Positions 1 to 64,000 of a stretch of 64,000 nt of DNA are shown in pieces. This DNA is from an uncultured Litoreibacter sp. (GTDB lineage Bacteria; Pseudomonadota; Alphaproteobacteria; Rhodobacterales; Rhodobacteraceae), in assembly GCF_947487515.1 (NCBI RefSeq), contig NZ_CANKWO010000001.1:248001-312000 (forward strand), read 5' to 3'. The translations under genes and the position numbers were made by a program. Under the pieces are notes generated by a model. That model did not search any database. It saw only the letters and a list, made by a program, of their open reading frames with translations, and was not told where the DNA came from. The first letter of the stretch is position 1. The number at the start of each line of letters is the position of its first letter.

Positions 1-719
1 GCGAGCGTTTTGCGTCCCTGCCTCCTGCCCTACCGATTGTGGCAGTTGTCGTTATCATTATCTTCTTTGTCTACAACCCCTTCGGAGACGCATGGGGCAC
101 CCCGACAGAAGGTGGCGCGATTGGGGCCTTTATCGTGTTTTTGATGGCCGTTTACCGTGGCATGCGGTGGGGGCAATTGAAAGAGGCGCTTATCGACACG
201 GCCAAGCTGACGGTGATGATTTTCACCATCATTTGGGGGGTGCTGATCTATGTGCGCTTCCTTGGCTTCGCTGATCTTCCCGGTGCCTTTTCCGACTGGA
301 TTACCACGCTGGAGATGTCGCCGATGCTGATCCTTGTGTGCATTTTGCTGGCCTATGCGGTTTTGGGGATGTTCATGGACGCCATTGGCATGTTGCTGCT
401 GACCCTGCCTGTTGTCTATCCGGCGGTCATGGCTTTGAACGGTGGCGAAGCTGTAACTGCCGCAGAAAGTACCTTTGGCATGTCCGGCCCCATGTGCGCG
501 ATCTGGTTTGGAATATTGGTCGTGAAGATGGCCGAGTTCTGTCTCATCACCCCCCCCATCGGGTTAAACTGCTTCGTGGTGGCGGGGGTTCGAGATGATC
601 TCAGCGTGCAAGATGTGTTCAAAGGCGTCACACCTTTCTTCATTGCAGATGGCTTGACCATCGCCGCATTGGTGGCCTTTCCCAGCATCGTGCTTTGGCT
701 GCCGTCCCTTGCGGGGTAG
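1..719 (+). CDS. TRAP transporter large permease (DctM-like), 3' part
   Basis: The reading frame is already open at the first bases (codons from position 3), so the 5' end lies outside the window and about 239 residues are seen. The protein is very hydrophobic, with about six membrane segments. Its C-terminal part has the family's pattern: a GMFMDAIGMLLLTLPVVYP stretch, then ITPPIGLNCFV, then a terminal hydrophobic helix. This is the C-terminal half of the large inner-membrane subunit of a tripartite ATP-independent periplasmic (TRAP) transporter, which uses the sodium or proton gradient to import a ligand, usually an organic acid, delivered by a periplasmic binding protein. The partner small permease and binding protein would lie to the left. 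The substrate cannot be read from this subunit. Confidence 0.9.
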   Translation, partial: ERFASLPPALPIVAVVVIIIFFVYNPFGDAWGTPTEGGAIGAFIVFLMAVYRGMRWGQLKEALIDTAKLTVMIFTIIWGVLIYVRFLGFADLPGAFSDWITTLEMSPMLILVCILLAYAVLGMFMDAIGMLLLTLPVVYPAVMALNGGEAVTAAESTFGMSGPMCAIWFGILVVKMAEFCLITPPIGLNCFVVAGVRDDLSVQDVFKGVTPFFIADGLTIAALVAFPSIVLWLPSLAG

Positions 720-760
720 ATGTTGCTTTTGAGTATTTGGGACCAAATGGAAATAGGGCT

Positions 761-790
761 CCGCGCCCCTGATCTATCGGAGGGGCGCGG
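761..790. terminator. Hairpin terminator between convergent genes
   Basis: A perfect 9-bp GC-rich stem (CCGCGCCCC / GGGGCGCGG) with a 12-nt loop lies between the stop of the TRAP permease and the stop of the minus-strand dehydrogenase. There is no long T-run on either side, so termination may be only partly intrinsic. It can serve both convergent genes. Confidence 0.6.
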
Positions 791-805
791 TTCAATGCTT
801 AAGAA

Positions 806-1894
806 TTATGGGGTGATCTCATAGAGGGCGCCGTCATGCACCGAGAGAAACCAGATCTCCCCGTTTGGCCCTTCGATGACATCCCGCACACGGCCCGTCG
901 CACTGGATTGAAGGCGTTCTTCGCTTAGGGTTTTTCCATCCAGTTTAGAGATCATATCAAACTTGAGCGAACCTACGAAGATATCCCCCCTCCATTCCGG
1001 CCAGAGCTTTCCCGAATAGATCATCATTCCCGACGGAGCGATGGACGGATCCCAATAGTGTTCGGGTTGCTGGAGGCCGTGCTTTGACGTGCCTTCGCCT
1101 ATTTTCAAGCCTGAATAATGTCGCCCGTAGCTGATCACCGGCCAGCCGTAGTTTTCACCGGCATCGATTTTATTCACCTCGTCGCCACCGCGTGCGCCAT
1201 GCTCAACGACATAGAGATTCCCGTTCAAATCCAGCGCAGCACCTTGGGGGTTGCGGTGGCCGTAGGAAAATATCTCCGGCTCGGCCCCTGGTCGGCCAAT
1301 GAACGGGTTATCCGGCGGAACCACCCCCGAGCGCCGCACCCGCACAACCGTGCCACTATGGTTTTGCAAGTTTTGGGCCTCGGATCGCTGACCACGATCG
1401 CCGATGGTCAAGAAGAGAGTGCCATCGCGGGCCTCGACGACCCGTGAGCCGAAATGTTTGGCGCTTGTTGCCCCGCGTGCTTGTTGAAAAATTCGCTTGA
1501 ACCCGACCAAGGACTTCGCATCCGAGCTGAGTTTGCCGCGTCCGAGGGCCGTGCCATAGCTGCCCCCTGCCCGATTGGCGTAGCTCAGGTAGATCTCGCG
1601 GCTTTGTTCGAAATCACGCGGGATCATGATATCAAGCAAGCCCCCCTGCCCATTGTCGACGACATCTGGTACGCCGGAGATCTTGTGCCTTGTGCCATTT
1701 GGGTGCAAATAGGTAAGTGAACCTGCGCGCTCGGAGACCAAAACCGCACCGTCGGGCAGATGCTCCACCGACCAAGGCTCATCGAATCCATCGGCAATGA
1801 GGGTCACGGTCAGCTTTCCCGCGCTGCTTTCCATAGCATTGAGGGGAACGGCAGCGGTTAATGCGACCGCGATTAGCGAGTATTTCAGGAACAT
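806..1894 (-). CDS. PQQ-dependent aldose sugar dehydrogenase-like protein (GSDH family), periplasmic
   Basis: A 362-residue protein with an N-terminal signal peptide (hydrophobic residues about 6-20) followed by a six-bladed beta-propeller of the glucose/sorbosone dehydrogenase family. Visible family motifs include a PWSVEHLPDG opening blade, a GQGGLLDI segment, a YGHRNPQGAALD segment and a VVEHGARGGDEVN segment. Characterised relatives such as E. coli YliI oxidise aldoses in the periplasm using PQQ. The substrate here is unknown and no PQQ biosynthesis gene is in the window. The gene is alone on the minus strand, convergent with the TRAP permease and divergent from the ABC transporter operon. 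Confidence 0.85.
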   Translation of the reverse strand: MFLKYSLIAVALTAAVPLNAMESSAGKLTVTLIADGFDEPWSVEHLPDGAVLVSERAGSLTYLHPNGTRHKISGVPDVVDNGQGGLLDIMIPRDFEQSREIYLSYANRAGGSYGTALGRGKLSSDAKSLVGFKRIFQQARGATSAKHFGSRVVEARDGTLFLTIGDRGQRSEAQNLQNHSGTVVRVRRSGVVPPDNPFIGRPGAEPEIFSYGHRNPQGAALDLNGNLYVVEHGARGGDEVNKIDAGENYGWPVISYGRHYSGLKIGEGTSKHGLQQPEHYWDPSIAPSGMMIYSGKLWPEWRGDIFVGSLKFDMISKLDGKTLSEERLQSSATGRVRDVIEGPNGEIWFLSVHDGALYEITP

Positions 1895-2090
1895 CCGTCA
1901 CTCCAGGCTCTTAAGTCAGGACGATGACAGCTTGACCGACATCCACTCATAAAACAACTGAACATTTATGTGAAAACCCCCGCCACCACCCTTGAACTTC
2001 AACAAAATTGGGGCCGTGCAACTCCCCTTTTCTTTTAAAGAATCCCTGCGTAAGCTCATTCAATAAAAATACGATCAGGGAGATCAAAAA

Positions 2091-3275
2091 ATGAAAAAAC
2101 TTCTTCTCGCAACAACTGCATCCGCAATGATGACCAGCATTGCCGCTGCTGAAGATGTTAAAATCGGTATCATTTTGGGGTTCACCGGCCCCCTTGAATC
2201 CATCACCCCGCAAATGGGCGCTGGTGCTGAATTGGCGATTGCAGAAGTCAGCGCGTCCGGCGCCTTGCTGGATGGTGCCAAAGTTGAAGGCATCCGTGGC
2301 GACAGCACATGTGTTGACGCCGGTGCCGCAACCGCCGCCGCAGAGCGTTTGGTAACTTCTGACAAAGTAAACGCGATCATGGGGGCTGATTGCTCTGGTG
2401 TGACCGGTGCGATTTTGCAGAACGTGGCGCGTGCGAATGGCGTAGTGATGGTGTCCCCATCGGCTACATCCCCAGGCCTGTCGACTGCAGAAGATGACGG
2501 ACTGTTCTTCCGCACCGCACCTTCCGACGCGCGTCAGGGCGTGATCGTGACCAATATTTTGCAGGATCGCGGCGTCAAATCCGTGGCCCTTACCTACACA
2601 AACAATGACTATGGCAAAGGTCTGGCCGACGCTTTCAAGGCTGAATTCGAAGCAGCCGGTGGCGAAGTCACGATCTCCGCGGCACATGAGGACGGCAAGG
2701 CCGACTATTCCGCGGAAGTTGGCGCATTGGCATCGGCTGGTGGTGAAGTACTGGTTGTGGCCGGCTATGTTGACCAAGGTGGTTCTGGCGTGATCCGTGG
2801 GGCTATCGACTCTGGCGCGTTTGACACATTCTATCTGCCAGACGGCATGGTTGGCACCAAGTTGAATGAGATCTTCGGCGCAGAACTGAATGGCTCTTAC
2901 GGCGCATATCCTGGTACAGACAGCGAAGGTGCCGCTACCTATGCTGAAATGGCCAAGGCTGCAGGCTTTGACGGCACATCTGCGTTCTCTGGTGAATCAT
3001 ATGATGCAGCGGCGTTGATCATGCTTTCCATGCAGGCGGCCAAATCTTCTGCTTCTGCAGACTTCAAAGACCACATCTTTGATGTTGCCAACGCACCTGG
3101 TGTTGAAATCTTCCCTGGTGAGTTGGAGAAAGCTTTGAAATTGATCGCAGAGGGTCAAGACGTGAACTACGTCGGGGCCTCAGCGGTAGAGCTTGTTGGT
3201 GCTGGTGAATCCGCCGGTAACTACCAAGAAATCGAATTCAAAGACGGCGTCTACTCCACGATCAAGTACCGCTAA
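2091..3275 (+). CDS. ABC transporter periplasmic substrate-binding protein (Peripla_BP_6, LivJ-like)
   Basis: A 394-residue protein that starts with a typical Sec signal peptide (MKKLLLATTASAMMTSIAAA, cleavage near residue 20), preceded by an AGGGAG ribosome site. The mature part opens with the VKIGIILGFTGPLE strand seen in leucine/amide/urea-type periplasmic binding proteins. A SPSATSPGLS ligand-loop region and a TYTNNDYGKGLADAF segment follow, also typical of the family. It is the first gene of the operon with the two ATPases and two permeases downstream. The family binds branched-chain amino acids, amides, urea or aromatic acids; which ligand applies here cannot be told. A hairpin right after the gene probably keeps its expression higher than that of the membrane parts. 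Confidence 0.92.
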   Translation: MKKLLLATTASAMMTSIAAAEDVKIGIILGFTGPLESITPQMGAGAELAIAEVSASGALLDGAKVEGIRGDSTCVDAGAATAAAERLVTSDKVNAIMGADCSGVTGAILQNVARANGVVMVSPSATSPGLSTAEDDGLFFRTAPSDARQGVIVTNILQDRGVKSVALTYTNNDYGKGLADAFKAEFEAAGGEVTISAAHEDGKADYSAEVGALASAGGEVLVVAGYVDQGGSGVIRGAIDSGAFDTFYLPDGMVGTKLNEIFGAELNGSYGAYPGTDSEGAATYAEMAKAAGFDGTSAFSGESYDAAALIMLSMQAAKSSASADFKDHIFDVANAPGVEIFPGELEKALKLIAEGQDVNYVGASAVELVGAGESAGNYQEIEFKDGVYSTIKYR

Positions 3276-3296
3276 ACTCTTTTGAAAACCTAAGAA

Positions 3297-3331
3297 AGCA
3301 GCCCGTGGTTTCAGCACCTCGGGCTGCTTTT
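3297..3331 (+). terminator. Intra-operon hairpin after the binding-protein gene
   Basis: A perfect 9-bp stem (AGCAGCCCG / CGGGCTGCT) with a 14-nt loop, followed by a short T-run, sits between the binding-protein gene and the first ATPase gene. Inference: a partial terminator or 3'-stabilising hairpin that lets the binding protein be made in excess, a common layout in binding-protein-dependent transport operons. Confidence 0.65.
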
Positions 3332-3348
3332 ACAAAGGGATACGTAAA

Positions 3349-4128
3349 ATGATCGAAGTTCACGACCTCCATAAGCATTTTGGTGGCTTTCACGCGGTTG
3401 ATGGTTCAACCCTGAGCATCGAAAAAGGGTCGATCACCGGATTGATCGGGCCAAACGGCGCAGGTAAAACCACACTTTTCAATGTCATAGCGGGTGTTCT
3501 TAAACCTACCTCTGGTACGGTTCTCATGGACGGCGAAGACATCACGGGCCTGCCTCCGCATGAACTCTTCACCAAGGGCCTTTTGCGGACGTTCCAAATT
3601 GCGCATGAGTTTTCGTCGATGACCCTGCGGGAAAACCTGATGATGGTTCCGGGAAACCAAGCAGGCGAAACCCTGTGGAACACGTGGTTCGGGCGCAAAC
3701 GAATTGCCGACGAGGAACGGGCGCTGGCGGCCAAGGCCGATGAGGTGCTGGAGTTTCTGACGATAGATCACATCAAAGAGGAGAAAGCTGGCAACATCTC
3801 TGGCGGGCAAAAGAAGCTGCTGGAGCTGGGCCGCACGATGATGGTCGACGCCAAGATCGTGTTCTTGGACGAGGTAGGTGCCGGCGTGAACCGCACCCTT
3901 CTCAACACCATTGGCGACGCGATCATCCGTTTGAACCAAGAACGCGGCTACACCTTCGTGGTGATTGAACACGATATGGATTTCATCGGGCGTCTTTGTG
4001 ATCCGGTGATTTGCATGGCGGAAGGCCGTGTGTTGGCCGAAGGCACGTTGGATGAGATCAAAGCCAATGAACATGTGATCGAGGCCTATCTGGGCACTGG
4101 ATTGAAGAACAAGGTGGCCTCCGCATGA
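3349..4128 (+). CDS. Branched-chain amino acid-type ABC transporter ATP-binding protein (LivG-like)
   Basis: A 259-residue ABC ATPase. Walker A is GPNGAGKTT (about residues 34-42). The signature is ISGGQKKLLELGR, followed by Walker B IVFLDEVGAGVN; the Glu after the Walker B Asp is present. The IEHDMDFIGRLCD segment contains the switch His. The C-terminal VIEAYLGTG ending is typical of LivG. It pairs with the next ATPase, whose start overlaps its stop by 4 nt (ATGA). It energises import through the two permeases of the same operon. Confidence 0.93.
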   Translation: MIEVHDLHKHFGGFHAVDGSTLSIEKGSITGLIGPNGAGKTTLFNVIAGVLKPTSGTVLMDGEDITGLPPHELFTKGLLRTFQIAHEFSSMTLRENLMMVPGNQAGETLWNTWFGRKRIADEERALAAKADEVLEFLTIDHIKEEKAGNISGGQKKLLELGRTMMVDAKIVFLDEVGAGVNRTLLNTIGDAIIRLNQERGYTFVVIEHDMDFIGRLCDPVICMAEGRVLAEGTLDEIKANEHVIEAYLGTGLKNKVASA

Positions 4129-4898
4129 GCAATGACAACTATGATGCGCACAGCCAACAGCCGACACAGGCTGTCGGTGGCACAAAGAGTGAGCCCTACC
4201 TCATCGGTGACGCCATGTCCGGCGGCTATGGCCAAGGGCCCGACATCCTGCACGATTGCACTATCGCGGTGAACGAAGGCGAAATCGCCGTCATCGTCGG
4301 ACCCAATGGCGCGGGCAAATCTACGGCCATGAAAGCGGTTTTTGGCATGTTAAATGTCCGTAAAGGTGCCGTGCGATTGGACGGTGAGGACATCACCGCC
4401 CTCACCCCGCAAGCCCGCGTGGCGAAGGGGATGGCCTTTGTGCCGCAGACATCGAACATCTTCACCTCTATGTCGGTTGAGGAAAACCTCGAGATGGGCG
4501 GTTTTCTGCGTCGCGATGATCTTCAAGGCACGATTGAACAGATCTACGACCTGTTCCCGATCCTGAAGGAAAAGCGCAACCAAGCGGCGGGTGAACTCTC
4601 CGGAGGCCAACGCCAACAGGTGGCCGTGGGGCGCGCGTTGATGACCCAGCCAAAGGTTTTGATGCTGGATGAACCGACCGCAGGCGTCTCGCCCATTGTG
4701 ATGGACGAACTATTCGACCGGATCATTGAGGTGGCGCGCACTGGCATTTCCATCCTGATGGTGGAACAAAATGCCCGACAAGCACTTGAAATTGCAGACA
4801 AAGGATATGTTCTGGTGCAAGGGGCCAACCGGTTCACCGACACTGGTCAGGCGCTTTTGAATGACCCCGATGTCCGCAAAAGCTTTTTGGGAGGTTGA
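4125..4898 (+). CDS. Branched-chain amino acid-type ABC transporter ATP-binding protein (LivF-like)
   Basis: A 257-residue ABC ATPase with Walker A GPNGAGKST, signature LSGGQRQQVAVGRA and Walker B VLMLDEPTAGVSP; the switch position is Gln in VEQNARQALE, as is common in LivF proteins. It carries an N-terminal extension of about 25 polar residues before the domain. The start overlaps the preceding ATPase stop (ATGA), implying translational coupling. The two ATPases form the nucleotide-binding heterodimer of the importer. Confidence 0.93.
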   Translation: MSNDNYDAHSQQPTQAVGGTKSEPYLIGDAMSGGYGQGPDILHDCTIAVNEGEIAVIVGPNGAGKSTAMKAVFGMLNVRKGAVRLDGEDITALTPQARVAKGMAFVPQTSNIFTSMSVEENLEMGGFLRRDDLQGTIEQIYDLFPILKEKRNQAAGELSGGQRQQVAVGRALMTQPKVLMLDEPTAGVSPIVMDELFDRIIEVARTGISILMVEQNARQALEIADKGYVLVQGANRFTDTGQALLNDPDVRKSFLGG

Positions 4899-4899
4899 T

Positions 4900-5265
4900 G
4901 TGAAATTTAGTGTTACCCCTCCTATCGCCCTCTGCGCGCTCCTGTCATTTTTGACGGCACCAAGTATGGCTGAAACTGTGCAATGCAGCTTCACGACCGA
5001 ATGCTATGAGGCTGAAGCCTGTTCCGAGACCGCATTTGATCTCTCCATTGAGGACGCGGACGGAAAAACCGCGATCGTAACGGACGCCCAGACCATTCCC
5101 ACAAGCATCGGTGGCAGTGAAGCCGTTCGCATCTACGTTGGTGTGACCGACGACGCGTTTCACCTGATCAGCCGCGCATCTGGCGGGGCGACCCGCTACA
5201 CAACCCACATTTACGAGGGGCCTATGATGGTAAACTACCTCGGCACCTGCAAAGGGGAAAACTAA
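4900..5265 (+). CDS. Small secreted Cys-containing protein inside the ABC transporter operon
   Basis: I do not recognise the family. A GTG start at 4900 is chosen because a GGGAGG site lies just upstream and because it gives a clean signal peptide (VKFSVTPPIALCALLSFLTA, cleavage after ...SMA). The protein is 121 residues; the mature part of about 95 residues contains four cysteines (QCSF, ECYE, ACSE and GTCKGEN), enough for two disulfides. It starts 1 nt after the stop of the LivF-like gene, and its stop overlaps the LivH-like start (TAATG), so it is a true operon member. A periplasmic accessory role for the transporter is a guess from position only. Confidence 0.75.
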   Translation: MKFSVTPPIALCALLSFLTAPSMAETVQCSFTTECYEAEACSETAFDLSIEDADGKTAIVTDAQTIPTSIGGSEAVRIYVGVTDDAFHLISRASGGATRYTTHIYEGPMMVNYLGTCKGEN

Positions 5266-6275
5266 TGGACTTTTTGAATGCCATTGTGGCCCTCGCAAAT
5301 TTCGTCATCGTTCCTGGCATGGCCTACGGTGCCCAACTTGCACTCGGTGCGCTTGGGGTAACCTTAATCTACGGCATCCTGCGCTTTTCGAATTTCGCCC
5401 ATGGCGACACGATGGCGATTGGCACGATGTTTGTGATCCTCATCACATGGGGCTTCCAAAGTGCAGGCATCACGTTTGGCCCCTTGCCGACAGCGCTGCT
5501 GGCCCTGCCCTTTGGCATAGCCTTAACCGGCCTATTGCTGATTGGCACCGACAAGGTGGTGTATCAGTTTTACCGACAAAAGAAGGTGAAACCGGTTGTT
5601 ATGGTCATGGTGTCGCTCGGAGTGATGTTCATCATGAACGGGTTGACGCGCTTTATCATCGGGCCAGGCGATCAGCGCTTTGTCGATGGCGAACGTTTCT
5701 TGATCTCGGCGCGCGAATTCAAGGCTATGACTGGCTTGAAGGAAGGCTTGGCGATCAAAACCAGCCAAGGTCTAACGGTCGTGACAGCGGTGATTGTGGT
5801 CGCCATTCTGTTTTGGTTCCTCAACCGGACCCGCACAGGAAAATCCATGCGCGCCTATTCCGACAATGAAGATCTGGCGCTTCTGTCGGGCATTAATCCG
5901 GAACGGGTGGTTCTGTATACATGGCTCATTGTGGCCGCGCTGGCGACGGTGGCAGGCACCCTTTACGGGCTGGATAAGTCATTCAAACCTTTCACCTATT
6001 TCCAACTGTTGCTTCCAATTTTTGCAGCCGCCATCGTTGGCGGGCTTGGCAATCCGCTGGGGGCGATCGCGGGTGGCTTCGTTATCGCCTTCTCGGAGGT
6101 AACGATCACCTATGCCTTTAAGAAAGTGGCGAACTATCTGCTGCCAGAGGCGCTGGCCCCCGACGGCCTCGCCCAGCTCATGAGCACCGATTACAAGTTT
6201 GCCGTCTCCTTCTCGATCCTGATCATCGTGCTGCTCTTTAAGCCGACAGGCCTGTTCAAAGGACAATCCGTATGA
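5265..6275 (+). CDS. Branched-chain amino acid-type ABC transporter permease (LivH-like)
   Basis: A 336-residue inner-membrane protein with about eight hydrophobic segments. The N-terminal GALGVTLIYGILRFSNFAHGD motif is diagnostic of LivH-type permeases, and the RAYSDNEDLALLSGINPERV loop is the ATPase-contacting region. A YFQLLLPIFAAAIVGGLGNPLGA stretch follows. It overlaps the previous gene by 1 nt and the next permease by 4 nt. It forms half of the membrane channel. Confidence 0.93.
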   Translation: MDFLNAIVALANFVIVPGMAYGAQLALGALGVTLIYGILRFSNFAHGDTMAIGTMFVILITWGFQSAGITFGPLPTALLALPFGIALTGLLLIGTDKVVYQFYRQKKVKPVVMVMVSLGVMFIMNGLTRFIIGPGDQRFVDGERFLISAREFKAMTGLKEGLAIKTSQGLTVVTAVIVVAILFWFLNRTRTGKSMRAYSDNEDLALLSGINPERVVLYTWLIVAALATVAGTLYGLDKSFKPFTYFQLLLPIFAAAIVGGLGNPLGAIAGGFVIAFSEVTITYAFKKVANYLLPEALAPDGLAQLMSTDYKFAVSFSILIIVLLFKPTGLFKGQSV

Positions 6276-7576
6276 CCCGCCGCGACGCACTTCTGTTTTT
6301 ATTCGTTGGCCTGTTAATCCTGCTCACAGGGTTTTTCCAATCTTGGAACACGGCGCTTGTCATCCTGAACATGGGGTTGATATCGGCCATCTTGGCCTTA
6401 GGGGTTAACTTGCAATGGGGCCTCGCGGGGTTGTTCAACGTCGGCATTATGGGCTTTGTGGCGCTTGGTGGTTTGGCTGCGGTCATCACCTCAATGCCCG
6501 CGAATGGCGAAGAATGGAGCCAAGGCGGCTTCCGCGTTCTGGCCGGTTTGCTCCTTGGGGCGGGCACCATACTTGCCGCAATCATGACCTTTCAGCGGCT
6601 TCCTAAAGGGGGCACCCGCACCCTTTCTATGTTGGCCATTCTGATCGGCGGGTTCTTCTTGTTCCGCTATGTCTTTGATGGCGGCGTAGAGGCGATTGAA
6701 GCCGTCAATCCCGCCTCCACCGGCTACCTCGGAGGCCTTGGGTTGCCTGTGCTGCTGGCTTGGCCCGTCGGCGGTCTACTGGCTGCTGGTGCGGCTTGGG
6801 TCATTGGTAAAACGGCGCTTGGGTTGCGGTCAGATTATCTGGCCATCGCGACACTCGGAATTGCCGAGATCATCATTTCGGTCATGAAGAACGAAGAATG
6901 GCTGTCACGCGGCGTGAAAAATGTGGTCGGTTTGCCCCGTCCCATTGGCGTGCCGCGCGAGGTGGATTTGCAAAGCAGCGCCACCTTCGTTGAAAACGCC
7001 GCCAAATTCGGCTTGGACCCAGCAACGGCCTCGACGCTATATGTCAAACTTGGCTATGCGGTGTTCTTTACCATCGTTTTGCTTGTCTTGCTGTGGCTGT
7101 CCCAAATGGCCCTGAATTCACCCTGGGGGCGCATGATGCGCGCCATTCGCGACAATGAGGTCGCAGCCGAGGCCATGGGCAAGGATGTCACCAAACGTCA
7201 TTTGCAAATCTTCATTCTTGGCTCTGCGATCTGCGGCATTGCAGGGGCGATGATGACGACCTTGGATGGTCAGTTGACCCCAACCAGCTATCAGCCGCTG
7301 CGCTACACCTTCCTGATTTGGGTGATGGTGATTGTGGGCGGCTCTGGCAACAACTTCGGCTCTGTCTTGGGGGGCTTCCTCATTTGGATCTTATGGGTTC
7401 AGGTCGAGCCAATTGGCCTTGCATTCATGACCCTCATCACTGCGGGAATGTCAGATGGGTATTGGTTGAAAGACCACCTGATTGAAAGTGCGGCACATAT
7501 GCGGTTGCTGACGATGGGAGTGGTTTTGCTTCTGGTGCTGCGCTTCAGCCCGCGCGGGTTAATCCCTGAACGCTAG
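6272..7576 (+). CDS. Branched-chain amino acid-type ABC transporter permease (LivM-like)
   Basis: A 434-residue polytopic permease. Recognisable LivM elements are ALGVNLQWGLAGLFNVG near the N-terminus, DYLAIATLGIAEII in the middle, the ATPase-coupling loop RAIRDNEVAAEAMGKDV, and GGSGNNFGSVLGG near the end. It is longer than typical LivM proteins because of extra membrane segments around residues 85-150. It is the last gene of the operon and is followed by a hairpin terminator. Confidence 0.92.
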   Translation: MTRRDALLFLFVGLLILLTGFFQSWNTALVILNMGLISAILALGVNLQWGLAGLFNVGIMGFVALGGLAAVITSMPANGEEWSQGGFRVLAGLLLGAGTILAAIMTFQRLPKGGTRTLSMLAILIGGFFLFRYVFDGGVEAIEAVNPASTGYLGGLGLPVLLAWPVGGLLAAGAAWVIGKTALGLRSDYLAIATLGIAEIIISVMKNEEWLSRGVKNVVGLPRPIGVPREVDLQSSATFVENAAKFGLDPATASTLYVKLGYAVFFTIVLLVLLWLSQMALNSPWGRMMRAIRDNEVAAEAMGKDVTKRHLQIFILGSAICGIAGAMMTTLDGQLTPTSYQPLRYTFLIWVMVIVGGSGNNFGSVLGGFLIWILWVQVEPIGLAFMTLITAGMSDGYWLKDHLIESAAHMRLLTMGVVLLLVLRFSPRGLIPER

Positions 7577-7593
7577 GCGCGAGCACACCCTCA

Positions 7594-7618
7594 GCCGACG
7601 CCTTTGACGGGCGTCGGC
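7594..7618. terminator. Hairpin terminator after the ABC transporter operon
   Basis: A perfect 9-bp stem (GCCGACGCC / GGCGTCGGC) with a 7-nt loop in the 81-bp gap between two convergent genes. It probably ends both the transporter operon and the minus-strand dehydrogenase transcript. Confidence 0.65.
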
Positions 7619-7657
7619 GATCTACATTTGGCGGACCATGCTATGCGCATTCCGTTG

Positions 7658-10069
7658 CTAGCTGCGCAATCGATGCCCCATGGGATCAAACGGCGGCTCG
7701 GCCAGAACCACGCCACGATGCGGACGGCCTAGGATCATGACGTCGACCTCTGCCCCCGCCTCGACCCTGTTCAAAAACCCCATCGCCAAGGATTTTCCAA
7801 CCGTGTAGCCATAGGCGCCAGAGCTGACGCGCCCCGCAGGGGTCCCGTCCGGCCAAAAGATCGGCTCGCCGCCGGTCGCATCTGCCTGATCCACCTCCAA
7901 GACCTCTATGATACTCAGTCTCTCGCGGGGGGTGTTCCCCCTCAACGCGGCATAGGCGTCCTTGTGCAAGAACTCCTTGTCCATCTTGATCAACCCGTCG
8001 AGCCCCACTTCCTGTGGCCAGTTCTCCGGACTGTATTCCCGCGACCAGCTGCCATATCCCTTTTCAATGCGAAGCGACATCAACGCCCGCGCGCCGACCG
8101 GCCCTGCGCCAAACTCTTTTCCCGTCTCGATCAGTGCCGCATACAAACGATGTTGGTCTTCGGCTGCGCAGTGCAATTCCCAGCCCAAATCACCGGTAAA
8201 GGACACCCGCACCGCCACAACCTCCACCCCCGCAACGGTGATCCTGCGCGACCGCATGAAGGCGAAATCCTTGGTGGCCAGTGATGCGTTGGTCAGGCGC
8301 TCCAGCAGGGCGCGGCTGCTTGGCCCCGCGACGTTAAAGCCGCATATGGCGTCCGACATCGATCTAAAGGAAACCGCGGCGGGCCGCTCAACCATGTTGA
8401 AAAACCGCAGATGATAGCGTTCTGCCATACCTGAGCCGATGACGAGGAAGTCTTCGTCATCCAGCTTGGTCACGGTGAAATCCCCTGCAATCCCTCCGCG
8501 CACTCCGATCAGCGGCGTCAGGCAGGACCTCCCTGTGAGCGTAGGCATCCTATTGGCGAAGATCGTATTCAACCAGTCCGCCGCCCCCTGCCCTTTGACG
8601 CTGTATTTCGCGAAATTGGAGATATCGATAATGCCCGCCCGTTCACGCAGCCTACGGCATTCATCGCCAACAGGGGCAAACCAGTTTTGCCGCGTGAAGC
8701 CATTGGTATCGGCGACCCCAACCTCCTGCGCAAACCACAAAGGATGCTCCCAGCCGGAGTTCAACCCGAAGACCGCCCCCATCTGTTGTTGCTTCTCATA
8801 GACGGGACGCCTGCGCAAAGGGCGCCCTGCCGCGCGTTCCTCATTGGGGAAATGGATCGAGAAACGGTTGGCGTATTGATCGCGCACTTTGGCTTTGGTG
8901 AAGGCCCTATCCGCCCAAGTGCCAAACCGCGCCATATCCCACGGAAACATGTCCAGATGCGGCTCGCCGGTGACGATCCATTCAGCCGTCAGAGCCCCCA
9001 GTCCCCCTGATTGAGAAAAGCCCGGAATGATGCCGTTGCAGCAGAAATACCCTTTCAGTTCGGGCACGGGGCCGAACAATGCGTTGGCGTCGGGTGTCCA
9101 GATCATTGGACCATTGATGACCCGCTTGATCCCTGCGGTGCCGATCACCGGCACCCGATCAATCGCGCGCAACATGTTGTCCTCAATGCGTTCCAAATCG
9201 TCTGCGAACAATTCGTGACCGAAGCCCTGCGGCGTGCCGCTTTCGGCCCAAAGCCGCACGTCCTTTTCATAGGCGCCCACCAGCAACCCCTGACCTTCTT
9301 GGCGCAGATAATATTCGCCGTCTCGGTCGGCAACTGATGGCAAGCGTTCCGGCAGGGCCGCGACCTCTGGAATGGTTTCGGTCACAAAATACTGGTGCTC
9401 GGTCGGCTGTAGCGGCAGCTCTATCCCCGCAAGGGCGGCCACCTCACGCCCCCATAGGCCCGCCGCGTTGACGACCACCCGTGTCACGATGTCGCCTCTG
9501 GGGGTCTTCACCACCCATGTGCCGTCGGACTGCTGGTCGGTTGCAGTTACCGGCGTGAAACGATGAATGTCTGCCCCGTTGTTGCGCGCGCCTGTCGCGT
9601 AGGCATTCGTCACGCCAGAGGGGTCAACATTGCCGCCAGAGGGTTCATACATAATGCAGCGAATGCCGTCGTAGTCGACCAACGGGTGCAACTTCTCTGC
9701 CTGTGCGCGGTCCACCTCATAGAAATTCAGGCCGTAGTATTTGGCTTTGGCCGCTTGCAAACGCAGTTGATGCTCACGGGCTTCTGTTTGCGCGAGATAC
9801 AGTGATCCGGGTTGAAAAACACCGCAAGATTGCCCCGTTTCGGCTTCCAGTGCGTTGTACAAATCCATCGTGTAGTTCTGAATGCGGGTGATGTTGTTAT
9901 TGTCATGCAGCCCGTGGATGTTTGCCGCCGCATGCCACGTGGATCCCGAAGTTAACTCGTCGCGCTCCAGCAATGCCACATCCGTCCACCCCAGTTTCGT
10001 CAGGTGATACAGGATCGAGCACCCAATGACCCCGCCCCCGATTACGACCGCTTGATAGTTTGTGCGCAT
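7658..10069 (-). CDS. GcvT/FAD-dependent dehydrogenase (dimethylglycine/sarcosine dehydrogenase-like) A
   Basis: An 803-residue two-part enzyme. The first half is a DAO-type FAD oxidoreductase with the dinucleotide-binding VIGGGVIGCSILYHL motif and TSGSTWHAA, where the His matches the covalently flavinylated His of dimethylglycine/sarcosine dehydrogenases. The second half is a GcvT-like tetrahydrofolate domain, with AGIIDISNFAKYSVKG, SFTGDLGWELH and GARALMSLRIEKGYGSWSREYSP. Such enzymes oxidise N-methyl groups and can pass the one-carbon unit to tetrahydrofolate. The start at 10069 is chosen over one six codons upstream because AAAGGG sits 6 nt before it. It is divergent from a close paralogue. 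The exact substrate is unknown. Confidence 0.88.
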   Translation of the reverse strand: MRTNYQAVVIGGGVIGCSILYHLTKLGWTDVALLERDELTSGSTWHAAANIHGLHDNNNITRIQNYTMDLYNALEAETGQSCGVFQPGSLYLAQTEAREHQLRLQAAKAKYYGLNFYEVDRAQAEKLHPLVDYDGIRCIMYEPSGGNVDPSGVTNAYATGARNNGADIHRFTPVTATDQQSDGTWVVKTPRGDIVTRVVVNAAGLWGREVAALAGIELPLQPTEHQYFVTETIPEVAALPERLPSVADRDGEYYLRQEGQGLLVGAYEKDVRLWAESGTPQGFGHELFADDLERIEDNMLRAIDRVPVIGTAGIKRVINGPMIWTPDANALFGPVPELKGYFCCNGIIPGFSQSGGLGALTAEWIVTGEPHLDMFPWDMARFGTWADRAFTKAKVRDQYANRFSIHFPNEERAAGRPLRRRPVYEKQQQMGAVFGLNSGWEHPLWFAQEVGVADTNGFTRQNWFAPVGDECRRLRERAGIIDISNFAKYSVKGQGAADWLNTIFANRMPTLTGRSCLTPLIGVRGGIAGDFTVTKLDDEDFLVIGSGMAERYHLRFFNMVERPAAVSFRSMSDAICGFNVAGPSSRALLERLTNASLATKDFAFMRSRRITVAGVEVVAVRVSFTGDLGWELHCAAEDQHRLYAALIETGKEFGAGPVGARALMSLRIEKGYGSWSREYSPENWPQEVGLDGLIKMDKEFLHKDAYAALRGNTPRERLSIIEVLEVDQADATGGEPIFWPDGTPAGRVSSGAYGYTVGKSLAMGFLNRVEAGAEVDVMILGRPHRGVVLAEPPFDPMGHRLRS

Positions 10070-10265
10070 GGGAGACCCTTTGTACATTCAGTGATACGCC
10101 CTAGGGTGACAGGCTTTGCGACCACGTCCCGACCATTCGCGACATTTTCAGGCCAGAAGCTGCCACCCCCAGCCGAATGGACCAGCAGCGACATATTAGG
10201 TCGGAATTGACGTTGTTCACGCTGTACCCAAGCCTCAGGATCAAGGGGCAACCAAGGAGATGCCC

Positions 10266-12674
10266 ATGCACAGCACGACCAAAGTAGCCGTCATAGGCGG
10301 CGGCGTTGTTGGATGTTCCGTCCTCTATCACCTGACGAAACTGGGATGGTCTGATGTGATGTTGCTAGAGCGCTCGGAGCTGACGTCTGGGTCCACATGG
10401 CATGCGGCAGGTGGGTTTCACACCTTGAACGGCGATACAAATATGGCCGCGTTGCAGGGCTACACCATCAAGCTCTATCGCGAGTTGGAAGAGATCACCG
10501 GAATGTCTTGCGGCTTGCACCACGTCGGAGGCGTGACCTTGGCGGACAACAAAGAACGCTTCGACATGTTGGTCGCGGAGCGCGCCAAGCATCGATACAT
10601 GGGGCTCGAAACAGAGATCGTGTCACCCGAAGAAATCGCGAAAATCGCGCCTATCACCAATATTGATGGCATCTTGGGCGGCTTGTATGACCCATTGGAC
10701 GGCCATCTTGATCCATCTGGAACCACACATGCCTACGCCAAAGCCGCGCGCATGGCCGGTGCCACCATTGAAACCCATGTGAAGGTAGAGGCCACGACGC
10801 AGCGCCCAGACGGCTCTTGGGATGTCGTCACCAACAAGGGTACCATCCACGCCGAACATCTGGTCAACGCCGCGGGTCTTTGGGCGCGCGAAGTTGGGGC
10901 AATGGCGGGCGTCTATCTCCCTTTGCACCCGATGGAGCACCAGTATCTGGTCACCGAGGACACCGCAGAAATCTATGAGCGCGACAGCGAGCACCCCCAT
11001 GTCATGGACCCCGCAGGCGAAAGCTATCTGCGCCAAGAGGGGCGCGGTTTGTGCATCGGCTTCTACGAGCAGCGCTGCCGGCCTTGGGCCATCGATGGCA
11101 CCCCCTGGGACTTCGGGCATGAATTGCTTCCCAACGATTTTGACAAGATTGAAGACAGTATCAGTTTTGCCTTCAAACGCTTCCCCGTGTTGGAACGTGC
11201 TGGCGTCAAAACCGTCGTCCACGGACCGTTCACCTTTGCCCCCGATGGCAACCCGCTGGTTGGCCCCGTTCCAGGTTTGCGCAACTACTGGTCAGCTTGC
11301 GGGGTGATGGCAGGGTTTTCACAAGGGGGCGGCGTCGGCTTGATGCTGGCGCAATGGATGATCGAGGGGGAGACCGAGCGCGACACTTTCGCAATGGATG
11401 TTTCACGCTTTGGCGACTGGATCACCCCTGGCTACACCCGCCCGAAGGTGATCGAGAACTACCAACGCCGCTTCTCGGTCTCCTATCCCAACGAAGAGCT
11501 GCCAGCCGCCCGTCCTCACCGCACCACGCCGATGTACGACATCTTTTCAGACATGGGCGCGGTCTGGGGGCAGCAGTTCGGGTTGGAGGTCGCAAATTAC
11601 TTCGCCCAAGGCAATGAGCCCAAGGTTGAGACACCAAGCTTTCGCCGGTCCGATGCATTTGATGCCGTCGCCCGAGAGGTCGCGGCCGTGCGCAGCAAGG
11701 CAGGCATAAACGAGGTGCAAAACTTCGGCAAATTCCGCGTCAGCGGTAAAGAAGCCCGCGCGTGGCTCGACCGGATCATGGCAGGACGCATCCCTTTGGC
11801 AGGGCGTCTGTCCCTCTCGCCGATGCTGTCCCACAAGGGGCGGCTGATCGGGGATTTCACCGTCGCATGTGCCTCGGAGACAGAGTTCTACCTAACGGCC
11901 TCCTATGGGTCGCAATCCTATCATCAGCGTTGGTTCGAACAGAACGCAAAGGATGGTGTCTTGGTCGAAAACATCTCCGATAGGCTCACCGGATTCCAGA
12001 TTGCCGGCCCCCTGTCTCGCGAAATTCTACAAGCCTGTACCCGTGATGACGTGGCAGCAATGCAGTTTCTGGATGCGCGGGAGATGACTGTGGGTCAAGT
12101 GGCCTGTCGCGTGCAGCGCGTCAGCTACACTGGTGATCTGGGCTATGAGATTTACTGCTCTACGATGGATCAACGCCAGCTGTGGGACACACTTTGGAGC
12201 GCTGGGCAGCCAAAGGGCCTGACCCCTTTTGGGATGCGCGCAATGATGTCCTTGCGGTTGGACAAGTTCTTCGGGTCATGGCTGTCGGAATATTCAGCCG
12301 ATTACACCGCCGCCGAGACCGGTATGAATCGCTTCATCAGCTTCAAAAAATCCACCGATTTTATAGGGCGCAGCGTCGCGGAGGCCGAGCGTGAAACTCC
12401 CCCCGAACGCCAGCTTTGCGCATTTGAAGTTGATGCGCAGGATGCCGATGTCGTGGCCTATGAACCGGTGTTCATCGACGGTACGGTTCAAGGGTTTTGC
12501 ACATCCGGCGGCTTCGCGCATCACTCTGGGGTCTCAATTGCCATGGCATTGATCCCCCGCAGCTATGCCAAAGAGGGATTGAGTGTCGAGATCGAAATCT
12601 TGGGCGAAATGCGCCCCGCCACATTAATCACCACGCCGCCTTTCGACGCAGATGGAAAACGGATGCGCGGTTAG
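10266..12674 (+). CDS. GcvT/FAD-dependent dehydrogenase (dimethylglycine/sarcosine dehydrogenase-like) B
   Basis: An 802-residue paralogue of the divergent upstream gene, with the same domain order. It has VIGGGVVGCSVLYHLTKLGW, then TSGSTWHAAGG with the flavinylation-type His, then the GcvT half with KAGINEVQNFGKFRVSG, SYTGDLGYEIYC and GMRAMMSLRLDKFFGSWLSEYS. The ATG at 10266 is preferred over the ATG at 10260 because AAGGAG ends only about 1 nt before the latter but 7 nt before the former. The two proteins are clearly related yet differ in the substrate-side segments, so they probably act on different methylated amines. A role in betaine-derived one-carbon metabolism is an inference from the family. 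Confidence 0.88.
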   Translation: MHSTTKVAVIGGGVVGCSVLYHLTKLGWSDVMLLERSELTSGSTWHAAGGFHTLNGDTNMAALQGYTIKLYRELEEITGMSCGLHHVGGVTLADNKERFDMLVAERAKHRYMGLETEIVSPEEIAKIAPITNIDGILGGLYDPLDGHLDPSGTTHAYAKAARMAGATIETHVKVEATTQRPDGSWDVVTNKGTIHAEHLVNAAGLWAREVGAMAGVYLPLHPMEHQYLVTEDTAEIYERDSEHPHVMDPAGESYLRQEGRGLCIGFYEQRCRPWAIDGTPWDFGHELLPNDFDKIEDSISFAFKRFPVLERAGVKTVVHGPFTFAPDGNPLVGPVPGLRNYWSACGVMAGFSQGGGVGLMLAQWMIEGETERDTFAMDVSRFGDWITPGYTRPKVIENYQRRFSVSYPNEELPAARPHRTTPMYDIFSDMGAVWGQQFGLEVANYFAQGNEPKVETPSFRRSDAFDAVAREVAAVRSKAGINEVQNFGKFRVSGKEARAWLDRIMAGRIPLAGRLSLSPMLSHKGRLIGDFTVACASETEFYLTASYGSQSYHQRWFEQNAKDGVLVENISDRLTGFQIAGPLSREILQACTRDDVAAMQFLDAREMTVGQVACRVQRVSYTGDLGYEIYCSTMDQRQLWDTLWSAGQPKGLTPFGMRAMMSLRLDKFFGSWLSEYSADYTAAETGMNRFISFKKSTDFIGRSVAEAERETPPERQLCAFEVDAQDADVVAYEPVFIDGTVQGFCTSGGFAHHSGVSIAMALIPRSYAKEGLSVEIEILGEMRPATLITTPPFDADGKRMRG

Positions 12675-12682
12675 CACAATTT

Positions 12683-12707
12683 GGCCCGTGGAGATGTTCC
12701 GCGGGCC
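12683..12707. terminator. Hairpin between convergent genes
   Basis: A 10-bp stem with one G-U pair (GGCCCGTGGA / TCCGCGGGCC) and a 5-nt loop lies in the 56-bp gap between the dehydrogenase stop and the minus-strand DUF1330 gene stop. Confidence 0.5.
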
Positions 12708-12730
12708 CGCGGCCTTTGGTCTGTAGGCGC

Positions 12731-13021
12731 CTATTCGGCCTCTTCCACGATCACTAGGTCGCGCTCTGCGGCACCTTCCGCATGCTTTAACGCCGCTTGA
12801 TAAGCATCTGAATAATAACAGTCATGCGCCGCTTTCAAAGACGGGAATCGCGCCACTACATTGCGGGCACGATCATTTCCCTCTAGCTGCTCATAAGCAC
12901 CGTTTCGCGCCAAAAACACACCCTTATGATCTGCAATGGCAACCGTCGCACCTGCCGCATATTTGGCATAGCGGTCAGGGTCGGTCACCTTCACATGGGC
13001 GATCCACAAAGCTGTTGGCAT
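12731..13021 (-). CDS. DUF1330 family protein
   Basis: A 96-residue soluble protein of the dimeric alpha/beta-barrel superfamily. It has the ALWIAHVKVTDPDRYAKY opening, a central VARFPSLKAAHDCYYSDAYQ segment and the closing DLVIVE strand typical of DUF1330. The function of the family is unknown. Its ATG follows the alaS stop with no gap, and its AGGAGG ribosome site lies inside the last codons of alaS, so it is translationally coupled to alaS. Confidence 0.85.
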   Translation of the reverse strand: MPTALWIAHVKVTDPDRYAKYAAGATVAIADHKGVFLARNGAYEQLEGNDRARNVVARFPSLKAAHDCYYSDAYQAALKHAEGAAERDLVIVEEAE

Positions 13022-15670
13022 TTATCCTCCTAAGACGGCTTTCGCCGCATTTATTGCTGCATCAGAGTTCTCGGCGCTGGCTCCGCCGCCTTGCGCCATA
13101 GCTGGACGGCCACCACCGCCTTTGCCCCCCAACTCTGCCACCGCCGCGCGCACCAAATCAACAGCAGAAACTGTCTCGACCAAATCATCAGTGACCCCAG
13201 CGGCGACGGCTGCCTTGCCATCCGCATCTGCGATCAACACAACGACCCCCGATCCCATGCGGGCTTTGTGCTCATCGATCAACGCGGGCAATTCCTTGCC
13301 CGACACCCCAGACAAAACCTGTGCAAAGAAGGCCTTGCCGCCGACTTGCTCGTCAGCGGTTTCAGCCGCGCCACCGCTCATCGCGAGGTCGCGGCGCAAT
13401 TGGGCGACTTCATTGCTCAGTGCTTTGCGCTCCTCAAGCAAGGCCTTCACACGCGCCGGAACATCTTCGCCGGACGCTTTCAAAAGAGCAGCGGCCTCGG
13501 TGAGATGCGCATCCTGAGACCGCAGGTGCTGCAATGCCGCCTGCCCCGTCAGAGCCTCAATCCGGCGCACACCAGAGCTGGACGCGCTGTCGCCCAGCAA
13601 GGTGAACATACCAATGTCACCGGTTTGTTTCACATGCGTGCCGCCACATAATTCGATCGAGTAAGTGTGCCCGTCAGCCCCTTTGCCCGTGTCTTCGCGC
13701 CCCATAGAGACCACACGCACCTCGTCGCCGTATTTCTCACCGAACAAGGCCTGCGCCCCAATTTCGCGTGCGTCATCAGGCGTCATGATCCGCGTCTCAA
13801 CGGGGCTGTTTTGACGGATGAAGCGGTTCACATCTGCTTCTACCTTGAGCAATTCGTCAGCCGACAACGCTTTGTTGTGGCTAAAATCAAATCGCAAACG
13901 GTCATCCGCGTTCAGCGATCCACGCTGCGCCACATGATCCCCCAAGGCATCGCGCAAAGCTTCATGAAGCAAATGCGTCGCAGAGTGATTGGCACGAATT
14001 GCACCACGGCGCGCATGGTCAACAAGCAGTTCGGCACCGGCGCCAACGCGCAGCTCCCCCTCAGCCATGTCAACAAAATGGATGAAGACCCCCGCCGCTT
14101 TTCGCGTATCGGTGACCTGCCCCAACGCGGTTTCCGTTTTGATTGTGCCGCGATCGCCAATTTGCCCGCCACTTTCTGCATAAAATGGCGATTGGTTGAA
14201 CACCAACTGTACAGTTTCACCGGCGTTTGCGACGTCCACTTTCGCGCCGTCTTTCAAAATAGCCAACAACTGCCCTTCGGCGATTTCCGTGTCATATCCC
14301 AAGAAGTCAGTCGTCCCATGGGTGTCGGCGATGTCAAACCAGATGGTGCTATCCGCCGCCTCTCCCGAACCTGACCAAGCTGCGCGCGCTTTGGCTTTCT
14401 GTTCTGCCATGGCTTCGGTGAAGCCGTCGACATCAACCCCCCGCCCCTTTTCGCGCAGGGCGTCTTGGGTCAAATCCAACGGGAAACCGTAGGTGTCATA
14501 GAGTTTGAAGGCAGCAGATCCGGACAAATCCGCCCCTTCGGGAAGTCCGCCAACTTCATCATCCAACAAGCGCAAGCCGCGCTCCAATGTTTGTTTGAAA
14601 CGTGTTTCCTCGGCACGGAGGGTTTCCTCGATCATCGCCTGTGCATGGCCCAACTCTGGATAGGCAGCCCCCATCTGGCCAATCAACGACGGCACAAGTT
14701 GATGCATTACCGGGTCTTTTGCCCCCAGCAAATGCGCATGGCGCATGGCGCGACGCATAATCCGGCGCAACACATATCCGCGCCCGTCATTCGAAGGCAT
14801 GACCCCATCCGCAATCAGGAATGACGTCGAGCGCAAGTGGTCTGCAATGACGCGGTGATGCACATTCTGTTCGCCATACGGGTCCGAGGATGTCGCATTG
14901 GCCGAGGCTTCGATCAGCGCCTTAAACAGGTCGGTGTCATAGTTGTCGTGACTGCCTTGCAACAAGGCCGCGATGCGTTCCAGCCCCATGCCCGTGTCAA
15001 TGCTTTGCATGTCCAACGCCCGCATGGAGCCATCTTCGAACTGTTCGTTCTGCATGAAAACGATGTTCCAGATTTCGATAAACCGGTCACCGTCTTCGTC
15101 TGGGCTGCCAGGAGGGCCGCCCCAGATGTGCTCACCGTGGTCATAGAAAATTTCTGTGCACGGGCCACATGGGCCGGTCGGCCCCATTTGCCAAAAATTG
15201 TCTGAGGTTGAGATGCGGACAATGCGGTCTTCTGGAACTCCAAGCTTCTTCCAGATTTCGAAAGCTTCGTCATCCGTGTGATAGACGGTGACCCATAGCC
15301 GGTCTTTGTCGATGCCAAAATCCTTGGTGATCAACTCCCACGCGAAGGCGATCGCCTCATCCTTGAAGTAGTCTCCAAAGCTAAAGTTACCCAACATCTC
15401 GAAAAATGTATGGTGGCGTGCGGTATAGCCGACATTGTCCAGATCATTGTGCTTGCCACCGGCGCGCACACATTTCTGCGCCGTTGTTGCCCGCTGGTAG
15501 TCGCGGGTTTCTACACCGGTAAACAGGTTCTTAAACTGCACCATCCCAGAGTTCGCAAACATCAACGTCGGGTCGTTTCGCGGAACCAAAGGGCTCGATG
15601 GCTGCACAGAGTGCCCCTGCCTTTCGAAGTAATGAAGGAAGGTCGAGCGGATATCATTCAGGCTTGGCAT
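13022..15670 (-). CDS. alaS: Alanyl-tRNA synthetase
   Basis: An 882-residue class II synthetase that charges tRNA-Ala. Seen in order: the N-terminal [33 protein letters not shown] and [19 protein letters not shown] of the aminoacylation core; the tRNA-recognition segment; the editing domain with [13 protein letters not shown]; the CGGTHV zinc motif; and the C-terminal glycine-rich DHHA1-type domain ([16 protein letters not shown]). The start at 15670 (ATG) is preferred to an upstream in-frame GTG because it matches the conserved N-terminus. It lies downstream of recA on the same strand, with a hairpin between them. Confidence 0.97.
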
Positions 15671-15761
15671 CAGGATCACTTTGCGTTGTTTGTACCAGCA
15701 AATATCGCCCCACGCTCTGCAGGTAAAGCCATCCCCGTCGAATTGAGGCCCATAAACAGAA

Positions 15762-15785
15762 AAGGGCGACCCGAAAGCCGCCCTT
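15762..15785 (-). terminator. recA terminator
   Basis: On the minus strand a 7-bp stem (AAGGGCG / CGCCCTT) with a 10-nt loop is followed by TTCTGTTT, a plausible intrinsic terminator 33 nt beyond the recA stop. The downstream alaS gene would then need its own promoter. Confidence 0.65.
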
Positions 15786-15817
15786 CACCGAATTTTCAAA
15801 CATGAACCGTCCGAGGA

Positions 15818-16912
15818 TCAGTCTTCGATCAACCCTTCAGCTTCATCCTTAGCTGCCGCTGTTTTCTCGACTTCAGGCATATCGAACTCAAGACCATGAG
15901 CCGCACGCACCTTGTCTTCGATATCCAAAGCAATTTGGCCATTTTCCTTCAGGAACGCCTTGGCATTCTCGCGACCTTGGCCGATCCGGTCGTCGCCATA
16001 ACTATACCACGACCCTGATTTCTCAACCACACCGGCTTTGACACCCAGATCAAGAAGTTCACCCATCTTGGAAATGCCTTCGCCATACATGATGTCGAAT
16101 TCAACCTGCTTGAATGGTGGCGCGACTTTGTTCTTCACCACCTTCACACGGGTCAGGTTTCCAACAATTTCATCGCGATCTTTCAACGCGCCAATGCGGC
16201 GAATGTCCAACCGAACGGATGAGTAGAATTTCAACGCATTGCCGCCAGTTGTTGTCTCTGGGCTTCCAAACATAACGCCGATTTTCATCCGAATTTGGTT
16301 AATGAAAATCACCATGCAGTTGGAGCGCGCAATAGAGCTGGTAAGCTTACGCATCGCTTGGCTCATCAAACGCGCATGAACACCAACCGAGCTGTCCCCC
16401 ATGTCGCCTTCAAGCTCGGACTTCGGAGTAAGTGCCGCAACCGAGTCGACAACAACCATGCTCACGGCACCGGAACGCACCAATGTGTCCACAATCTCCA
16501 GCGCTTGTTCGCCCGTGTCCGGCTGAGAGATCAGCAATTCATCCAGGTCGACGCCCAATTTCTTGGCGTATTGCGGGTCCAGCGCATGTTCCGCATCGAC
16601 GAAGGCGCACACTCCGCCCTTCTTTTGTTCTTCGGCGACACAGTGCAACGTCAATGTTGTTTTACCTGACGACTCTGGGCCGTAGATTTCTACAATCCGC
16701 CCCTTTGGAAGGCCGCCTATGCCGAGCGCGATATCCAACCCAAGAGAACCGGTGGATGTTGCCTCGATTTCCTGAATAGCATTCTCTCCCCCCAGCTTCA
16801 TAATAGAGCCTTTGCCAAACTGGCGCTCGATTTGTGCCAAGGCTGAATCCAGCGCCTTTTGCTTATTGCTTTGATCTTTAGATGTCATTTTAAGGAGTTC
16901 TGCTGTTGCCAT
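15818..16912 (-). CDS. recA: RecA recombinase
   Basis: A 364-residue RecA: ATP-dependent strand exchange and co-protease for LexA. Visible motifs are Walker [11 protein letters not shown], the [19 protein letters not shown] region with L1, the L2 loop around [21 protein letters not shown], and an acidic C-terminus. An upstream extension of 33 codons stays open, but ATG at 16912 is chosen because it gives the standard MATAELLKM alphaproteobacterial N-terminus and has an AAGGGA ribosome site. A promoter and a LexA-type box lie just upstream. Confidence 0.98.
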
Positions 16913-16962
16913 GATTTCGTCCCTTATTTCACACCGCCTTAACTGCGGCAATGATTGCTTGT

Positions 16963-16977
16963 GTTCGCCACTTGTTC
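16963..16977. promoter_or_regulatory. LexA (SOS) box of recA
   Basis: GTTC-N7-GTTC, the exact alphaproteobacterial LexA consensus, lies 51-65 nt upstream of the recA start codon. It sits just downstream of the predicted -10 element, so bound LexA would block initiation or early elongation. recA is a standard SOS gene. Confidence 0.85.
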
Positions 16978-16982
16978 CCATT

Positions 16983-17011
16983 TGTATGGGTACAAAATGA
17001 GAACATATCAA
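16983..17011 (-). promoter_or_regulatory. Predicted recA promoter
   Basis: On the minus strand TTGATA (-35, 17006-17011) and CATACA (-10, 16983-16988) are separated by 17 bp. The LexA box begins 5 nt beyond the -10 element. The -10 match is imperfect, so this is a prediction. Confidence 0.55.
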
Positions 17012-17091
17012 GTAAAACTTTTAGGTACTTTCGCTGCGCTACGGTTAAAGAGTAGTTTAAAACCCAGTAAAAACAGGCAAGCAGACTCAAA

Positions 17092-17706
17092 ATGATGATT
17101 TTCTACCGTGAACGTTTGGCTTTTCTGGCTGTGCCAAAGACCGGAACATCTGCGCTGGAACGAGCTTTGGGCTCCAAAGCATCAGCAATTTTTCGCGATC
17201 CCCCAGGAATCAAACATACGAATGCCCGTAGATTCGAAAGCAAATATCGCAAGTTATTTGACCACAAAGACTATCCGCCAATCGAAACCATGGCCGTGAT
17301 GCGCGAGCCGGTGGAATGGCTTGGAAGTTGGTACAGGTATCGCCAGCGCCCTGCATTGTCTGGCCATGTAAACAGCACCGAAGGGGTAAGCTTTGACAGC
17401 TTTGTCGAATCCTACCTCAAGCCAAACCAACCTCCCTATGCAAACGTCGGTAGTCAGGCTCGATTTGTGACGGACAATGGCGGCAACCTGTTGGTAAACC
17501 ACTTGTTTTCCTATGAGGATCTACCCATTGCCACAGGATTTCTAGAGAGGCGACTAAACTGTAGTATTTCACTGAAGCCCGTAAATGAATCCCCTAAGAG
17601 AGAAATCAACCTGTCCAAAGAATTGGAGCAGGAATTTCACCGTATCTATGCGCTGGACTTTGAAATTTACAAAGCGCTACAAGATGGTCCGCTTTCCATT
17701 TCGTAA
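17092..17706 (+). CDS. Sulfotransferase-family-like protein
   Basis: A 204-residue soluble protein. The N-terminal strand and loop LAFLAVPKTGTSALERAL matches the 5'-phosphosulfate-binding motif of PAPS-dependent sulfotransferases (PKTGTS). A later segment, MAVMREPVEWLGSWYRYR, matches the 3'-phosphate-binding motif (REP...S). The rest is not distinctive. PAPS-dependent transfer of sulfate to an unknown acceptor is the family-based expectation; no partner gene is next to it. It lies alone between divergent recA and convergent cckA. Two adjacent ATGs (17092, 17095) could be the start. Confidence 0.7.
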   Translation: MMIFYRERLAFLAVPKTGTSALERALGSKASAIFRDPPGIKHTNARRFESKYRKLFDHKDYPPIETMAVMREPVEWLGSWYRYRQRPALSGHVNSTEGVSFDSFVESYLKPNQPPYANVGSQARFVTDNGGNLLVNHLFSYEDLPIATGFLERRLNCSISLKPVNESPKREINLSKELEQEFHRIYALDFEIYKALQDGPLSIS

Positions 17707-17714
17707 GAAGAACT

Positions 17715-20036
17715 CTACGCGGCGGCGCTCAGATGCCGTCGCACTGTTGAAGTCAGCTCATCCAAAGAAAATGGCTTTGGCAGGAAGACAGATTCAGGGA
17801 TAGTCAGCTGTTCCTCAACCGTACTCCCGTCAGCGTATCCTGACATGAACACCACACGCAGTTTTGGATGATTTTTACGGGCTTCGGTGATCCAGGTTGG
17901 ACCGTCCATTCCGGGCATGATGACATCCGTCAACACAATGTCTATTTCCACAGTGTCGTCATTGATAATATCCAATGCCGCTTCACCGCAGTCGGCTTCG
18001 ACCACCTGAAATCCGCGATATTGCAATGCGCGACTGGCGAAGGCCCGTACGGGTGCTTCATCTTCAACAAGAAGAACAACCCCATCTCCCGGACCGGATT
18101 CTGACAAAACCGATAGCGTGTCGGCCTGTGTCTTTGCCGGCTCAACTGGCTTGTCGTGTGTGGGGAAGTAGATGGTAAATTCGGTTCCCTCACCTAACTC
18201 GCTGTCGGCAAATATAAAGCCGCCAGATTGTTTGATGATGCCATAGGCCGTGGACAGCCCCAATCCTGTGCCGTCTCCGGTTTTCTTTGTCGTGTAGAAC
18301 GGCTCGAAGATTTTATGTAACTTGTCCGGAGATATGCCACTTCCCGTATCGCTAACTTTCACAATGACATAGTCACCTGCAGGAACAACAGCTCTGTCCC
18401 GCCGCAGCTCCGAAGCCAAGCTGGCATTTCTTGTTTCAATCTCAATCGTGCCCTGCCCTCCAAGTGCGTCACGCGCGTTCACAACCAAGTTCATGAGGAC
18501 TTGTTCCAATTGCCTGCGATCAGCGCGCACGGACATCAAATTGGGATCATGCGACAATGATAAAGAAATCTGCGCACCCACAAGGCGGTTAAGCAAGTGG
18601 GTCAGGTCAGACAGCGTATCGCGTATATCCAACACCTCCAGTTGGAGGTTTTGCTTCCGGGAAAACGCCAACAGTTGCCCAACAAGAGAGGCCGCGCGAT
18701 TGGCGTTCTGGTTAATTTGCTCAAGGTCAGAGAAATCATTGTCGCCCGGGTCATGGCGCAACATCAACAGGTCGCAATGCCCTGAAATCGCCGTAAGAAG
18801 GTTATTGAAATCATGCGCGACCCCGCCCGCGAGCTGGCCGATTGCTTGCATTTTCTGACTTTGGACGAATTGCTTCTCAAGAGATTTCAACTCTGTTGCA
18901 TCATTAATCAAAACGATCAAAGAAACCACGCCATCATTGATCACCCTACCGAGCGTGACTTGCACATACATTTCGTCAGGGCCGCGTCTACATTTTAGAA
19001 CCTCTGGGCGATGAAGCCCCTTCCCTTCAAGGGCATCCGACAACCAATCCGAAATCGGGCGCCCCAATCCCTCGATAACATCACTCATGGTTTCGGCGGG
19101 TTGTTCTTCCAATCCTAGAAGAGAGCGTGCGATGCGGTTGGAATCTGAAATCCGCCCCGCCGCATCCAGTTCAAGCAAAGCAATCGGAAAGTCCTCCAAT
19201 TGCGCCATAGTTGCATCTGCCTTTGCCGACTTGGTGACCGGAGCGAGAAAGTACTCGGTACGCCCCAAAGCGCCATCGACAATGATCGCCATGACATCAA
19301 TCGGGCCATCCTGCCCACTCAACACAACGGCTTCACCGGAATGCTTGGGTGGATCGACGAAAATCACATCAAGTGACTTGGCTCGGCCTCCGACCAGTTT
19401 TCGCATAGCGTCATTCATGAACAGAACTGACCCAGACCCGCCAATTGTAAACATCGGCAAGGACAGTCTATCGGCTGCATGCCCTGCATTTTGGCTTTCC
19501 ATTTGCGAGTTATGCAGTCGCCAAATCAGATTGTCGGAATTGCCAACACGGTGGGTTGCGATGTGAAAATTGCCGCTTCTCGTAACGATATCCTCATGCG
19601 CAGCCCCAATTTTCTGAGCTTTGGCTTGTAGTCGAAACATTGTTGCGCTGGCGTTGGTGGTAATTTGTCCCAAAACGGCCTCAAAGGCATCGCCCTTTTG
19701 TTCAGGCAGCAGCTTTCTTGCAGCCATATTCTGCGACAAAACCGTGCCCGACGGATCGGTAACAAACACCGCCCATTCGTCATGCTCCATCATATCTTCA
19801 AGTGATACGCTCCCAAGCTTCGCGTCGCTGCTGCCGGACTTCGGCAGCAAGGACACGACGGCGACCAAGGCGCAAACAATCGCGGTTAACCCAATAACCC
19901 TGACATCACTGAAAATCAGCGAGGCCACCACCGCGATCGCCAAACAAGCCAAAGGCAAACCCAAACGTGAGGCGACACTAGAAATCTTTCCGATCTTGCG
20001 ATCTTCACCCCCCGTCGCATCCACCAGTTGGCTCAC
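17715..20036 (-). CDS. cckA: CckA-type hybrid histidine kinase
   Basis: A 773-residue inner-membrane kinase. It has two membrane helices near the N-terminus (about residues 25-65), then PAS-like regions, then the HisKA domain with GQLAGGVAHDFNNLLTAISG (phospho-acceptor His). The HATPase domain follows, with NLVVNARDALGG, DTGSGISPDKLHKIFEPFYTTK and GTGLGLSTAYGI, and then a C-terminal receiver (LLVEDEAPVRAFA, phospho-acceptor Asp in LTDVIMPGMDG). This order and the H-box context match CckA, which feeds phosphate through ChpT to CtrA. The GTG start at 20036 has AGGAG 8 nt upstream; an ATG at 20072 is the alternative but would leave only 13 nt after the CtrA-type site. Confidence 0.9.
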   Translation of the reverse strand: MSQLVDATGGEDRKIGKISSVASRLGLPLACLAIAVVASLIFSDVRVIGLTAIVCALVAVVSLLPKSGSSDAKLGSVSLEDMMEHDEWAVFVTDPSGTVLSQNMAARKLLPEQKGDAFEAVLGQITTNASATMFRLQAKAQKIGAAHEDIVTRSGNFHIATHRVGNSDNLIWRLHNSQMESQNAGHAADRLSLPMFTIGGSGSVLFMNDAMRKLVGGRAKSLDVIFVDPPKHSGEAVVLSGQDGPIDVMAIIVDGALGRTEYFLAPVTKSAKADATMAQLEDFPIALLELDAAGRISDSNRIARSLLGLEEQPAETMSDVIEGLGRPISDWLSDALEGKGLHRPEVLKCRRGPDEMYVQVTLGRVINDGVVSLIVLINDATELKSLEKQFVQSQKMQAIGQLAGGVAHDFNNLLTAISGHCDLLMLRHDPGDNDFSDLEQINQNANRAASLVGQLLAFSRKQNLQLEVLDIRDTLSDLTHLLNRLVGAQISLSLSHDPNLMSVRADRRQLEQVLMNLVVNARDALGGQGTIEIETRNASLASELRRDRAVVPAGDYVIVKVSDTGSGISPDKLHKIFEPFYTTKKTGDGTGLGLSTAYGIIKQSGGFIFADSELGEGTEFTIYFPTHDKPVEPAKTQADTLSVLSESGPGDGVVLLVEDEAPVRAFASRALQYRGFQVVEADCGEAALDIINDDTVEIDIVLTDVIMPGMDGPTWITEARKNHPKLRVVFMSGYADGSTVEEQLTIPESVFLPKPFSLDELTSTVRRHLSAAA

Positions 20037-20085
20037 AGATTCACTCCTACAAGAATCACTCCCGACAACCATCTCTCGAAAAGCA

Positions 20086-20100
20086 TTAACTTGCGCTTAA
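20086..20100. promoter_or_regulatory. CtrA-type binding site upstream of cckA
   Basis: TTAA-N7-TTAA (TTAACTTGCGCTTAA), an exact match to the full CtrA consensus, lies in the 85-bp gap upstream of cckA, 50 nt before the GTG start. Since CckA controls CtrA phosphorylation, this suggests feedback. The match is seen directly; binding is inferred. Confidence 0.65.
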
Positions 20101-20121
20101 CGGATGGACATCGTGGAGTAT

Positions 20122-21303
20122 TCAACCCCGCGAATCTTGCGTCAAGTAAGCTAAATAGAACCCGTCCCCGCCCTCAAGCGGTGAAAACCGGTGATCAAAT
20201 GCACGAGTCCAGCCGTCATTTTCAGCGCAAAACTTAGCAATTTGTTCTTCATTTTCGCGGGTGAACACCGAACAGGTGGCAAAGGCCAGCGTTCCGCCAA
20301 CAGCCACCAATCCCGCGGCCTCGCGCAAAATGTCCTGTTGTACGCCCAAGAGCCGCTCATAGGCGGATTCCGATAAGGACCACTTCCCCTCCGGAGAACG
20401 CCGCCACGCGCCGCTGCCTGAACACGGAACATCACATAAGACCAAGTCAAACGGGGCCGCCTGCCGGCAGGCTTTCGAGCTGAGAATAGAGACTTTTACC
20501 CCCGCCCGTTTCGCCCGCGGGCCTAAATCTTGTAGGCGCTTTGGATTGGCATCATGCGCAAACAACAAGGCGTCATTCTGATCGCCATAGGCCAACACTT
20601 TGCCACCCCCTCCCGCGCAGTAGTCCAACATTCGCTTGGCTGAAGGAAGCTTCGCGCAAAGGGCTTGAGAGGCCACATCCTGCAATTCGACCAGACCAGA
20701 TAAATAGGCCGCACTGCCGGATAACTTCCGTGGATTTTCAATGAGTTGTAGTGCGTTCTTCGACAGGTCATGGCGACGGGCCACAATTCCGTCCTTTGCC
20801 AATGAAGACAGAGCCGCATCAACGGAGCCCTTCGTGGTGTTCACACGCACAAACACCCCCGCCCGATCCGACAAGCTTTGGGCAACCGCGATGGCATCGT
20901 CACCGAGTGACGCTTTCAATTCAGCGCTTAGCCAATCTGGCATGTTGAACAGCATCTCGTCCGAGGTGGCATTTTCGCCTTGCTCAAGGGCCGAATGCTC
21001 GTCTTTCGTGAGCCCTGCAGGCGCGTGACCTTCCCCCGAGAATAACGCCTTCAGCTCCTCGGGGTTCTCAACGGTGTCCGCGCTGTAACACACAACCAAG
21101 CCGCGCCCTGTCAGTCCCAACCGCGAGAATTTTCCGCGCTTGCGCAGGCATTCGAACACGATGTCACGCACCGCTGCACGATCCTTGGACCCCGCAAACC
21201 GAGAGCGACGCGCCCAATTCGTTAAAGCCTTCTCGGCGGCGGTTCCGGACAAATATATGTCAAGAACCTCAATCGCCGCCGACAGGCGTGCTGCAGGGGT
21301 CAT
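20122..21303 (-). CDS. RsmB/NOP-family RNA m5C methyltransferase
   Basis: A 393-residue protein. An N-terminal NusB-like helical region (about residues 1-130) precedes a SAM-dependent Rossmann domain. Family motifs are the SAM-binding ...MLDYCAGGGGKVLAYG, motif IV with catalytic-cycle Cys in LCDVPCSGSGAWRRSPEGKW, and motif VI with the nucleophilic Cys in LAFATCSVFTREN. These two cysteines define RNA cytosine-5 methyltransferases such as RsmB, which modifies 16S rRNA C967. The exact target is not provable from sequence alone. The start abuts the guaB stop, so the two are co-transcribed. Confidence 0.88.
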   Translation of the reverse strand: MTPAARLSAAIEVLDIYLSGTAAEKALTNWARRSRFAGSKDRAAVRDIVFECLRKRGKFSRLGLTGRGLVVCYSADTVENPEELKALFSGEGHAPAGLTKDEHSALEQGENATSDEMLFNMPDWLSAELKASLGDDAIAVAQSLSDRAGVFVRVNTTKGSVDAALSSLAKDGIVARRHDLSKNALQLIENPRKLSGSAAYLSGLVELQDVASQALCAKLPSAKRMLDYCAGGGGKVLAYGDQNDALLFAHDANPKRLQDLGPRAKRAGVKVSILSSKACRQAAPFDLVLCDVPCSGSGAWRRSPEGKWSLSESAYERLLGVQQDILREAAGLVAVGGTLAFATCSVFTRENEEQIAKFCAENDGWTRAFDHRFSPLEGGDGFYLAYLTQDSRG

Positions 21304-22788
<1,485 letters not shown>

Positions 22789-22864
22789 CTATTTCATGGA
22801 TTTCGCAGATGCGAAAGGGTGGATTTTGTGGCAAAGCGTCTCAAACGCATTCGGAGCACCATTT

Positions 22865-23320
22865 ATGCCCAATATCCTCGTCGACGCAGACGCCTGCCCC
22901 GTGAAGGAGGAGGTCTTCAAGGTCGCCTACCGCCTGAACACCCCCGTTACTTTGGTCGCCAACAGCTATCTGCGCACACCGAACCATCCGCTGATCTCGA
23001 TGCAGGTCGTATCTGACGGTTTTGACGCTGCAGACGACTGGATCGCCGAGACGGCAACCCCATCTAGCGTGGTGATAACGGCAGATATTTTGCTCGCGGG
23101 GCGCTGCATCGAAGTGGGGGCCACGGTGCTGGCGCCAACCGGAAAGCCGTTTAATTCCTCTAACATCGGCGGTGCAATCGCCACACGGGCGATCATGGCA
23201 GATTTGCGTGCAGGGTTAGAGCAAACGTCCGGCCCTGCCCCCTTTTCCAACAAGGATCGATCGCATTTTCTCAACGCCTTGGATCGCGAACTTCAAAGGC
23301 TAAAGCGAGAGGGGCATTAG
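22865..23320 (+). CDS. YaiI/YqxD family protein (DUF188)
   Basis: A 151-residue protein with the family opening NILVDADACPVKEEVFKVA, the VVSDGFDAADDWI and VVITADILLAG core, and the LAPTGKPFNSSNIGGAIATRAIMADLR tail. These form a PIN-like fold with conserved Asp residues that suggest metal binding, but the biological role is unknown. The frame is open further upstream across guaB, but the ATG at 22865 gives the conserved N-terminus and has a GGAGC site. Confidence 0.88.
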   Translation: MPNILVDADACPVKEEVFKVAYRLNTPVTLVANSYLRTPNHPLISMQVVSDGFDAADDWIAETATPSSVVITADILLAGRCIEVGATVLAPTGKPFNSSNIGGAIATRAIMADLRAGLEQTSGPAPFSNKDRSHFLNALDRELQRLKREGH

Positions 23321-23420
23321 CCTTCCCCCTCTTGCTCCGTGCCAAATGTGATCCCGCAATCTGCGTCACCAGATGTCGGCCCGACAGAGTGGCAGTTTCA
23401 GCCCCCAAATCCCGACAGGA

Positions 23421-23603
23421 TCAAAGGCCCGCAACAGTTGTTGCCAAAGCCTGATTTTCTGCGGCAACTCTGTCTTGAACGGCAGCGCAGGCACGAAGGT
23501 TCCCGTCCAAGCAAGCGGCGTCCAGCTGCTCACGAGCGGAGATTTCAGCCGGTGTTTCGCATGCGCTTAGGCCAAAGGCTGCCAAAAATAGATATCGTTT
23601 CAT
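23421..23603 (-). CDS. Small lipoprotein, 60 residues
   Basis: Starts with MKRYLFLAAFGLSACETP, a short lipoprotein signal with lipobox LSAC (Cys at residue 15). The mature part is about 45 residues, mostly helical and polar, with two further cysteines (AACLDGNLRACAAV). No family recognised. The ATG follows an AAAGAGA stretch. The frame stays open far upstream, but only this start gives a lipoprotein. Moderate confidence because of the small size. Confidence 0.6.
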   Translation of the reverse strand: MKRYLFLAAFGLSACETPAEISAREQLDAACLDGNLRACAAVQDRVAAENQALATTVAGL

Positions 23604-23764
23604 TGGGTCTCTTTCAGGTTGTTTTCTTGTCCGACCATTGCAAAATGTGATGCAGAACGCCCCGTTTCGACCTCCGGCATCCCCCGAAATCCGCGCAATA
23701 GCTGCTAGTCTTCGATGGGTTGCTTGGGGTTTCCTGCGGGGGCTCCAGATCAGCAACGGCACGA

Positions 23765-25012
23765 TCAGATGTCGCGCGGATTCGCTGTTTTGTCGTCCAT
23801 CCCAACAGGGCAAGACATCGTCTTGCGAAAACTGGACGGGGTTTGACCAGTGACGCGCTTGAAGGCGTTGTAGAAAGAAGATCGCGCGTTGAAGCCCACA
23901 TCATAGGTAATGTTGAGGATTGTATCATTGGTTGAGGACAGACGCGCCTTCGCCTCTGCGATGCGGTAGCCATTTACGAAATCAAAGAAACTTTCACCGA
24001 TAACTTCATTCAACGTCTGGGAAATGTAATTTGGCGACGCCCCTGTATGTCGGGCCAAAACCCATAGCGACAGATTGGGGTCTCGGTGCAAGTGGTCGGT
24101 CTCCATGGCATCACGCAACTTGCGGCTAAGCCTTGTGGCGGTTTCGCTGTTCAGCGCGGATTTCTCGTATTTCTCTGCTTTCCCCTGCTCCGCATTTTTC
24201 TTTGCCTTCTGACTGTCTGCGCCTCCGGACGGCGGCGTGTCGGTTGGGACCGGCACCAAGGGGGGGCGCTGCCTCACCCCCCAAAGCGTCGTCGTCGCCA
24301 CCAAGGCAAGGCCCGTGAGACTGGCCAGATTGCTAAATGCAGGCGGAGCAGTGGCCGCACTCGCCTCAAAGGCCAGCACCAAAATTGCGGTATGGGTCCC
24401 CCAGAACAACACTCCAAAACCGCCAATAGCATAAATCCAGCGCAATTCGTGTTCCTCGGTGCTGGCATAGACGTCTCGCAACAGACGGCGGTACTGCAAC
24501 AGGCGGCGCAGGATCAAAAACAGATAGACTGCCATTTGTGGAAACAGCAACAATTGCAAAACCGCGAAGGCTGCAATCAACACAATCGCGCCAATTGACG
24601 TGGGTAGCGTGTCATTCGGTATAAGCGCGGTCCTGACCTCTTGCGGCCCAACCGCTATGGCCACCCCAACGAGCATCGCCAACGCAGGAAGAACAAAATG
24701 CCGGTACAATCGCGCGGGGCGCCGCTGCGCCTTTGACGTCAAAGTATACACATAGAGCCAAAACAACGGGGCAAGGCACAGGTTGCTTGGTGACCAAAGG
24801 ACGACTTCAGCCACCTGCACAAAGAAACTGCCCTCATCCTCGAAGTAACGGTTTAAGGCCGTAGGCACATTGTTGACTGCGATGGCCGCAAGAAACACCG
24901 AAAGGCTTCTGTTCACCCGACAGTATCGCGTCTGCAACAAGCAAAATGCGATGCCGAACACTGTGATAGCGATGGTGGCCGTTGCGGCCATTTCAATGAT
25001 GAAAAGGTCCAT
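23765..25012 (-). CDS. Membrane-bound AraC-family transcriptional regulator
   Basis: A 415-residue protein. The first about 250 residues contain seven hydrophobic segments (roughly 5-26, 36-53, 65-92, 104-122, 138-172, 190-215 and 226-247). A charged linker of about 60 residues follows, then an AraC-type double helix-turn-helix domain (LSLWVLARHTGASPNYISQ ... NITYDVGFNARSSFYNAFKRVTGQTPSSFRK). Such proteins keep the DNA-binding domain at the membrane and probably sense a signal in or across it. The start at 25012 places the first helix at the N-terminus; the frame is open for another 100 codons with no conserved content. It lies next to the response-regulator/hybrid-kinase block. Confidence 0.82.
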   Translation of the reverse strand: MDLFIIEMAATATIAITVFGIAFCLLQTRYCRVNRSLSVFLAAIAVNNVPTALNRYFEDEGSFFVQVAEVVLWSPSNLCLAPLFWLYVYTLTSKAQRRPARLYRHFVLPALAMLVGVAIAVGPQEVRTALIPNDTLPTSIGAIVLIAAFAVLQLLLFPQMAVYLFLILRRLLQYRRLLRDVYASTEEHELRWIYAIGGFGVLFWGTHTAILVLAFEASAATAPPAFSNLASLTGLALVATTTLWGVRQRPPLVPVPTDTPPSGGADSQKAKKNAEQGKAEKYEKSALNSETATRLSRKLRDAMETDHLHRDPNLSLWVLARHTGASPNYISQTLNEVIGESFFDFVNGYRIAEAKARLSSTNDTILNITYDVGFNARSSFYNAFKRVTGQTPSSFRKTMSCPVGMDDKTANPRDI

Positions 25013-25330
25013 GTCGTAATGTGTCCCAAACCTTATGTGGAAACCAGCGTGCAAACACTTGCGCAGGCCTCTTTCTTGGATGGATTTGCGAAATCCATTG
25101 TGATGGTCCGCGCAACGTCCCATCGCCGCAATGGGGTTAAATCCGCAGCCAAGCTTGTCGCTGTTAGAATAGGTCGGCTCATTGATCGGATGTCCCTGTT
25201 TAGCCAAAAGAAACTCAACGCCGTATTGAGTGCGGCCAAGCTGCTTTGTGGGAGACGTAAAGTCGCCCCGTCCTACAGGGACGGACAGGGGCAATGCATG
25301 GGTGCAGGCGTGCACATAATAGGATGGCTC

Positions 25331-25351
25331 GCCAGATTGCGCCGATCTGGC
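25331..25351 (-). terminator. Possible terminator after the NarL-type regulator
   Basis: A 7-bp stem (GCCAGAT / ATCTGGC) with a 7-nt GC-rich loop lies 18 nt past the stop of the response-regulator gene, without a T-run. The surrounding 356-bp gap (25013-25368) shows no convincing gene; a second weak dyad is at 25268-25284. Confidence 0.4.
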
Positions 25352-25368
25352 CTAAACTTCGGGGTGCG

Positions 25369-25986
25369 TCAGAACAGATGCCGTTCCTTGGCCATCAAAG
25401 CCGCCTGCGTTCGGTTGGACACCCCAAGTTTGGCCAGCAGGTTTTTGACATGTAGCTTCACGGTCACTTCTTTGATGTCCAAGTTGCGCGCAATTTCCTT
25501 GTTGGACAGACCAATGCACAGTTGTTCCAATGTCTGCAACTCGCGGGCAGACAGGTCAGAGAACACGCCCTCGGTCTTGGCCTCCGGCTCTGCGGTGCCG
25601 AAGTCGAAAGGCAGGTATCGCTCGCCTGCAAGGATGAATTTGATGGCGTTGACCAAAGACGCCGCGGTCAGTGATTTGGGGATAAAGCCATTGGCGCCTT
25701 GGGACATGGCGCTGGTGGCGACATCGCGGTTCGCGACACCTGACATCAATGCAATCTTGCACTTGGGATGGTCACGACGCGCGCGGATCAACCCCTCAAG
25801 CCCGTTCATCCCTGGCATGTTGTAATCCAGAATGAGCAAATCGATCGCATCCAGCCCGCGCATCAACTCCATGGCGTCGGCAAGGTTTGCCGCGGTCAAT
25901 ACGTTGAAGCCCTCAACGGTCTCCAGATAGGCGGCAATCGTATCTCGGACCAGATCATGATCGTCAGCAAGAAGTATATTCGGCAT
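25369..25986 (-). CDS. NarL/FixJ-type response regulator
   Basis: A 205-residue two-domain regulator. The receiver opens with NILLADDHDLVRDTI (acidic pocket) and has the phospho-acceptor Asp in LLILDYNMPGMNG. The conserved Thr/Ser position is in ALMSGV and the Lys in GFIPKSL. The C-terminal LuxR-type helix-turn-helix is LSARELQTLEQLCIGLSNKEIARNLDIKEVTVKLHVKNLLAKLGVSNRTQA. It is divergent from the periplasmic protein and hybrid kinase genes across a 158-bp gap containing a perfect dyad, so it is the likely output regulator of that kinase. Confidence 0.93.
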   Translation of the reverse strand: MPNILLADDHDLVRDTIAAYLETVEGFNVLTAANLADAMELMRGLDAIDLLILDYNMPGMNGLEGLIRARRDHPKCKIALMSGVANRDVATSAMSQGANGFIPKSLTAASLVNAIKFILAGERYLPFDFGTAEPEAKTEGVFSDLSARELQTLEQLCIGLSNKEIARNLDIKEVTVKLHVKNLLAKLGVSNRTQAALMAKERHLF

Positions 25987-26051
25987 TTACAGGTCTCTTT
26001 CAAAGTCTGGTCCCAAAATACACTGGGAAAAATGATCAAAAAAAGGCGAGT

Positions 26052-26067
26052 CTATACTTTAGTATAG
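26052..26067. promoter_or_regulatory. Palindrome in the divergent regulator/kinase promoter region
   Basis: A perfect dyad with 7-bp arms and a 2-nt spacer (CTATACT-TT-AGTATAG) between the response-regulator gene and the molybdopterin-fold gene. It includes a TATACT that could be a -10 element. A LuxR-type dimer site for the adjacent regulator is a reasonable inference. Confidence 0.5.
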
Positions 26068-26144
26068 GTGACTATGCCGATGCCCCCAACCGCTTCGTCA
26101 AAATTCCGTCTACAAAAAGATACTGTCGAAACAGGAGACTGATC

Positions 26145-26639
26145 ATGCACCCTAAACATCACTCAAAGCTTATGATCATGCTCCTAGCCCTGCTGTCATT
26201 TTGGGTTGCCCCCGCAACTGGGCAGGGCGTGGCGAGGTTGCAGGTAATGGCAACCTCGTCACCCAATGACGCCGTACATTTAAGTCTCGATGCCTTGGAC
26301 GCGATGGAGCAGATCGAGTTCACAACGACCACCATTTGGACAGATGGCGACATTCACTTTACGGGCGTGCCGCTTAAGGCCCTGCTCGACCAACTTGGAC
26401 TGGTTGGCAGCACCGTAGAGATGGTGGCTTTGAACGACTATTCGATTGCAATGCCGGTCAAAGATCTTGAGGACGACGCCCCAATCGTTGCGACACGGAT
26501 GAATGGCAAGGCCATGTCTGTGCGTGACAAAGGCCCCTACTGGGTTGTTTTTCCCTATGACAAAGACCCCAAGTACAGCACGGAGACAAACTACTCCCGT
26601 AGTATTTGGCAGCTAAATCGCTTGAAGGTCGTAGATTGA
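26145..26639 (+). CDS. Periplasmic molybdopterin-binding-fold protein lacking cysteine
   Basis: A 164-residue protein with an N-terminal signal peptide (hydrophobic about residues 8-22, cleavage near APATGQG). The rest resembles the oxidoreductase molybdopterin-binding domain: FTTTTIWTDGDIHFTGVPLKALLDQLGL, then ALNDYSIAMPVKDL, then YWVVFPYDKDP. There is no cysteine anywhere, so the Cys that ligates molybdenum in sulfite-oxidase-type enzymes is absent and catalysis is unlikely. It lies 42 nt upstream of a hybrid kinase on the same strand. I infer a periplasmic sensing partner for that kinase. Confidence 0.72.
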   Translation: MHPKHHSKLMIMLLALLSFWVAPATGQGVARLQVMATSSPNDAVHLSLDALDAMEQIEFTTTTIWTDGDIHFTGVPLKALLDQLGLVGSTVEMVALNDYSIAMPVKDLEDDAPIVATRMNGKAMSVRDKGPYWVVFPYDKDPKYSTETNYSRSIWQLNRLKVVD

Positions 26640-26681
26640 GTAAGCTTTGCTCCATAGAGTGACCTCAAATTGGAGGCCTCT

Positions 26682-29210
26682 ATGAAAACCGGACTCAACA
26701 AATACCGTATTTCCATATTGGCAGGCTTTGGCCTGTTAATCTTGGTGTTGGGCCTGATGGTCACCAATCTTATGGCCCAACTGCGCGATCTGTCGACCGC
26801 TGCGGGTGACAATACCCAGTGGAACATTTCTCAGCTGGATGCAGAGTTCGCCAACCTGAATGCAACCCTCTCCGACCGCATGGCTGGAATTGAGCTGTCG
26901 GATAACGAGGTGCGACTGCGGTTGGACATAGCTCTCAGCCGGTTGAACACCATCAACTCGGGTCGCGCAGGTCTTGTGTTTGGCGGCAACGAAGAAGCCC
27001 GCGCATTGATCGCCCCCGTTGATCTGTTCACCGCAGAGGCCATCGCCATCTCGGACCAACTCGGCCCGATCACGCAACAAGACCTGAAGATGCTGCACAC
27101 CAAGGTGCAAGAAATCCGCCCAACCGTTCGCAAGATCGCGTTGCTGGGGCTGACGTTGAGCGCAAAACAATCCGAGAGACAGCGCAATGTTTTCGCAAAT
27201 CAACTGGCCAGAACCGGTGGAATTGCCATTGCTCTTTTGGTTCTGATGGGGGCCTTGATGGTGTTGCTGGACAGGTTATTGCGGCGCGCAGCACTTCGAG
27301 ACGCCGAACTTCTGACGTCCACGAAACAACTTGCCTCAACGGTTTCTGCGTCACTGGACGCGATTGTCACGGCCAATGACCAAGGTGTCATTATTGGCTT
27401 CAACGCCTCTGCGGAAAACGTATTTGGGTGGTCGAGCGATGAAATCATTGGTCAAACAATGGAAAGCACCTTCATCCCGCACCATCTTCGAGACGCCCAT
27501 ATCACCGGCATGAAGCGCTATCTGAAGACCGGCACCCCGCAGGTCGTTGACGGGGGGCGTGTCGAGCTGTCAGCCCTGCGCAAAAGTGGTGAAGAATTTC
27601 CCGTAGAGTTGAACATTACATCCACCGAAGACGATGATGGACCCAAGTTCATTGCCTACATTCGCGACATCAGTGATCGCAAAATCATAGAGCAGAAACT
27701 CATCGACGCCCGCGACAGGGCCGAACGCACAGATAAGGCCAAGTCGCAATTCCTGACCGTGATGAGCCACGAAATGCGCACCCCCCTCAACGGAATATTG
27801 GGTGTGCTGGATTTGATGAAAACCACATCCCTGTCACCCGAACAGGAGCGCTATATTCAGATCGCCACCGCATCGAGCGAAATTCTCTTGGAACAAACCA
27901 ATGAGGCCCTCGACATAACGCGCATTGAAACCGGCACGTTGCAACTTACCTCCCAAAACTTCGATCTTCCGCAGGTCATGGAAACGCTCGTTGACGTGCT
28001 GGAACCCTTGGCGCGCGAAAAACAGTTGAGCCTGACCCTGAATATTGAAAACACGATGCGACTGGGGTTCTTCGGGGATAGTAGCCGCCTTCGTCAAATA
28101 TTGACCAACCTCATCGGCAACGCGATAAAATTCACTGACAGCGGCCATATCCGCCTTGACGTAAGCGGCATTCACGGGCCGCTCATGTCATCGGTAAAAT
28201 TTGCTGTCTCTGATACGGGCGCGGGAATTGCCCCAGAGCACCAAGAACAAGTGTTTGAGGATTTTGTGGCCCTTGCCCATGGCGAGGGGCGTCAAACGCG
28301 CGGTGACGGGCTTGGGCTGTCAATCTCTCGGAAAATCGCGCGTCAGATGGGGGGCGATCTCAATCTAGTCAGCGACCTTGGCGTCGGCTCCACCTTCACG
28401 TTGACTGCCCCGCTGCAACGGCAGGAGGCGCATCTGCAAAATAGCAGCACACCGCATTCTCCTGACCCTCTGATCGCCAAAAGTTGCAATGTGCTGATTG
28501 TCGAAGACAATACGATCAACCGCAAAGTGCTTGGGGACATGTTGGGTGGCATGGGGCATTCGGTCAAGCAGGCTGTCGATGGGATCGAAGGCCTGAAGCA
28601 GGCCGAAGGCGAAAAATTCGACATCATCTTTATGGATATCAGCATGCCTGAAATGGACGGGATCGAAGCGACCCGCAGGCTTCGCGCGGGTGGCGGGCCG
28701 AATGCACAGGCGCGCATCATCGGACTTACTGCCCATGGGCAGGAAGAATTTCGAGACGCGGCAGAGCAAGCAGGAATGAACAGTTTTCACACCAAGCCAA
28801 TCCGCTTGGGCATGTTGCACGATATCATGGCCGAGGCCACACCCCCCGCCTCCTCCTTGAGCCCACAAACAGCGGCACCATCAGATGCCTTGCGCGAATT
28901 AGGCGACGCTTTGGGCTACGATAAGGTCAATGACATCGGGACCCGCTTCTTTGACGAACTTGACGTGTTTTGCGACCAAGAACCCCAAAGGGATGGCGAG
29001 GACGGCTCTTTGGCCGCTGCATCGCACAAAATGAAGGGCGCCGCGGCCCTGCTGGGCCTGCGTGAACTTGAAGCCCCATTGGCCGAGTTGGAGCAGGCCG
29101 CGCAGCATGAAGAGGCCCCAATGCTCACCGCGCGCATAGAAGCGCTTCAGGAATTGGCGAAAGCGGCGCGCGCCGGATTTGCCGAAAGGCTGGCAAGATC
29201 TATCCCCTAG
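26682..29210 (+). CDS. Hybrid sensor histidine kinase with PAS, receiver and Hpt domains
   Basis: An 842-residue inner-membrane kinase. A membrane helix at about residues 8-29, a periplasmic helical region of about 150 residues and a second helix near 180-200 come first. A PAS domain follows (SLDAIVTANDQGVIIGFNASAENVFGW). HisKA has FLTVMSHEMRTPLNGILG, and HATPase has NLIGNAIKFTDSG and GDGLGLSISRKIA. The receiver has VLIVEDNTINRKVL and FMDISMPEMDG, and the C-terminal Hpt has ASHKMKGAAALLGL. This is a complete His-Asp-His relay whose output is probably the divergent NarL-type regulator. The ATG at 26682 has GGAGG 6 nt upstream. Confidence 0.92.
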   Translation: MKTGLNKYRISILAGFGLLILVLGLMVTNLMAQLRDLSTAAGDNTQWNISQLDAEFANLNATLSDRMAGIELSDNEVRLRLDIALSRLNTINSGRAGLVFGGNEEARALIAPVDLFTAEAIAISDQLGPITQQDLKMLHTKVQEIRPTVRKIALLGLTLSAKQSERQRNVFANQLARTGGIAIALLVLMGALMVLLDRLLRRAALRDAELLTSTKQLASTVSASLDAIVTANDQGVIIGFNASAENVFGWSSDEIIGQTMESTFIPHHLRDAHITGMKRYLKTGTPQVVDGGRVELSALRKSGEEFPVELNITSTEDDDGPKFIAYIRDISDRKIIEQKLIDARDRAERTDKAKSQFLTVMSHEMRTPLNGILGVLDLMKTTSLSPEQERYIQIATASSEILLEQTNEALDITRIETGTLQLTSQNFDLPQVMETLVDVLEPLAREKQLSLTLNIENTMRLGFFGDSSRLRQILTNLIGNAIKFTDSGHIRLDVSGIHGPLMSSVKFAVSDTGAGIAPEHQEQVFEDFVALAHGEGRQTRGDGLGLSISRKIARQMGGDLNLVSDLGVGSTFTLTAPLQRQEAHLQNSSTPHSPDPLIAKSCNVLIVEDNTINRKVLGDMLGGMGHSVKQAVDGIEGLKQAEGEKFDIIFMDISMPEMDGIEATRRLRAGGGPNAQARIIGLTAHGQEEFRDAAEQAGMNSFHTKPIRLGMLHDIMAEATPPASSLSPQTAAPSDALRELGDALGYDKVNDIGTRFFDELDVFCDQEPQRDGEDGSLAAASHKMKGAAALLGLRELEAPLAELEQAAQHEEAPMLTARIEALQELAKAARAGFAERLARSIP

Positions 29211-29275
29211 CGCTCCATTGGGTGAGCGACCTACTCCGAAGTCTAGATCATCCCCTCCAATTCCCTAGAAACTAT

Positions 29276-29310
29276 CCCCCCGCGCGGCGGTTTTGCCAGC
29301 CGTCGGGGGG
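29276..29310 (+). terminator. Strong GC-rich hairpin after the hybrid kinase gene
   Basis: Arms CCCCCCG...CGGC and GCCG.CGGGGGG enclose a T-rich loop, with a small internal bulge, 66 nt after the kinase stop and before the sqdB-like gene. A transcription stop separating the signalling genes from the sugar cluster is likely. Confidence 0.55.
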
Positions 29311-29373
29311 TAAATCTTAGTTCATCAGCAACATGGGTCGCCTGGAGGTGCCCAGCAGAAAGGAACTAGGACA

Positions 29374-30594
29374 ATGACAAACGCTCAAGAAATCATCGTA
29401 GTCGGTGGCGACGGATTCTGCGGCTGGCCCACGGCACTTCACCTCTCGAAGCTGGGGCACAACGTCACTATCGTGGACAACATGTCCCGTCGGGAGATCG
29501 ACAAGATAATGGGCGCAGACAGCCTGACGCCTATCGCGTCGATGAAGGACCGCTTGATTGCTTGGAAAGATCAAACCGGCCGCACAATCAAGTTTGAGAA
29601 GATCGATGTCGCGCATGAGTTTGAGCGTGTGCTCGCCTTGCTGAGTTCGGTAAACCCCGACACAATCATCCACTTCGGCGAGCAACGCGCAGCCCCCTAC
29701 TCCATGCGCGGCGTCACCGAAAAACGCTATACCGTCGACAACAACATCTCCGCCACGCACAACCTGCTGGCCGCGTCAGTCGAGCTGGGCCTAGACCCGC
29801 ATTTCATCCACCTCGGCACGATGGGCGTCTACGGCTATGACGACGACGGCATCGAGATCCCCGAAGGATATCTGCCCGTCTACATTCCAGGAGACAACAA
29901 CAAGATCTACCAACGTGACATCTTATATCCAACCAATCCAGGCAGCGTCTATCACATGACCAAATCAATGGATCAGCTGCTGTTCCAATTCTACGCCAAA
30001 AACGATTCCCTCCGCATCACGGACCTTCATCAAGGCATCGTCTGGGGCACCCAGACAGATGAAACCAAGCTTGATGAGCGCCTTATCAACCGTTTCGACT
30101 ATGACGGTGACTACGGCACGGTGCTCAATAGGTTCTTGATGCAAGCCGTGGTCGGCCACCCTCTGACAGTGCATGGCACTGGTGGTCAGACCCGTGCCTT
30201 TATCCATATCCAAGACACGGTAAAATGCCTTGCCTTGGCCGTGGGAAACCCGCCTGCCCGCGATGGCAAAGTGGCGATCCTGAACCAGATGACGGAAACC
30301 CACACTGTGCGCTCCTTGGCTGAACTCGTGGCCAAAACCTCTGGGGCGCAGATTGCCAATGTGGACAACCCACGCAACGAAGCCGCGGAAAACGACCTGC
30401 GCGTGTCAAACAAAACCTTCTTCTCGCTTGGGCTAAAGCCTGTCACATTGGCAGAGGGGCTAATGAATGAAACGCAAGAGATCGCGGCCAAATACGCCCG
30501 TCGCTGCATCCACAAAATGATCCCTTGCGTGTCCACTTGGACGGACAATCAACGCCCGGGTGTTGTTCATCGCGACGACAAGCAAGTCGCTTAA
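29374..30594 (+). CDS. sqdB: UDP-sulfoquinovose synthase-like NAD-dependent epimerase/dehydratase
   Basis: A 406-residue extended short-chain dehydrogenase. It matches SqdB/SQD1 in the unusual Rossmann motif GGDGFCGWPTALHLSKLGH, the IIHFGEQRAAPYSMR segment, the HLGTMGVYGYDD loop with the catalytic Thr, the Tyr-x3-Lys motif in PGSVYHMTKSMDQ, and the ITDLHQGIVWGTQTDET segment. SqdB makes UDP-sulfoquinovose from UDP-glucose and sulfite. Its length agrees with the family. In photosynthetic relatives it serves sulfolipid synthesis with SqdD; here no SqdA, C or D is present. The following genes are polysaccharide-synthase-like, so the product may instead enter a glycan. Confidence 0.85.
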   Translation: MTNAQEIIVVGGDGFCGWPTALHLSKLGHNVTIVDNMSRREIDKIMGADSLTPIASMKDRLIAWKDQTGRTIKFEKIDVAHEFERVLALLSSVNPDTIIHFGEQRAAPYSMRGVTEKRYTVDNNISATHNLLAASVELGLDPHFIHLGTMGVYGYDDDGIEIPEGYLPVYIPGDNNKIYQRDILYPTNPGSVYHMTKSMDQLLFQFYAKNDSLRITDLHQGIVWGTQTDETKLDERLINRFDYDGDYGTVLNRFLMQAVVGHPLTVHGTGGQTRAFIHIQDTVKCLALAVGNPPARDGKVAILNQMTETHTVRSLAELVAKTSGAQIANVDNPRNEAAENDLRVSNKTFFSLGLKPVTLAEGLMNETQEIAAKYARRCIHKMIPCVSTWTDNQRPGVVHRDDKQVA

Positions 30595-30683
30595 TCACGT
30601 ATCGTGGCAATAGCGCCGGATCCGCTTGGAGGTGGACCCGGCGCAAATTGCCCTGAGACACTCTTAATATATCGGTGAAAAAT

Positions 30684-32240
30684 ATGCGCATGATTGGCAT
30701 TGGGCTGATGGGATTTCTTCTTGCAGGCGTGGCCCTCCTGTTGTCGACAATGAATATCTTGGAAAAGGGGCAACGCTATGTCACTGAACTGACAAAAGGC
30801 CCGCAGCTGGTTTTCGAAGACCGCCGCGCCGCGCCTGCAAAGGACGCCGATCGGGCCGTCATTTTGCGCAGCACCCCCAGCCATCCGGTTATTCTTTCCG
30901 GTTTGCCCGCCTATCAGGGGGTCGCATTCAACATGCCAATGGATGCGCGCCCTACGTCTGGATACCTCCAAATAGATGCAACATTGCAGGTCCTTGACGG
31001 CGTTGAAGGGGTGCTTCGCATCTCCATCGACAACGCCCGCAGAGGCGAAATGTTGCTGCGTCCGGGCGAGGTTGGGCGATCCTTGCAGATTCCGCTTTCA
31101 CCGACGGATTTTGTAAGGGACCAGCTGGTTGTTTCTTTCTCATTGCAAGGTGAGGGCCCAAAGTCCCACTGCAGCAAGGACGAAGGTTTTGAAGCCGTCG
31201 TTGAGATTGAAACAACCAGTGCCGTCTATCTCACGCTAAGCCAGCCGCTGGGAGCTGCGCATGACCGCGTCATCGCCTGGGGGAATATGGCGCGGGTGGC
31301 GTGGCCTGATTGGCTCAAGGCTGATGAAAGGCTGCGCCGCTTGGTTTTGGCCACCCAATTCCAACAACGCGGCATTGAGACGGCAATGATTGATGATCAC
31401 TCCGCCGATGCCCTGACGACCACCGAGTTGCGTTCTGCACTGCCGGTCTTCACGAGCCATGGCGCCGCTCCGGAAATCGCCGCGTGGCCCCGATTTATCG
31501 CGCAAAACGGAGCAAACGCTGGAATGCGCAGGTTTCACCGAAAAACCATTTGGCGCGAGCGGTTCGCCCTGCGCGATGCCTCCGAGATGCGCTACCTTAA
31601 GACTTTCGAGCTTCACCTCGCACTTGGGGATGCGGGGCAAAGGATGCCTTGGGCGTTAACTGTGACGCTCAACAACCGCCTTGTGCACCAGCAAGTGACC
31701 GAAGCAGACCAACAGCTGCTTAGGGTCGAAATTGAACTGCCTTCGGAGCTGCAAGCCGCAGTAAATGTAATTGAGGTCACCGCAGCGTCCACACATGCAG
31801 GTAGCCAGCCCTGTGACGACAGACCCGAGCTCATCGCGGAAATGTTGCCGGACACCAAGCTGATCGCAGGTACGACAACCTACTCCGACACGATGACGAA
31901 ACTGCACGCCGCTTTAAGCAATATCGGCCCCCTTCGCATCGGGGCGCTGTCCAGTTTGACTGCTGCAGATGCTCAGATCGCCAGTACAATCATGGCGCGT
32001 TTGCTGCCTTTGGATGCCACCTTGAAGCCCGCCACCACCACGGCTGAGGTTGTGGTGTTTCCCCCGCAATCCGGCGCCTTTACCTTGCCGCATGCAGATC
32101 CTATCTGGCTTGTCAGTCTCGATACCGGAACGGAAGAACTGGTGGTGCGCGCCCTTGAAGGCGGATCACTGCTGCCCCGCAGTTCCATGGCCGTGCTGAT
32201 CATCCCCTCCGCTGTAGATATTCAGGAGTTGGCGATATGA
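30684..32240 (+). CDS. BcsB-like periplasmic glycan-export/synthase accessory protein
   Basis: A 518-residue protein with one N-terminal membrane helix (or uncleaved signal) and a large extracytoplasmic part. The beta-sandwich regions resemble BcsB: SGYLQIDATLQVLDGVEGVLRISI...GEMLLRPGE, then a second similar module with MPWALTVTLNNRLVHQQ and a Cys-containing segment (SQPCDDRPELIAEM). Unlike cellulose BcsB it is shorter and shows no C-terminal anchor. It overlaps the glycosyltransferase start by 4 nt. BcsB proteins guide the nascent glucan through the periplasm; the equivalent role here is inferred. The start may be GTG 30675 or ATG 30684; GGTGA favours the latter. Confidence 0.72.
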   Translation: MRMIGIGLMGFLLAGVALLLSTMNILEKGQRYVTELTKGPQLVFEDRRAAPAKDADRAVILRSTPSHPVILSGLPAYQGVAFNMPMDARPTSGYLQIDATLQVLDGVEGVLRISIDNARRGEMLLRPGEVGRSLQIPLSPTDFVRDQLVVSFSLQGEGPKSHCSKDEGFEAVVEIETTSAVYLTLSQPLGAAHDRVIAWGNMARVAWPDWLKADERLRRLVLATQFQQRGIETAMIDDHSADALTTTELRSALPVFTSHGAAPEIAAWPRFIAQNGANAGMRRFHRKTIWRERFALRDASEMRYLKTFELHLALGDAGQRMPWALTVTLNNRLVHQQVTEADQQLLRVEIELPSELQAAVNVIEVTAASTHAGSQPCDDRPELIAEMLPDTKLIAGTTTYSDTMTKLHAALSNIGPLRIGALSSLTAADAQIASTIMARLLPLDATLKPATTTAEVVVFPPQSGAFTLPHADPIWLVSLDTGTEELVVRALEGGSLLPRSSMAVLIIPSAVDIQELAI

Positions 32241-34072
32241 GCGAGGCTGACGACAAGCGCGAGCAGATCAACTACATCTCGGTCGATAGCGCGCCCAAAC
32301 GATTTGCAGGTCCCGTGTCCGAGTGGCAGGCCCCGCAAATGCTCCTGTTGTTCACGGCGTTGGCCACGGTGCAACTTTGGGCCGTAAACACCGATGTTGC
32401 CGAACAGATTTTTCCGAACCACGACTATGTCTTTTCCCCCCATGAAGGGCGGCATGCGATTGCCATTCGCATTTTCCTGACGTCCTTTTTCGTGTCCTTC
32501 GCCGCCTTTAGTCACGGCGGGTCCCGTGGTCGCATTTTATTCGGCTTGGACATGACCCTCACTTTCCTTGTGGGCTGTGCGGCCTTTGATCTGGCGAATG
32601 CCTTTGTTCATAGCGTGATGGGCGCTTCCTTTTCGCTTCATTTCAGCGCAATTGCGTCCGGTCTATTTGGCTTCGCGGTCTACTCGTTCAAGCTATTGGA
32701 GCGCGGCCTGATGCCCGCTCGCATTCGCATCGAACATGTGTCGGTTAGCCAAATGTGGGCCTTTGTTCGTTTGGGGATCACATTGACGGTTGCGGCGTTG
32801 GTTGCGCTTTGGGTTGGCGGAATGGAGCTACCCGCAGTCACCATTTTGCGGCAATGGACTTTGTTGGGTGGCATTGGCCCTGGGGTATTTTTGTTTTTGC
32901 CCGTTTTGTTCGCGCAACTCTACCTGCTGGCGATCTATGACGTGTTAACTGCGAAGACCCCGAAATTCGCCCCGCCGGTTTCCGTGATCGTGCCTGCACA
33001 TAATGAAAGCTACATCATCAAGGAGACGATCAACGCAATGGACCGTGCGGCCGTTCACTATGGCGGCGAGGTCAATATCCTGATCATGAACAACAATTCC
33101 ACCGATGACACAGAAGAGATCGCGCGCAAGGCGCTGGCCAACTGCCACGCGGCGAAAGGTCGTGTGATCAACGTCCCCAAACCCGGAAAATCCAACGCAT
33201 TGAACGCGGGGCTGGACGCTTGCGAAACCGAGTTTCTGGTGCGTGTCGACGCTGATACCCTAGTGGGCGAAGACAATTTCTCCCGCGCCATGCCCTATTT
33301 CACCAACCCGTTGGTGGGTGTCGTGGGCGGGGTGCCCGTGCCCCCGGGCGGCGCCCTGTTCGATCGCGCGCGCTTGCTGGAGGTTCTGGTAAAACACGGG
33401 TTCTATTCGGTTGCCATGGGCGCGGTGAATGGAGTGGTCGGCATCCCGGGGATGTTCGTGGTCTACCGTACCCATCACCCACGATATTTGGGCGGCTTCG
33501 TGGAAGGCATGAACGGGGAAGACACTGATATTTCCTTGCGGATTGGCGAGTTGGGGTTTCATTCTGTGGTCGACCCTAAGATCCGCTACATCTCTGAAGT
33601 GCCCTCGTCCTACAGTCATATGCGAGAACAGCGCATGCGGTGGTTCCGGTCCATCTACCATATCTCCTCTCGGTGCCGCGACCTGATTTATGGCCCCAAC
33701 AAAACTCTGCGCGGCAAGGTTATTTTGCCCTATATGCTCATCAATTCTGCGCGTCGGGCCATGCTGGTTCCTTTGATCATCTATGGCAGCTTGGAATGGG
33801 GGCTGCGCTTCAACCCCGACAGCCCGATTTTGTGGCAGTCCATTGTGGCCGTGACAACCGGAGCACCGGCGATAATGGCCGTTGTGGCCTCTTTGTTGAA
33901 CGGAGTTCCCAAGGGAATTCTCGCCCTGCCCGAGTATCTGATTTTTCGCGTGTTGCGGGCCTATTTCACCTTGGAGTCGATGCTTAGCATTTTGGTGGAT
34001 GTTGAGGGGGAAGACCTCGAACATGTCATCCGCATGGATATCGTCCCAGACAAACCAACGCGCGTAGCATGA
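32237..34072 (+). CDS. Polytopic family-2 glycosyltransferase (processive synthase type)
   Basis: A 611-residue membrane protein with about six N-terminal membrane segments (within residues 30-240), a cytoplasmic GT-A domain (about 245-480) and two or more C-terminal segments. The GT2 motifs are all present: VSVIVPAHNES, VRVDADTLV (DxD), MNGEDTDISL (catalytic-base region) and EQRMRWFRS (the Q/RxxRW signature of processive synthases such as cellulose, hyaluronan and chitin synthases). No PilZ domain follows, so direct c-di-GMP control as in BcsA is not indicated. It is coupled to the BcsB-like gene and downstream of the sqdB-like gene. The sugar polymerised is unknown. Confidence 0.88.
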   Translation: MSEADDKREQINYISVDSAPKRFAGPVSEWQAPQMLLLFTALATVQLWAVNTDVAEQIFPNHDYVFSPHEGRHAIAIRIFLTSFFVSFAAFSHGGSRGRILFGLDMTLTFLVGCAAFDLANAFVHSVMGASFSLHFSAIASGLFGFAVYSFKLLERGLMPARIRIEHVSVSQMWAFVRLGITLTVAALVALWVGGMELPAVTILRQWTLLGGIGPGVFLFLPVLFAQLYLLAIYDVLTAKTPKFAPPVSVIVPAHNESYIIKETINAMDRAAVHYGGEVNILIMNNNSTDDTEEIARKALANCHAAKGRVINVPKPGKSNALNAGLDACETEFLVRVDADTLVGEDNFSRAMPYFTNPLVGVVGGVPVPPGGALFDRARLLEVLVKHGFYSVAMGAVNGVVGIPGMFVVYRTHHPRYLGGFVEGMNGEDTDISLRIGELGFHSVVDPKIRYISEVPSSYSHMREQRMRWFRSIYHISSRCRDLIYGPNKTLRGKVILPYMLINSARRAMLVPLIIYGSLEWGLRFNPDSPILWQSIVAVTTGAPAIMAVVASLLNGVPKGILALPEYLIFRVLRAYFTLESMLSILVDVEGEDLEHVIRMDIVPDKPTRVA

Positions 34073-34222
34073 CCCGCTGTTTTGGCACCCTATACGTTCG
34101 GGGGCTCACCTCTTCGAACTTTCCACCCCCTACCCCTGCGCGCCCCGCAAGAGGCGCAAAAACCGTCGTAGGATTGGCAAACCAACAGATACAGCACCCC
34201 CCAAACTGAAAGCGAATGCGTG

Positions 34223-35044
34223 ATGACAAGACACATATACGGAACTCCACAAGACAATGTCATAACCGCGGGGAACGGCAAGGATCACATCTTGGGCAAA
34301 GCAGGCGACGATCTGATTTTTGGCGGTGCGGGGAACGATGTTCTGGGCGGCGCTGCGGGAAATGACATTCTTTACGGGGGCTCCGGAGCTGATGTTCTTT
34401 ACGGACGCTCCGATGACGATGAGCTGCACGGCGGCACTGGAAACGACCAATTGGTCGGCGGCGCGGGTTCGGACCTGATATTCGGCGATGAAGGGGCGGA
34501 CAGCCTGACAGGTGGCAATGGCCATGATGTTCTGCATGGCGGGTCCGGAAACGATCTCCTTGTTGGAAATTCTGGCGAAGACCTGTTGGCGGGCGGCCAC
34601 GGCATGGATGTCCTTATGGGGGGCAGCGGTGCCGATCGGCTTGAAGGAGATACCGGTGCCGATACGCTAAACGGAGGCGCCGGAGCAGATGTTTTGCTTG
34701 GGGGCGCCGGAGCAGACAGCCTTCATGGCGGATCAGGCATTAATCACCTGTCCGGCGGCACCGGCGCAGATGTCTTTGTGTTCAACGCGGATGTCACCTA
34801 TTTTTCAGACACCATCACCGATTTTCAAGCCTATGGTTCTGGGCAGGACCAGTTGGATATGTCGAGCTTCAACCTTTTGCACGCCAACCCAGATGTGGGG
34901 GCATGGGCGCAAAGGTCCATCGCTCAAACCGATGATGGGAACCTACGCATCACGCTCTCTGCATCCCAATCGATCATCATTGAAGATCATGCAGATATAG
35001 GGTCACAGCTGCTTGGCGAAGTCCTTGACGCCATTGCCTTTTAA
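34223..35044 (+). CDS. RTX calcium-binding repeat protein
   Basis: A 273-residue protein. Residues about 8-185 consist almost entirely of some twenty nonapeptide repeats of the GGxGxDxLx type (for example GGAGNDVLG, GGSGADVLY, GGTGNDQLV), which bind calcium and fold as a parallel beta-roll. There is no N-terminal signal. The C-terminal about 85 residues are non-repetitive, include a DTITDFQAYGSGQDQLDMSSF segment typical of the last RTX block, and end in a short hydrophobic tail, consistent with type I secretion. No type I secretion genes are in the window. It lies 150 nt after the glycosyltransferase. A surface or matrix role is inferred. Confidence 0.88.
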   Translation: MTRHIYGTPQDNVITAGNGKDHILGKAGDDLIFGGAGNDVLGGAAGNDILYGGSGADVLYGRSDDDELHGGTGNDQLVGGAGSDLIFGDEGADSLTGGNGHDVLHGGSGNDLLVGNSGEDLLAGGHGMDVLMGGSGADRLEGDTGADTLNGGAGADVLLGGAGADSLHGGSGINHLSGGTGADVFVFNADVTYFSDTITDFQAYGSGQDQLDMSSFNLLHANPDVGAWAQRSIAQTDDGNLRITLSASQSIIIEDHADIGSQLLGEVLDAIAF

Positions 35045-35398
35045 AAGACCCAGAAGGTTTGCTAGCGATTTCATTGCACCCTCAGCCCTGCTGAGAACAT
35101 CATGATCTCTGCTAAATGCTGTGGATTTACTGATTTGGTTGCGGGAGGGTGAAACCGCCGAAACCTACCTGTTCTTAAATGCGCGGTATGATCTTAGTAG
35201 AATGGCGGGGAGCAGTCATTCGCTTCATGTGCGTGGGCTCTAGAGTAATCTGGTAAGAGCAGCCGTTCGATGAGAAGTTAAATCCACAAATGTTGCAAAT
35301 GATCTAATGTCTCCACTGAGCCCTGAGTGACTAATGCTGCAGAACGCGCGAACGTCGGCTTCTGAAAAGAAATGCTCAGAACTTCAAAAAACCTTTGA

Positions 35399-35418
35399 CC
35401 CTGACGTTAGTGTCAGGG
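35399..35418 (+). promoter_or_regulatory. MerR-type operator/promoter of the SDR gene
   Basis: Dyad CCCTGAC-N6-GTCAGGG lies between a TTGACC -35 element (35395-35400) and a weak TCTAGG -10 element at 35420, a spacing of 19 bp. The long spacer with a central dyad is the hallmark of MerR-family-activated promoters, and a MerR gene lies directly downstream of the SDR gene. The rest of the 430-bp gap 35045-35474 shows no gene; a weak 6-bp hairpin at 35091-35105 may end the RTX transcript. Confidence 0.7.
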
Positions 35419-35474
35419 CTCTAGGCAAGCCTCTTATCGACCCCAAAAGATTCGCAGATAGGAGACTGAGCGAG

Positions 35475-36239
35475 ATGACAAATAGAGATGAATGGCAGGG
35501 CAAAGTAGCGATCGTCACAGGGGGCAGTTCTGGGATTGGCCAGGCGACTGCGATCGCGCTGGCAGACTTGGGTGCAAATGTCCTGATCACTGGCCGCAAT
35601 TGGGATAAATTGTCTGACGTTGCCGCCTTGAGCAACAACATAGAAGCTTTGCAGATGGACAGCGCAGACGCGAAGAGCGGTGAGCAGATCGTCGATGCGA
35701 CTATGTCGCGCTGGGGCCGCATTGATTTGGTCGTCAACAATTCCGGCGCAGGGCAACCAGCCCCAATAGATGCCTATGACGCGGACATCATTGCCAATAT
35801 GTCGGCGGTGAACATCATGGCCCCATCTGTGCTGGTGAAAGCGGCCCGTCCCGCCCTAAGCGCGCAAAATGGGTCAATCGTGAACATCAGCACGGCCGTT
35901 TCTCGGAACGCGGCCCCCATGCTGTCGCACTACGGTGCAACCAAAGCCGCCCTAGAACATCTGACCCAATCCTGGGCCATCGAGCTGGCAGGTGACGGTA
36001 TTCGGGTCAACGCCATTGCTCCGGGGCCCGTTAAGACAGGGGCGCTGACTGGAATGATGGGCCTCCCTGAAGAGATGGCCGAACAAATCGAGGCACAAGA
36101 AGCGGCGCAAGTACCCTTGGGCCGTCGAGGTGTGACAGCGGATATCGTGCCATGGATCTTACGCCTCGGAAGCGCTGAAAACGAGTGGCTAACAGGCCAA
36201 GTTTTGACCATCGATGGCGGCTGGTCACTGCGCGTTTGA
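35475..36239 (+). CDS. SDR-family oxidoreductase
   Basis: A 254-residue classical short-chain dehydrogenase/reductase. It has VAIVTGGSSGIGQATAIALA (NADPH-type TGxxxGIG), the NNSG motif in LVVNNSGAG, and the catalytic Ser, Tyr and Lys in VNISTAVS and SHYGATKAALEH. IRVNAIAPGPVKTG and a WLTGQVLTIDGGW ending follow. The start at 35475 sits 10 nt after AGGAGA; the frame is open 47 codons further up, but that part overlaps the MerR-type promoter. The substrate is unknown. It is probably induced by the MerR regulator encoded 99 nt downstream. Confidence 0.9.
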   Translation: MTNRDEWQGKVAIVTGGSSGIGQATAIALADLGANVLITGRNWDKLSDVAALSNNIEALQMDSADAKSGEQIVDATMSRWGRIDLVVNNSGAGQPAPIDAYDADIIANMSAVNIMAPSVLVKAARPALSAQNGSIVNISTAVSRNAAPMLSHYGATKAALEHLTQSWAIELAGDGIRVNAIAPGPVKTGALTGMMGLPEEMAEQIEAQEAAQVPLGRRGVTADIVPWILRLGSAENEWLTGQVLTIDGGWSLRV

Positions 36240-36247
36240 TGTGAAGG

Positions 36248-36279
36248 GAACCCGGTGGCGCAACCAATCCACCGGGTTC
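36248..36279. terminator. Hairpin between SDR and merR genes
   Basis: An 11-bp perfect stem (GAACCCGGTGG / CCACCGGGTTC) with a 10-nt loop lies 8 nt after the SDR stop, without a T-run. It probably ends or attenuates the SDR transcript before merR. Confidence 0.6.
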
Positions 36280-36338
36280 GCCTTGATAAACACATTGAAC
36301 ATTAACATTTAAGTCAGGCTGTGTAGGAGACGTCTGAG

Positions 36339-36707
36339 ATGCAAGCAAAAGAAGCTGCCGAAAAGTTGCAGATCACGCAACGCATGTTGCGCCACTACGA
36401 AAAAGAAGGGTTGATGGCGGTTGGGCGAACACTCAATGGCTATCGCAGTTACTCTGCAGCCGATTTGAGGCGCGCTGGTCGCATCCGCGATTTTATTGCG
36501 ACGGGCTTTTCAACTCGCGAAATCCGCGCCATGAGCGCGTGCCTGTCGGACGAGGGTTCTGGCCCGTGCGAAGGCGGCGTGGAGAAACTGCGAGAAAAGC
36601 TTGAGCATATCGATAGGCTTCGGGCGGAACTTGACGACAAGCGAAACGTTGTAATTGATAAGCTCGCCGCATTGCAAAACGGGCTCGCCACCGTAAGCAG
36701 TCGTTGA
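36339..36707 (+). CDS. MerR-family transcriptional regulator
   Basis: A 122-residue regulator with the N-terminal winged helix-turn-helix (AAEKLQITQRMLRHYEKEGL, GYRSYSAADLRRAGRIRDFIATGFS) and a C-terminal dimerisation coiled coil (about residues 78-110). Two cysteines (SACLSDEGSGPCEGG) sit where many MerR proteins carry their effector-sensing residues, so a metal- or oxidant-type signal is possible but not provable. It is preceded by AGGAG. The MerR-type promoter upstream of the SDR gene is its likely target. Confidence 0.88.
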   Translation: MQAKEAAEKLQITQRMLRHYEKEGLMAVGRTLNGYRSYSAADLRRAGRIRDFIATGFSTREIRAMSACLSDEGSGPCEGGVEKLREKLEHIDRLRAELDDKRNVVIDKLAALQNGLATVSSR

Positions 36708-37096
36708 CCTTTAAATTGGCAAGATCCGCTTTGTCCCGCATCTTTTCCGTCCCTATACTTAAAATTTTGCTCCCGCGGCGAATGGCAGGTAGAACGGCAG
36801 CGTCAGCAGCACTCGAGCTCCAAGTTCAAGGTCCGGGCGCCGAATTAGAGAACAAACTCCCAGCCCTGCCTGAACAAGATCCAATTCTACTTCACCCTGC
36901 CCCCTCAGAGACCTAGCGTCGCCTTGTCGGGCTGCCGCAATCAAGAGACCAGTAGATCCGAGACCTCAGAGCTGCTGCGTGGTCTGCTTTCTGAGGGGCT
37001 TCTGCACTCTGACGAGAGCGCTGAAGATAGCCATGTGATTGAACTAATTGGCGAACTGACTGCGACCTTGGGGCTGACGGCCCCTAGAGACGACAA
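36708..37096. other. Gap without a recognisable gene
   Basis: About 390 bp between merR and the tRNA terminator. Short open frames exist on both strands, but none has a convincing start, ribosome site or family resemblance, and one runs straight across the tRNA gene. I see no repeat or mobile element here. Confidence 0.5.
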
Positions 37097-37120
37097 AATC
37101 CGCCGTTTTAGGGGCGGATT
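37097..37120 (-). terminator. Terminator of tRNA-fMet
   Basis: On the minus strand an 8-bp stem (AATCCGCC / GGCGGATT) is followed by TTTGTCG, beginning 12 nt beyond the tRNA 3' end. Confidence 0.65.
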
Positions 37121-37131
37121 GACGTATCAAT

Positions 37132-37208
<77 letters not shown>

Positions 37209-37349
37209 CCAATTCGGTTTTGATGATTTATGCCCGCTGAAACACATGTTCAAGCGAAATCGACAGCCTATCCGCGAAAACTGTCTTTGGGATTTGGTGA
37301 CCATCCGATCCAGCAAACAGCTTCCAAAACAAGGCGCAAAAAACAAAGC

Positions 37350-38093
37350 CTAGGCGTCGCGTCCTTTGAAGCCGGTGGCCACCACAAATTTTTCCGAGCT
37401 GTCCTGACGGCTTGCACCCGGCTTGAAGTTCGCCACTTTCTTGAACTTTTGCTTCAAAATATGCTGCAATTCCCCCTCGGCCCCTCCGGCGAGGACTTTG
37501 GCGACAAAAACACCGCCTTCTTCCAGCACATCAAACGCGAAGTAAGCTGCCGCTTCGCACAGCGCAATAATGCGCAGGTGGTCGGTTTGTTTATGACCGC
37601 AGGACGCGGCTGCCATGTCACTCATCACCACGTCAGCCGTGCCACCCAGCCATTCCTTGACCTTATCGTCGGCGCCCTCTTCGAGAAAATCCAGCACATG
37701 TATCTCGCATCCGGGGATCGGCTCCACTTCTTGCAAATCGACGCCCAGCACGGTGCCTTGCGCCTTGCCTTGACGTTCCCCTAACGCATTTACGCGCCGC
37801 GCCGCGACTTGGCACCATCCACCGGGCGCGCACCCAAGGTCTACAACCCGCTTTCCTGGCGTCAAAAAGCGGTACTTATCGTCGGTTTCGGAAATTTTAT
37901 AGGCCGCCCGCCCCCGCAGGCCTTCTGCTTTGGCGCGCTTCACATAGGGGTCGTTCAGCTGGCGTTGCAGCCACAACGTAGAGGACATGGTGCGGCCTCG
38001 CGCGGATTTCACCTTAACCTTCAGGTCCCGCTGCCCGCGCCCCGAGGTGTTGCCGCCTTTGCCGCCTTTAGGTCCGGTTGGTGATTTGGCCAT
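37350..38093 (-). CDS. rlmE: 23S rRNA 2'-O-ribose methyltransferase RlmE (FtsJ/RrmJ)
   Basis: A 247-residue SAM-dependent methyltransferase that methylates U2552 of 23S rRNA in the 50S subunit. The K-D-K-E catalytic tetrad is visible in [20 protein letters not shown] and SSEKFVVA. The SAM site is [15 protein letters not shown]. The N-terminal about 30 residues are basic and glycine-rich, longer than in E. coli but usual in alphaproteobacteria. It follows the ppx/gppA gene by 72 nt on the same strand. Confidence 0.94.
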
Positions 38094-38165
38094 GATCTCT
38101 ACTTCACTTAGCTATGAGTTTCCCGCGAAGGCACTCCCTACCTGCCTACGCCCCTAAAGGCCAGC

Positions 38166-39308
38166 CTAGTACGGCCCCTCCTCCAGCACGCCGTCGCTGG
38201 ACATCTGCGCATAGAGCAGCCCCTCGCGCAGCCCGCGGTCCGCTACAGACAAGCGATCGGTGGGCCACACCCGCAACAGGGCTTGCAAAATCGCCGCCCC
38301 CGACATGATCAACGCATGGCGGTCTTTTCCAATACGCGGATCGGCGCGGCGCCCTTCAGGCCCCATATGCAGATACCCTTGGATCACTTGGTCGATCTGG
38401 TCGGAGGTCATACGCAGGCCGTCCACCTTATTGCGATCATAGCGTTTCAGCCCCAGATGCGAGGCGGCCACAGTGGTCACGGTGCCGGATGTGCCGACGA
38501 TCTGAAATCCGGCACGCACCTGATCTGCGTCGATATAGGGAGTGAACTCCGCTAAGTTTTCCTCAAAGAACCAAGACATTAGGGCAAACCGCGCGCCATC
38601 GTCGTCGACATCGTTGAACTGATCTCGCAAAGTCGCCACCCCCAAGGGCACAGAAATCCAGTCGACCACTTTGGCGGCGGGAAAGCTGCTGTCTTTGCTG
38701 TCAAAGCCGGTATGAAGTCGCATGATGGCGCGGGGCCGGTCGACTTTTGGGACGCGGCTCAGATCGATCCAAACCAACTCGGTGGACCCCCCGCCAATGT
38801 CGACCACCAACAATTGTTCGGTATTAACCGAGACCAGCGGAGCGCAGGAAATCACCGCATAGCGCGCCTCTTCCTCCGGCTTGATGATCTCAAGGTCAAT
38901 TCCCGTCTCGCGGGTCACAAGTTTCATGAACTCCGCCGAGTTGCTCGCCCGACGACACGCCTCGGTGGCGACCAAGCGCATGCGCTTGACCTCATGGTGA
39001 CGCAGTTTCTTCTGGCAAATCTTCAACGCGCCTACAGTGCGAGCCATTGAATTGCGGGACAATTTACCCGTGCTCTCCAGCCCCGCGCCAAGCTGGACGG
39101 ATTTGGAAAAGCTGTCGACCACATGGAACTGGCTGCCCTTTGGCTGGGCAATCAGCATCCGGCACGAATTCGTGCCGAGATCCAGAGCCGCATAAAGATC
39201 GGCTGGGTCAGGTTTCCCTGCCGGAGCAGGATGGGTCGCGGGCCGCGCGGTCGGCACAATGGCCGGTTTGACGAACGGGCCCGCGCTATGTGGCGGTCGT
39301 TTCGCCAT
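38166..39308 (-). CDS. Ppx/GppA-family phosphatase
   Basis: A 380-residue ASKHA-fold enzyme. It has YAALDLGTNSCRMLIAQ (phosphate 1), the VATEACRRASNS segment, VVDIGGGSTELVWIDL (phosphate 2) and IVGTSGTVTTVAASHLGL. The family hydrolyses polyphosphate or the pentaphosphate alarmone pppGpp; which of the two cannot be decided. The N-terminal about 35 residues are proline/alanine-rich and atypical. It forms an operon with rlmE, a common pairing in this group. Confidence 0.9.
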   Translation of the reverse strand: MAKRPPHSAGPFVKPAIVPTARPATHPAPAGKPDPADLYAALDLGTNSCRMLIAQPKGSQFHVVDSFSKSVQLGAGLESTGKLSRNSMARTVGALKICQKKLRHHEVKRMRLVATEACRRASNSAEFMKLVTRETGIDLEIIKPEEEARYAVISCAPLVSVNTEQLLVVDIGGGSTELVWIDLSRVPKVDRPRAIMRLHTGFDSKDSSFPAAKVVDWISVPLGVATLRDQFNDVDDDGARFALMSWFFEENLAEFTPYIDADQVRAGFQIVGTSGTVTTVAASHLGLKRYDRNKVDGLRMTSDQIDQVIQGYLHMGPEGRRADPRIGKDRHALIMSGAAILQALLRVWPTDRLSVADRGLREGLLYAQMSSDGVLEEGPY

Positions 39309-39573
39309 GGCGCAGGGCCTCCTAATGATGGGTTACCTTCAACGTAGGAGCGCAATCGGTTTGAAGCAAGCACAGACCTGCGCCCATCCTCATAAAAACC
39401 ATGAGAAATATGAGACGCCTCGATACTGGCCCAATTTCAGCAACCCCCTTAACTAGGTCTGCGACATCTCTGGGTCGCTCTGCTCTGATTAAATGTCGAA
39501 ATTGCACCCTGCCTGTTCGGCGAGGCCCCCTAGTCTCAACACAACGCTGAGCCAACAAGAAGGATTCGACCCT

Positions 39574-39873
39574 ATGCCTGATGTGACAATAGTTTACTGG
39601 CGCGACATCCCTGCGCAGGTCATCGTCGGCAAAGGCCGTCGGGGGCATAAGGTGCAACTGGAGGAACGCTTCGAGCAAGCCATCGATCGCGCAGCCATGA
39701 AAGTCGGGGCAAAGGATGCCGATGCCTATTTGGCCGATTGGCGTAAAGCTGCGCCCTATGCTGTCGATGGTGACCCTCAACAGGTCGCTATTGCCGAAGC
39801 GGCCCGTCTCGAAGCTGAATACGACGGCGATAGGATCAAGCAGCTGATCGCGAATGATGGCAATGCCACCTGA
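39574..39873 (+). CDS. Virulence-factor-domain protein (PF13769-type), first gene of methyl-transfer locus
   Basis: A 99-residue soluble protein, VTIVYWRDIPAQVIVGKGR... with a helical rest (EERFEQAIDRAAMKVGAKDADAYLADWRKA). It resembles the short domain named 'virulence factor', whose function is not known. An AAGGA site precedes the ATG at 39574. It ends 31 nt before the MetF-like gene and is probably co-transcribed with it. The 265-bp divergent gap upstream (39309-39573) shows no recognisable riboswitch. Confidence 0.72.
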   Translation: MPDVTIVYWRDIPAQVIVGKGRRGHKVQLEERFEQAIDRAAMKVGAKDADAYLADWRKAAPYAVDGDPQQVAIAEAARLEAEYDGDRIKQLIANDGNAT

Positions 39874-39904
39874 CACGATCGCCACGCGCATAAGGGAGGG
39901 GCTC

Positions 39905-40831
39905 ATGGCCTTGTTGAATTTTAAACGTAAAACGGCGGATGCACAGACAGTAAACCCGCAGGTTGAAAGTTTTCTGCAAGACTATTCCATCGAGGTCATG
40001 CCGCGCACTGCTGAAAAGGTTGACGATTTCCGAGCATTGCTGCCGCAAGACACCCGCGTTTATGTCGCCCATATCGAGGGCACGCCGATTGAGGACATGG
40101 TCTCAACCGCCGCGCGCTTGAACGCTGATGGCTTTAAAGTCATGCCGCATTTTCCTGCACGGATCATCAAGGACAAAGCCACATTGGCCGATTGGATCGC
40201 CCGCTATCAGGGTGAGGCGAATGTCGATCAGGCCTTGCTGTTGGCGGGCGGTGTGGCCGATCCTCATGGGGAGTTCGACAGCTCTATGCAATTGTTGGAA
40301 ACCGACCTGTTCGGCAAAGCCGGCTTTTCGCGGCTGCATGTGGCGGGCCACCCAGAGGGCAATCGCGATATCGACCCAGATGGCGGAATGAAGAACGTCG
40401 ACGAAGCGCTTGCTTGGAAACAAAAATTCTCCGCGACAAGTGATGCGAAAATGGCGCTTGCCACGCAGTTCGCCTTTGAGGCCGACCCGATCATTGAATG
40501 GGCGAATTCGATCAAAGCTGCGGGCATCGACCTGCCGGTACACATCGGCATCGCGGGTCCGGCCAAACTTCAAACATTGATCAAATTCGCCATCGCATGT
40601 GGGGTTGGTCCGTCATTGAAAGTGCTTCAGAAGCGCGCGATGGATGTCACCAAACTGTTGCTTCCCTATGAGCCAACAGATGTCATCACCAAACTGGCAG
40701 CCCATAAAGCCGACAATCCTGACTTCAACATCGAGTCCGTCCACTTCTTCCCCCTCGGCGGCATCAAAACCAACGCCAATTGGGCAATTTCCAATGGCGG
40801 TCGCTCCGCCGTTCCAGCAGATCAAGCATAA
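39905..40831 (+). CDS. Methylenetetrahydrofolate reductase-like protein
   Basis: A 308-residue TIM-barrel protein of the MTHFR superfamily: YSIEVMPRTAEKVDDF at the first strand, RVYVAHIEGTPIEDM, FKVMPHFPARIIKD, VDQALLLAGG, LHVAGHPEGNRDI, and AFEADPIIEWANSIKAAGIDLPVHIGIAGPA. These match the FAD- and folate-binding strands of MetF in order, although the protein is more divergent than canonical MetF. Reduction of 5,10-methylene- to 5-methyl-tetrahydrofolate is the expected reaction. The ATG at 39905 follows GGAGG. It lies 12 nt before the pterin-binding methyltransferase that would use its product. Confidence 0.8.
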   Translation: MALLNFKRKTADAQTVNPQVESFLQDYSIEVMPRTAEKVDDFRALLPQDTRVYVAHIEGTPIEDMVSTAARLNADGFKVMPHFPARIIKDKATLADWIARYQGEANVDQALLLAGGVADPHGEFDSSMQLLETDLFGKAGFSRLHVAGHPEGNRDIDPDGGMKNVDEALAWKQKFSATSDAKMALATQFAFEADPIIEWANSIKAAGIDLPVHIGIAGPAKLQTLIKFAIACGVGPSLKVLQKRAMDVTKLLLPYEPTDVITKLAAHKADNPDFNIESVHFFPLGGIKTNANWAISNGGRSAVPADQA

Positions 40832-40843
40832 GAAAGATCAAGA

Positions 40844-41926
40844 ATGACCCGCACCGTACTGGAATCAAAAACAAAAACCACCGTGATTGGCTTTGACGAG
40901 CCCTTTTGCGTCATTGGCGAACGGATTAACCCGACGGGCCGCAAGATCCTGAACGAAGAGCTGGAAAAAGGTGACTTTTCTCGGGTTGAAGCAGATGCCA
41001 TCGCCCAAACCATGGCCGGTGCCAACGTGCTGGACATCAACTCCGGCGCGGTGTTTTCGAACAAAATGGCCGAAGACCCCCGCTATGCCGACAACAATTT
41101 TGTTGAACCGACCTTGATGAAAGAACTGGTAGAGCGGGTTCAGAAGGTCTCTGACATTCCGCTGTGCATTGACAGCTCTGTGCCTGGTGCATTGGAAAAC
41201 GGCCTTGCGGCGGCGGAAGGTCGCCCGCTGCTGAACTCCGTCACCGGCGAAGAAGAGCGCCTTGAGCTGGTGCTGCCATTGGTCAAAAAATACAACGTAC
41301 CCGTTGTTGCCATTTCCAATGATGACACTGGGATTTCCGAGGATCCTGATGTGCGCTTTGCCGTCGCCAAAAAGATCGTGGAGCGCGCCGCCGACTTCGG
41401 CATTCCTGCTCATGACATCGTTGTCGATCCGCTTGTGATGCCAATCGGCGCGATGGGCACCGCTGGGCTGCAGGTCTTTACACTGGTGCGTCGCTTGCGC
41501 GAGGAACTTGGGGTGAACACCACTTGCGGCGCGTCCAATATCTCGTTCGGGCTTCCAAACCGTCACGGCATCAACAATGCCTTCTTGCCGATGGCGATGG
41601 CCGCTGGGATGACATCCGCGATCATGAACCCCGTCGCTTTGCCCATTGGCCCAAAGAAGATGCAAGAAAAGCTGGACGCATTGGCCGCTGCAGGCATTAT
41701 TGTGCCAGACGATATCGACCCCGAATTGCTGGTTCAACTCACCGGCATGGGGTCCACCAAACCGCAATCCGGCAAGGAAATGGAGGCCATCCGCGCCGCC
41801 AACTTCCTTATGAACCAAGACCCGTCCGGCGCGGCATGGATCAACGCCAATAAACCCAAGAATGCCGATGGCAGCACGGCTTCCGCACGCGGCGGACGCT
41901 CCGGCGGCCGTCGCCGTCGGGGCTAG
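40844..41926 (+). CDS. Methyltetrahydrofolate:cobalamin methyltransferase (pterin-binding, DHPS-like)
   Basis: A 360-residue TIM-barrel enzyme. The pterin-binding signatures are FCVIGERINPTGRKILNEEL, GANVLDINSGAV, IPLCIDSSVPGALENGL, NSVTGEEERL, IVVDPLVMPIG and TTCGASNISFGLPNR. These correspond to the MetH folate domain and to the AcsE/MtrH-type methyltransferases that move the methyl group of 5-methyl-tetrahydrofolate to a corrinoid. No cobalamin domain is attached, so a separate corrinoid protein (not in the window) must be the partner. The C-terminus ends in a Gly/Arg-rich tail (RGGRSGGRRRRG). Confidence 0.9.
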   Translation: MTRTVLESKTKTTVIGFDEPFCVIGERINPTGRKILNEELEKGDFSRVEADAIAQTMAGANVLDINSGAVFSNKMAEDPRYADNNFVEPTLMKELVERVQKVSDIPLCIDSSVPGALENGLAAAEGRPLLNSVTGEEERLELVLPLVKKYNVPVVAISNDDTGISEDPDVRFAVAKKIVERAADFGIPAHDIVVDPLVMPIGAMGTAGLQVFTLVRRLREELGVNTTCGASNISFGLPNRHGINNAFLPMAMAAGMTSAIMNPVALPIGPKKMQEKLDALAAAGIIVPDDIDPELLVQLTGMGSTKPQSGKEMEAIRAANFLMNQDPSGAAWINANKPKNADGSTASARGGRSGGRRRRG

Positions 41927-41942
41927 GCTAAGTCACACTTAT

Positions 41943-41975
41943 CGCGGGCAAATCTTTGAAACAGCTTTGCCCGCG
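41943..41975 (+). terminator. Hairpin after the methyltransferase gene
   Basis: A perfect 10-bp stem (CGCGGGCAAA / TTTGCCCGCG) with a 13-nt loop lies 16 nt after the stop codon. It has no T-run but is strong and well placed. Confidence 0.65.
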
Positions 41976-42021
41976 CCTCAACATTAGTTAACGTCCGATC
42001 GATATTTTCGGAGTTTTCATA

Positions 42022-43164
42022 ATGTCATTCATTCAGCGATTAAAACCTCAACTCGAGCGCCCCCGCGAGGATCGCCCCTTTGGCAGCGGATGGCTGTCCG
42101 GTGGCGGCGCCCTCTTGGCGAGTTTGACCGCCGCAGCCCTTTTGGCCATCATGTATTTTCCCGGCCTGTTTTCCACGCCGGACCTCGCAACCGTCGCCAC
42201 CGCCGCCAACCTTCAGTTGTTGCTGCAGGTGGTTTTGCTTTTGGGATACGCCTTCGCCCTTTTGTCCTTGCTGTTGTCTCGCGACAAAATTCTCGGCTGG
42301 ACAGCCCTGTTTCTGATCATCACCGTCTCCTTGATCGGAACGCCCGATGACGGGCAGGTCGTAACTGCCCCGCTTTATTTCGGTCTTGATTTCTTCATTC
42401 TGAACGTCGTGTTTCTTGGCTTCCTCTTTGTCCCGCTGGAGCGCTACTTCCCGCAAGATTCTGACCAAACGGTCTTTCGCCCCGAATGGCAGGAAGACAT
42501 GTTTTACTATCTTGTGTCCTCCTTGATGGTGCAGGTTCTAACCTTCCTGACGTTCATGCCGTCCAATTTGATCACCAGTTACATTGACATGAGCGCAGTT
42601 CAGGACTGGGTCTTCGCCCTGCCCTTCGTCGTCCAGCTGATCGCAATCCTGATTTTCTCGGACTTCGTGCAATATTGGGTCCATCGCACATTTCACATGG
42701 TTCCAGCGCTGTGGCGGTTCCACGCGGTTCATCACTCGGTGGAGCATCTGGACTGGTTGGCCGGATCACGCATGCATTTCATTGAAATCGCTATCTTGCG
42801 CGGCTTTACCGCTGTCCCGATGTTCACGCTGGGCTTCGATCCGGCCGCCATTCAGGCCTATGTTTTGATTGTGTATTTCTACTCGCATTTCATCCATTCC
42901 AACATCGGCTGGGACCTCAAAGCGGTGGAGCGCACGTTCGCCACGCCAAGGTTCCATCACTGGCATCACGGCGCAGAACGCGAAGCAATCGACATCAACT
43001 ACGCCATTCACTTCCCGATTTTGGACCGCCTCTTTGGAACGTACCACATGCCCGAAGGCCGTTGGCCCAAACGCTATGGCGTGGCCGGAGAGCAAGTGCC
43101 GCGCGGCTTTGTGAAGCAGTTCATGCACCCGTTCACCAAAAAGAAGTTGCCTGATACGGAGTAA
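42022..43164 (+). CDS. Sterol desaturase/fatty acid hydroxylase superfamily membrane protein
   Basis: A 380-residue membrane protein with about seven hydrophobic segments. Three histidine clusters, WVHRTFHMV, FHAVHHSVEH and FHHWHHG, form the di-iron site of the family; a fourth group lies in YFYSHFIHSN. Members use oxygen to hydroxylate or desaturate lipids or alkyl chains; the substrate is unknown. It sits between two genes of the corrinoid methyl-transfer locus but is separated from the first by a terminator, so a functional link is doubtful. Confidence 0.85.
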   Translation: MSFIQRLKPQLERPREDRPFGSGWLSGGGALLASLTAAALLAIMYFPGLFSTPDLATVATAANLQLLLQVVLLLGYAFALLSLLLSRDKILGWTALFLIITVSLIGTPDDGQVVTAPLYFGLDFFILNVVFLGFLFVPLERYFPQDSDQTVFRPEWQEDMFYYLVSSLMVQVLTFLTFMPSNLITSYIDMSAVQDWVFALPFVVQLIAILIFSDFVQYWVHRTFHMVPALWRFHAVHHSVEHLDWLAGSRMHFIEIAILRGFTAVPMFTLGFDPAAIQAYVLIVYFYSHFIHSNIGWDLKAVERTFATPRFHHWHHGAEREAIDINYAIHFPILDRLFGTYHMPEGRWPKRYGVAGEQVPRGFVKQFMHPFTKKKLPDTE

Positions 43165-43218
43165 ACAAAATTCAGGGTTGGCCTTGGTTTCTACGGGCCA
43201 ACCCTGTCCCAGCGGGAT

Positions 43219-43653
43219 TTATGCGGCCAATTGCTTGGCCGAGGTCACCCCCCACACAGGCCACAGCAAAAGAAGCAGATAGCCCGCGTTGCCCAAAACA
43301 TTCAGGGGGGCTGCAGCAAGGAGCGAGCCGGTGCTGTCGATCACGAACCACGTAAGAGCCCCCGCAGTCAGCATTTTTCGCACCGCCATTGGCGCTTCTT
43401 CACAAGGCTTTCCCGACGCGGCAAACCAAATTGCCCCTAATCCCGCAATCACACCCCCCGCAATGGCAAGCATCAAGCGCGCGACCGGAGAGGTGCCATC
43501 TACCCCCGCGCCAATCGGCCAAATGACCAAGTCCGCAAACATCATCGCGGGCATATTAAGTGCGGGCAAGGCTGCAAGGGCGCAGATCGCTCCGAATATC
43601 AGGTTTACCACCCCGACGATCTTCAACCGGCGACTCATTGTCTGGATTTCCAT
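43219..43653 (-). CDS. Four-helix inner-membrane protein, unknown
   Basis: A 144-residue protein with four hydrophobic segments (about residues 10-30, 35-50, 57-80 and 95-135). No family recognised. GGAGA lies 8 nt before the ATG at 43653. It is divergent from an XRE-type regulator across a 113-bp gap with a perfect 14-bp palindrome, so that regulator probably controls it. Confidence 0.72.
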   Translation of the reverse strand: MEIQTMSRRLKIVGVVNLIFGAICALAALPALNMPAMMFADLVIWPIGAGVDGTSPVARLMLAIAGGVIAGLGAIWFAASGKPCEEAPMAVRKMLTAGALTWFVIDSTGSLLAAAPLNVLGNAGYLLLLLWPVWGVTSAKQLAA

Positions 43654-43729
43654 GAATTATTCTCCGTTTATGGTGAAATCGCACAAGACCTAGCCAAGCC
43701 GCCCGCCGCAAAACAATTACCACCAAGGT

Positions 43730-43743
43730 AAGTGAATTCACTT
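43730..43743. promoter_or_regulatory. Palindromic operator between membrane protein and XRE regulator
   Basis: A perfect 14-bp palindrome, AAGTGAATTCACTT, 24-37 nt upstream of the XRE start codon in the divergent promoter region. It is the probable site for the adjacent helix-turn-helix regulator, acting on itself and on the membrane protein gene. Confidence 0.6.
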
Positions 43744-43766
43744 TTCACCTCATGTAACCTACCCCC

Positions 43767-44540
43767 ATGAGCAAATTCGGACCACAGCTTCAGTTCTGGC
43801 GCAAAGCGCGACGCCTGAGCCAACTGCAACTCGCGGTTGAAGCCGACGTATCTTCGCGCCACATCTCGTTTCTGGAAACCGGCCGCGCGGCCCCAAGCCG
43901 CCCTATGGTGCAACACCTCAGCGATATACTCGACGTTCCTCACGCACGGCGAAATGATCTGTTTGATGCGGCAGGCTTTTCACCTCAACATAGCAGATCG
44001 GCCCTTACGGATGAGCACATGCAAATGGTGTCCTCCGCCATGTCACAGATGTTGGAACGCCACGCGCCGTTCCCTGCGATTGTCATTGATGCGAACTGGG
44101 TGCTGGTTCAGCTGAACAAACCGGCTCAGAAGCTCTTTGGGGCCATCGGGCTTGGCTGCGGGGCGAACATGCTGGATTTTGTCGCCACCTCTGGCGCCGC
44201 TGCGCAAGTGATTGAAAACTGGCCAGAAGTGGGACATCACTTCTTGCAACGCCTCACCGGTGAAAGCCGCGCCGCTGGGGGTCTACGGGCGCTCGACAAG
44301 GCAATAACGAGTCTCAGAAATGATCCCGCTATCGCAAATTACGATCCCCCCAGCCCGTTGCCGCCGCTGATCTCGATCAACTACTCTGTGGGGGGGCTGA
44401 AATTGCCCATGATCTCGGCGATTGCACAGTTCGGAGGCGCCGAAGATTTGACCGTTACAGATCTGAAAATCGAGCTGATGTTTCCAGCGACCAAAGAGGC
44501 CCAGACATGGCTAGAAGAAAACTTTGGAAGCGACCCGTAG
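43767..44540 (+). CDS. XRE-family regulator with MmyB-like ligand-binding domain
   Basis: A 257-residue regulator. The N-terminal Xre helix-turn-helix (LQFWRKARRLSQLQLAVEADVSSRHISFLETGRAAPSRPMV, residues about 8-50) is followed by a C-terminal PAS-like MmyB domain (PAIVIDANWVLVQLNKPAQKLFG ... LTVTDLKIELMFPAT). Such proteins are thought to sense small hydrophobic ligands. It is divergent from the four-helix membrane protein with a palindrome between them. Confidence 0.87.
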   Translation: MSKFGPQLQFWRKARRLSQLQLAVEADVSSRHISFLETGRAAPSRPMVQHLSDILDVPHARRNDLFDAAGFSPQHSRSALTDEHMQMVSSAMSQMLERHAPFPAIVIDANWVLVQLNKPAQKLFGAIGLGCGANMLDFVATSGAAAQVIENWPEVGHHFLQRLTGESRAAGGLRALDKAITSLRNDPAIANYDPPSPLPPLISINYSVGGLKLPMISAIAQFGGAEDLTVTDLKIELMFPATKEAQTWLEENFGSDP

Positions 44541-44673
44541 CTATAGCCGCGCAATTCCGTCGTTTCATTCATAAAAACCATGCGCATTCTTGCCATATCA
44601 CGTCGCAGACAGCCATTGCGCCCAGACATCAATTCCCTACAACTTTGGGGGAAACCAGCCACTGGGTGCCCAA

Positions 44674-46707
44674 ATGTCCGATCAAGATCCGCTCGTTATT
44701 TTCACCCCGTCCGGCAAGCGCGGACATTTTCCTGTTGGCACCCCCGTCCTGACAGCCGCGCGCCAGTTGGGCGTGGACCTTGATAGCGTCTGTGGCGGGC
44801 GCGGGATTTGCTCCAAGTGCCAAATCACGCCCTCCTTTGGTGAATTCCCCAAGCATAAGGTCACCGTGGCCGAAGACGCGCTTTCTGAATGGAACAGTGT
44901 CGAGCAACGCTACAACGACAAACGTGGCCTGACTAAGGGCCGCCGCCTAGGTTGCCAAGCGCAGGTTCAGGGCGACGTCGTCATTGACGTGCCCGAAAGC
45001 AGTCAGGTGCATCGCCAAGTCGTCCGCAAACGGGCCGAGGCGCGGGACATTACGCTGAACCCATCGACCAAGCTGTACTATGTCGAGGTGGAACAACCCG
45101 ACATGCATGAACCATCGGGCGATCTGGAACGGCTTGTTCAGGCTTTGCGTAAGGAATGGGACCTGCCCGATCTGGAGGCAGACCTAGGCCTGCTGAAAAC
45201 GCTGCAACCCACTTTGCGCAAAGGCGACTGGAAGGTAACCTGTGCCGTCCATCTGGGGGATACGATGTTCGGCCCGCGCATCATGCATATCTGGCCTGGC
45301 TTTTATGAAGGCACCGTCTACGGGCTGGCTGTCGATTTGGGCTCAACGACCATCGCGGGGCATCTATGTGACCTTGCAACCGGAGAGGTCGTGGCGTCCT
45401 CGGGCATCATGAACCCGCAAATCCGCTTTGGCGAGGATCTGATGAGCCGCGTCAGCTATTCCATGATGAATGCCGGCGGCGCGGATGAAATGACCCAAGC
45501 CGTGCGCGAGGGAATGAACGCCCTGTTTGTGCAGATCGCCTCAGAGGCCGAAATTGACCGCAACCTGATCGTGGACGCGGTTTTCGTTTGCAACCCTGTG
45601 ATGCATCACCTGTTCTTGGGCATTGATCCGTTCGAGTTGGGCCAAGCCCCCTTTGCGCTGGCCACATCCGAAGCCTTGTCCCTGCGCGCCATAGAGCTGG
45701 ACCTGAACCTGCATCCCGCCGCACGGGTTTATCTGTTGCCTTGTATCGCGGGCCATGTGGGTGCTGATGCCGCGGCCGTGGCCCTATCCGAGGCCCCCGA
45801 TAAATCCGACGATCTTGTTTTGGTGGTCGATGTGGGCACCAACGCCGAAATCCTGCTGGGCAACAAGGACAAGGTGCTTGCCTGTTCTTCCCCAACAGGC
45901 CCCGCCTTTGAGGGCGCGCAGATCAGCTCTGGCCAGCGCGCCGCACCCGGGGCCATCGAGCGCGTGGAAATCGACCCCGTCACCAAAGAGCCACGGTTTA
46001 GGGTGATCGGCTCTGACGTATGGTCCGATGAGGATGGCTTTGACGCGGTCATCGCCAGCACAGGCATCACTGGAATCTGCGGCTCCGGCATTATCGAGAT
46101 GGTCGCAGAGATGCGCATGACCGGCATTGTCGACGGCCCCGGTCTTATCGGCTCGGCAGAACAAACCGGCACATCTCGGTGCTTTCTTGATGGGCGAACC
46201 TATAGCTACTTGGTCTATGAGGATGCGGAACGCCAGATCACCGTGACCAACCGCGACATTCGCGAAATCCAGATGGCCAAGGCAGCGCTGTATTCCGGCG
46301 CACGGCTGTTAATGGATAAGTTTGAGGTCGATAGCGTGGACCGCGTGGTTCTGGCCGGTGCCTTTGGCGCGCATATCTCGCCCAAACACGCGATGGTGCT
46401 GGGGATGATCCCTGACGCACCGCTGGAAAAAGTCACCTCGGCGGGCAATGCGGCGGGCACTGGGGCGCGGATTGCCCTGCTCAACACAAAAGCGCGGAGC
46501 GAGATTGAGAAGACTGTGCACAACATCCTCAAAATCGAGACCGCCATCGAGCCGCGCTTTCAGGAGCATTTCGTCAATGCCTCCAATATCCCCAACGCGG
46601 TGGAGCCCTTTCCGATCCTATCTTCGATCGTCACCCTGCCCGATGTGAACTTCAACACGGGTGGTGGCGACAAAGAAGGCGGTCGTCGCAGACGCAGGCG
46701 CTCTTGA
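44674..46707 (+). CDS. RamA/RACo-like ferredoxin-ASKHA corrinoid activation protein (DUF4445)
   Basis: A 677-residue protein. It starts with a plant-type 2Fe-2S ferredoxin domain (VCGGRGICSKCQI ... RLGCQAQ: four cysteines, residues about 40-95). A linker follows, then a large ASKHA ATPase domain: GLAVDLGSTTIAGHLCDL (phosphate 1), VDVGTNAEILLG (phosphate 2) and VVLAGAFGAHISP (adenosine). This is the layout of the ATP-dependent reductive activators that return inactive Co(II) corrinoid proteins to Co(I). It would repair the corrinoid partner of the pterin-binding methyltransferase upstream. It also ends in an Arg-rich tail (GGRRRRRRS). The ATG at 44674 starts the ferredoxin domain; the open frame upstream has no conserved content. 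Confidence 0.88.
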   Translation: MSDQDPLVIFTPSGKRGHFPVGTPVLTAARQLGVDLDSVCGGRGICSKCQITPSFGEFPKHKVTVAEDALSEWNSVEQRYNDKRGLTKGRRLGCQAQVQGDVVIDVPESSQVHRQVVRKRAEARDITLNPSTKLYYVEVEQPDMHEPSGDLERLVQALRKEWDLPDLEADLGLLKTLQPTLRKGDWKVTCAVHLGDTMFGPRIMHIWPGFYEGTVYGLAVDLGSTTIAGHLCDLATGEVVASSGIMNPQIRFGEDLMSRVSYSMMNAGGADEMTQAVREGMNALFVQIASEAEIDRNLIVDAVFVCNPVMHHLFLGIDPFELGQAPFALATSEALSLRAIELDLNLHPAARVYLLPCIAGHVGADAAAVALSEAPDKSDDLVLVVDVGTNAEILLGNKDKVLACSSPTGPAFEGAQISSGQRAAPGAIERVEIDPVTKEPRFRVIGSDVWSDEDGFDAVIASTGITGICGSGIIEMVAEMRMTGIVDGPGLIGSAEQTGTSRCFLDGRTYSYLVYEDAERQITVTNRDIREIQMAKAALYSGARLLMDKFEVDSVDRVVLAGAFGAHISPKHAMVLGMIPDAPLEKVTSAGNAAGTGARIALLNTKARSEIEKTVHNILKIETAIEPRFQEHFVNASNIPNAVEPFPILSSIVTLPDVNFNTGGGDKEGGRRRRRRS

Positions 46708-46742
46708 CGCCACCGCTTGGCTCACTTAATTCAAGCGCATCG

Positions 46743-46816
46743 GCGGGTATGGTGAAAAGGTATCACGGCAGCTTCCCAAGCTTTAGTTACGAGTTCGATT
46801 CTCGTTACCCGCTCCA
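46743..46816 (+). tRNA. tRNA-Gly (anticodon CCC)
   Basis: A 74-nt cloverleaf with encoded CCA. Acceptor stem GCGGGTA/TACCCGC, D arm GTGA/TCAC, anticodon loop TTCCCAA, T stem ACGAG/CTCGT with loop TTCGATT. The lower anticodon stem has one mismatch and one wobble. Its last 14 nt are repeated exactly at 47862-47875, marking it as the integration site of the element downstream. Confidence 0.93.
46803..46816 (+). repeat. Left attachment repeat (attL), within tRNA-Gly
   Basis: CGTTACCCGCTCCA, the last 14 nt of tRNA-Gly including CCA; identical to 47862-47875. The flanking bases differ on both sides, so the identity is exactly 14 bp. Confidence 0.75.
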
Positions 46817-46999
46817 TTGGCGTTAAATTGTGTATTTAAATCAGTAGATTATCTCATTTTGGCTGCACAACCCCACATCCTACCCCTCTTTGCATCTGTT
46901 CCTTAATGTGATGCTTTTAGGCTTTCCATTGCCCCCCTTCTAGCATAGCGTGAAGTCACCTAATTGCTTGATATTAATATTTTTTCAGAAAGCTTCAAA

Positions 47000-47267
47000 A
47001 TGAAGAAAGTTCTCTCTTTGGTTCCAATTCTTGCTGTTTCGGCATGTTTAGAAGCTGGTGAACCTATGGTGTCAGATTATAGATTATAATGGCCGGATCG
47101 TGAAAGTTCAGTTCCACAATGTTGCACTAGGTGAAAACTACCGTGAAAGTCCAATCTACGCCAAGGCAGTGGAGACCTGCAAACTAGATGGACGCAGCGA
47201 CGCAGCCTATCAAGGCGTTCGCCCGATCGGTGATCTTGCTGGCGAGCATGTCTTTTTGTGCCGGTAA
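47000..47267 (+). pseudogene. Small lipoprotein gene broken by a 7-bp tandem duplication
   Basis: The ATG at 47000 encodes MKKVLSLVPILAVSACLEAG (lipobox VSAC) but stops at 47089. AGATTAT is present twice in tandem (47074-47080, 47081-47087). Removing one copy restores one frame through 47267, giving ...EPMVSDYNGRIVKVQF... and a C-terminal HVFLCR. The restored protein aligns with the intact neighbour at 47297: both have CLExxEPxVSx[YF]NGxxV, a central TC...G motif and a terminal FxC. The duplication is therefore the disabling change. Confidence 0.75.
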
Positions 47268-47296
47268 CATTTATCTGAACGTGTACAATTGAAAGC

Positions 47297-47551
47297 ATGA
47301 AAATGAAAAAAACTGCAATCGCTCTTATCCTTATGTCAATAATTTCAGGCTGTTTGGAAATACCTGAGCCAGTTGTTTCTCAGTTCAATGGAAACACTGT
47401 TTCCATTCAAGGGGCTGGGCTTGCCCCTGTTTCAGCACCCGGCAGCGATGATATTACACTTGCGGAAGCAACCTGTGGCGGGGCTGTTCGGTACGCATCT
47501 GGAAGTGTCGTTGCGGATGGGCTTGTAGAACGCCTATTTATTTGTATCTAG
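47297..47551 (+). CDS. Small lipoprotein, paralogue of the broken upstream gene
   Basis: An 84-residue protein with an N-terminal lipoprotein signal (MKMKKTAIALILMSIISGC, lipobox ISGC), then LEIPEPVVSQFNGNTVSIQG and a tail containing ATCGGAVRY and LFICI. Two late cysteines could pair. No known family recognised. It lies inside the element at tRNA-Gly, 29 nt after its broken paralogue, and its stop overlaps the stop of the phage-like fragment on the other strand (CTAG). Confidence 0.7.
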   Translation: MKMKKTAIALILMSIISGCLEIPEPVVSQFNGNTVSIQGAGLAPVSAPGSDDITLAEATCGGAVRYASGSVVADGLVERLFICI

Positions 47552-47875
47552 CGCTCTAACAACATTTCAGACGTAGTCGAGTGTTGGTCTTCAGACATCA
47601 GCCCAAGCTGCATTGCCTTGTCAGCATCCACGCCAGCTTCTTTAGCTACCGCCAGCGCTTGAATGATGCCTTTCAGTTCCCTAGCCCTGCCGCCAGCATC
47701 AAACGCTTGTAGGGGCCGCATAATGTCGATCTTAACGGGGCTTCCCAGCTTGGTTGCGGCTTCCTCTGCCAACAAGGCACAGATTGGCTGCAAGGTCCAT
47801 TGTGCAAGGTGGCGTTGTGCTTCTCTTACCATTGGCCCAGTTGTTGCGGCATTGGTTTGACCGTTACCCGCTCCA
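47548..47875 (-). pseudogene. C-terminal fragment, possibly of a phage portal protein
   Basis: The minus-strand frame encodes NAATTGPMVREAQRHLAQW, then LLAEEAATKLGSPVKIDIMRPLQAFDAGGRARELKGI and a helical end. This resembles, from memory, the C-terminal part of phage portal proteins of this bacterial group, but it is not certain. The frame can be read into the host thioesterase start, but those first codons come from the repeat and host DNA. The gene is therefore cut at the right attachment repeat and lacks its N-terminal part. Confidence 0.5.
47862..47875 (+). repeat. Right attachment repeat (attR)
   Basis: An exact 14-bp copy of the tRNA-Gly 3' end (CGTTACCCGCTCCA). It ends 9 nt before the thioesterase start codon, so the ancestral tRNA-Gly 3' end was directly upstream of that gene. 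Confidence 0.75.
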
Positions 47876-47884
47876 AAATCTACG

Positions 47885-48355
47885 ATGACAGACATTCCTT
47901 ATCACGCCCCGCTCACCACTGACTCCCTGCGCAATCTGGGCATCCCAGAGCCTTGGACCATCGGGTTTGCCGACCGCGTGCGGTTTACAGAACTGGACCC
48001 TTTGGGGCATGTGAACAACGCCGCCTATCTAAGCTGGTTTGAGAATTTTCGACTGCAGTATATGGATTTCTACGGAGCTCCGCTTACCGGACGTGATGCC
48101 TATATGGTGGTTTTGCGCCAAGTTCAGGTGGACTATCTGGGCGAAATGAAGCTTGGGGATGACTATGTCGTCACTGGCCGCACCACCGTGCTGCGCACGT
48201 CCAGCTTTCAGATGGAGTATGCGGTCTGGTCGGGCGGCGCATTGCGCACCACATCAACGGCTGTGCTGGTGATGGTCAATGAGGATGGAAAATGCCCCAT
48301 CCCCCCAAAACTGCGCAGCATCCTGACGACCCGCGACGGGGCCATAAGCGCTTAG
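47885..48355 (+). CDS. Acyl-CoA thioesterase, hotdog fold (4HBT/YbgC-like)
   Basis: A 156-residue protein with the 4HBT signature [25 protein letters not shown] (acidic residue and the GHVNN turn), followed by [20 protein letters not shown]. The family hydrolyses acyl-CoA thioesters; chain length is unknown. The start is 9 nt after the right attachment repeat and has no clear ribosome site, so its present upstream region comes from the inserted element. Its stop overlaps the pgi stop on the other strand. Confidence 0.85.
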
Positions 48356-49950
48356 TCGCGTAGATAGCTCAGCAACAGACGGGTGGAGCTATCCTTCCCC
48401 GCATCTGTTGCCTCCCCGCGCAACACCGGTGTCAGCGCATTCGCCAGCTCTTTGCCCAGTTCAACGCCCCATTGGTCGAAGGAATTGATCCCGAGCATCA
48501 CCCCCTCAACAAACACGCGGTGTTCATACAACGCAATGATCTGCCCCAAGACAAAAGGCGTGAGCAACGGATAGAGCAACGTCGTGGACGGGCGATCCCC
48601 AGGGAACACGCGGTGGCGGGCTTGGCGGTCCAACTCCGCGCCGGTTAGTCCGCGTTTCGCCATAATTTCAGTGGCTTGCGAAAGAGTGCGGCCGACCATC
48701 AGGGCCTCGGATTGCGCCAAGCAATTTGCCACCAGCAACTCATGCTGATGCGCCAGTTCCGGTTCATGCCCATGCCGCGCAACCATGAATTCACACGGGA
48801 TCACGCGCGTGCCTTGGTGGATCAACTGATAGAACGCATGCTGCCCGTTGGTCCCCGGCTCCCCCCAAACCACTGGGCCGGAGTTCACGTCAAGCGCGGT
48901 GCCATCCATGGCCACGGACTTGCCGTTGCTTTCCATTTCCAGCTGTTGAAAATACGCAGGTAGTCGGGTCAGGCGCTGATCATATGGCAACACAGCGCGT
49001 GTCGCGTGGCCGCAGCCTTGGGAATTCCAAATCCCCGTAAGGGCTAGCCAAACAGGCATATTTTCATCCAAGGGCGCATCGCGAAAATGACAATCCATGT
49101 CATAGCCGCCTTGGAGGAACGCGTTGAAATTCTCTGCTCCGATCGCGATCATGATCGACAGGCCAATCGGCCCCCAAAGTGAGTATCGCCCACCGACCCA
49201 ATCCTCAAAGCCAAACACGCGGGCGGAGGAAATTCCGAACTCTGCAGTTTTTTCTTCGGCGGTGGAAAGTGCTGCAAATTGCGCGCCCGTGTCTTTTACC
49301 ACCCTGCCCATCCAGCTTTGCGCGGTCCGAGCGTTGGTCATTGTCTCGATGGTCGTAAACGTTTTGGAAGCCACGATCACCAAGGTTGTCGCAGGATCGA
49401 GCCCGCGCAACGTCTCGGTGATATCTGCCCCGTCCACATTGGATACAAAATGCACGTTCGGCCCGTCGCAATAAGGGGCCAGCGCCAATACCGCCATGGC
49501 GGGCCCAAGGTCAGACCCACCGATGCCAATATTGACCACATCAGTGATTTTGCCGCCCTGCCCCTTATGGCTGCCGGACCGCACTGCTTCGGCAAATTCG
49601 GCCATCCGCCCACGGGTTTCGCGCACCCCTTCCATGATATCCGCGCCGTCGACCACCAGATCGCCGTCATCCATGTTGCGAAGCGCCGTGTGAAGCACCG
49701 CGCGGTTCTCCGTCTCGTTTATCTTCGCGCCGGAAAACATCTCTGCCCGCCGCGCCTCGACACCGGCGTCAACCGCCATAGATACCAGAAACGCGCGATC
49801 TTCTGCGCCGATCTGCGTTTTGGAAAAATCGAACAGCATGTCGCCATGACGGAGCGAATAATCCTCGGCGCGGGTCGGGTTCTGCGCAAACAGCTGGGCT
49901 AAAGGCGCACGTTTTTCGGCGCGAGATTGAAGCTTTGACCAATCCATCAT
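48352..49950 (-). CDS. pgi: Glucose-6-phosphate isomerase
   Basis: A 532-residue enzyme interconverting glucose-6-P and fructose-6-P. It has the [14 protein letters not shown] and [12 protein letters not shown] phosphate-binding segments, [13 protein letters not shown], the [18 protein letters not shown] motif with catalytic Glu and His, and [13 protein letters not shown] with the catalytic Lys. The ATG at 49950 overlaps the pgl stop (ATGA). It is the last gene of the zwf-pgl-pgi operon. Confidence 0.97.
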
Positions 49951-50594
49951 GGGGCCCAATGCACGGTTGCGTTGGCCAGAACCGTACGCACAGGCGCCTC
50001 GGTCTTGGTTGATTGTGTCGCGCGCTCAAATGCGTCGCGCTTGTCTTGGCCCGCAATCAGCACATGCGCGCTCATCGCTTCTTCAAGCACGCGCCCCGTG
50101 AGCGTGACGCGAGGCTCCAACCCGTCAGAGGCCTGCACCAGCATCAGGTCAGGCGCGTCTGAGGCCAATGCGGCCTCCAGATCGGGGGAGCCGGGAAACA
50201 ACGACGCCGTGTGCATATCCGCCCCCATGCCCACAACCAACACCGAGATCGGCAAATAGGCCGAGATATCCGGCAGCTGATCGCCCTCCGGCCGAATTGA
50301 TACGTAATTTGCCGCCGCCGCCCGAGACGTCAGCAGGCGCGCGCGGATCATCCGTTCATTGGAGCGTTCGTGGTCCGCCGGCACGCGGCGCTCGTCTCCC
50401 ACCAAGATATCAACCCGCGACCATTCAATATCTGCGGCGCATAGCGCATCAAACACCGGCCCCGGCGTGGAGCCCCCCGGCACCACAAAACTGGCCCGAT
50501 CATGTGTCATCAATGTCTCTGCCAACTCCCCTGCCAAATGATTGGCAAGATCCATCATCATCAAGTCGCGATCAGGGTATTCTACGAATTCCAT
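49947..50594 (-). CDS. pgl: 6-phosphogluconolactonase
   Basis: A 215-residue NagB-fold enzyme hydrolysing 6-phosphogluconolactone. It has [39 protein letters not shown] and [19 protein letters not shown], as in DevB/Pgl proteins. Its ATG overlaps the zwf stop (TAATG) and its stop overlaps the pgi start, so the three genes are tightly coupled. Confidence 0.95.
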
Positions 50595-52045
50595 TACTTA
50601 ATCTCCCGCCAACGACGCCCGTCACGGTGCAGCAGCATCAATGCATCTTCCGGCCCACTTGTCCCCGGTTCATATTGCACCGGCTTGTCCCCGCGATTAG
50701 TCCAACCCTCGATAATCGGGTCAGTCCATGCCCATGCGGCCTCTACTTCATCGCCGCGCATAAACAGCGTCTGGTTGCCACGGATAACATCCATGATCAG
50801 GCGCTCGTAGGCGTCAGGGACATCCGCCCCTTCCGGTCCAAGGGCTTCGGCAAATGTCATATCAAGCGGGACATCGACCAAGCGCATGCCACCCGGTCCC
50901 GGCTCCTTGATCGTTACGCGCAAATCCATCCCTTCATCGGGTTGCAGTCGAATGGCCAATACATTGGCTTGGCTGCCCGCATCTGCGCCAAAAATCGAAT
51001 GCGGAACTTCTTTGAACTGCACCACGATCTCCGACATGCGGCCCTTAAGCCGTTTTCCAGTACGCAGGTAAAACGGCGTCCCCTTCCATCGCCAGTTCGA
51101 GATGTCGACCTTCATCGCAATGTAGCTTTCGGTCTTGCTCTCGGGATTTTCCGAATGGCTGATGTAGCTGTCCTGATCCGCATCCCCCGCATATTGACCA
51201 CGCACGATGTTTTCTGGCGTCACGGCGTCTAAGGCACGAATAACTTTCAGCTTTTCGTCACGCACGGCGTCCGGCTCAAACTCGGAGGGGGGTTCCATCG
51301 CGGTCAGACACAGCAATTGCATCAGGTGGTTCTGGATCATGTCACGCATGGCGCCTGATTTGTCATAATAGCCGCCACGACCGCCGACACTGACGGTTTC
51401 AGCCACGGTGATCTGCACATGATCGATGTATTGCGCATTCCACAAAGGCTCGAACAGCATATTTGCAAAGCGAACGGCCATCAGGTTTTGCACAGTTTCT
51501 TTGCCAAGGTAGTGGTCAATGCGGTAAATCTGGTGTTCTTCAAAGCTTGCCGCAAGCACCGCGTTCAAGGCCTTGGCGCTGTCCAAGTCACGGCCAAAGG
51601 GCTTCTCAACCACGATGCGGCTGTCAGCATTGGCAATCTCGTGCTGGTGCAAACGCGTGGCCAAATCGCCAAACAGGCTAGGCCCGACCGAGAAGTAGAA
51701 GGCTTGCACCACATCCTTGCGCACCAATTTGGCCAAAGTGGCCCAACCACCTTCGCCCTTGGCATCGATTGGTGTGTAGTGAAGCTGCGCGAGAAAGGCA
51801 TCCACCACCTTCGGATCACGCTTCTTTTCCGAGACGAATTCGTGAATGGCCGTCCGAATTAGGTCGCGGAACCCCTCGTCATCCATGTCACTGCGCGCCG
51901 CACCGATGATACGGGCATCTTCCGGCATTTGCCCCGCCAAAAACCGACGATACAGTCCAGGTAAGATCTTGCGGCGGGCCAAGTCCCCCGTTCCGCCGAA
52001 AATCACAAGATCAAAGCTTTCTACTGGGATAACGCGTGAGACCAT
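50594..52045 (-). CDS. zwf: Glucose-6-phosphate 1-dehydrogenase
   Basis: A 483-residue NADP-dependent enzyme, the first step of the Entner-Doudoroff and pentose phosphate routes. It has VIFGGTGDLARRKILPGLY (coenzyme site), the active-site RIDHYLGKETVQNLMAVRFAN, and FYLRTGKRLKGR. The ATG at 52045 has AAAGGG upstream. A LacI-type operator lies 37-48 nt upstream of the start. Confidence 0.97.
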   Translation of the reverse strand: MVSRVIPVESFDLVIFGGTGDLARRKILPGLYRRFLAGQMPEDARIIGAARSDMDDEGFRDLIRTAIHEFVSEKKRDPKVVDAFLAQLHYTPIDAKGEGGWATLAKLVRKDVVQAFYFSVGPSLFGDLATRLHQHEIANADSRIVVEKPFGRDLDSAKALNAVLAASFEEHQIYRIDHYLGKETVQNLMAVRFANMLFEPLWNAQYIDHVQITVAETVSVGGRGGYYDKSGAMRDMIQNHLMQLLCLTAMEPPSEFEPDAVRDEKLKVIRALDAVTPENIVRGQYAGDADQDSYISHSENPESKTESYIAMKVDISNWRWKGTPFYLRTGKRLKGRMSEIVVQFKEVPHSIFGADAGSQANVLAIRLQPDEGMDLRVTIKEPGPGGMRLVDVPLDMTFAEALGPEGADVPDAYERLIMDVIRGNQTLFMRGDEVEAAWAWTDPIIEGWTNRGDKPVQYEPGTSGPEDALMLLHRDGRRWREIK

Positions 52046-52081
52046 GGGATTTCCCTTTGTGCGGCAGTTAACTGAGCATTT

Positions 52082-52093
52082 GTTAGCGCTAAC
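52082..52093. promoter_or_regulatory. LacI-type operator upstream of zwf
   Basis: GTTAGCGCTAAC, a perfect 12-bp palindrome with the central CG typical of LacI/GalR-family operators, lies 37-48 nt before the zwf start, in the gap shared with the radical SAM gene. Repression of the glucose operon by a sugar-responsive LacI protein is inferred; no LacI gene is in the window. Confidence 0.6.
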
Positions 52094-52237
52094 GAAGTCG
52101 CAGTTCTACCAAAAACTATTCGCCCCCACATTAGCACTCCCATTCTTAGTCACAAGCGCGTCAGTTGATACTCATCCCACTTTCTCTTCGCAATGTAACA
52201 GGTTACCGATACAGCGACAGGCAATGGAGCGGACGCA

Positions 52238-53197
52238 ATGAAAGACCACACGGATACCCCCCAAACCGCGAACCTTGGGAAGTTTTCGGACCCTTTCACC
52301 ACCGCAAAGGGCGACACGCGTGCGTCGGTTGCCCTGACCAAGCCAGAAACTCTTTGGTTCAACACAGGAACTTTGTGCAATATCGAATGCGAAAATTGCT
52401 ACATCTTATCGTCCCCCTCTAATGATGCCTTGGTCTATTTGACCACCGCAGAAGTCGAAAACTACCTAGACCAGCTGGACAGCCGCAAATGGGGTGTGCG
52501 CGAAATTGCCTTTACCGGCGGCGAGCCCTTCATGAATCCTGATATGTGCGACATGGCGCGGGTATCGCTGGAACGCGGGTATGATGTGCTGATCCTGACA
52601 AACGCGATGCGCCCGATGATGCGAAAATCCGTGCGTGCTGCCTTAGAGGGCCTGATCGCTGAATTTGGCGACAAATTAACCTTTCGTATCTCTTTGGATC
52701 ATTGGTCGCCCGAAGTGCATGACAAGGAGCGCGGCAAAGGCGCGTTCGACAAGACCATTGAGGGCATGGAATGGCTGCGTGATCAAGGGGCTGTTATGGC
52801 GGTGGCCGGACGCTCTATTTGGGCTGAAAGTGACGCCCAAGCCCGCGCGAGCTACAGCGAAATCTACGCGAAACACAACTTTAATATCGACGCACAAAAC
52901 CCTGCAATGACTGTTCTTTTCCCAGAAATGGATGAAAGCATTGAGGTTCCGGAGATCACCACAGAATGCTGGGGCATATTGGACAAATCCCCTGACGCCA
53001 TCATGTGCTCCTCATCGCGAATGGTCGTCAAACGCAAAGGCGCCGATGCACCTGCCGTTCTGGCCTGTACCTTGCTGGCCTATTCCCCCGAATTCGAGCT
53101 GGGTAAAACCTTGGAAGAGGCGGAGCGCGACGTGCATCTCAACCACCCCCATTGCGCCAAATTTTGCGTGTTGGGCGGGGCCAGCTGCTCGGCTTAA
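52238..53197 (+). CDS. Radical SAM protein with extra C-terminal cysteines
   Basis: A 319-residue protein. CNIECENCY (CxxxCxxC, residues about 47-54) binds the SAM-linked 4Fe-4S cluster, and EIAFTGGEPFMNPDM is the SAM-contacting GGEP motif. LTFRISLDHWSPEVHD is a later barrel strand. The C-terminal third adds six cysteines (TECWGI, IMCSSS, LACTLL, PHCAKFCVLGGASC), which suggests auxiliary Fe-S clusters of the SPASM/Twitch kind. No precursor peptide or recognised substrate gene lies beside it. It is divergent from zwf. A small dyad (GTAAC-AG-GTTAC, 52195-52206) sits 31 nt upstream of the start. Confidence 0.88.
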   Translation: MKDHTDTPQTANLGKFSDPFTTAKGDTRASVALTKPETLWFNTGTLCNIECENCYILSSPSNDALVYLTTAEVENYLDQLDSRKWGVREIAFTGGEPFMNPDMCDMARVSLERGYDVLILTNAMRPMMRKSVRAALEGLIAEFGDKLTFRISLDHWSPEVHDKERGKGAFDKTIEGMEWLRDQGAVMAVAGRSIWAESDAQARASYSEIYAKHNFNIDAQNPAMTVLFPEMDESIEVPEITTECWGILDKSPDAIMCSSSRMVVKRKGADAPAVLACTLLAYSPEFELGKTLEEAERDVHLNHPHCAKFCVLGGASCSA

Positions 53198-53778
53198 CTC
53201 TCCAACTCTGCATCCCAATACAAGAAGTCGATCCAGCTTTCATGCAAATGGTTCGGCGGAAACTTTCGCCCCGCATTCATCAATTGCCCTGTGCTCGGCT
53301 GCCCTGGCGGCTTTCGCAGCGACATGCCCGACCTATGCAACCACTGCGATCCCTTGCGCAGGTTGCATGGCGAACAGGCCGCAACCACATTTTCCCATGA
53401 CGTCACGCCCCCATGGGCCCGTGGCACCACATGGTCAAAGGTCAAATCCCCCCGTCCGCCACAGTATTGGCAGCGGAACTCATCCCGCAAAAAAAGGTTG
53501 AATCGCGTAAAAGCGACCTTCTTTTGTGGCTTCACATAATCTTTCAGAACAACAACGCTTGGGATCCGGATTTCGGTGGTCGGGGATCTGACCACATCCT
53601 CATATTCGCTCAGGATTGTCACACGGTCCAAAAATGCGGCTTTCACAGCCTCCTGCCATGTCCACAATGATAGAGGAAGATATGACAATGGTCGGTAATC
53701 GGCGTTCAACACAAGGGCTGGGTTATGTCGTAAGCCACTGGGTTCGCGTATAAAGTCTTGTCTAAAGTCGCCGTCCAT
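53194..53778 (-). CDS. HNH endonuclease-domain protein
   Basis: A 194-residue protein. The N-terminal half (ALVLNADYRPLSYLPLSLWTWQEAV) precedes an HNH nuclease domain with zinc pairs CQYC and CSPC framing the LTFDHVVPRAHGG catalytic His and the ENVVAACSPCNLRKG helix. Such standalone HNH proteins are common in alphaproteobacteria; their role is unclear. ATG at 53778 chosen, with AGGAGA about 10 nt upstream; the frame is open further up. The stop overlaps that of the radical SAM gene (TTAA). Confidence 0.87.
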   Translation of the reverse strand: MDGDFRQDFIREPSGLRHNPALVLNADYRPLSYLPLSLWTWQEAVKAAFLDRVTILSEYEDVVRSPTTEIRIPSVVVLKDYVKPQKKVAFTRFNLFLRDEFRCQYCGGRGDLTFDHVVPRAHGGVTSWENVVAACSPCNLRKGSQWLHRSGMSLRKPPGQPSTGQLMNAGRKFPPNHLHESWIDFLYWDAELES

Positions 53779-54005
53779 AGAGAAGAAGTCTCCTGCTCTG
53801 TCGTGCCTGTTAGAACACCAGAGCGGGGAGTCCCGCCCCAGTCTAGGAAAACTATATATCGTTATATCGACCTGACAACCCCGATATATAGCGTCGCAAA
53901 AGTTGAGCACGTCGCAGCATCATGAGGTGGTGTGTGACGATAGCGCACAGCGGCAAGGTGGCAAATGCTGGCTAGGCTGAAACCGGAACTCAAAAGGACA
54001 TTCGA

Positions 54006-54521
54006 ATGTTGGCCATTTCCGACCACGTCTTGCCCGAAGACGCACTCCTTCAGCGCTACAACGACGGATCGGGCCATTACACCGATTGCTTCACCACCCA
54101 TATTTCCCGCAGAACCACCCTGCCCGAATTTGTCGAGGCCTTCTACACCGCGCCGCTGTTTCGCGCCGAGCGGGTCGTGTTGCGCTACATCGCCAAACGC
54201 CCCTCGACCGATCAAGATGCCTCGGACGTTGCGCATGCGAGAGCCACAAAATTCGCAGTTTGGGAGGTCGAGGATCGCAGCGCGTCACAACTTTTGATGT
54301 GCGATGTTTCGGGCAAAACTCGATCATGGTTCATGACACGTGACACAGAGCACGGCACGCAGTTGTTCTTTGGGTCCGCCGTTACTGCCAACCCGACGAC
54401 AGGCACTGTTGGCGTGCTGATCAAAGCGACAGCTTGGCTGCATGTTATCTACTCCCGCGCCCTGTTAAAGGGCGCGGTAAAGCGGATTAACCAAGGTCCA
54501 AGCCCAGTTGTTGCCCGATAA
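54006..54521 (+). CDS. Conserved hypothetical protein (possibly DUF2867-like)
   Basis: A 171-residue soluble protein: SDHVLPEDALLQRYNDGSGHYTDCFTTHISRRTTLPEFVEAFY near the start and LFFGSAVTANPTTGTVGVLIKATAWLHVIYSRALL near the end. The layout weakly resembles DUF2867 proteins, which have a START-like beta sheet closed by a helix, but I am not sure. An AAGGA site lies 7 nt upstream. Its last 35 nt overlap the 3' end of the convergent esterase gene. Confidence 0.65.
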   Translation: MLAISDHVLPEDALLQRYNDGSGHYTDCFTTHISRRTTLPEFVEAFYTAPLFRAERVVLRYIAKRPSTDQDASDVAHARATKFAVWEVEDRSASQLLMCDVSGKTRSWFMTRDTEHGTQLFFGSAVTANPTTGTVGVLIKATAWLHVIYSRALLKGAVKRINQGPSPVVAR

Positions 54522-55158
54522 AGGACAGCGCAACCCCCAAACCATCAGGCGCAATCCCGTGGCCCGTGCCCTTCATAACATGGCCGTACACAGGGAACCC
54601 CGCTTCTTGCAAAGCGTCACCAGCTTCCGGCATTGAAATTGGTGGCACAACATCATCTTGATCGCCATGGATCAGAATAACCGGCGGCTTCGAGAGCGCC
54701 TCATCCGCCAACACCTCGGGTCGCAGCAATCGGCCCGAGAAAGCGACGACACCCGCGAATTGGTCTCTGCGGCGTGGCGCAACATGCAGCGCCATCATGG
54801 TGCCTTGGGAAAACCCAACCAAAATCGTCTCGGCTTCGGACAGCCCCTCTTCTTCCATGGTCGCGTCGATAAAGGCGTTCAAATCCTCTACGGATTGCAT
54901 CATGCCGCGCTCGGATTCTTCTTCGGAGGAGTTGTCAATCCAAGGGATCGGAAACCACTGCTTGCCCATCGGGTTCCCAATGCATTGCTCTGGTGCATTT
55001 GGGGCGACAAAAACTGTGTCCGGCAAATGCTCCGACAAAGGGTCCGCAAGCCCCAACAAATCCGCGCCATCCGCGCCGTAGCCGTGCAGGAAAATCACCA
55101 GTGAGCTGTCTTCGCCCGATTTCGATGCCTTGCGGCTGCTTTCTAAAACGCGTGTCAT
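54487..55158 (-). CDS. Alpha/beta-hydrolase carboxylesterase (phospholipase/carboxylesterase family)
   Basis: A 223-residue esterase. LVIFLHGYGADGADLLGLA forms the oxyanion region, ILVGFSQGTMMALHVA carries the nucleophilic Ser, ILIHGDQDDVVPP carries the Asp and MKGTGHGIAPDG the His. The small-ester substrates are not defined. The start at 55158 has AAGGGA upstream and overlaps the stop of the AlkA-type gene (ATGA), so it belongs to the operon cbiD-cobK-alkA-esterase. Confidence 0.9.
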   Translation of the reverse strand: MTRVLESSRKASKSGEDSSLVIFLHGYGADGADLLGLADPLSEHLPDTVFVAPNAPEQCIGNPMGKQWFPIPWIDNSSEEESERGMMQSVEDLNAFIDATMEEEGLSEAETILVGFSQGTMMALHVAPRRRDQFAGVVAFSGRLLRPEVLADEALSKPPVILIHGDQDDVVPPISMPEAGDALQEAGFPVYGHVMKGTGHGIAPDGLGVALSFIGQQLGLDLG

Positions 55159-55778
55159 GAGATCCCTTCTCGGTCTTTTGCCACTCGGTAATAGGCCCAC
55201 AAGATGCGCGCTGCAACGCTTTGCCAAGGTGACCAGTCCAAGGCCATTTGACGCATCTGCTTTTCTTTCGGGCGCTCGGGCAGCTCAAACAAGATGCGCG
55301 CCGCCTCCTGCAAGGCCAAATCGCCCGAGGCGAACACATCTGCATGACCCAGCGAAAACATCGCGTAGATTTCAGCCGTCCATGAACCGATGCCAGAAAC
55401 CGATGTCAAAACTTTGATCACTTCTGAAGTAGGTTTTCCGCGCAATGCATTGAAATCAATTCCAGAATTCGCCAAAGCATGGGCGTATTTGATCTTTTGC
55501 CGAGACAAACCACAGGCGCGCAATTCATCCTCACTTGCCGCCGCGACAGATGCCTCATCAATCAACCCAGCAGCACGCAACCGTCCGTTAATCGCCGCTG
55601 CAGAGGCAATCGACACCTGTTGCCCCATGATTGCAGACAACAGCTCCGCAAAGCCCTCGGGCTTAAGACGCAGCGGCAAAGGGCCAACTTCAATGAGCGC
55701 TTTGGCAAAGCGAGGATCGTGATCCGCCAGCCAAGCAGCCCCTTCGGACACGCAAGCATCACCCTTTATTATACGCAT
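55155..55778 (-). CDS. DNA-3-methyladenine glycosylase, AlkA type (HhH-GPD)
   Basis: A 207-residue base-excision repair enzyme. The helix-hairpin-helix LTSVSGIGSWTAEIYAMFSLGHADVFASGDLALQEA contains the catalytic Asp (SGDLAL). AIMGQQVSIASAAAIN is the typical first helix. It removes alkylated purines. It lacks the N-terminal domain of E. coli AlkA, like many shorter homologues. It overlaps cobK by 20 nt and the esterase by 4 nt. Confidence 0.9.
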   Translation of the reverse strand: MRIIKGDACVSEGAAWLADHDPRFAKALIEVGPLPLRLKPEGFAELLSAIMGQQVSIASAAAINGRLRAAGLIDEASVAAASEDELRACGLSRQKIKYAHALANSGIDFNALRGKPTSEVIKVLTSVSGIGSWTAEIYAMFSLGHADVFASGDLALQEAARILFELPERPKEKQMRQMALDWSPWQSVAARILWAYYRVAKDREGIS

Positions 55779-56496
55779 CGATCCACTCCAAAGCCGCGTC
55801 TACATCTTTGACAACCGGCCCCGCAGGTGGCGCTGCGCGGTTGATCATCAGCACAGATATCCCCATCTGCCGCGCCGCATCCAACTTCGAGCGAGACATA
55901 TCCCCCCCCGCATTTTTCACGACCAGCCAGTCAATCTTCAACTCCGTGAACAGGCGCACCTCATCCTCAACCGAGAACGGCGGGCGCCCAATGCGAAACT
56001 CGCCGTTCTCAAAGGGGAAGGCCCCGTCTGGCGGATCAATTTGGCGGCAAATAAGGTAGCAGGCCGACAGGCCGGAAAACTGCTCCAATGTTTGACGCCC
56101 AGTGGCCAAAAACACCCGAGACCCATCTGGAATGACGGATGAAGCAGCCTCAGGCTTGTCGACAAAAACCCATTCATCACTGTCGGTTGCAGACCATTCC
56201 TCACGCCGAACTTGCAGATAGGGAACCGTCAACTCATGGCAAATTCGCGCGGAGCGCTCGGTGATGCGTGTGGCAAAAGGATGCGTGGCGTCGACCACCA
56301 TATCAACCGGATACTTTGTCATCCACTGGCGAAACCCCTGCGCGCCTCCAAATCCTCCCACACGGGTCTCACATCCCAATTTGCGTGGGGCCCGCGTCGC
56401 GCCGGCCAATGATGCTACAACGTCATGCCCCTGTGATACCAAGGCCCGCGACAGGTCTCGTGCTTCACTGGTCCCCGCAAGCAAAAGGATTTTCAT
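55759..56496 (-). CDS. cobK: Precorrin-6A reductase
   Basis: A 245-residue enzyme of cobalamin ring synthesis. It has ILLLAGTSEARDLSRAL, VDMVVDATHPFATRITERSARICHEL, VFLATGRQTLEQFSGL and the LVVKNAGGDMSRSKLDAARQMGISVLMINR ending, as in CobK/CbiJ. It reduces precorrin-6A with NADPH. The ATG at 56496 overlaps the cbiD stop (ATGA); the longer open frame upstream lies inside cbiD. Confidence 0.92.
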   Translation of the reverse strand: MKILLLAGTSEARDLSRALVSQGHDVVASLAGATRAPRKLGCETRVGGFGGAQGFRQWMTKYPVDMVVDATHPFATRITERSARICHELTVPYLQVRREEWSATDSDEWVFVDKPEAASSVIPDGSRVFLATGRQTLEQFSGLSACYLICRQIDPPDGAFPFENGEFRIGRPPFSVEDEVRLFTELKIDWLVVKNAGGDMSRSKLDAARQMGISVLMINRAAPPAGPVVKDVDAALEWIDAYNKG

Positions 56497-57536
56497 AGAC
56501 CGGCCTTTGCCAAAATATTCCCTGCGCGGTCGATGATCACAATGCTGGGGATCACCGGCGCATCTTTCAGCAGCATCTTGACCTGCAATAGCGCCTCTTG
56601 TGCAACGCGCTCCGCCAGTTGGGGGGCGATCGATACGGCCTCTAGCGCGGTGTTGACGCCTGAAATATCCTGCGCAACCCATTCATTTAAAGCAGAAAAA
56701 TCGACCTGAGATCGCTTCGAATGCAAGTCCCGCGCCCCTTGCGCCAGCTTGGACATCTTCCCAATGCCCCCGCCAATTGTGACGCGGTCCACCGGATGTC
56801 GCGCCAGATATTTCAACAACCCACCAGCAAAATCACCCATATCCAGCATCGCTTGGTCCGGCAAACCCAACAGGTCTTGCACCACACGTTCCGAGGTCGC
56901 CCCCGTGCAGCCAGACACATGGGTCAACCCTTCGGCGCGGGCAACGTCAATGCCGCGATGAAGGGAAGCGATCCACGCGGCACAGGAAAACGGGCGCACG
57001 ATGCCAGTCGTCCCCAAGATCGACAAGCCGCCCTTGATCCCCAGACGCGGGTTCCATGTTTTCTCCGCCAGCTTTGCGCCATTGGGCACAGAGATGGTGA
57101 TTTCCACATTTGGCATCTGCCCGTATTCGCTGGCCATTTCGGCCACGACTTCATCCATCATCGCGCGAGGCACGGGGTTGATTGCGGGCTCGCCGACGCC
57201 GATCGGCAATCCGGCCTTGGTCACCACCCCCACGCCCACGCCCGCGCGAAACACCACGCCCCCCTGCGACGCGCAAACCCGCGCCTTGATAATCGCACCA
57301 TGGGTCACATCAGGGTCGTCGCCCGCGTCTTTCTCAATGCCGACCTCAACCCATCCATCACCTCTGGTCATGTCAGCCAGCGAAAACACTGGCGTTTCGC
57401 CCTTTGGCAAGGTGATCGACACATCATCGGGCACATGCCCATCCCAAAGGATCTGCAACCCCGCCTTCACGGCAGCGGTGGCACAGGCACCCGTGGTCCA
57501 GCCACGGCGCAATTGGGAAGCGGTCTCATATGTCAT
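56493..57536 (-). CDS. cbiD: Cobalt-precorrin-5B (C1)-methyltransferase
   Basis: A 347-residue CbiD. It has LRRGWTTGACATAAVKAGL at the start, IGVGEPAINPVPRAMM, the GTTGIVRPFSCAAWIASLHRGIDVA segment and VTIGGGIGKMSKLAQGARDLHSKRSQVDF. It methylates C1 of cobalt-precorrin-5B. CbiD is usual for the oxygen-independent route, but alphaproteobacteria often carry it beside Cob-type enzymes. Start at 57536 (AAGGT upstream); an ATG 12 codons earlier is possible. It is divergent from cobA across about 97 bp. Confidence 0.9.
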   Translation of the reverse strand: MTYETASQLRRGWTTGACATAAVKAGLQILWDGHVPDDVSITLPKGETPVFSLADMTRGDGWVEVGIEKDAGDDPDVTHGAIIKARVCASQGGVVFRAGVGVGVVTKAGLPIGVGEPAINPVPRAMMDEVVAEMASEYGQMPNVEITISVPNGAKLAEKTWNPRLGIKGGLSILGTTGIVRPFSCAAWIASLHRGIDVARAEGLTHVSGCTGATSERVVQDLLGLPDQAMLDMGDFAGGLLKYLARHPVDRVTIGGGIGKMSKLAQGARDLHSKRSQVDFSALNEWVAQDISGVNTALEAVSIAPQLAERVAQEALLQVKMLLKDAPVIPSIVIIDRAGNILAKAGL

Positions 57537-57633
57537 CACCGCGACCTTAACCGCAGCCTTTCGCGCCGCCAATGGCGATTGCGGGGTCGCTCTTTCGCTT
57601 TTGCACCGGCGCTATACAGGTCATAAAGGGGCC

Positions 57634-58500
57634 ATGAGCGACTCGAAGCCCCTTCACGACAGCAATTGGCCCCAACATGATTGGCCCGTTCTAGAACCCG
57701 GCTGGGTTTGGCTGTGCGGCGCTGGCCCTGGTGATCCGGGGCTATTGACCCTGCACGCCCTTAACGCGCTGCGCCAAGCAGATGTGGTGATTTACGATGC
57801 GCTGGTCCAAGAAACGATCCTCAACTGGGCGCCGCAGGCAGACCATATCTATGCCGGAAAGCGCGGGGGCAAGCCTTCTGCAAAGCAACGCGACATATCC
57901 TTGCGGCTGGTGGACCTCGCAAAAGAAGGCAAACGGGTGTTGCGCCTCAAGGGCGGCGATCCATTCGTCTTCGGCCGCGGCGGCGAGGAAGGGCAAACCT
58001 TGGTGCAGCATGGCATCCCCATTCGCATCATTCCCGGCATCAGCGCGGGAATCGGTGGGTTGGCTTATGCAGGCATCCCCGTGACCCACCGCGACGTGAA
58101 CCAATCGGTCACCTTTGTCACCGGACACGACCAGTCGGGGAACGCGACGGACAGCCTTGATTGGCAAGCAATTTCAAATGGGTCGCAGGTTATTGTGATC
58201 TACATGGGCATGAAGCACATTGCCCATATCACCGCGCAGCTTCTGGAGGCCGGCCGCCCTGCCTCCGAGCCGGTGGCCATCGTCACAAACGCCACAACGC
58301 CGCATCAACAGGTGCTGGAAACCACATTGGACACATGCGTCCGCGACATTGAGAAATCCGGCATAGAGCCACCTGCGATTATCTGTGTCGGCCGTGCGAC
58401 CTCCATGCGCCAAGTGCTTGACTGGCAAGGTCAACTCAAAGGCGAACGCCCGCGCAACCTTGACCCATTGGGGCGGGGTCGTCCGGCAGAAAGCGTATGA
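57634..58500 (+). CDS. cobA: Uroporphyrinogen-III C-methyltransferase
   Basis: A 288-residue SUMT making precorrin-2 from uroporphyrinogen III, the entry step to cobalamin (and siroheme). It has VWLCGAGPGDPGLLTLHALNAL, VVIYDALVQETILNW, RVLRLKGGDPFVFGRGGEEGQ, IIPGISAGIGGLAYAGIPVTHR and VIYMGMKHI, all typical. The ATG at 57634 follows AAAGGGG. Its stop overlaps the cobB start (ATGA). Confidence 0.95.
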   Translation: MSDSKPLHDSNWPQHDWPVLEPGWVWLCGAGPGDPGLLTLHALNALRQADVVIYDALVQETILNWAPQADHIYAGKRGGKPSAKQRDISLRLVDLAKEGKRVLRLKGGDPFVFGRGGEEGQTLVQHGIPIRIIPGISAGIGGLAYAGIPVTHRDVNQSVTFVTGHDQSGNATDSLDWQAISNGSQVIVIYMGMKHIAHITAQLLEAGRPASEPVAIVTNATTPHQQVLETTLDTCVRDIEKSGIEPPAIICVGRATSMRQVLDWQGQLKGERPRNLDPLGRGRPAESV

Positions 58501-59780
58501 AATCCGGTCACGGGGTCCTTATAGCGGCCCCCTCCTCCGGATCCGGCAAAACAACCGTTACCTTGGGGTTGCTGCGCGCGTTGTCCCGCCGCGGTGCGGT
58601 TCGCGGCGCAAAATCGGGCCCCGATTACATTGATCCACGCTTCCACGAAGCCGCCTGCGGAAAACCCTGCTTCAACCTTGATGCGTGGGCCATGACACCC
58701 AACCGGATAAAGAGCTTGGCCCAATCCCAATCGGACGATTTCTTGCTGGTTGAAGGGGCAATGGGGCTGTTTGACGGGGCGATGCCCGATGGCAAAGGCA
58801 GCGCGGCTGATGTTGCAGATATTTTGGGCATTCCGGTGATCTTGGTTATCGACGGGTCCGGAATGGGGCAAAGTGCAGCGGCTATTGCCGAGGGCTTCGC
58901 ACGCCACCGGAGCGGGATTCATGTGGCCGGCGTGATCCTCAACAAGGTTGCCAGCCCAAAACATGAGGCCATGCTACGCCGCCATTTTCCCGATCATCTT
59001 CCGATCTTGGGCGCCTTGCCACGTCGCAGCACACTCACCCATCCCTCTCGCCATCTTGGGCTGGTTCAAGCCTCGGAGCGGCGCGACCTCGAGCAATGGC
59101 TCGACGAGGTCGCCGATTTCATCGAAACGCATGTTGATTTGGATGCGCTTCCGGCGGCCCGTTTGGCGCGCTCTGATCACTATTCACCGCTGCGCCTTCC
59201 TTACTCGCGTATCGCCGTGGCCCATGACGAGGCCTTTGCCTTTGCCTATCCTCACCTGCTAAGGGATTGGCAAGCCTCTGGAGCGAATATCCAGCTGTTT
59301 TCGCCACTTAAGAACGAGCCTGTCCCCCTGAGTGAATTGGTATATCTCCCCGGAGGCTACCCCGAGCTTCACGCCGCGCGATTGGCCGGCAATGCCACAT
59401 TTCTTGAAAGCCTTAGAAGCGCGTCAGAAACGTCTGATATTTATGGAGAATGCGGCGGCTACATGACCTTAGGTGAAACCCTCACGGACGCTGATGGCAC
59501 CCCTCATAAAATGGCGGGTTTGCTTGATCTTCACACCAGTTTTCAACAGCGAAAACTGCACCTCGGCTACCGGAACCTGAGGTCTCAATCCGGCCCGTTC
59601 AAAGGTCGGTTGACGGGCCATGAATTCCACTATGCAACCACCCTCAAAGCCGAGGGCGAACCCTTGTTCGAGGCCACAGACGCGCAAGGCGCAGTGCTGC
59701 CGCCGATGGGGTTGAAAAAGGGGCGCGTCTGCGGCTCGTTTGCGCATATCATTGACCGTCTGGACACGACTGCGAACTAG
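58497..59780 (+). CDS. cobB: Cobyrinic acid a,c-diamide synthase (hydrogenobyrinate family)
   Basis: A 427-residue glutamine amidotransferase. The N-terminal dethiobiotin-synthetase-like domain has VLIAAPSSGSGKTTVTLGLLRAL (P-loop), GAKSGPDYIDPRFHEAA and FLLVEGAMGLFDG. The C-terminal glutaminase has LVYLPGGYPELHAARLA, IYGECGGYMTLGETL (nucleophile Cys) and a final GHEFHYATT. It amidates the a and c side chains of the corrin ring. Confidence 0.95.
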   Translation: MKSGHGVLIAAPSSGSGKTTVTLGLLRALSRRGAVRGAKSGPDYIDPRFHEAACGKPCFNLDAWAMTPNRIKSLAQSQSDDFLLVEGAMGLFDGAMPDGKGSAADVADILGIPVILVIDGSGMGQSAAAIAEGFARHRSGIHVAGVILNKVASPKHEAMLRRHFPDHLPILGALPRRSTLTHPSRHLGLVQASERRDLEQWLDEVADFIETHVDLDALPAARLARSDHYSPLRLPYSRIAVAHDEAFAFAYPHLLRDWQASGANIQLFSPLKNEPVPLSELVYLPGGYPELHAARLAGNATFLESLRSASETSDIYGECGGYMTLGETLTDADGTPHKMAGLLDLHTSFQQRKLHLGYRNLRSQSGPFKGRLTGHEFHYATTLKAEGEPLFEATDAQGAVLPPMGLKKGRVCGSFAHIIDRLDTTAN

Positions 59781-59795
59781 GCCTACGCATTGCGT

Positions 59796-61028
59796 ATGAG
59801 TTATACCGCAACCGCCCCCGCCAGATCCGATCCCCGCACGCGCCGCAACGTTGCTGTGCTGGTCGCAGCCCAAGCGATACTGGGCAGTCAGATGCCGATG
59901 CTGTTTGTGGTGGGCGGGCTGGTTGGCAATGCGCTGACACCGAATCCCTGCTTGGCGACACTGCCGATCTCGATGATTGTCTTCGGCTCGATGACCACGG
60001 CCCCATGGATCAGCCCTTTGATGCAGCGCCGCGGACGTCAAACAGGCTTTATCATCGGCGCGCTTGGCGGCGCTTTGGGCGCAGCGGTCGCAGGGTTTGG
60101 CTTGTACATTGGCTCGTTCATATTGCTGCTTTTGGGAAGCTACCTGAGCGGCATCTACATGTCAGCCCAAGGGTTCTACCGCTTTGCAGCCGCTGACGGG
60201 GCATCGGAAAGATTTCGCGCCAAGGCTATTTCATATGTCATGGCGGGCGGGCTGCTGTCGGCCATTATCGGCCCACAGTTGAACAAGGTGATGTTCGACT
60301 TCAGCGTCATTCCCTTCCTCGGCAGCTATATCGCCATTGTCGTGCTGAACCTCGTTGGGTTGCTCCTGTTTTTCCTGTTGGACTTGCCGAACGCGGCTGC
60401 GACGGCCGCCAGCAAGACCAGCGAAGCCGTGCGCACCAAGATGCAGCTGCTTCGAACCCCACGCATCGCCGTGGCGGTGATTTGTGGCATGGTTTCTTAT
60501 GCCTTGATGAATTTGGTCATGACCTCGACCCCTTTGGCAGTGATGGGCTGCGGCTTCACCTCTGCGGATGCCAATGATGTTGTCACGGCCCATGTGCTGG
60601 CCATGTTCGTCCCGTCGTTCTTCACCGGTCACTTGATCAATAAATTCGGCGTTGAAAAAATCGTTGCAGCTGGTCTGGTGATTTTGGGCTTGGCAGGTGT
60701 TGTCGCCTTAACCGGTGTTACATTGACCAATTTCTTTGCCGCATTGATCCTGTTGGGCTTGGGCTGGAACTTCGGCTTTATTGGCGCGACGACTATGCTG
60801 GCGTCGTCTCACAGCTCTGCGGAACGCGGAGTAGTTCAAGGCCTGAATGACACCATCGTCTTTGGTTGCGTGACACTGGCGTCACTGGCATCGGGCGGGT
60901 TGATGAATTGCTCTGGAGGCACATCGATCGAAGGATGGAGCGCGGTGAACATCGCGATGGTGCCATTCCTGACCCTTGCGGGCGGCGCGTTGATCTGGCT
61001 GGCTTTGCGCCCGAAACCGGCCGCCTAG
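59796..61028 (+). CDS. MFS transporter
   Basis: A 410-residue membrane protein with about twelve hydrophobic segments in two halves joined by a charged loop near residues 195-215. MFS-like elements include SPLMQRRGRQTGFIIGALGGALGAA between helices 2 and 3, and SAQGFYRFAAADGASERFRAKAISYVMAGGL. It starts 15 nt after the cobB stop, but a cobalamin link is not established; the substrate is unknown. Its stop overlaps the stop of the convergent gene (CTAG). Confidence 0.85.
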   Translation: MSYTATAPARSDPRTRRNVAVLVAAQAILGSQMPMLFVVGGLVGNALTPNPCLATLPISMIVFGSMTTAPWISPLMQRRGRQTGFIIGALGGALGAAVAGFGLYIGSFILLLLGSYLSGIYMSAQGFYRFAAADGASERFRAKAISYVMAGGLLSAIIGPQLNKVMFDFSVIPFLGSYIAIVVLNLVGLLLFFLLDLPNAAATAASKTSEAVRTKMQLLRTPRIAVAVICGMVSYALMNLVMTSTPLAVMGCGFTSADANDVVTAHVLAMFVPSFFTGHLINKFGVEKIVAAGLVILGLAGVVALTGVTLTNFFAALILLGLGWNFGFIGATTMLASSHSSAERGVVQGLNDTIVFGCVTLASLASGGLMNCSGGTSIEGWSAVNIAMVPFLTLAGGALIWLALRPKPAA

Positions 61029-61777
61029 CTTAGAAACAACCGCCAGCGTTTGCCAAACTCACTGAGCTGAAGCGCCCCGTCGGCCACCCGCATTGGGGCC
61101 TCGATGGCCTGAGCCAGCAACGCCCGTGCCTGCCAGCCTTCGGTGATCGCGAACCGCGCGTTGCCCTTGAGTTGCCGTTTCAACGCGGAGGGCTTTGGCA
61201 TCCCTTCGAGCACACGCTGGCACAAGTCGGCAATGGCTTCTGGGCGGCCATCCACAAGTGGGCGCTTTCCGCGGAGCTCCAGTTCTGGGGCGGCTTGCAA
61301 GAAGCGCACCAGCCCCACGCCGCGCCCATAGGACATGACGGCTTGCTTTGCCTCAGATCGTGCGCCCAAGGCGGACGCCCCCGCCCACATCAGCCCACCG
61401 GCAGTGTCGTCCAAATAGGCCAGCAAATCGGCTTCATCCGCGAAGCTTTCAGTATAGATGTCCCACCGGCGCGCCTGCACCAGCTTGTCCAGTTGCAAGG
61501 CTTCCGCAGCACCAATGGAGGTCGCCAGCGCAGTCGTGACCTCATGCGCCCGCACCGCCTTGCCCTCGGCAATTTCCTCCAAGGCATCTCGCCACCATTG
61601 CAGTCGCATCTCGGCAATCATCGGCTCTTTGGTAACCCAAGGGGCGCGGCTGACCTCGATATTCATCGCATATAGCGGCCACAACACCTTCTGAGCCGGC
61701 TCCGGCCCAAGCTGAGCGGCGGCAAAACGGTCGGGGTCGGCGCGTTCAACCAATGCGCGGCAGGCTTCAAGAGACAT
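61025..61777 (-). CDS. Squalene/phytoene synthase-family protein (NDUFAF6-like)
   Basis: A 250-residue helical protein of the squalene/phytoene synthase superfamily. It has RFAAAQLGPEPAQKVLWPLYAMNIEVSRAP, MRLQWWRDALEEIAEG and YLDDTAGGLMWAGA. The two DxxxD substrate motifs of true phytoene synthases are not complete, so it fits better the NDUFAF6-like branch linked to complex I assembly. Function here is inferred and uncertain. The ATG at 61777 lies inside the end of cimA (11-nt overlap), so it is coupled to cimA. Confidence 0.75.
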   Translation of the reverse strand: MSLEACRALVERADPDRFAAAQLGPEPAQKVLWPLYAMNIEVSRAPWVTKEPMIAEMRLQWWRDALEEIAEGKAVRAHEVTTALATSIGAAEALQLDKLVQARRWDIYTESFADEADLLAYLDDTAGGLMWAGASALGARSEAKQAVMSYGRGVGLVRFLQAAPELELRGKRPLVDGRPEAIADLCQRVLEGMPKPSALKRQLKGNARFAITEGWQARALLAQAIEAPMRVADGALQLSEFGKRWRLFLS

Positions 61778-63386
61778 CGGCGCCCTCTTGCACCAACTTC
61801 CAGTTGATTGCGTCCAGCAAAGCCTCAAAGGAGGCATCTACTATATTCGGTGATACCCCCACGGTTGACCAGCGGCGCCCTTTGCTATCGGCACAATCAA
61901 TGATGACCCGCGTCACAGCCTCGGTGCCGCCTTGGGTGATGCGCACTTTGAAATCGACCAAGCGCATGTCTTCGATCATCGAAGAATACGGCCCCAAGTC
62001 CTTGGCCAAGGCTTTCGAAAGCGCATTCACCGGACCGCGATCAGAGCCGGTTTCATCCAAGCTTTCAGACACTGACAACATCTTGTCATCGCCAACTTTC
62101 ACCACGACCACCGCCTCGGACAGGCTGATCATCTTGTCGTATTTGTTTTTGCGCCGCTCGACCGTGACCTTATATCGCTTCACCTCAAAGAACGACGGCA
62201 ACCCCCCCAATTCCCGTCGGGCCAGCAACTCAAAGGAGGCCTGCGCAGTGTCGTAAGAATACCCCGCATCTTCGCGCAGCTTGATTACATCAAGAATGCG
62301 CGGTAGAGCCTTATTATCAATATCTTTTAGCCCCATTTCGGACAGGCGTTTACGCAGATTGGACTGCCCTGCCTGATTGCTCATTGGGATAATACGCCTG
62401 TTGCCGACCAAAGACGGATCGATGTGCTCATAAGTCGTGGGATCCTTGAGGATCGCCGAGGCATGAAGCCCAGCCTTATGCGCGAAAGCCGAGGCTCCAA
62501 CATAGGGGGCATGCTTGTCTGGCACGCGGTTCAAAATATCATTGAGCTTGCTGGACGCCAACATCAACAGATGCAGGTTTTCCGGCTGAACACCGATCTC
62601 AAAGCGCGATTTATAGGGCTCCTTCAGCAGCAACGTCGGGATCAGCGAGGTAAGATTGGCATTGCCGCAGCGCTCTCCCAAACCGTTAAGCGTGCCTTGG
62701 ATGTGCCGCGCGCCTGCGTCAACCGCCGCCAAAGACCCCGCGACGGCATTGTCGGTGTCATTATGTGTGTGAATTCCAAGACGCGCACCCGGAATGCCGC
62801 TTTCAATGACTTTGGTGACGATTTCAGAGACTTCAGCCGGAAGCGTGCCGCCGTTTGTGTCACATAAAACGATCAGCGCACCGGCAGCAAAGGCCGCATG
62901 GATACAGCGCACTGCATAGTCGGGGTTGGATTTATAGCCGTCAAAGAAATGCTCCGCATCGAACAAAGCCTCGCGGCCTTGCCCTGTGATGTGCTCGAAG
63001 CTTTTCGCAATGTTTTCAACGTTCTCGTCCAATGAAATGCCAAGGGCGGTTTCCACATGGAAGTCATGGGTCTTGCCGACCAGACAGACCGCGGGCGTCT
63101 TTGCGTTCAGCACGGCCGCCAAAACGTCGTCATTCTCGGCTGAGCGCCCAGCCCGTTTTGTCATCCCGAAGGCCGTCATAGTGGCCGTGGTTTTGGGGGC
63201 ATTGTTGAAGAAATCGCTGTCCGTCGGGTTCGCACCCGGCCAGCCCCCTTCGATGTAATCCACCCCCAGATCATCCAACATTTGGGCGATCTCGAATTTT
63301 TCGGCCGTAGAGAATTGCACCCCTTGCGTTTGCTGGCCATCGCGCAAAGTCGTGTCAAAAAGCGTTATGCGTTCACGGGCACTCAT
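61767..63386 (-). CDS. cimA: (R)-citramalate synthase
   Basis: A 539-residue enzyme of the LeuA family: ITLFDTTLRDGQQTQGVQFS (catalytic Arg and metal Asp), the IEGGWPGANPTDSDFF segment, ALIVLCDTNGGTLPAEV and LGIHTHNDTDNAVAGSLAAVDAGARHIQGTLNGLGERCGN (metal His). A C-terminal regulatory domain follows. The GGWPGANP segment matches the CimA type rather than isopropylmalate synthase. It condenses pyruvate and acetyl-CoA for isoleucine synthesis. Its start overlaps the cysS stop (ATGA). Confidence 0.9.
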   Translation of the reverse strand: MSARERITLFDTTLRDGQQTQGVQFSTAEKFEIAQMLDDLGVDYIEGGWPGANPTDSDFFNNAPKTTATMTAFGMTKRAGRSAENDDVLAAVLNAKTPAVCLVGKTHDFHVETALGISLDENVENIAKSFEHITGQGREALFDAEHFFDGYKSNPDYAVRCIHAAFAAGALIVLCDTNGGTLPAEVSEIVTKVIESGIPGARLGIHTHNDTDNAVAGSLAAVDAGARHIQGTLNGLGERCGNANLTSLIPTLLLKEPYKSRFEIGVQPENLHLLMLASSKLNDILNRVPDKHAPYVGASAFAHKAGLHASAILKDPTTYEHIDPSLVGNRRIIPMSNQAGQSNLRKRLSEMGLKDIDNKALPRILDVIKLREDAGYSYDTAQASFELLARRELGGLPSFFEVKRYKVTVERRKNKYDKMISLSEAVVVVKVGDDKMLSVSESLDETGSDRGPVNALSKALAKDLGPYSSMIEDMRLVDFKVRITQGGTEAVTRVIIDCADSKGRRWSTVGVSPNIVDASFEALLDAINWKLVQEGADVS

Positions 63387-64000
63387 TTGATTTCCTTGAG
63401 CTTTGAGGCATCAAAACTGGGGCCAAGATTATAGGAATAGCTGTCTTTTTCTTCACGTATTTCAACACCAGCTGCGATCAAACCACTACGAATTTTATCC
63501 GCTGATTCATATGCCTTCACTTCGCGGAGCTGAAATCGTTGCGACATCAAGTCTTTAATTTTTGCATCGACGCGCTCATCGCGGTTACTGACAAGGTCGC
63601 TCGAAGCAAAGTCTTCTTCTCTATAAATTCCCAAAAAAATCAAGGATGCTCTAAGTTTTGCGATGTCCTTTCCATCCCAATCAATACCTCGTGCAAGCCC
63701 GTGCATTTCAGAGATTGCCTTCGGCGTGTTGAGGTCATCTCGAAGAGCTTCGACAACCCCTTCTCCCGGGTTCTCAGCAGTGCTTACCTGTACGCACATA
63801 TGAAACCACTTCCTCAACGTTTTCTCCGCCTCGTCCCGTTTCTTTTGCGTCCAATCCATCGGCTTGCGGTAATGCGTGCTTAGCATCACAAAGCGGATCA
63901 CCTCACCTGCCACGCCTTGGTCCAGCAAATCGCGCACGGTGAAGAAATTGCCCAAGGATTTGGACATCTTCTTGCCCTCGACCTGCAACATCTCATTGTG
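63383..64000 (-). CDS. cysS: Cysteinyl-tRNA synthetase, C-terminal part
   Basis: The frame is open to the window edge, so only the last about 205 residues are seen. HNEMLQVEGKKMSKSLGNF carries the KMSKS loop of the class I catalytic core, followed by FVMLSTHYRKPMDW and the C-terminal tRNA-binding helices. It ligates Cys to tRNA-Cys. It is the upstream gene of the cysS-cimA-SQS-like operon. Confidence 0.95.
   Translation of the reverse strand, partial: HNEMLQVEGKKMSKSLGNFFTVRDLLDQGVAGEVIRFVMLSTHYRKPMDWTQKKRDEAEKTLRKWFHMCVQVSTAENPGEGVVEALRDDLNTPKAISEMHGLARGIDWDGKDIAKLRASLIFLGIYREEDFASSDLVSNRDERVDAKIKDLMSQRFQLREVKAYESADKIRSGLIAAGVEIREEKDSYSYNLGPSFDASKLKEIK

Follow-up and report, generated by a model that had tools for sequence, protein, structure and literature searches.

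The DNA inserted at the tRNA-Gly(CCC) gene of this window (the whole stretch of 64,000 nucleotides that was analysed) is very probably the tRNA-side end of a capsid-encoding satellite of about 10 kb, similar to the capsid-forming phage-inducible chromosomal islands (cf-PICIs), that had integrated in that gene. The 1-kb stretch is most likely an end that the satellite left behind, and it still holds one intact small lipoprotein gene. An earlier, sequence-only reading had proposed the remnant of an element integrated at a tRNA: this is supported by the attachment repeats and by empty sites in relatives, but the parent was most likely a satellite that encodes its own capsid, and not an ordinary prophage. 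The remnant is ordinary in itself, and it leads to a satellite group that is common in the window's family.

Attachment repeats and empty sites

The tRNA-Gly(CCC) gene that serves as integration site lies at 46743..46816 on the plus strand (assigned with ARAGORN). Its last 14 nt, CGTTACCCGCTCCA, which form the attL core (46803-46816), recur exactly and on the same strand at 47862-47875 as the attR core, with a spacing of 1,059 bp, just as had been read from the sequence; these are the sole two copies in the whole 3.34-Mb genome, both at this locus, and the same pattern read backwards has 0 occurrences in that genome. Within the right repeat, 12 nt are surely tRNA-like; its two initial bases (CG) are shared with the portal gene described below, and it is there that the portal homology stops. 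The DNA between the repeats (46817-47861) is indeed AT-richer, with a GC content of 47.1% versus 56.0% for the window, a value equally low in 6 of 1260 windows of the same size. It begins with AT-rich element DNA, which extends from the tRNA to the first cargo gene (46817..46999, no strand assigned). Beyond the right repeat follows a host thioesterase gene of the 4HBT type (47885..48355, plus strand; Pfam 4HBT_2). Its named relatives, of which no full-length one exceeds 54% identity, point to Rhodobacteraceae as the host family.

We searched for this thioesterase in the genome of origin (G000) and in 60 relatives, and the locus is readable in 16 of the 20 same-genus genomes, those left out being G011, G013 and G014 (no thioesterase match) and G019 (a fragment at a contig edge). 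At seven of the 16 readable loci (G001, G002, G003, G008, G010, G012 and G016), the thioesterase starts 6 nt past tRNA-Gly and the 12-nt core is present once, which is the arrangement that had been predicted for strains without the element. Because of these single-copy empty sites, the insert is foreign; moreover, its DNA was found in 0 of the 20 other same-genus genomes searched, and therefore it is not the conserved core sequence that had been considered as a contrary outcome. Placed between direct repeats of a tRNA 3' end and missing from relatives with empty sites, the insert has the make-up of a tRNA-integrated mobile element remnant. The remaining loci are more varied: the gap between tRNA and thioesterase is 17-85 nt in G007, G015, G017, G018 and G020, about 0.3 kb in G004 and 1.3 kb in G006, with no second 12-nt core downstream of the tRNA in either of the latter two, and in G005 no tRNA is seen up to the contig end.

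That the repeat is a coincidence, and the DNA ordinary lineage-specific sequence, is close to inconceivable: the repeat is short (14 nt, 12 of them certain) and the extra DNA in G004 and G006 shows that a gap can arise here with no second core copy, but exact same-strand 14-nt copies are expected within 2 kb at about 7e-6 (a uniform-base estimate), relatives have empty sites, and satellite portal sequence lies inside the insert.

A full prophage with an integrase had also been anticipated at this tRNA in some relative, and G009 provides one: the gap of 16.7 kb is filled by a prophage that encodes a portal, a capsid, a tape measure and an integrase, the integrase gene adjoining the thioesterase. 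At the right end of this prophage, TTACCCGCTCCA occurs twice, 22 bp apart (positions 19938 and 19960 of L068, G009:C1:827000-846999), a doubling that looks like a scar, as if the site had been used earlier.

Portal fragment and parent element

The minus-strand open frame at 47548-47895 had been taken for a phage-like fragment cut at the right repeat, and it is a gene fragment whose homology ends at the first two bases of that repeat. The homologous part, 47604..47863 on the minus strand, covers roughly the final quarter of a satellite portal gene, at its 3' end, with 94% DNA identity over 260 bp to the portal gene of the viral contig L155; the open frame itself extends past this homology into unrelated DNA on both sides. 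At the protein level, the fragment is 91% identical to the L155 portal over residues 258-348 of 353, and the best viral-contig matches of the open frame are to L155 (95% aa) and L156 (94%). Profile searches with the frame gave no family match, and the phage records no match; in 47 of 393 other genomes of the family it matches places that in most cases form the C-terminal portion of an open frame some 350-550 aa long. On the tRNA side the homology stops short of the L155 stop codon, and therefore the last few codons of the portal differ. The frame is intact and has diverged from L155 by 0.20 at synonymous sites, and so the cut looks recent.

The L155 contig, of 10.6 kb, encodes in order an integrase, an AlpA-like protein, an AAA/primase protein, a head closure protein, a terminase, an HNH protein, a capsid protein, a protease, an ORF in the connector position and the portal, past which lies a convergent ORF with weak TPR matches. 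The portal was assigned by gene order and by weak profile matches, the scores of which (36.3 bits for L155 and 33.5 bits for L312) lie below the Pfam cut-off of 39.1 bits; the portal of L312 has no PHROG match. This second contig (10,473 bp) is nearly complete, running from the whole tRNA-Gly(CCC) through the cargo slot and the portal to the integrase start codon, where it ends, leaving the integrase-side att end out of view. Both contigs (10.6 and 10.5 kb) encode capsid and protease, recognised by profile, together with TerL, HNH, an integrase and a match of the AlpA/excisionase type; head closure is recognised by profile in L155 only, the gene in the connector position has no match in either, no adapter or closure protein was recognised in L312, and a small terminase was not identified in L155 or L312. 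Inspection of the ORFs and a PHROGs scan of 10 proteins from L155 and 10 from L312 revealed no tail family, several ORFs in each remaining without assignment. A comparison with solved structures gave one weak match for the capsid and none for the portal.

In these respects L155 and L312 resemble the cf-PICIs: they are integrated elements of about 10 kb, known here from their genes alone, that carry their own capsid, head protease, portal (by matches below the cut-off) and connector proteins (closure in L155 only), their own terminase and HNH packaging genes, and an integrase with an AlpA-type regulator, and that are free of tail genes as far as the libraries see. The gene list given in PMC13230959 comprises capsid, portal, protease, adapter, closure, HNH, terminases and a regulator, for satellites presented there as having no tail genes; L155 fits this list, and L312 does so in the main. 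According to part of PMC12846349, the capsid of an Escherichia coli cf-PICI groups by structure with that of the Rhodobacter capsulatus gene transfer agent. There are also differences: the L155 portal finds no phage relative, the cargo of the relatives lies between portal and tRNA, and the window has the cargo end only, so that the insert itself lacks the cf-PICI gene set and retains a portal 3' end and cargo. Satellites in the orientation of the window (tRNA, slot, portal) are carried by four of the 60 viral stretches with a tRNA-Gly(CCC) 3' end (L272, L284, L303 and L312; L303 and L190 are the same contig), and the slot proteins vary from element to element. An intact satellite at tRNA-Gly with both a portal of the L155 type and the window's lipoproteins was not found, and the ancestor is a composite drawn from L155, L176 and L312.

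Descent from an ordinary tailed prophage, with the lipoproteins as lysogenic-conversion genes, appears improbable. The prophage in G009 occupies the same tRNA-Gly(CCC) 3' end, and the Pseudanabaena phage Pan4 encodes a distant relative of the lipoprotein, its gene being placed after an XRE-type regulator gene. However, a search of 50,697 phage records with the L155 portal gave no match (E<=1e-3), and close relatives of this portal sit in elements of about 10 kb with no recognised tail genes. The G009 prophage is unrelated: it differs in its size and in its tape measure gene, its integrase shares only 24% identity with the L312 integrase, and the L155 portal has no counterpart in G009 at E<=1e-3, so this prophage is not the source.

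The fragment might instead derive from head genes that the host itself carries, in a gene transfer agent or some other cluster, a reading to which we assign a negligible chance. Gene transfer agents are common in Rhodobacteraceae, and the genome does have one other, intact portal gene (L241, G000:C1:415562-416554); against this, the fragment matches satellites at 91-95% aa, and the L155 portal, searched against the same genome, finds only the fragment itself and no other portal of that kind. A terminase search of the genome, run with no positive control, gave no match.

Lipoprotein cargo and probable loss of the satellite

A pair of lipoproteins had been named as the surviving cargo, and half of this holds: the second gene (47297..47551, plus strand; 84 aa) is an intact ORF, but the first (47000..47267, plus strand) is a pseudogene, frameshifted at a 7-bp tandem duplication (47075-47088), as judged by eye from the sequence and its ORFs. 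The start of gene 1 resembles that of gene 2 (CLExxEPxVS), and on this reading by eye gene 1 may be a paralogue of gene 2; its downstream piece alone has no relative among the loci compared. The further claim, that these genes have no counterpart elsewhere, was checked by genome searches with two queries, the insert and the intact lipoprotein; each has one match in the genome of origin.

Lipoprotein 2 is 66% identical to an 82-aa lipoprotein encoded just beyond the portal, and convergent to it, in L176, and a more distant relative occurs in the same place and orientation in L321 and L322, two contigs that could represent the same element sampled twice. A comparison of the window gene with that of L176 gives a dN/dS of 0.13 over 81 codons, with dS near saturation; because of this value, the lipoprotein family appears to have been under purifying selection, a statement that concerns the family and says nothing on the time since the deletion. 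A search of 394 genomes of the family returned the gene itself and only four weak relatives (L323-L326), and no satellite gene was found near these by tblastn in the 12-15 kb fetched; therefore, the lipoprotein family is not confined to satellites. When viral contigs were scanned with only the window lipoprotein as query, no relative came up, even though L176 has the 66% one, which the pattern step missed; empty pattern scans are therefore weak evidence.

Both lipoproteins are without a match in PADLOC, Pfam and NCBIfam, and against PHROGs they gave chance-level matches only, the best (E 0.23) being to the Cor superinfection exclusion family over residues 3-29. The AlphaFold model of lipoprotein 2, built from a three-sequence alignment, has a mean pLDDT of 58. 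Its export and lipidation are predicted from a lipobox pattern in the sequence. We infer that lipoprotein 2 would be exported and lipidated and would serve the resident element by hindering the entry of other phages, that is, by superinfection exclusion. The T5/BF23 protein Llp, described in part of PMC4728585 as a small phage-encoded lipoprotein that blocks a receptor and excludes superinfection, offers a proposed functional parallel only, the two proteins being likened by description.

The remnant may have arisen as follows. A tyrosine integrase would have placed the satellite of about 10 kb into the 3' end of tRNA-Gly(CCC), giving an ancestral order of tRNA 3' end, cargo slot, portal, connector-position gene, protease, capsid, HNH, terminase, replication genes, AlpA-like gene, integrase and second att. 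Everything from the integrase through most of the portal would then have been lost, probably in a single deletion from within the portal to the right att core, so that the slot, the last quarter of the portal and both att copies remain. Either the integrase cut at the core, or the core gave a short homology (the shared CG) for the end of the deletion; we favour the involvement of one or the other, because a deletion ending at random would seldom stop just at the edge of the core. The remnant would be immobile by itself.

Alternatively, the 1-kb unit could be a non-autonomous cargo cassette, in which the att copies and the slot move together, mobilised in trans by the integrase of a resident satellite or prophage. 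In its favour, neither att copy has been lost, the break is at the core, and the genome has six tyrosine-integrase matches (for example L238, G000:C1:355438-355905), one of them 34% identical to the L312 integrase; however, the unit is in 0 of 20 other same-genus genomes, the family-wide lipoprotein search yielded little besides the gene itself, and ten other tRNA-bearing loci tested show no clear second att copy at the portal break. We regard such a cassette as highly improbable, and return to the deletion of a larger satellite as the preferred account.

Partial portals are found elsewhere in the family: 15 of the partial matches, the window included, reach residue 331 or beyond, and the others are two internal pieces of the last third and one N-terminal piece (G636), the split matches in G258, G368 and G420 having been set aside from this count. 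Fourteen of the first 17 pieces begin at residues 256-316 of 353, and three pieces (G098, G333 and G356) are no more than about 0.4 kb away from a contig end. That C-terminal pieces prevail may in part be detection bias, as the C-terminal part is the best conserved and the easiest found. Several truncated pieces lie near a tRNA and abut unrelated sequence. At L247, upstream of position 3971, a C-terminal portal piece is joined in frame to other sequence, which by its motif looks like that of a serine recombinase.

Two candidate sequences within the portal gene were considered and rejected. A cis-acting site (a second att or a packaging signal) was sought by a scan of synonymous diversity in 75 of 80 portals, five having been dropped as incomplete or out of frame; codons 256-267 gave 1.14-1.18 bits versus 1.37 overall, and other stretches are as low. 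As for a pseudo-att at the break, the right repeat matches the L155 portal at 6 of 14 bases there, which is too few.

Distribution of the satellite group

A portal match, with fragments and a few distant homologues included, is present in 51 of the 394 genomes of the window's family. In the best 80 of 161 confirmed viral loci with a portal of the L155 type, a terminase is encoded in 72, a capsid in 79 and a protease in 78; 13 loci encode a relative of the L155 integrase and 15 one of the L176 integrase, many of the contigs being partial. A tRNA is seen beyond the portal in 23 of these 80, and its 3' end faces the portal in 23/23. In the family genomes there are 16 distinct loci with a portal-facing tRNA (18 of 43 portal matches, two of them duplicates); many of the flanks in this set span just 1.5 kb, and the remaining matches have no tRNA in reach. 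At L252, the tRNAs lie on the opposite side of the satellite portal.

The capsid and terminase of L155 have only distant phage relatives, and the absence of its portal from the 50,697 phage records fits an independent lineage of satellites. The cargo slot has a fixed place, from the portal stop codon to the tRNA, and its contents can be collected directly as candidates for anti-phage or host-conversion functions. A wider proposal would be that capsid-forming satellites radiated separately, and long ago, in this family, with a portal outside the phage records searched, in which slot lipoproteins exclude rival phages, decay tends to leave the tRNA-side end and hosts keep the exclusion gene; taken as a whole, we consider this unlikely. 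Among publications on Rhodobacter, Rhodobacterales and Roseobacter, no title or beginning of an abstract announces such satellites, and the original list of cf-PICI elements could include some; PMC12324425, in the part available here, treats other elements.

The L155 portal was found in 1 of 72,556 plasmid records, a 1.58-Mb plasmid of Pseudorhodobacter turbinis with two satellite-portal places (NZ_CP039965.1, 1200998-1202038). In four contigs of 9.0-14.3 kb (L185, L192, L206 and L208), the portal or its upstream neighbours are near the start and terminase, capsid or protease at the end, an order such as would be expected of circularly permuted free satellite genomes. Additionally, L234 has two tRNA-Phe genes in direct orientation (1174-1260 and 10188-10262), about 9 kb apart with satellite genes between them, and this pair may give the full length of an integrated element.
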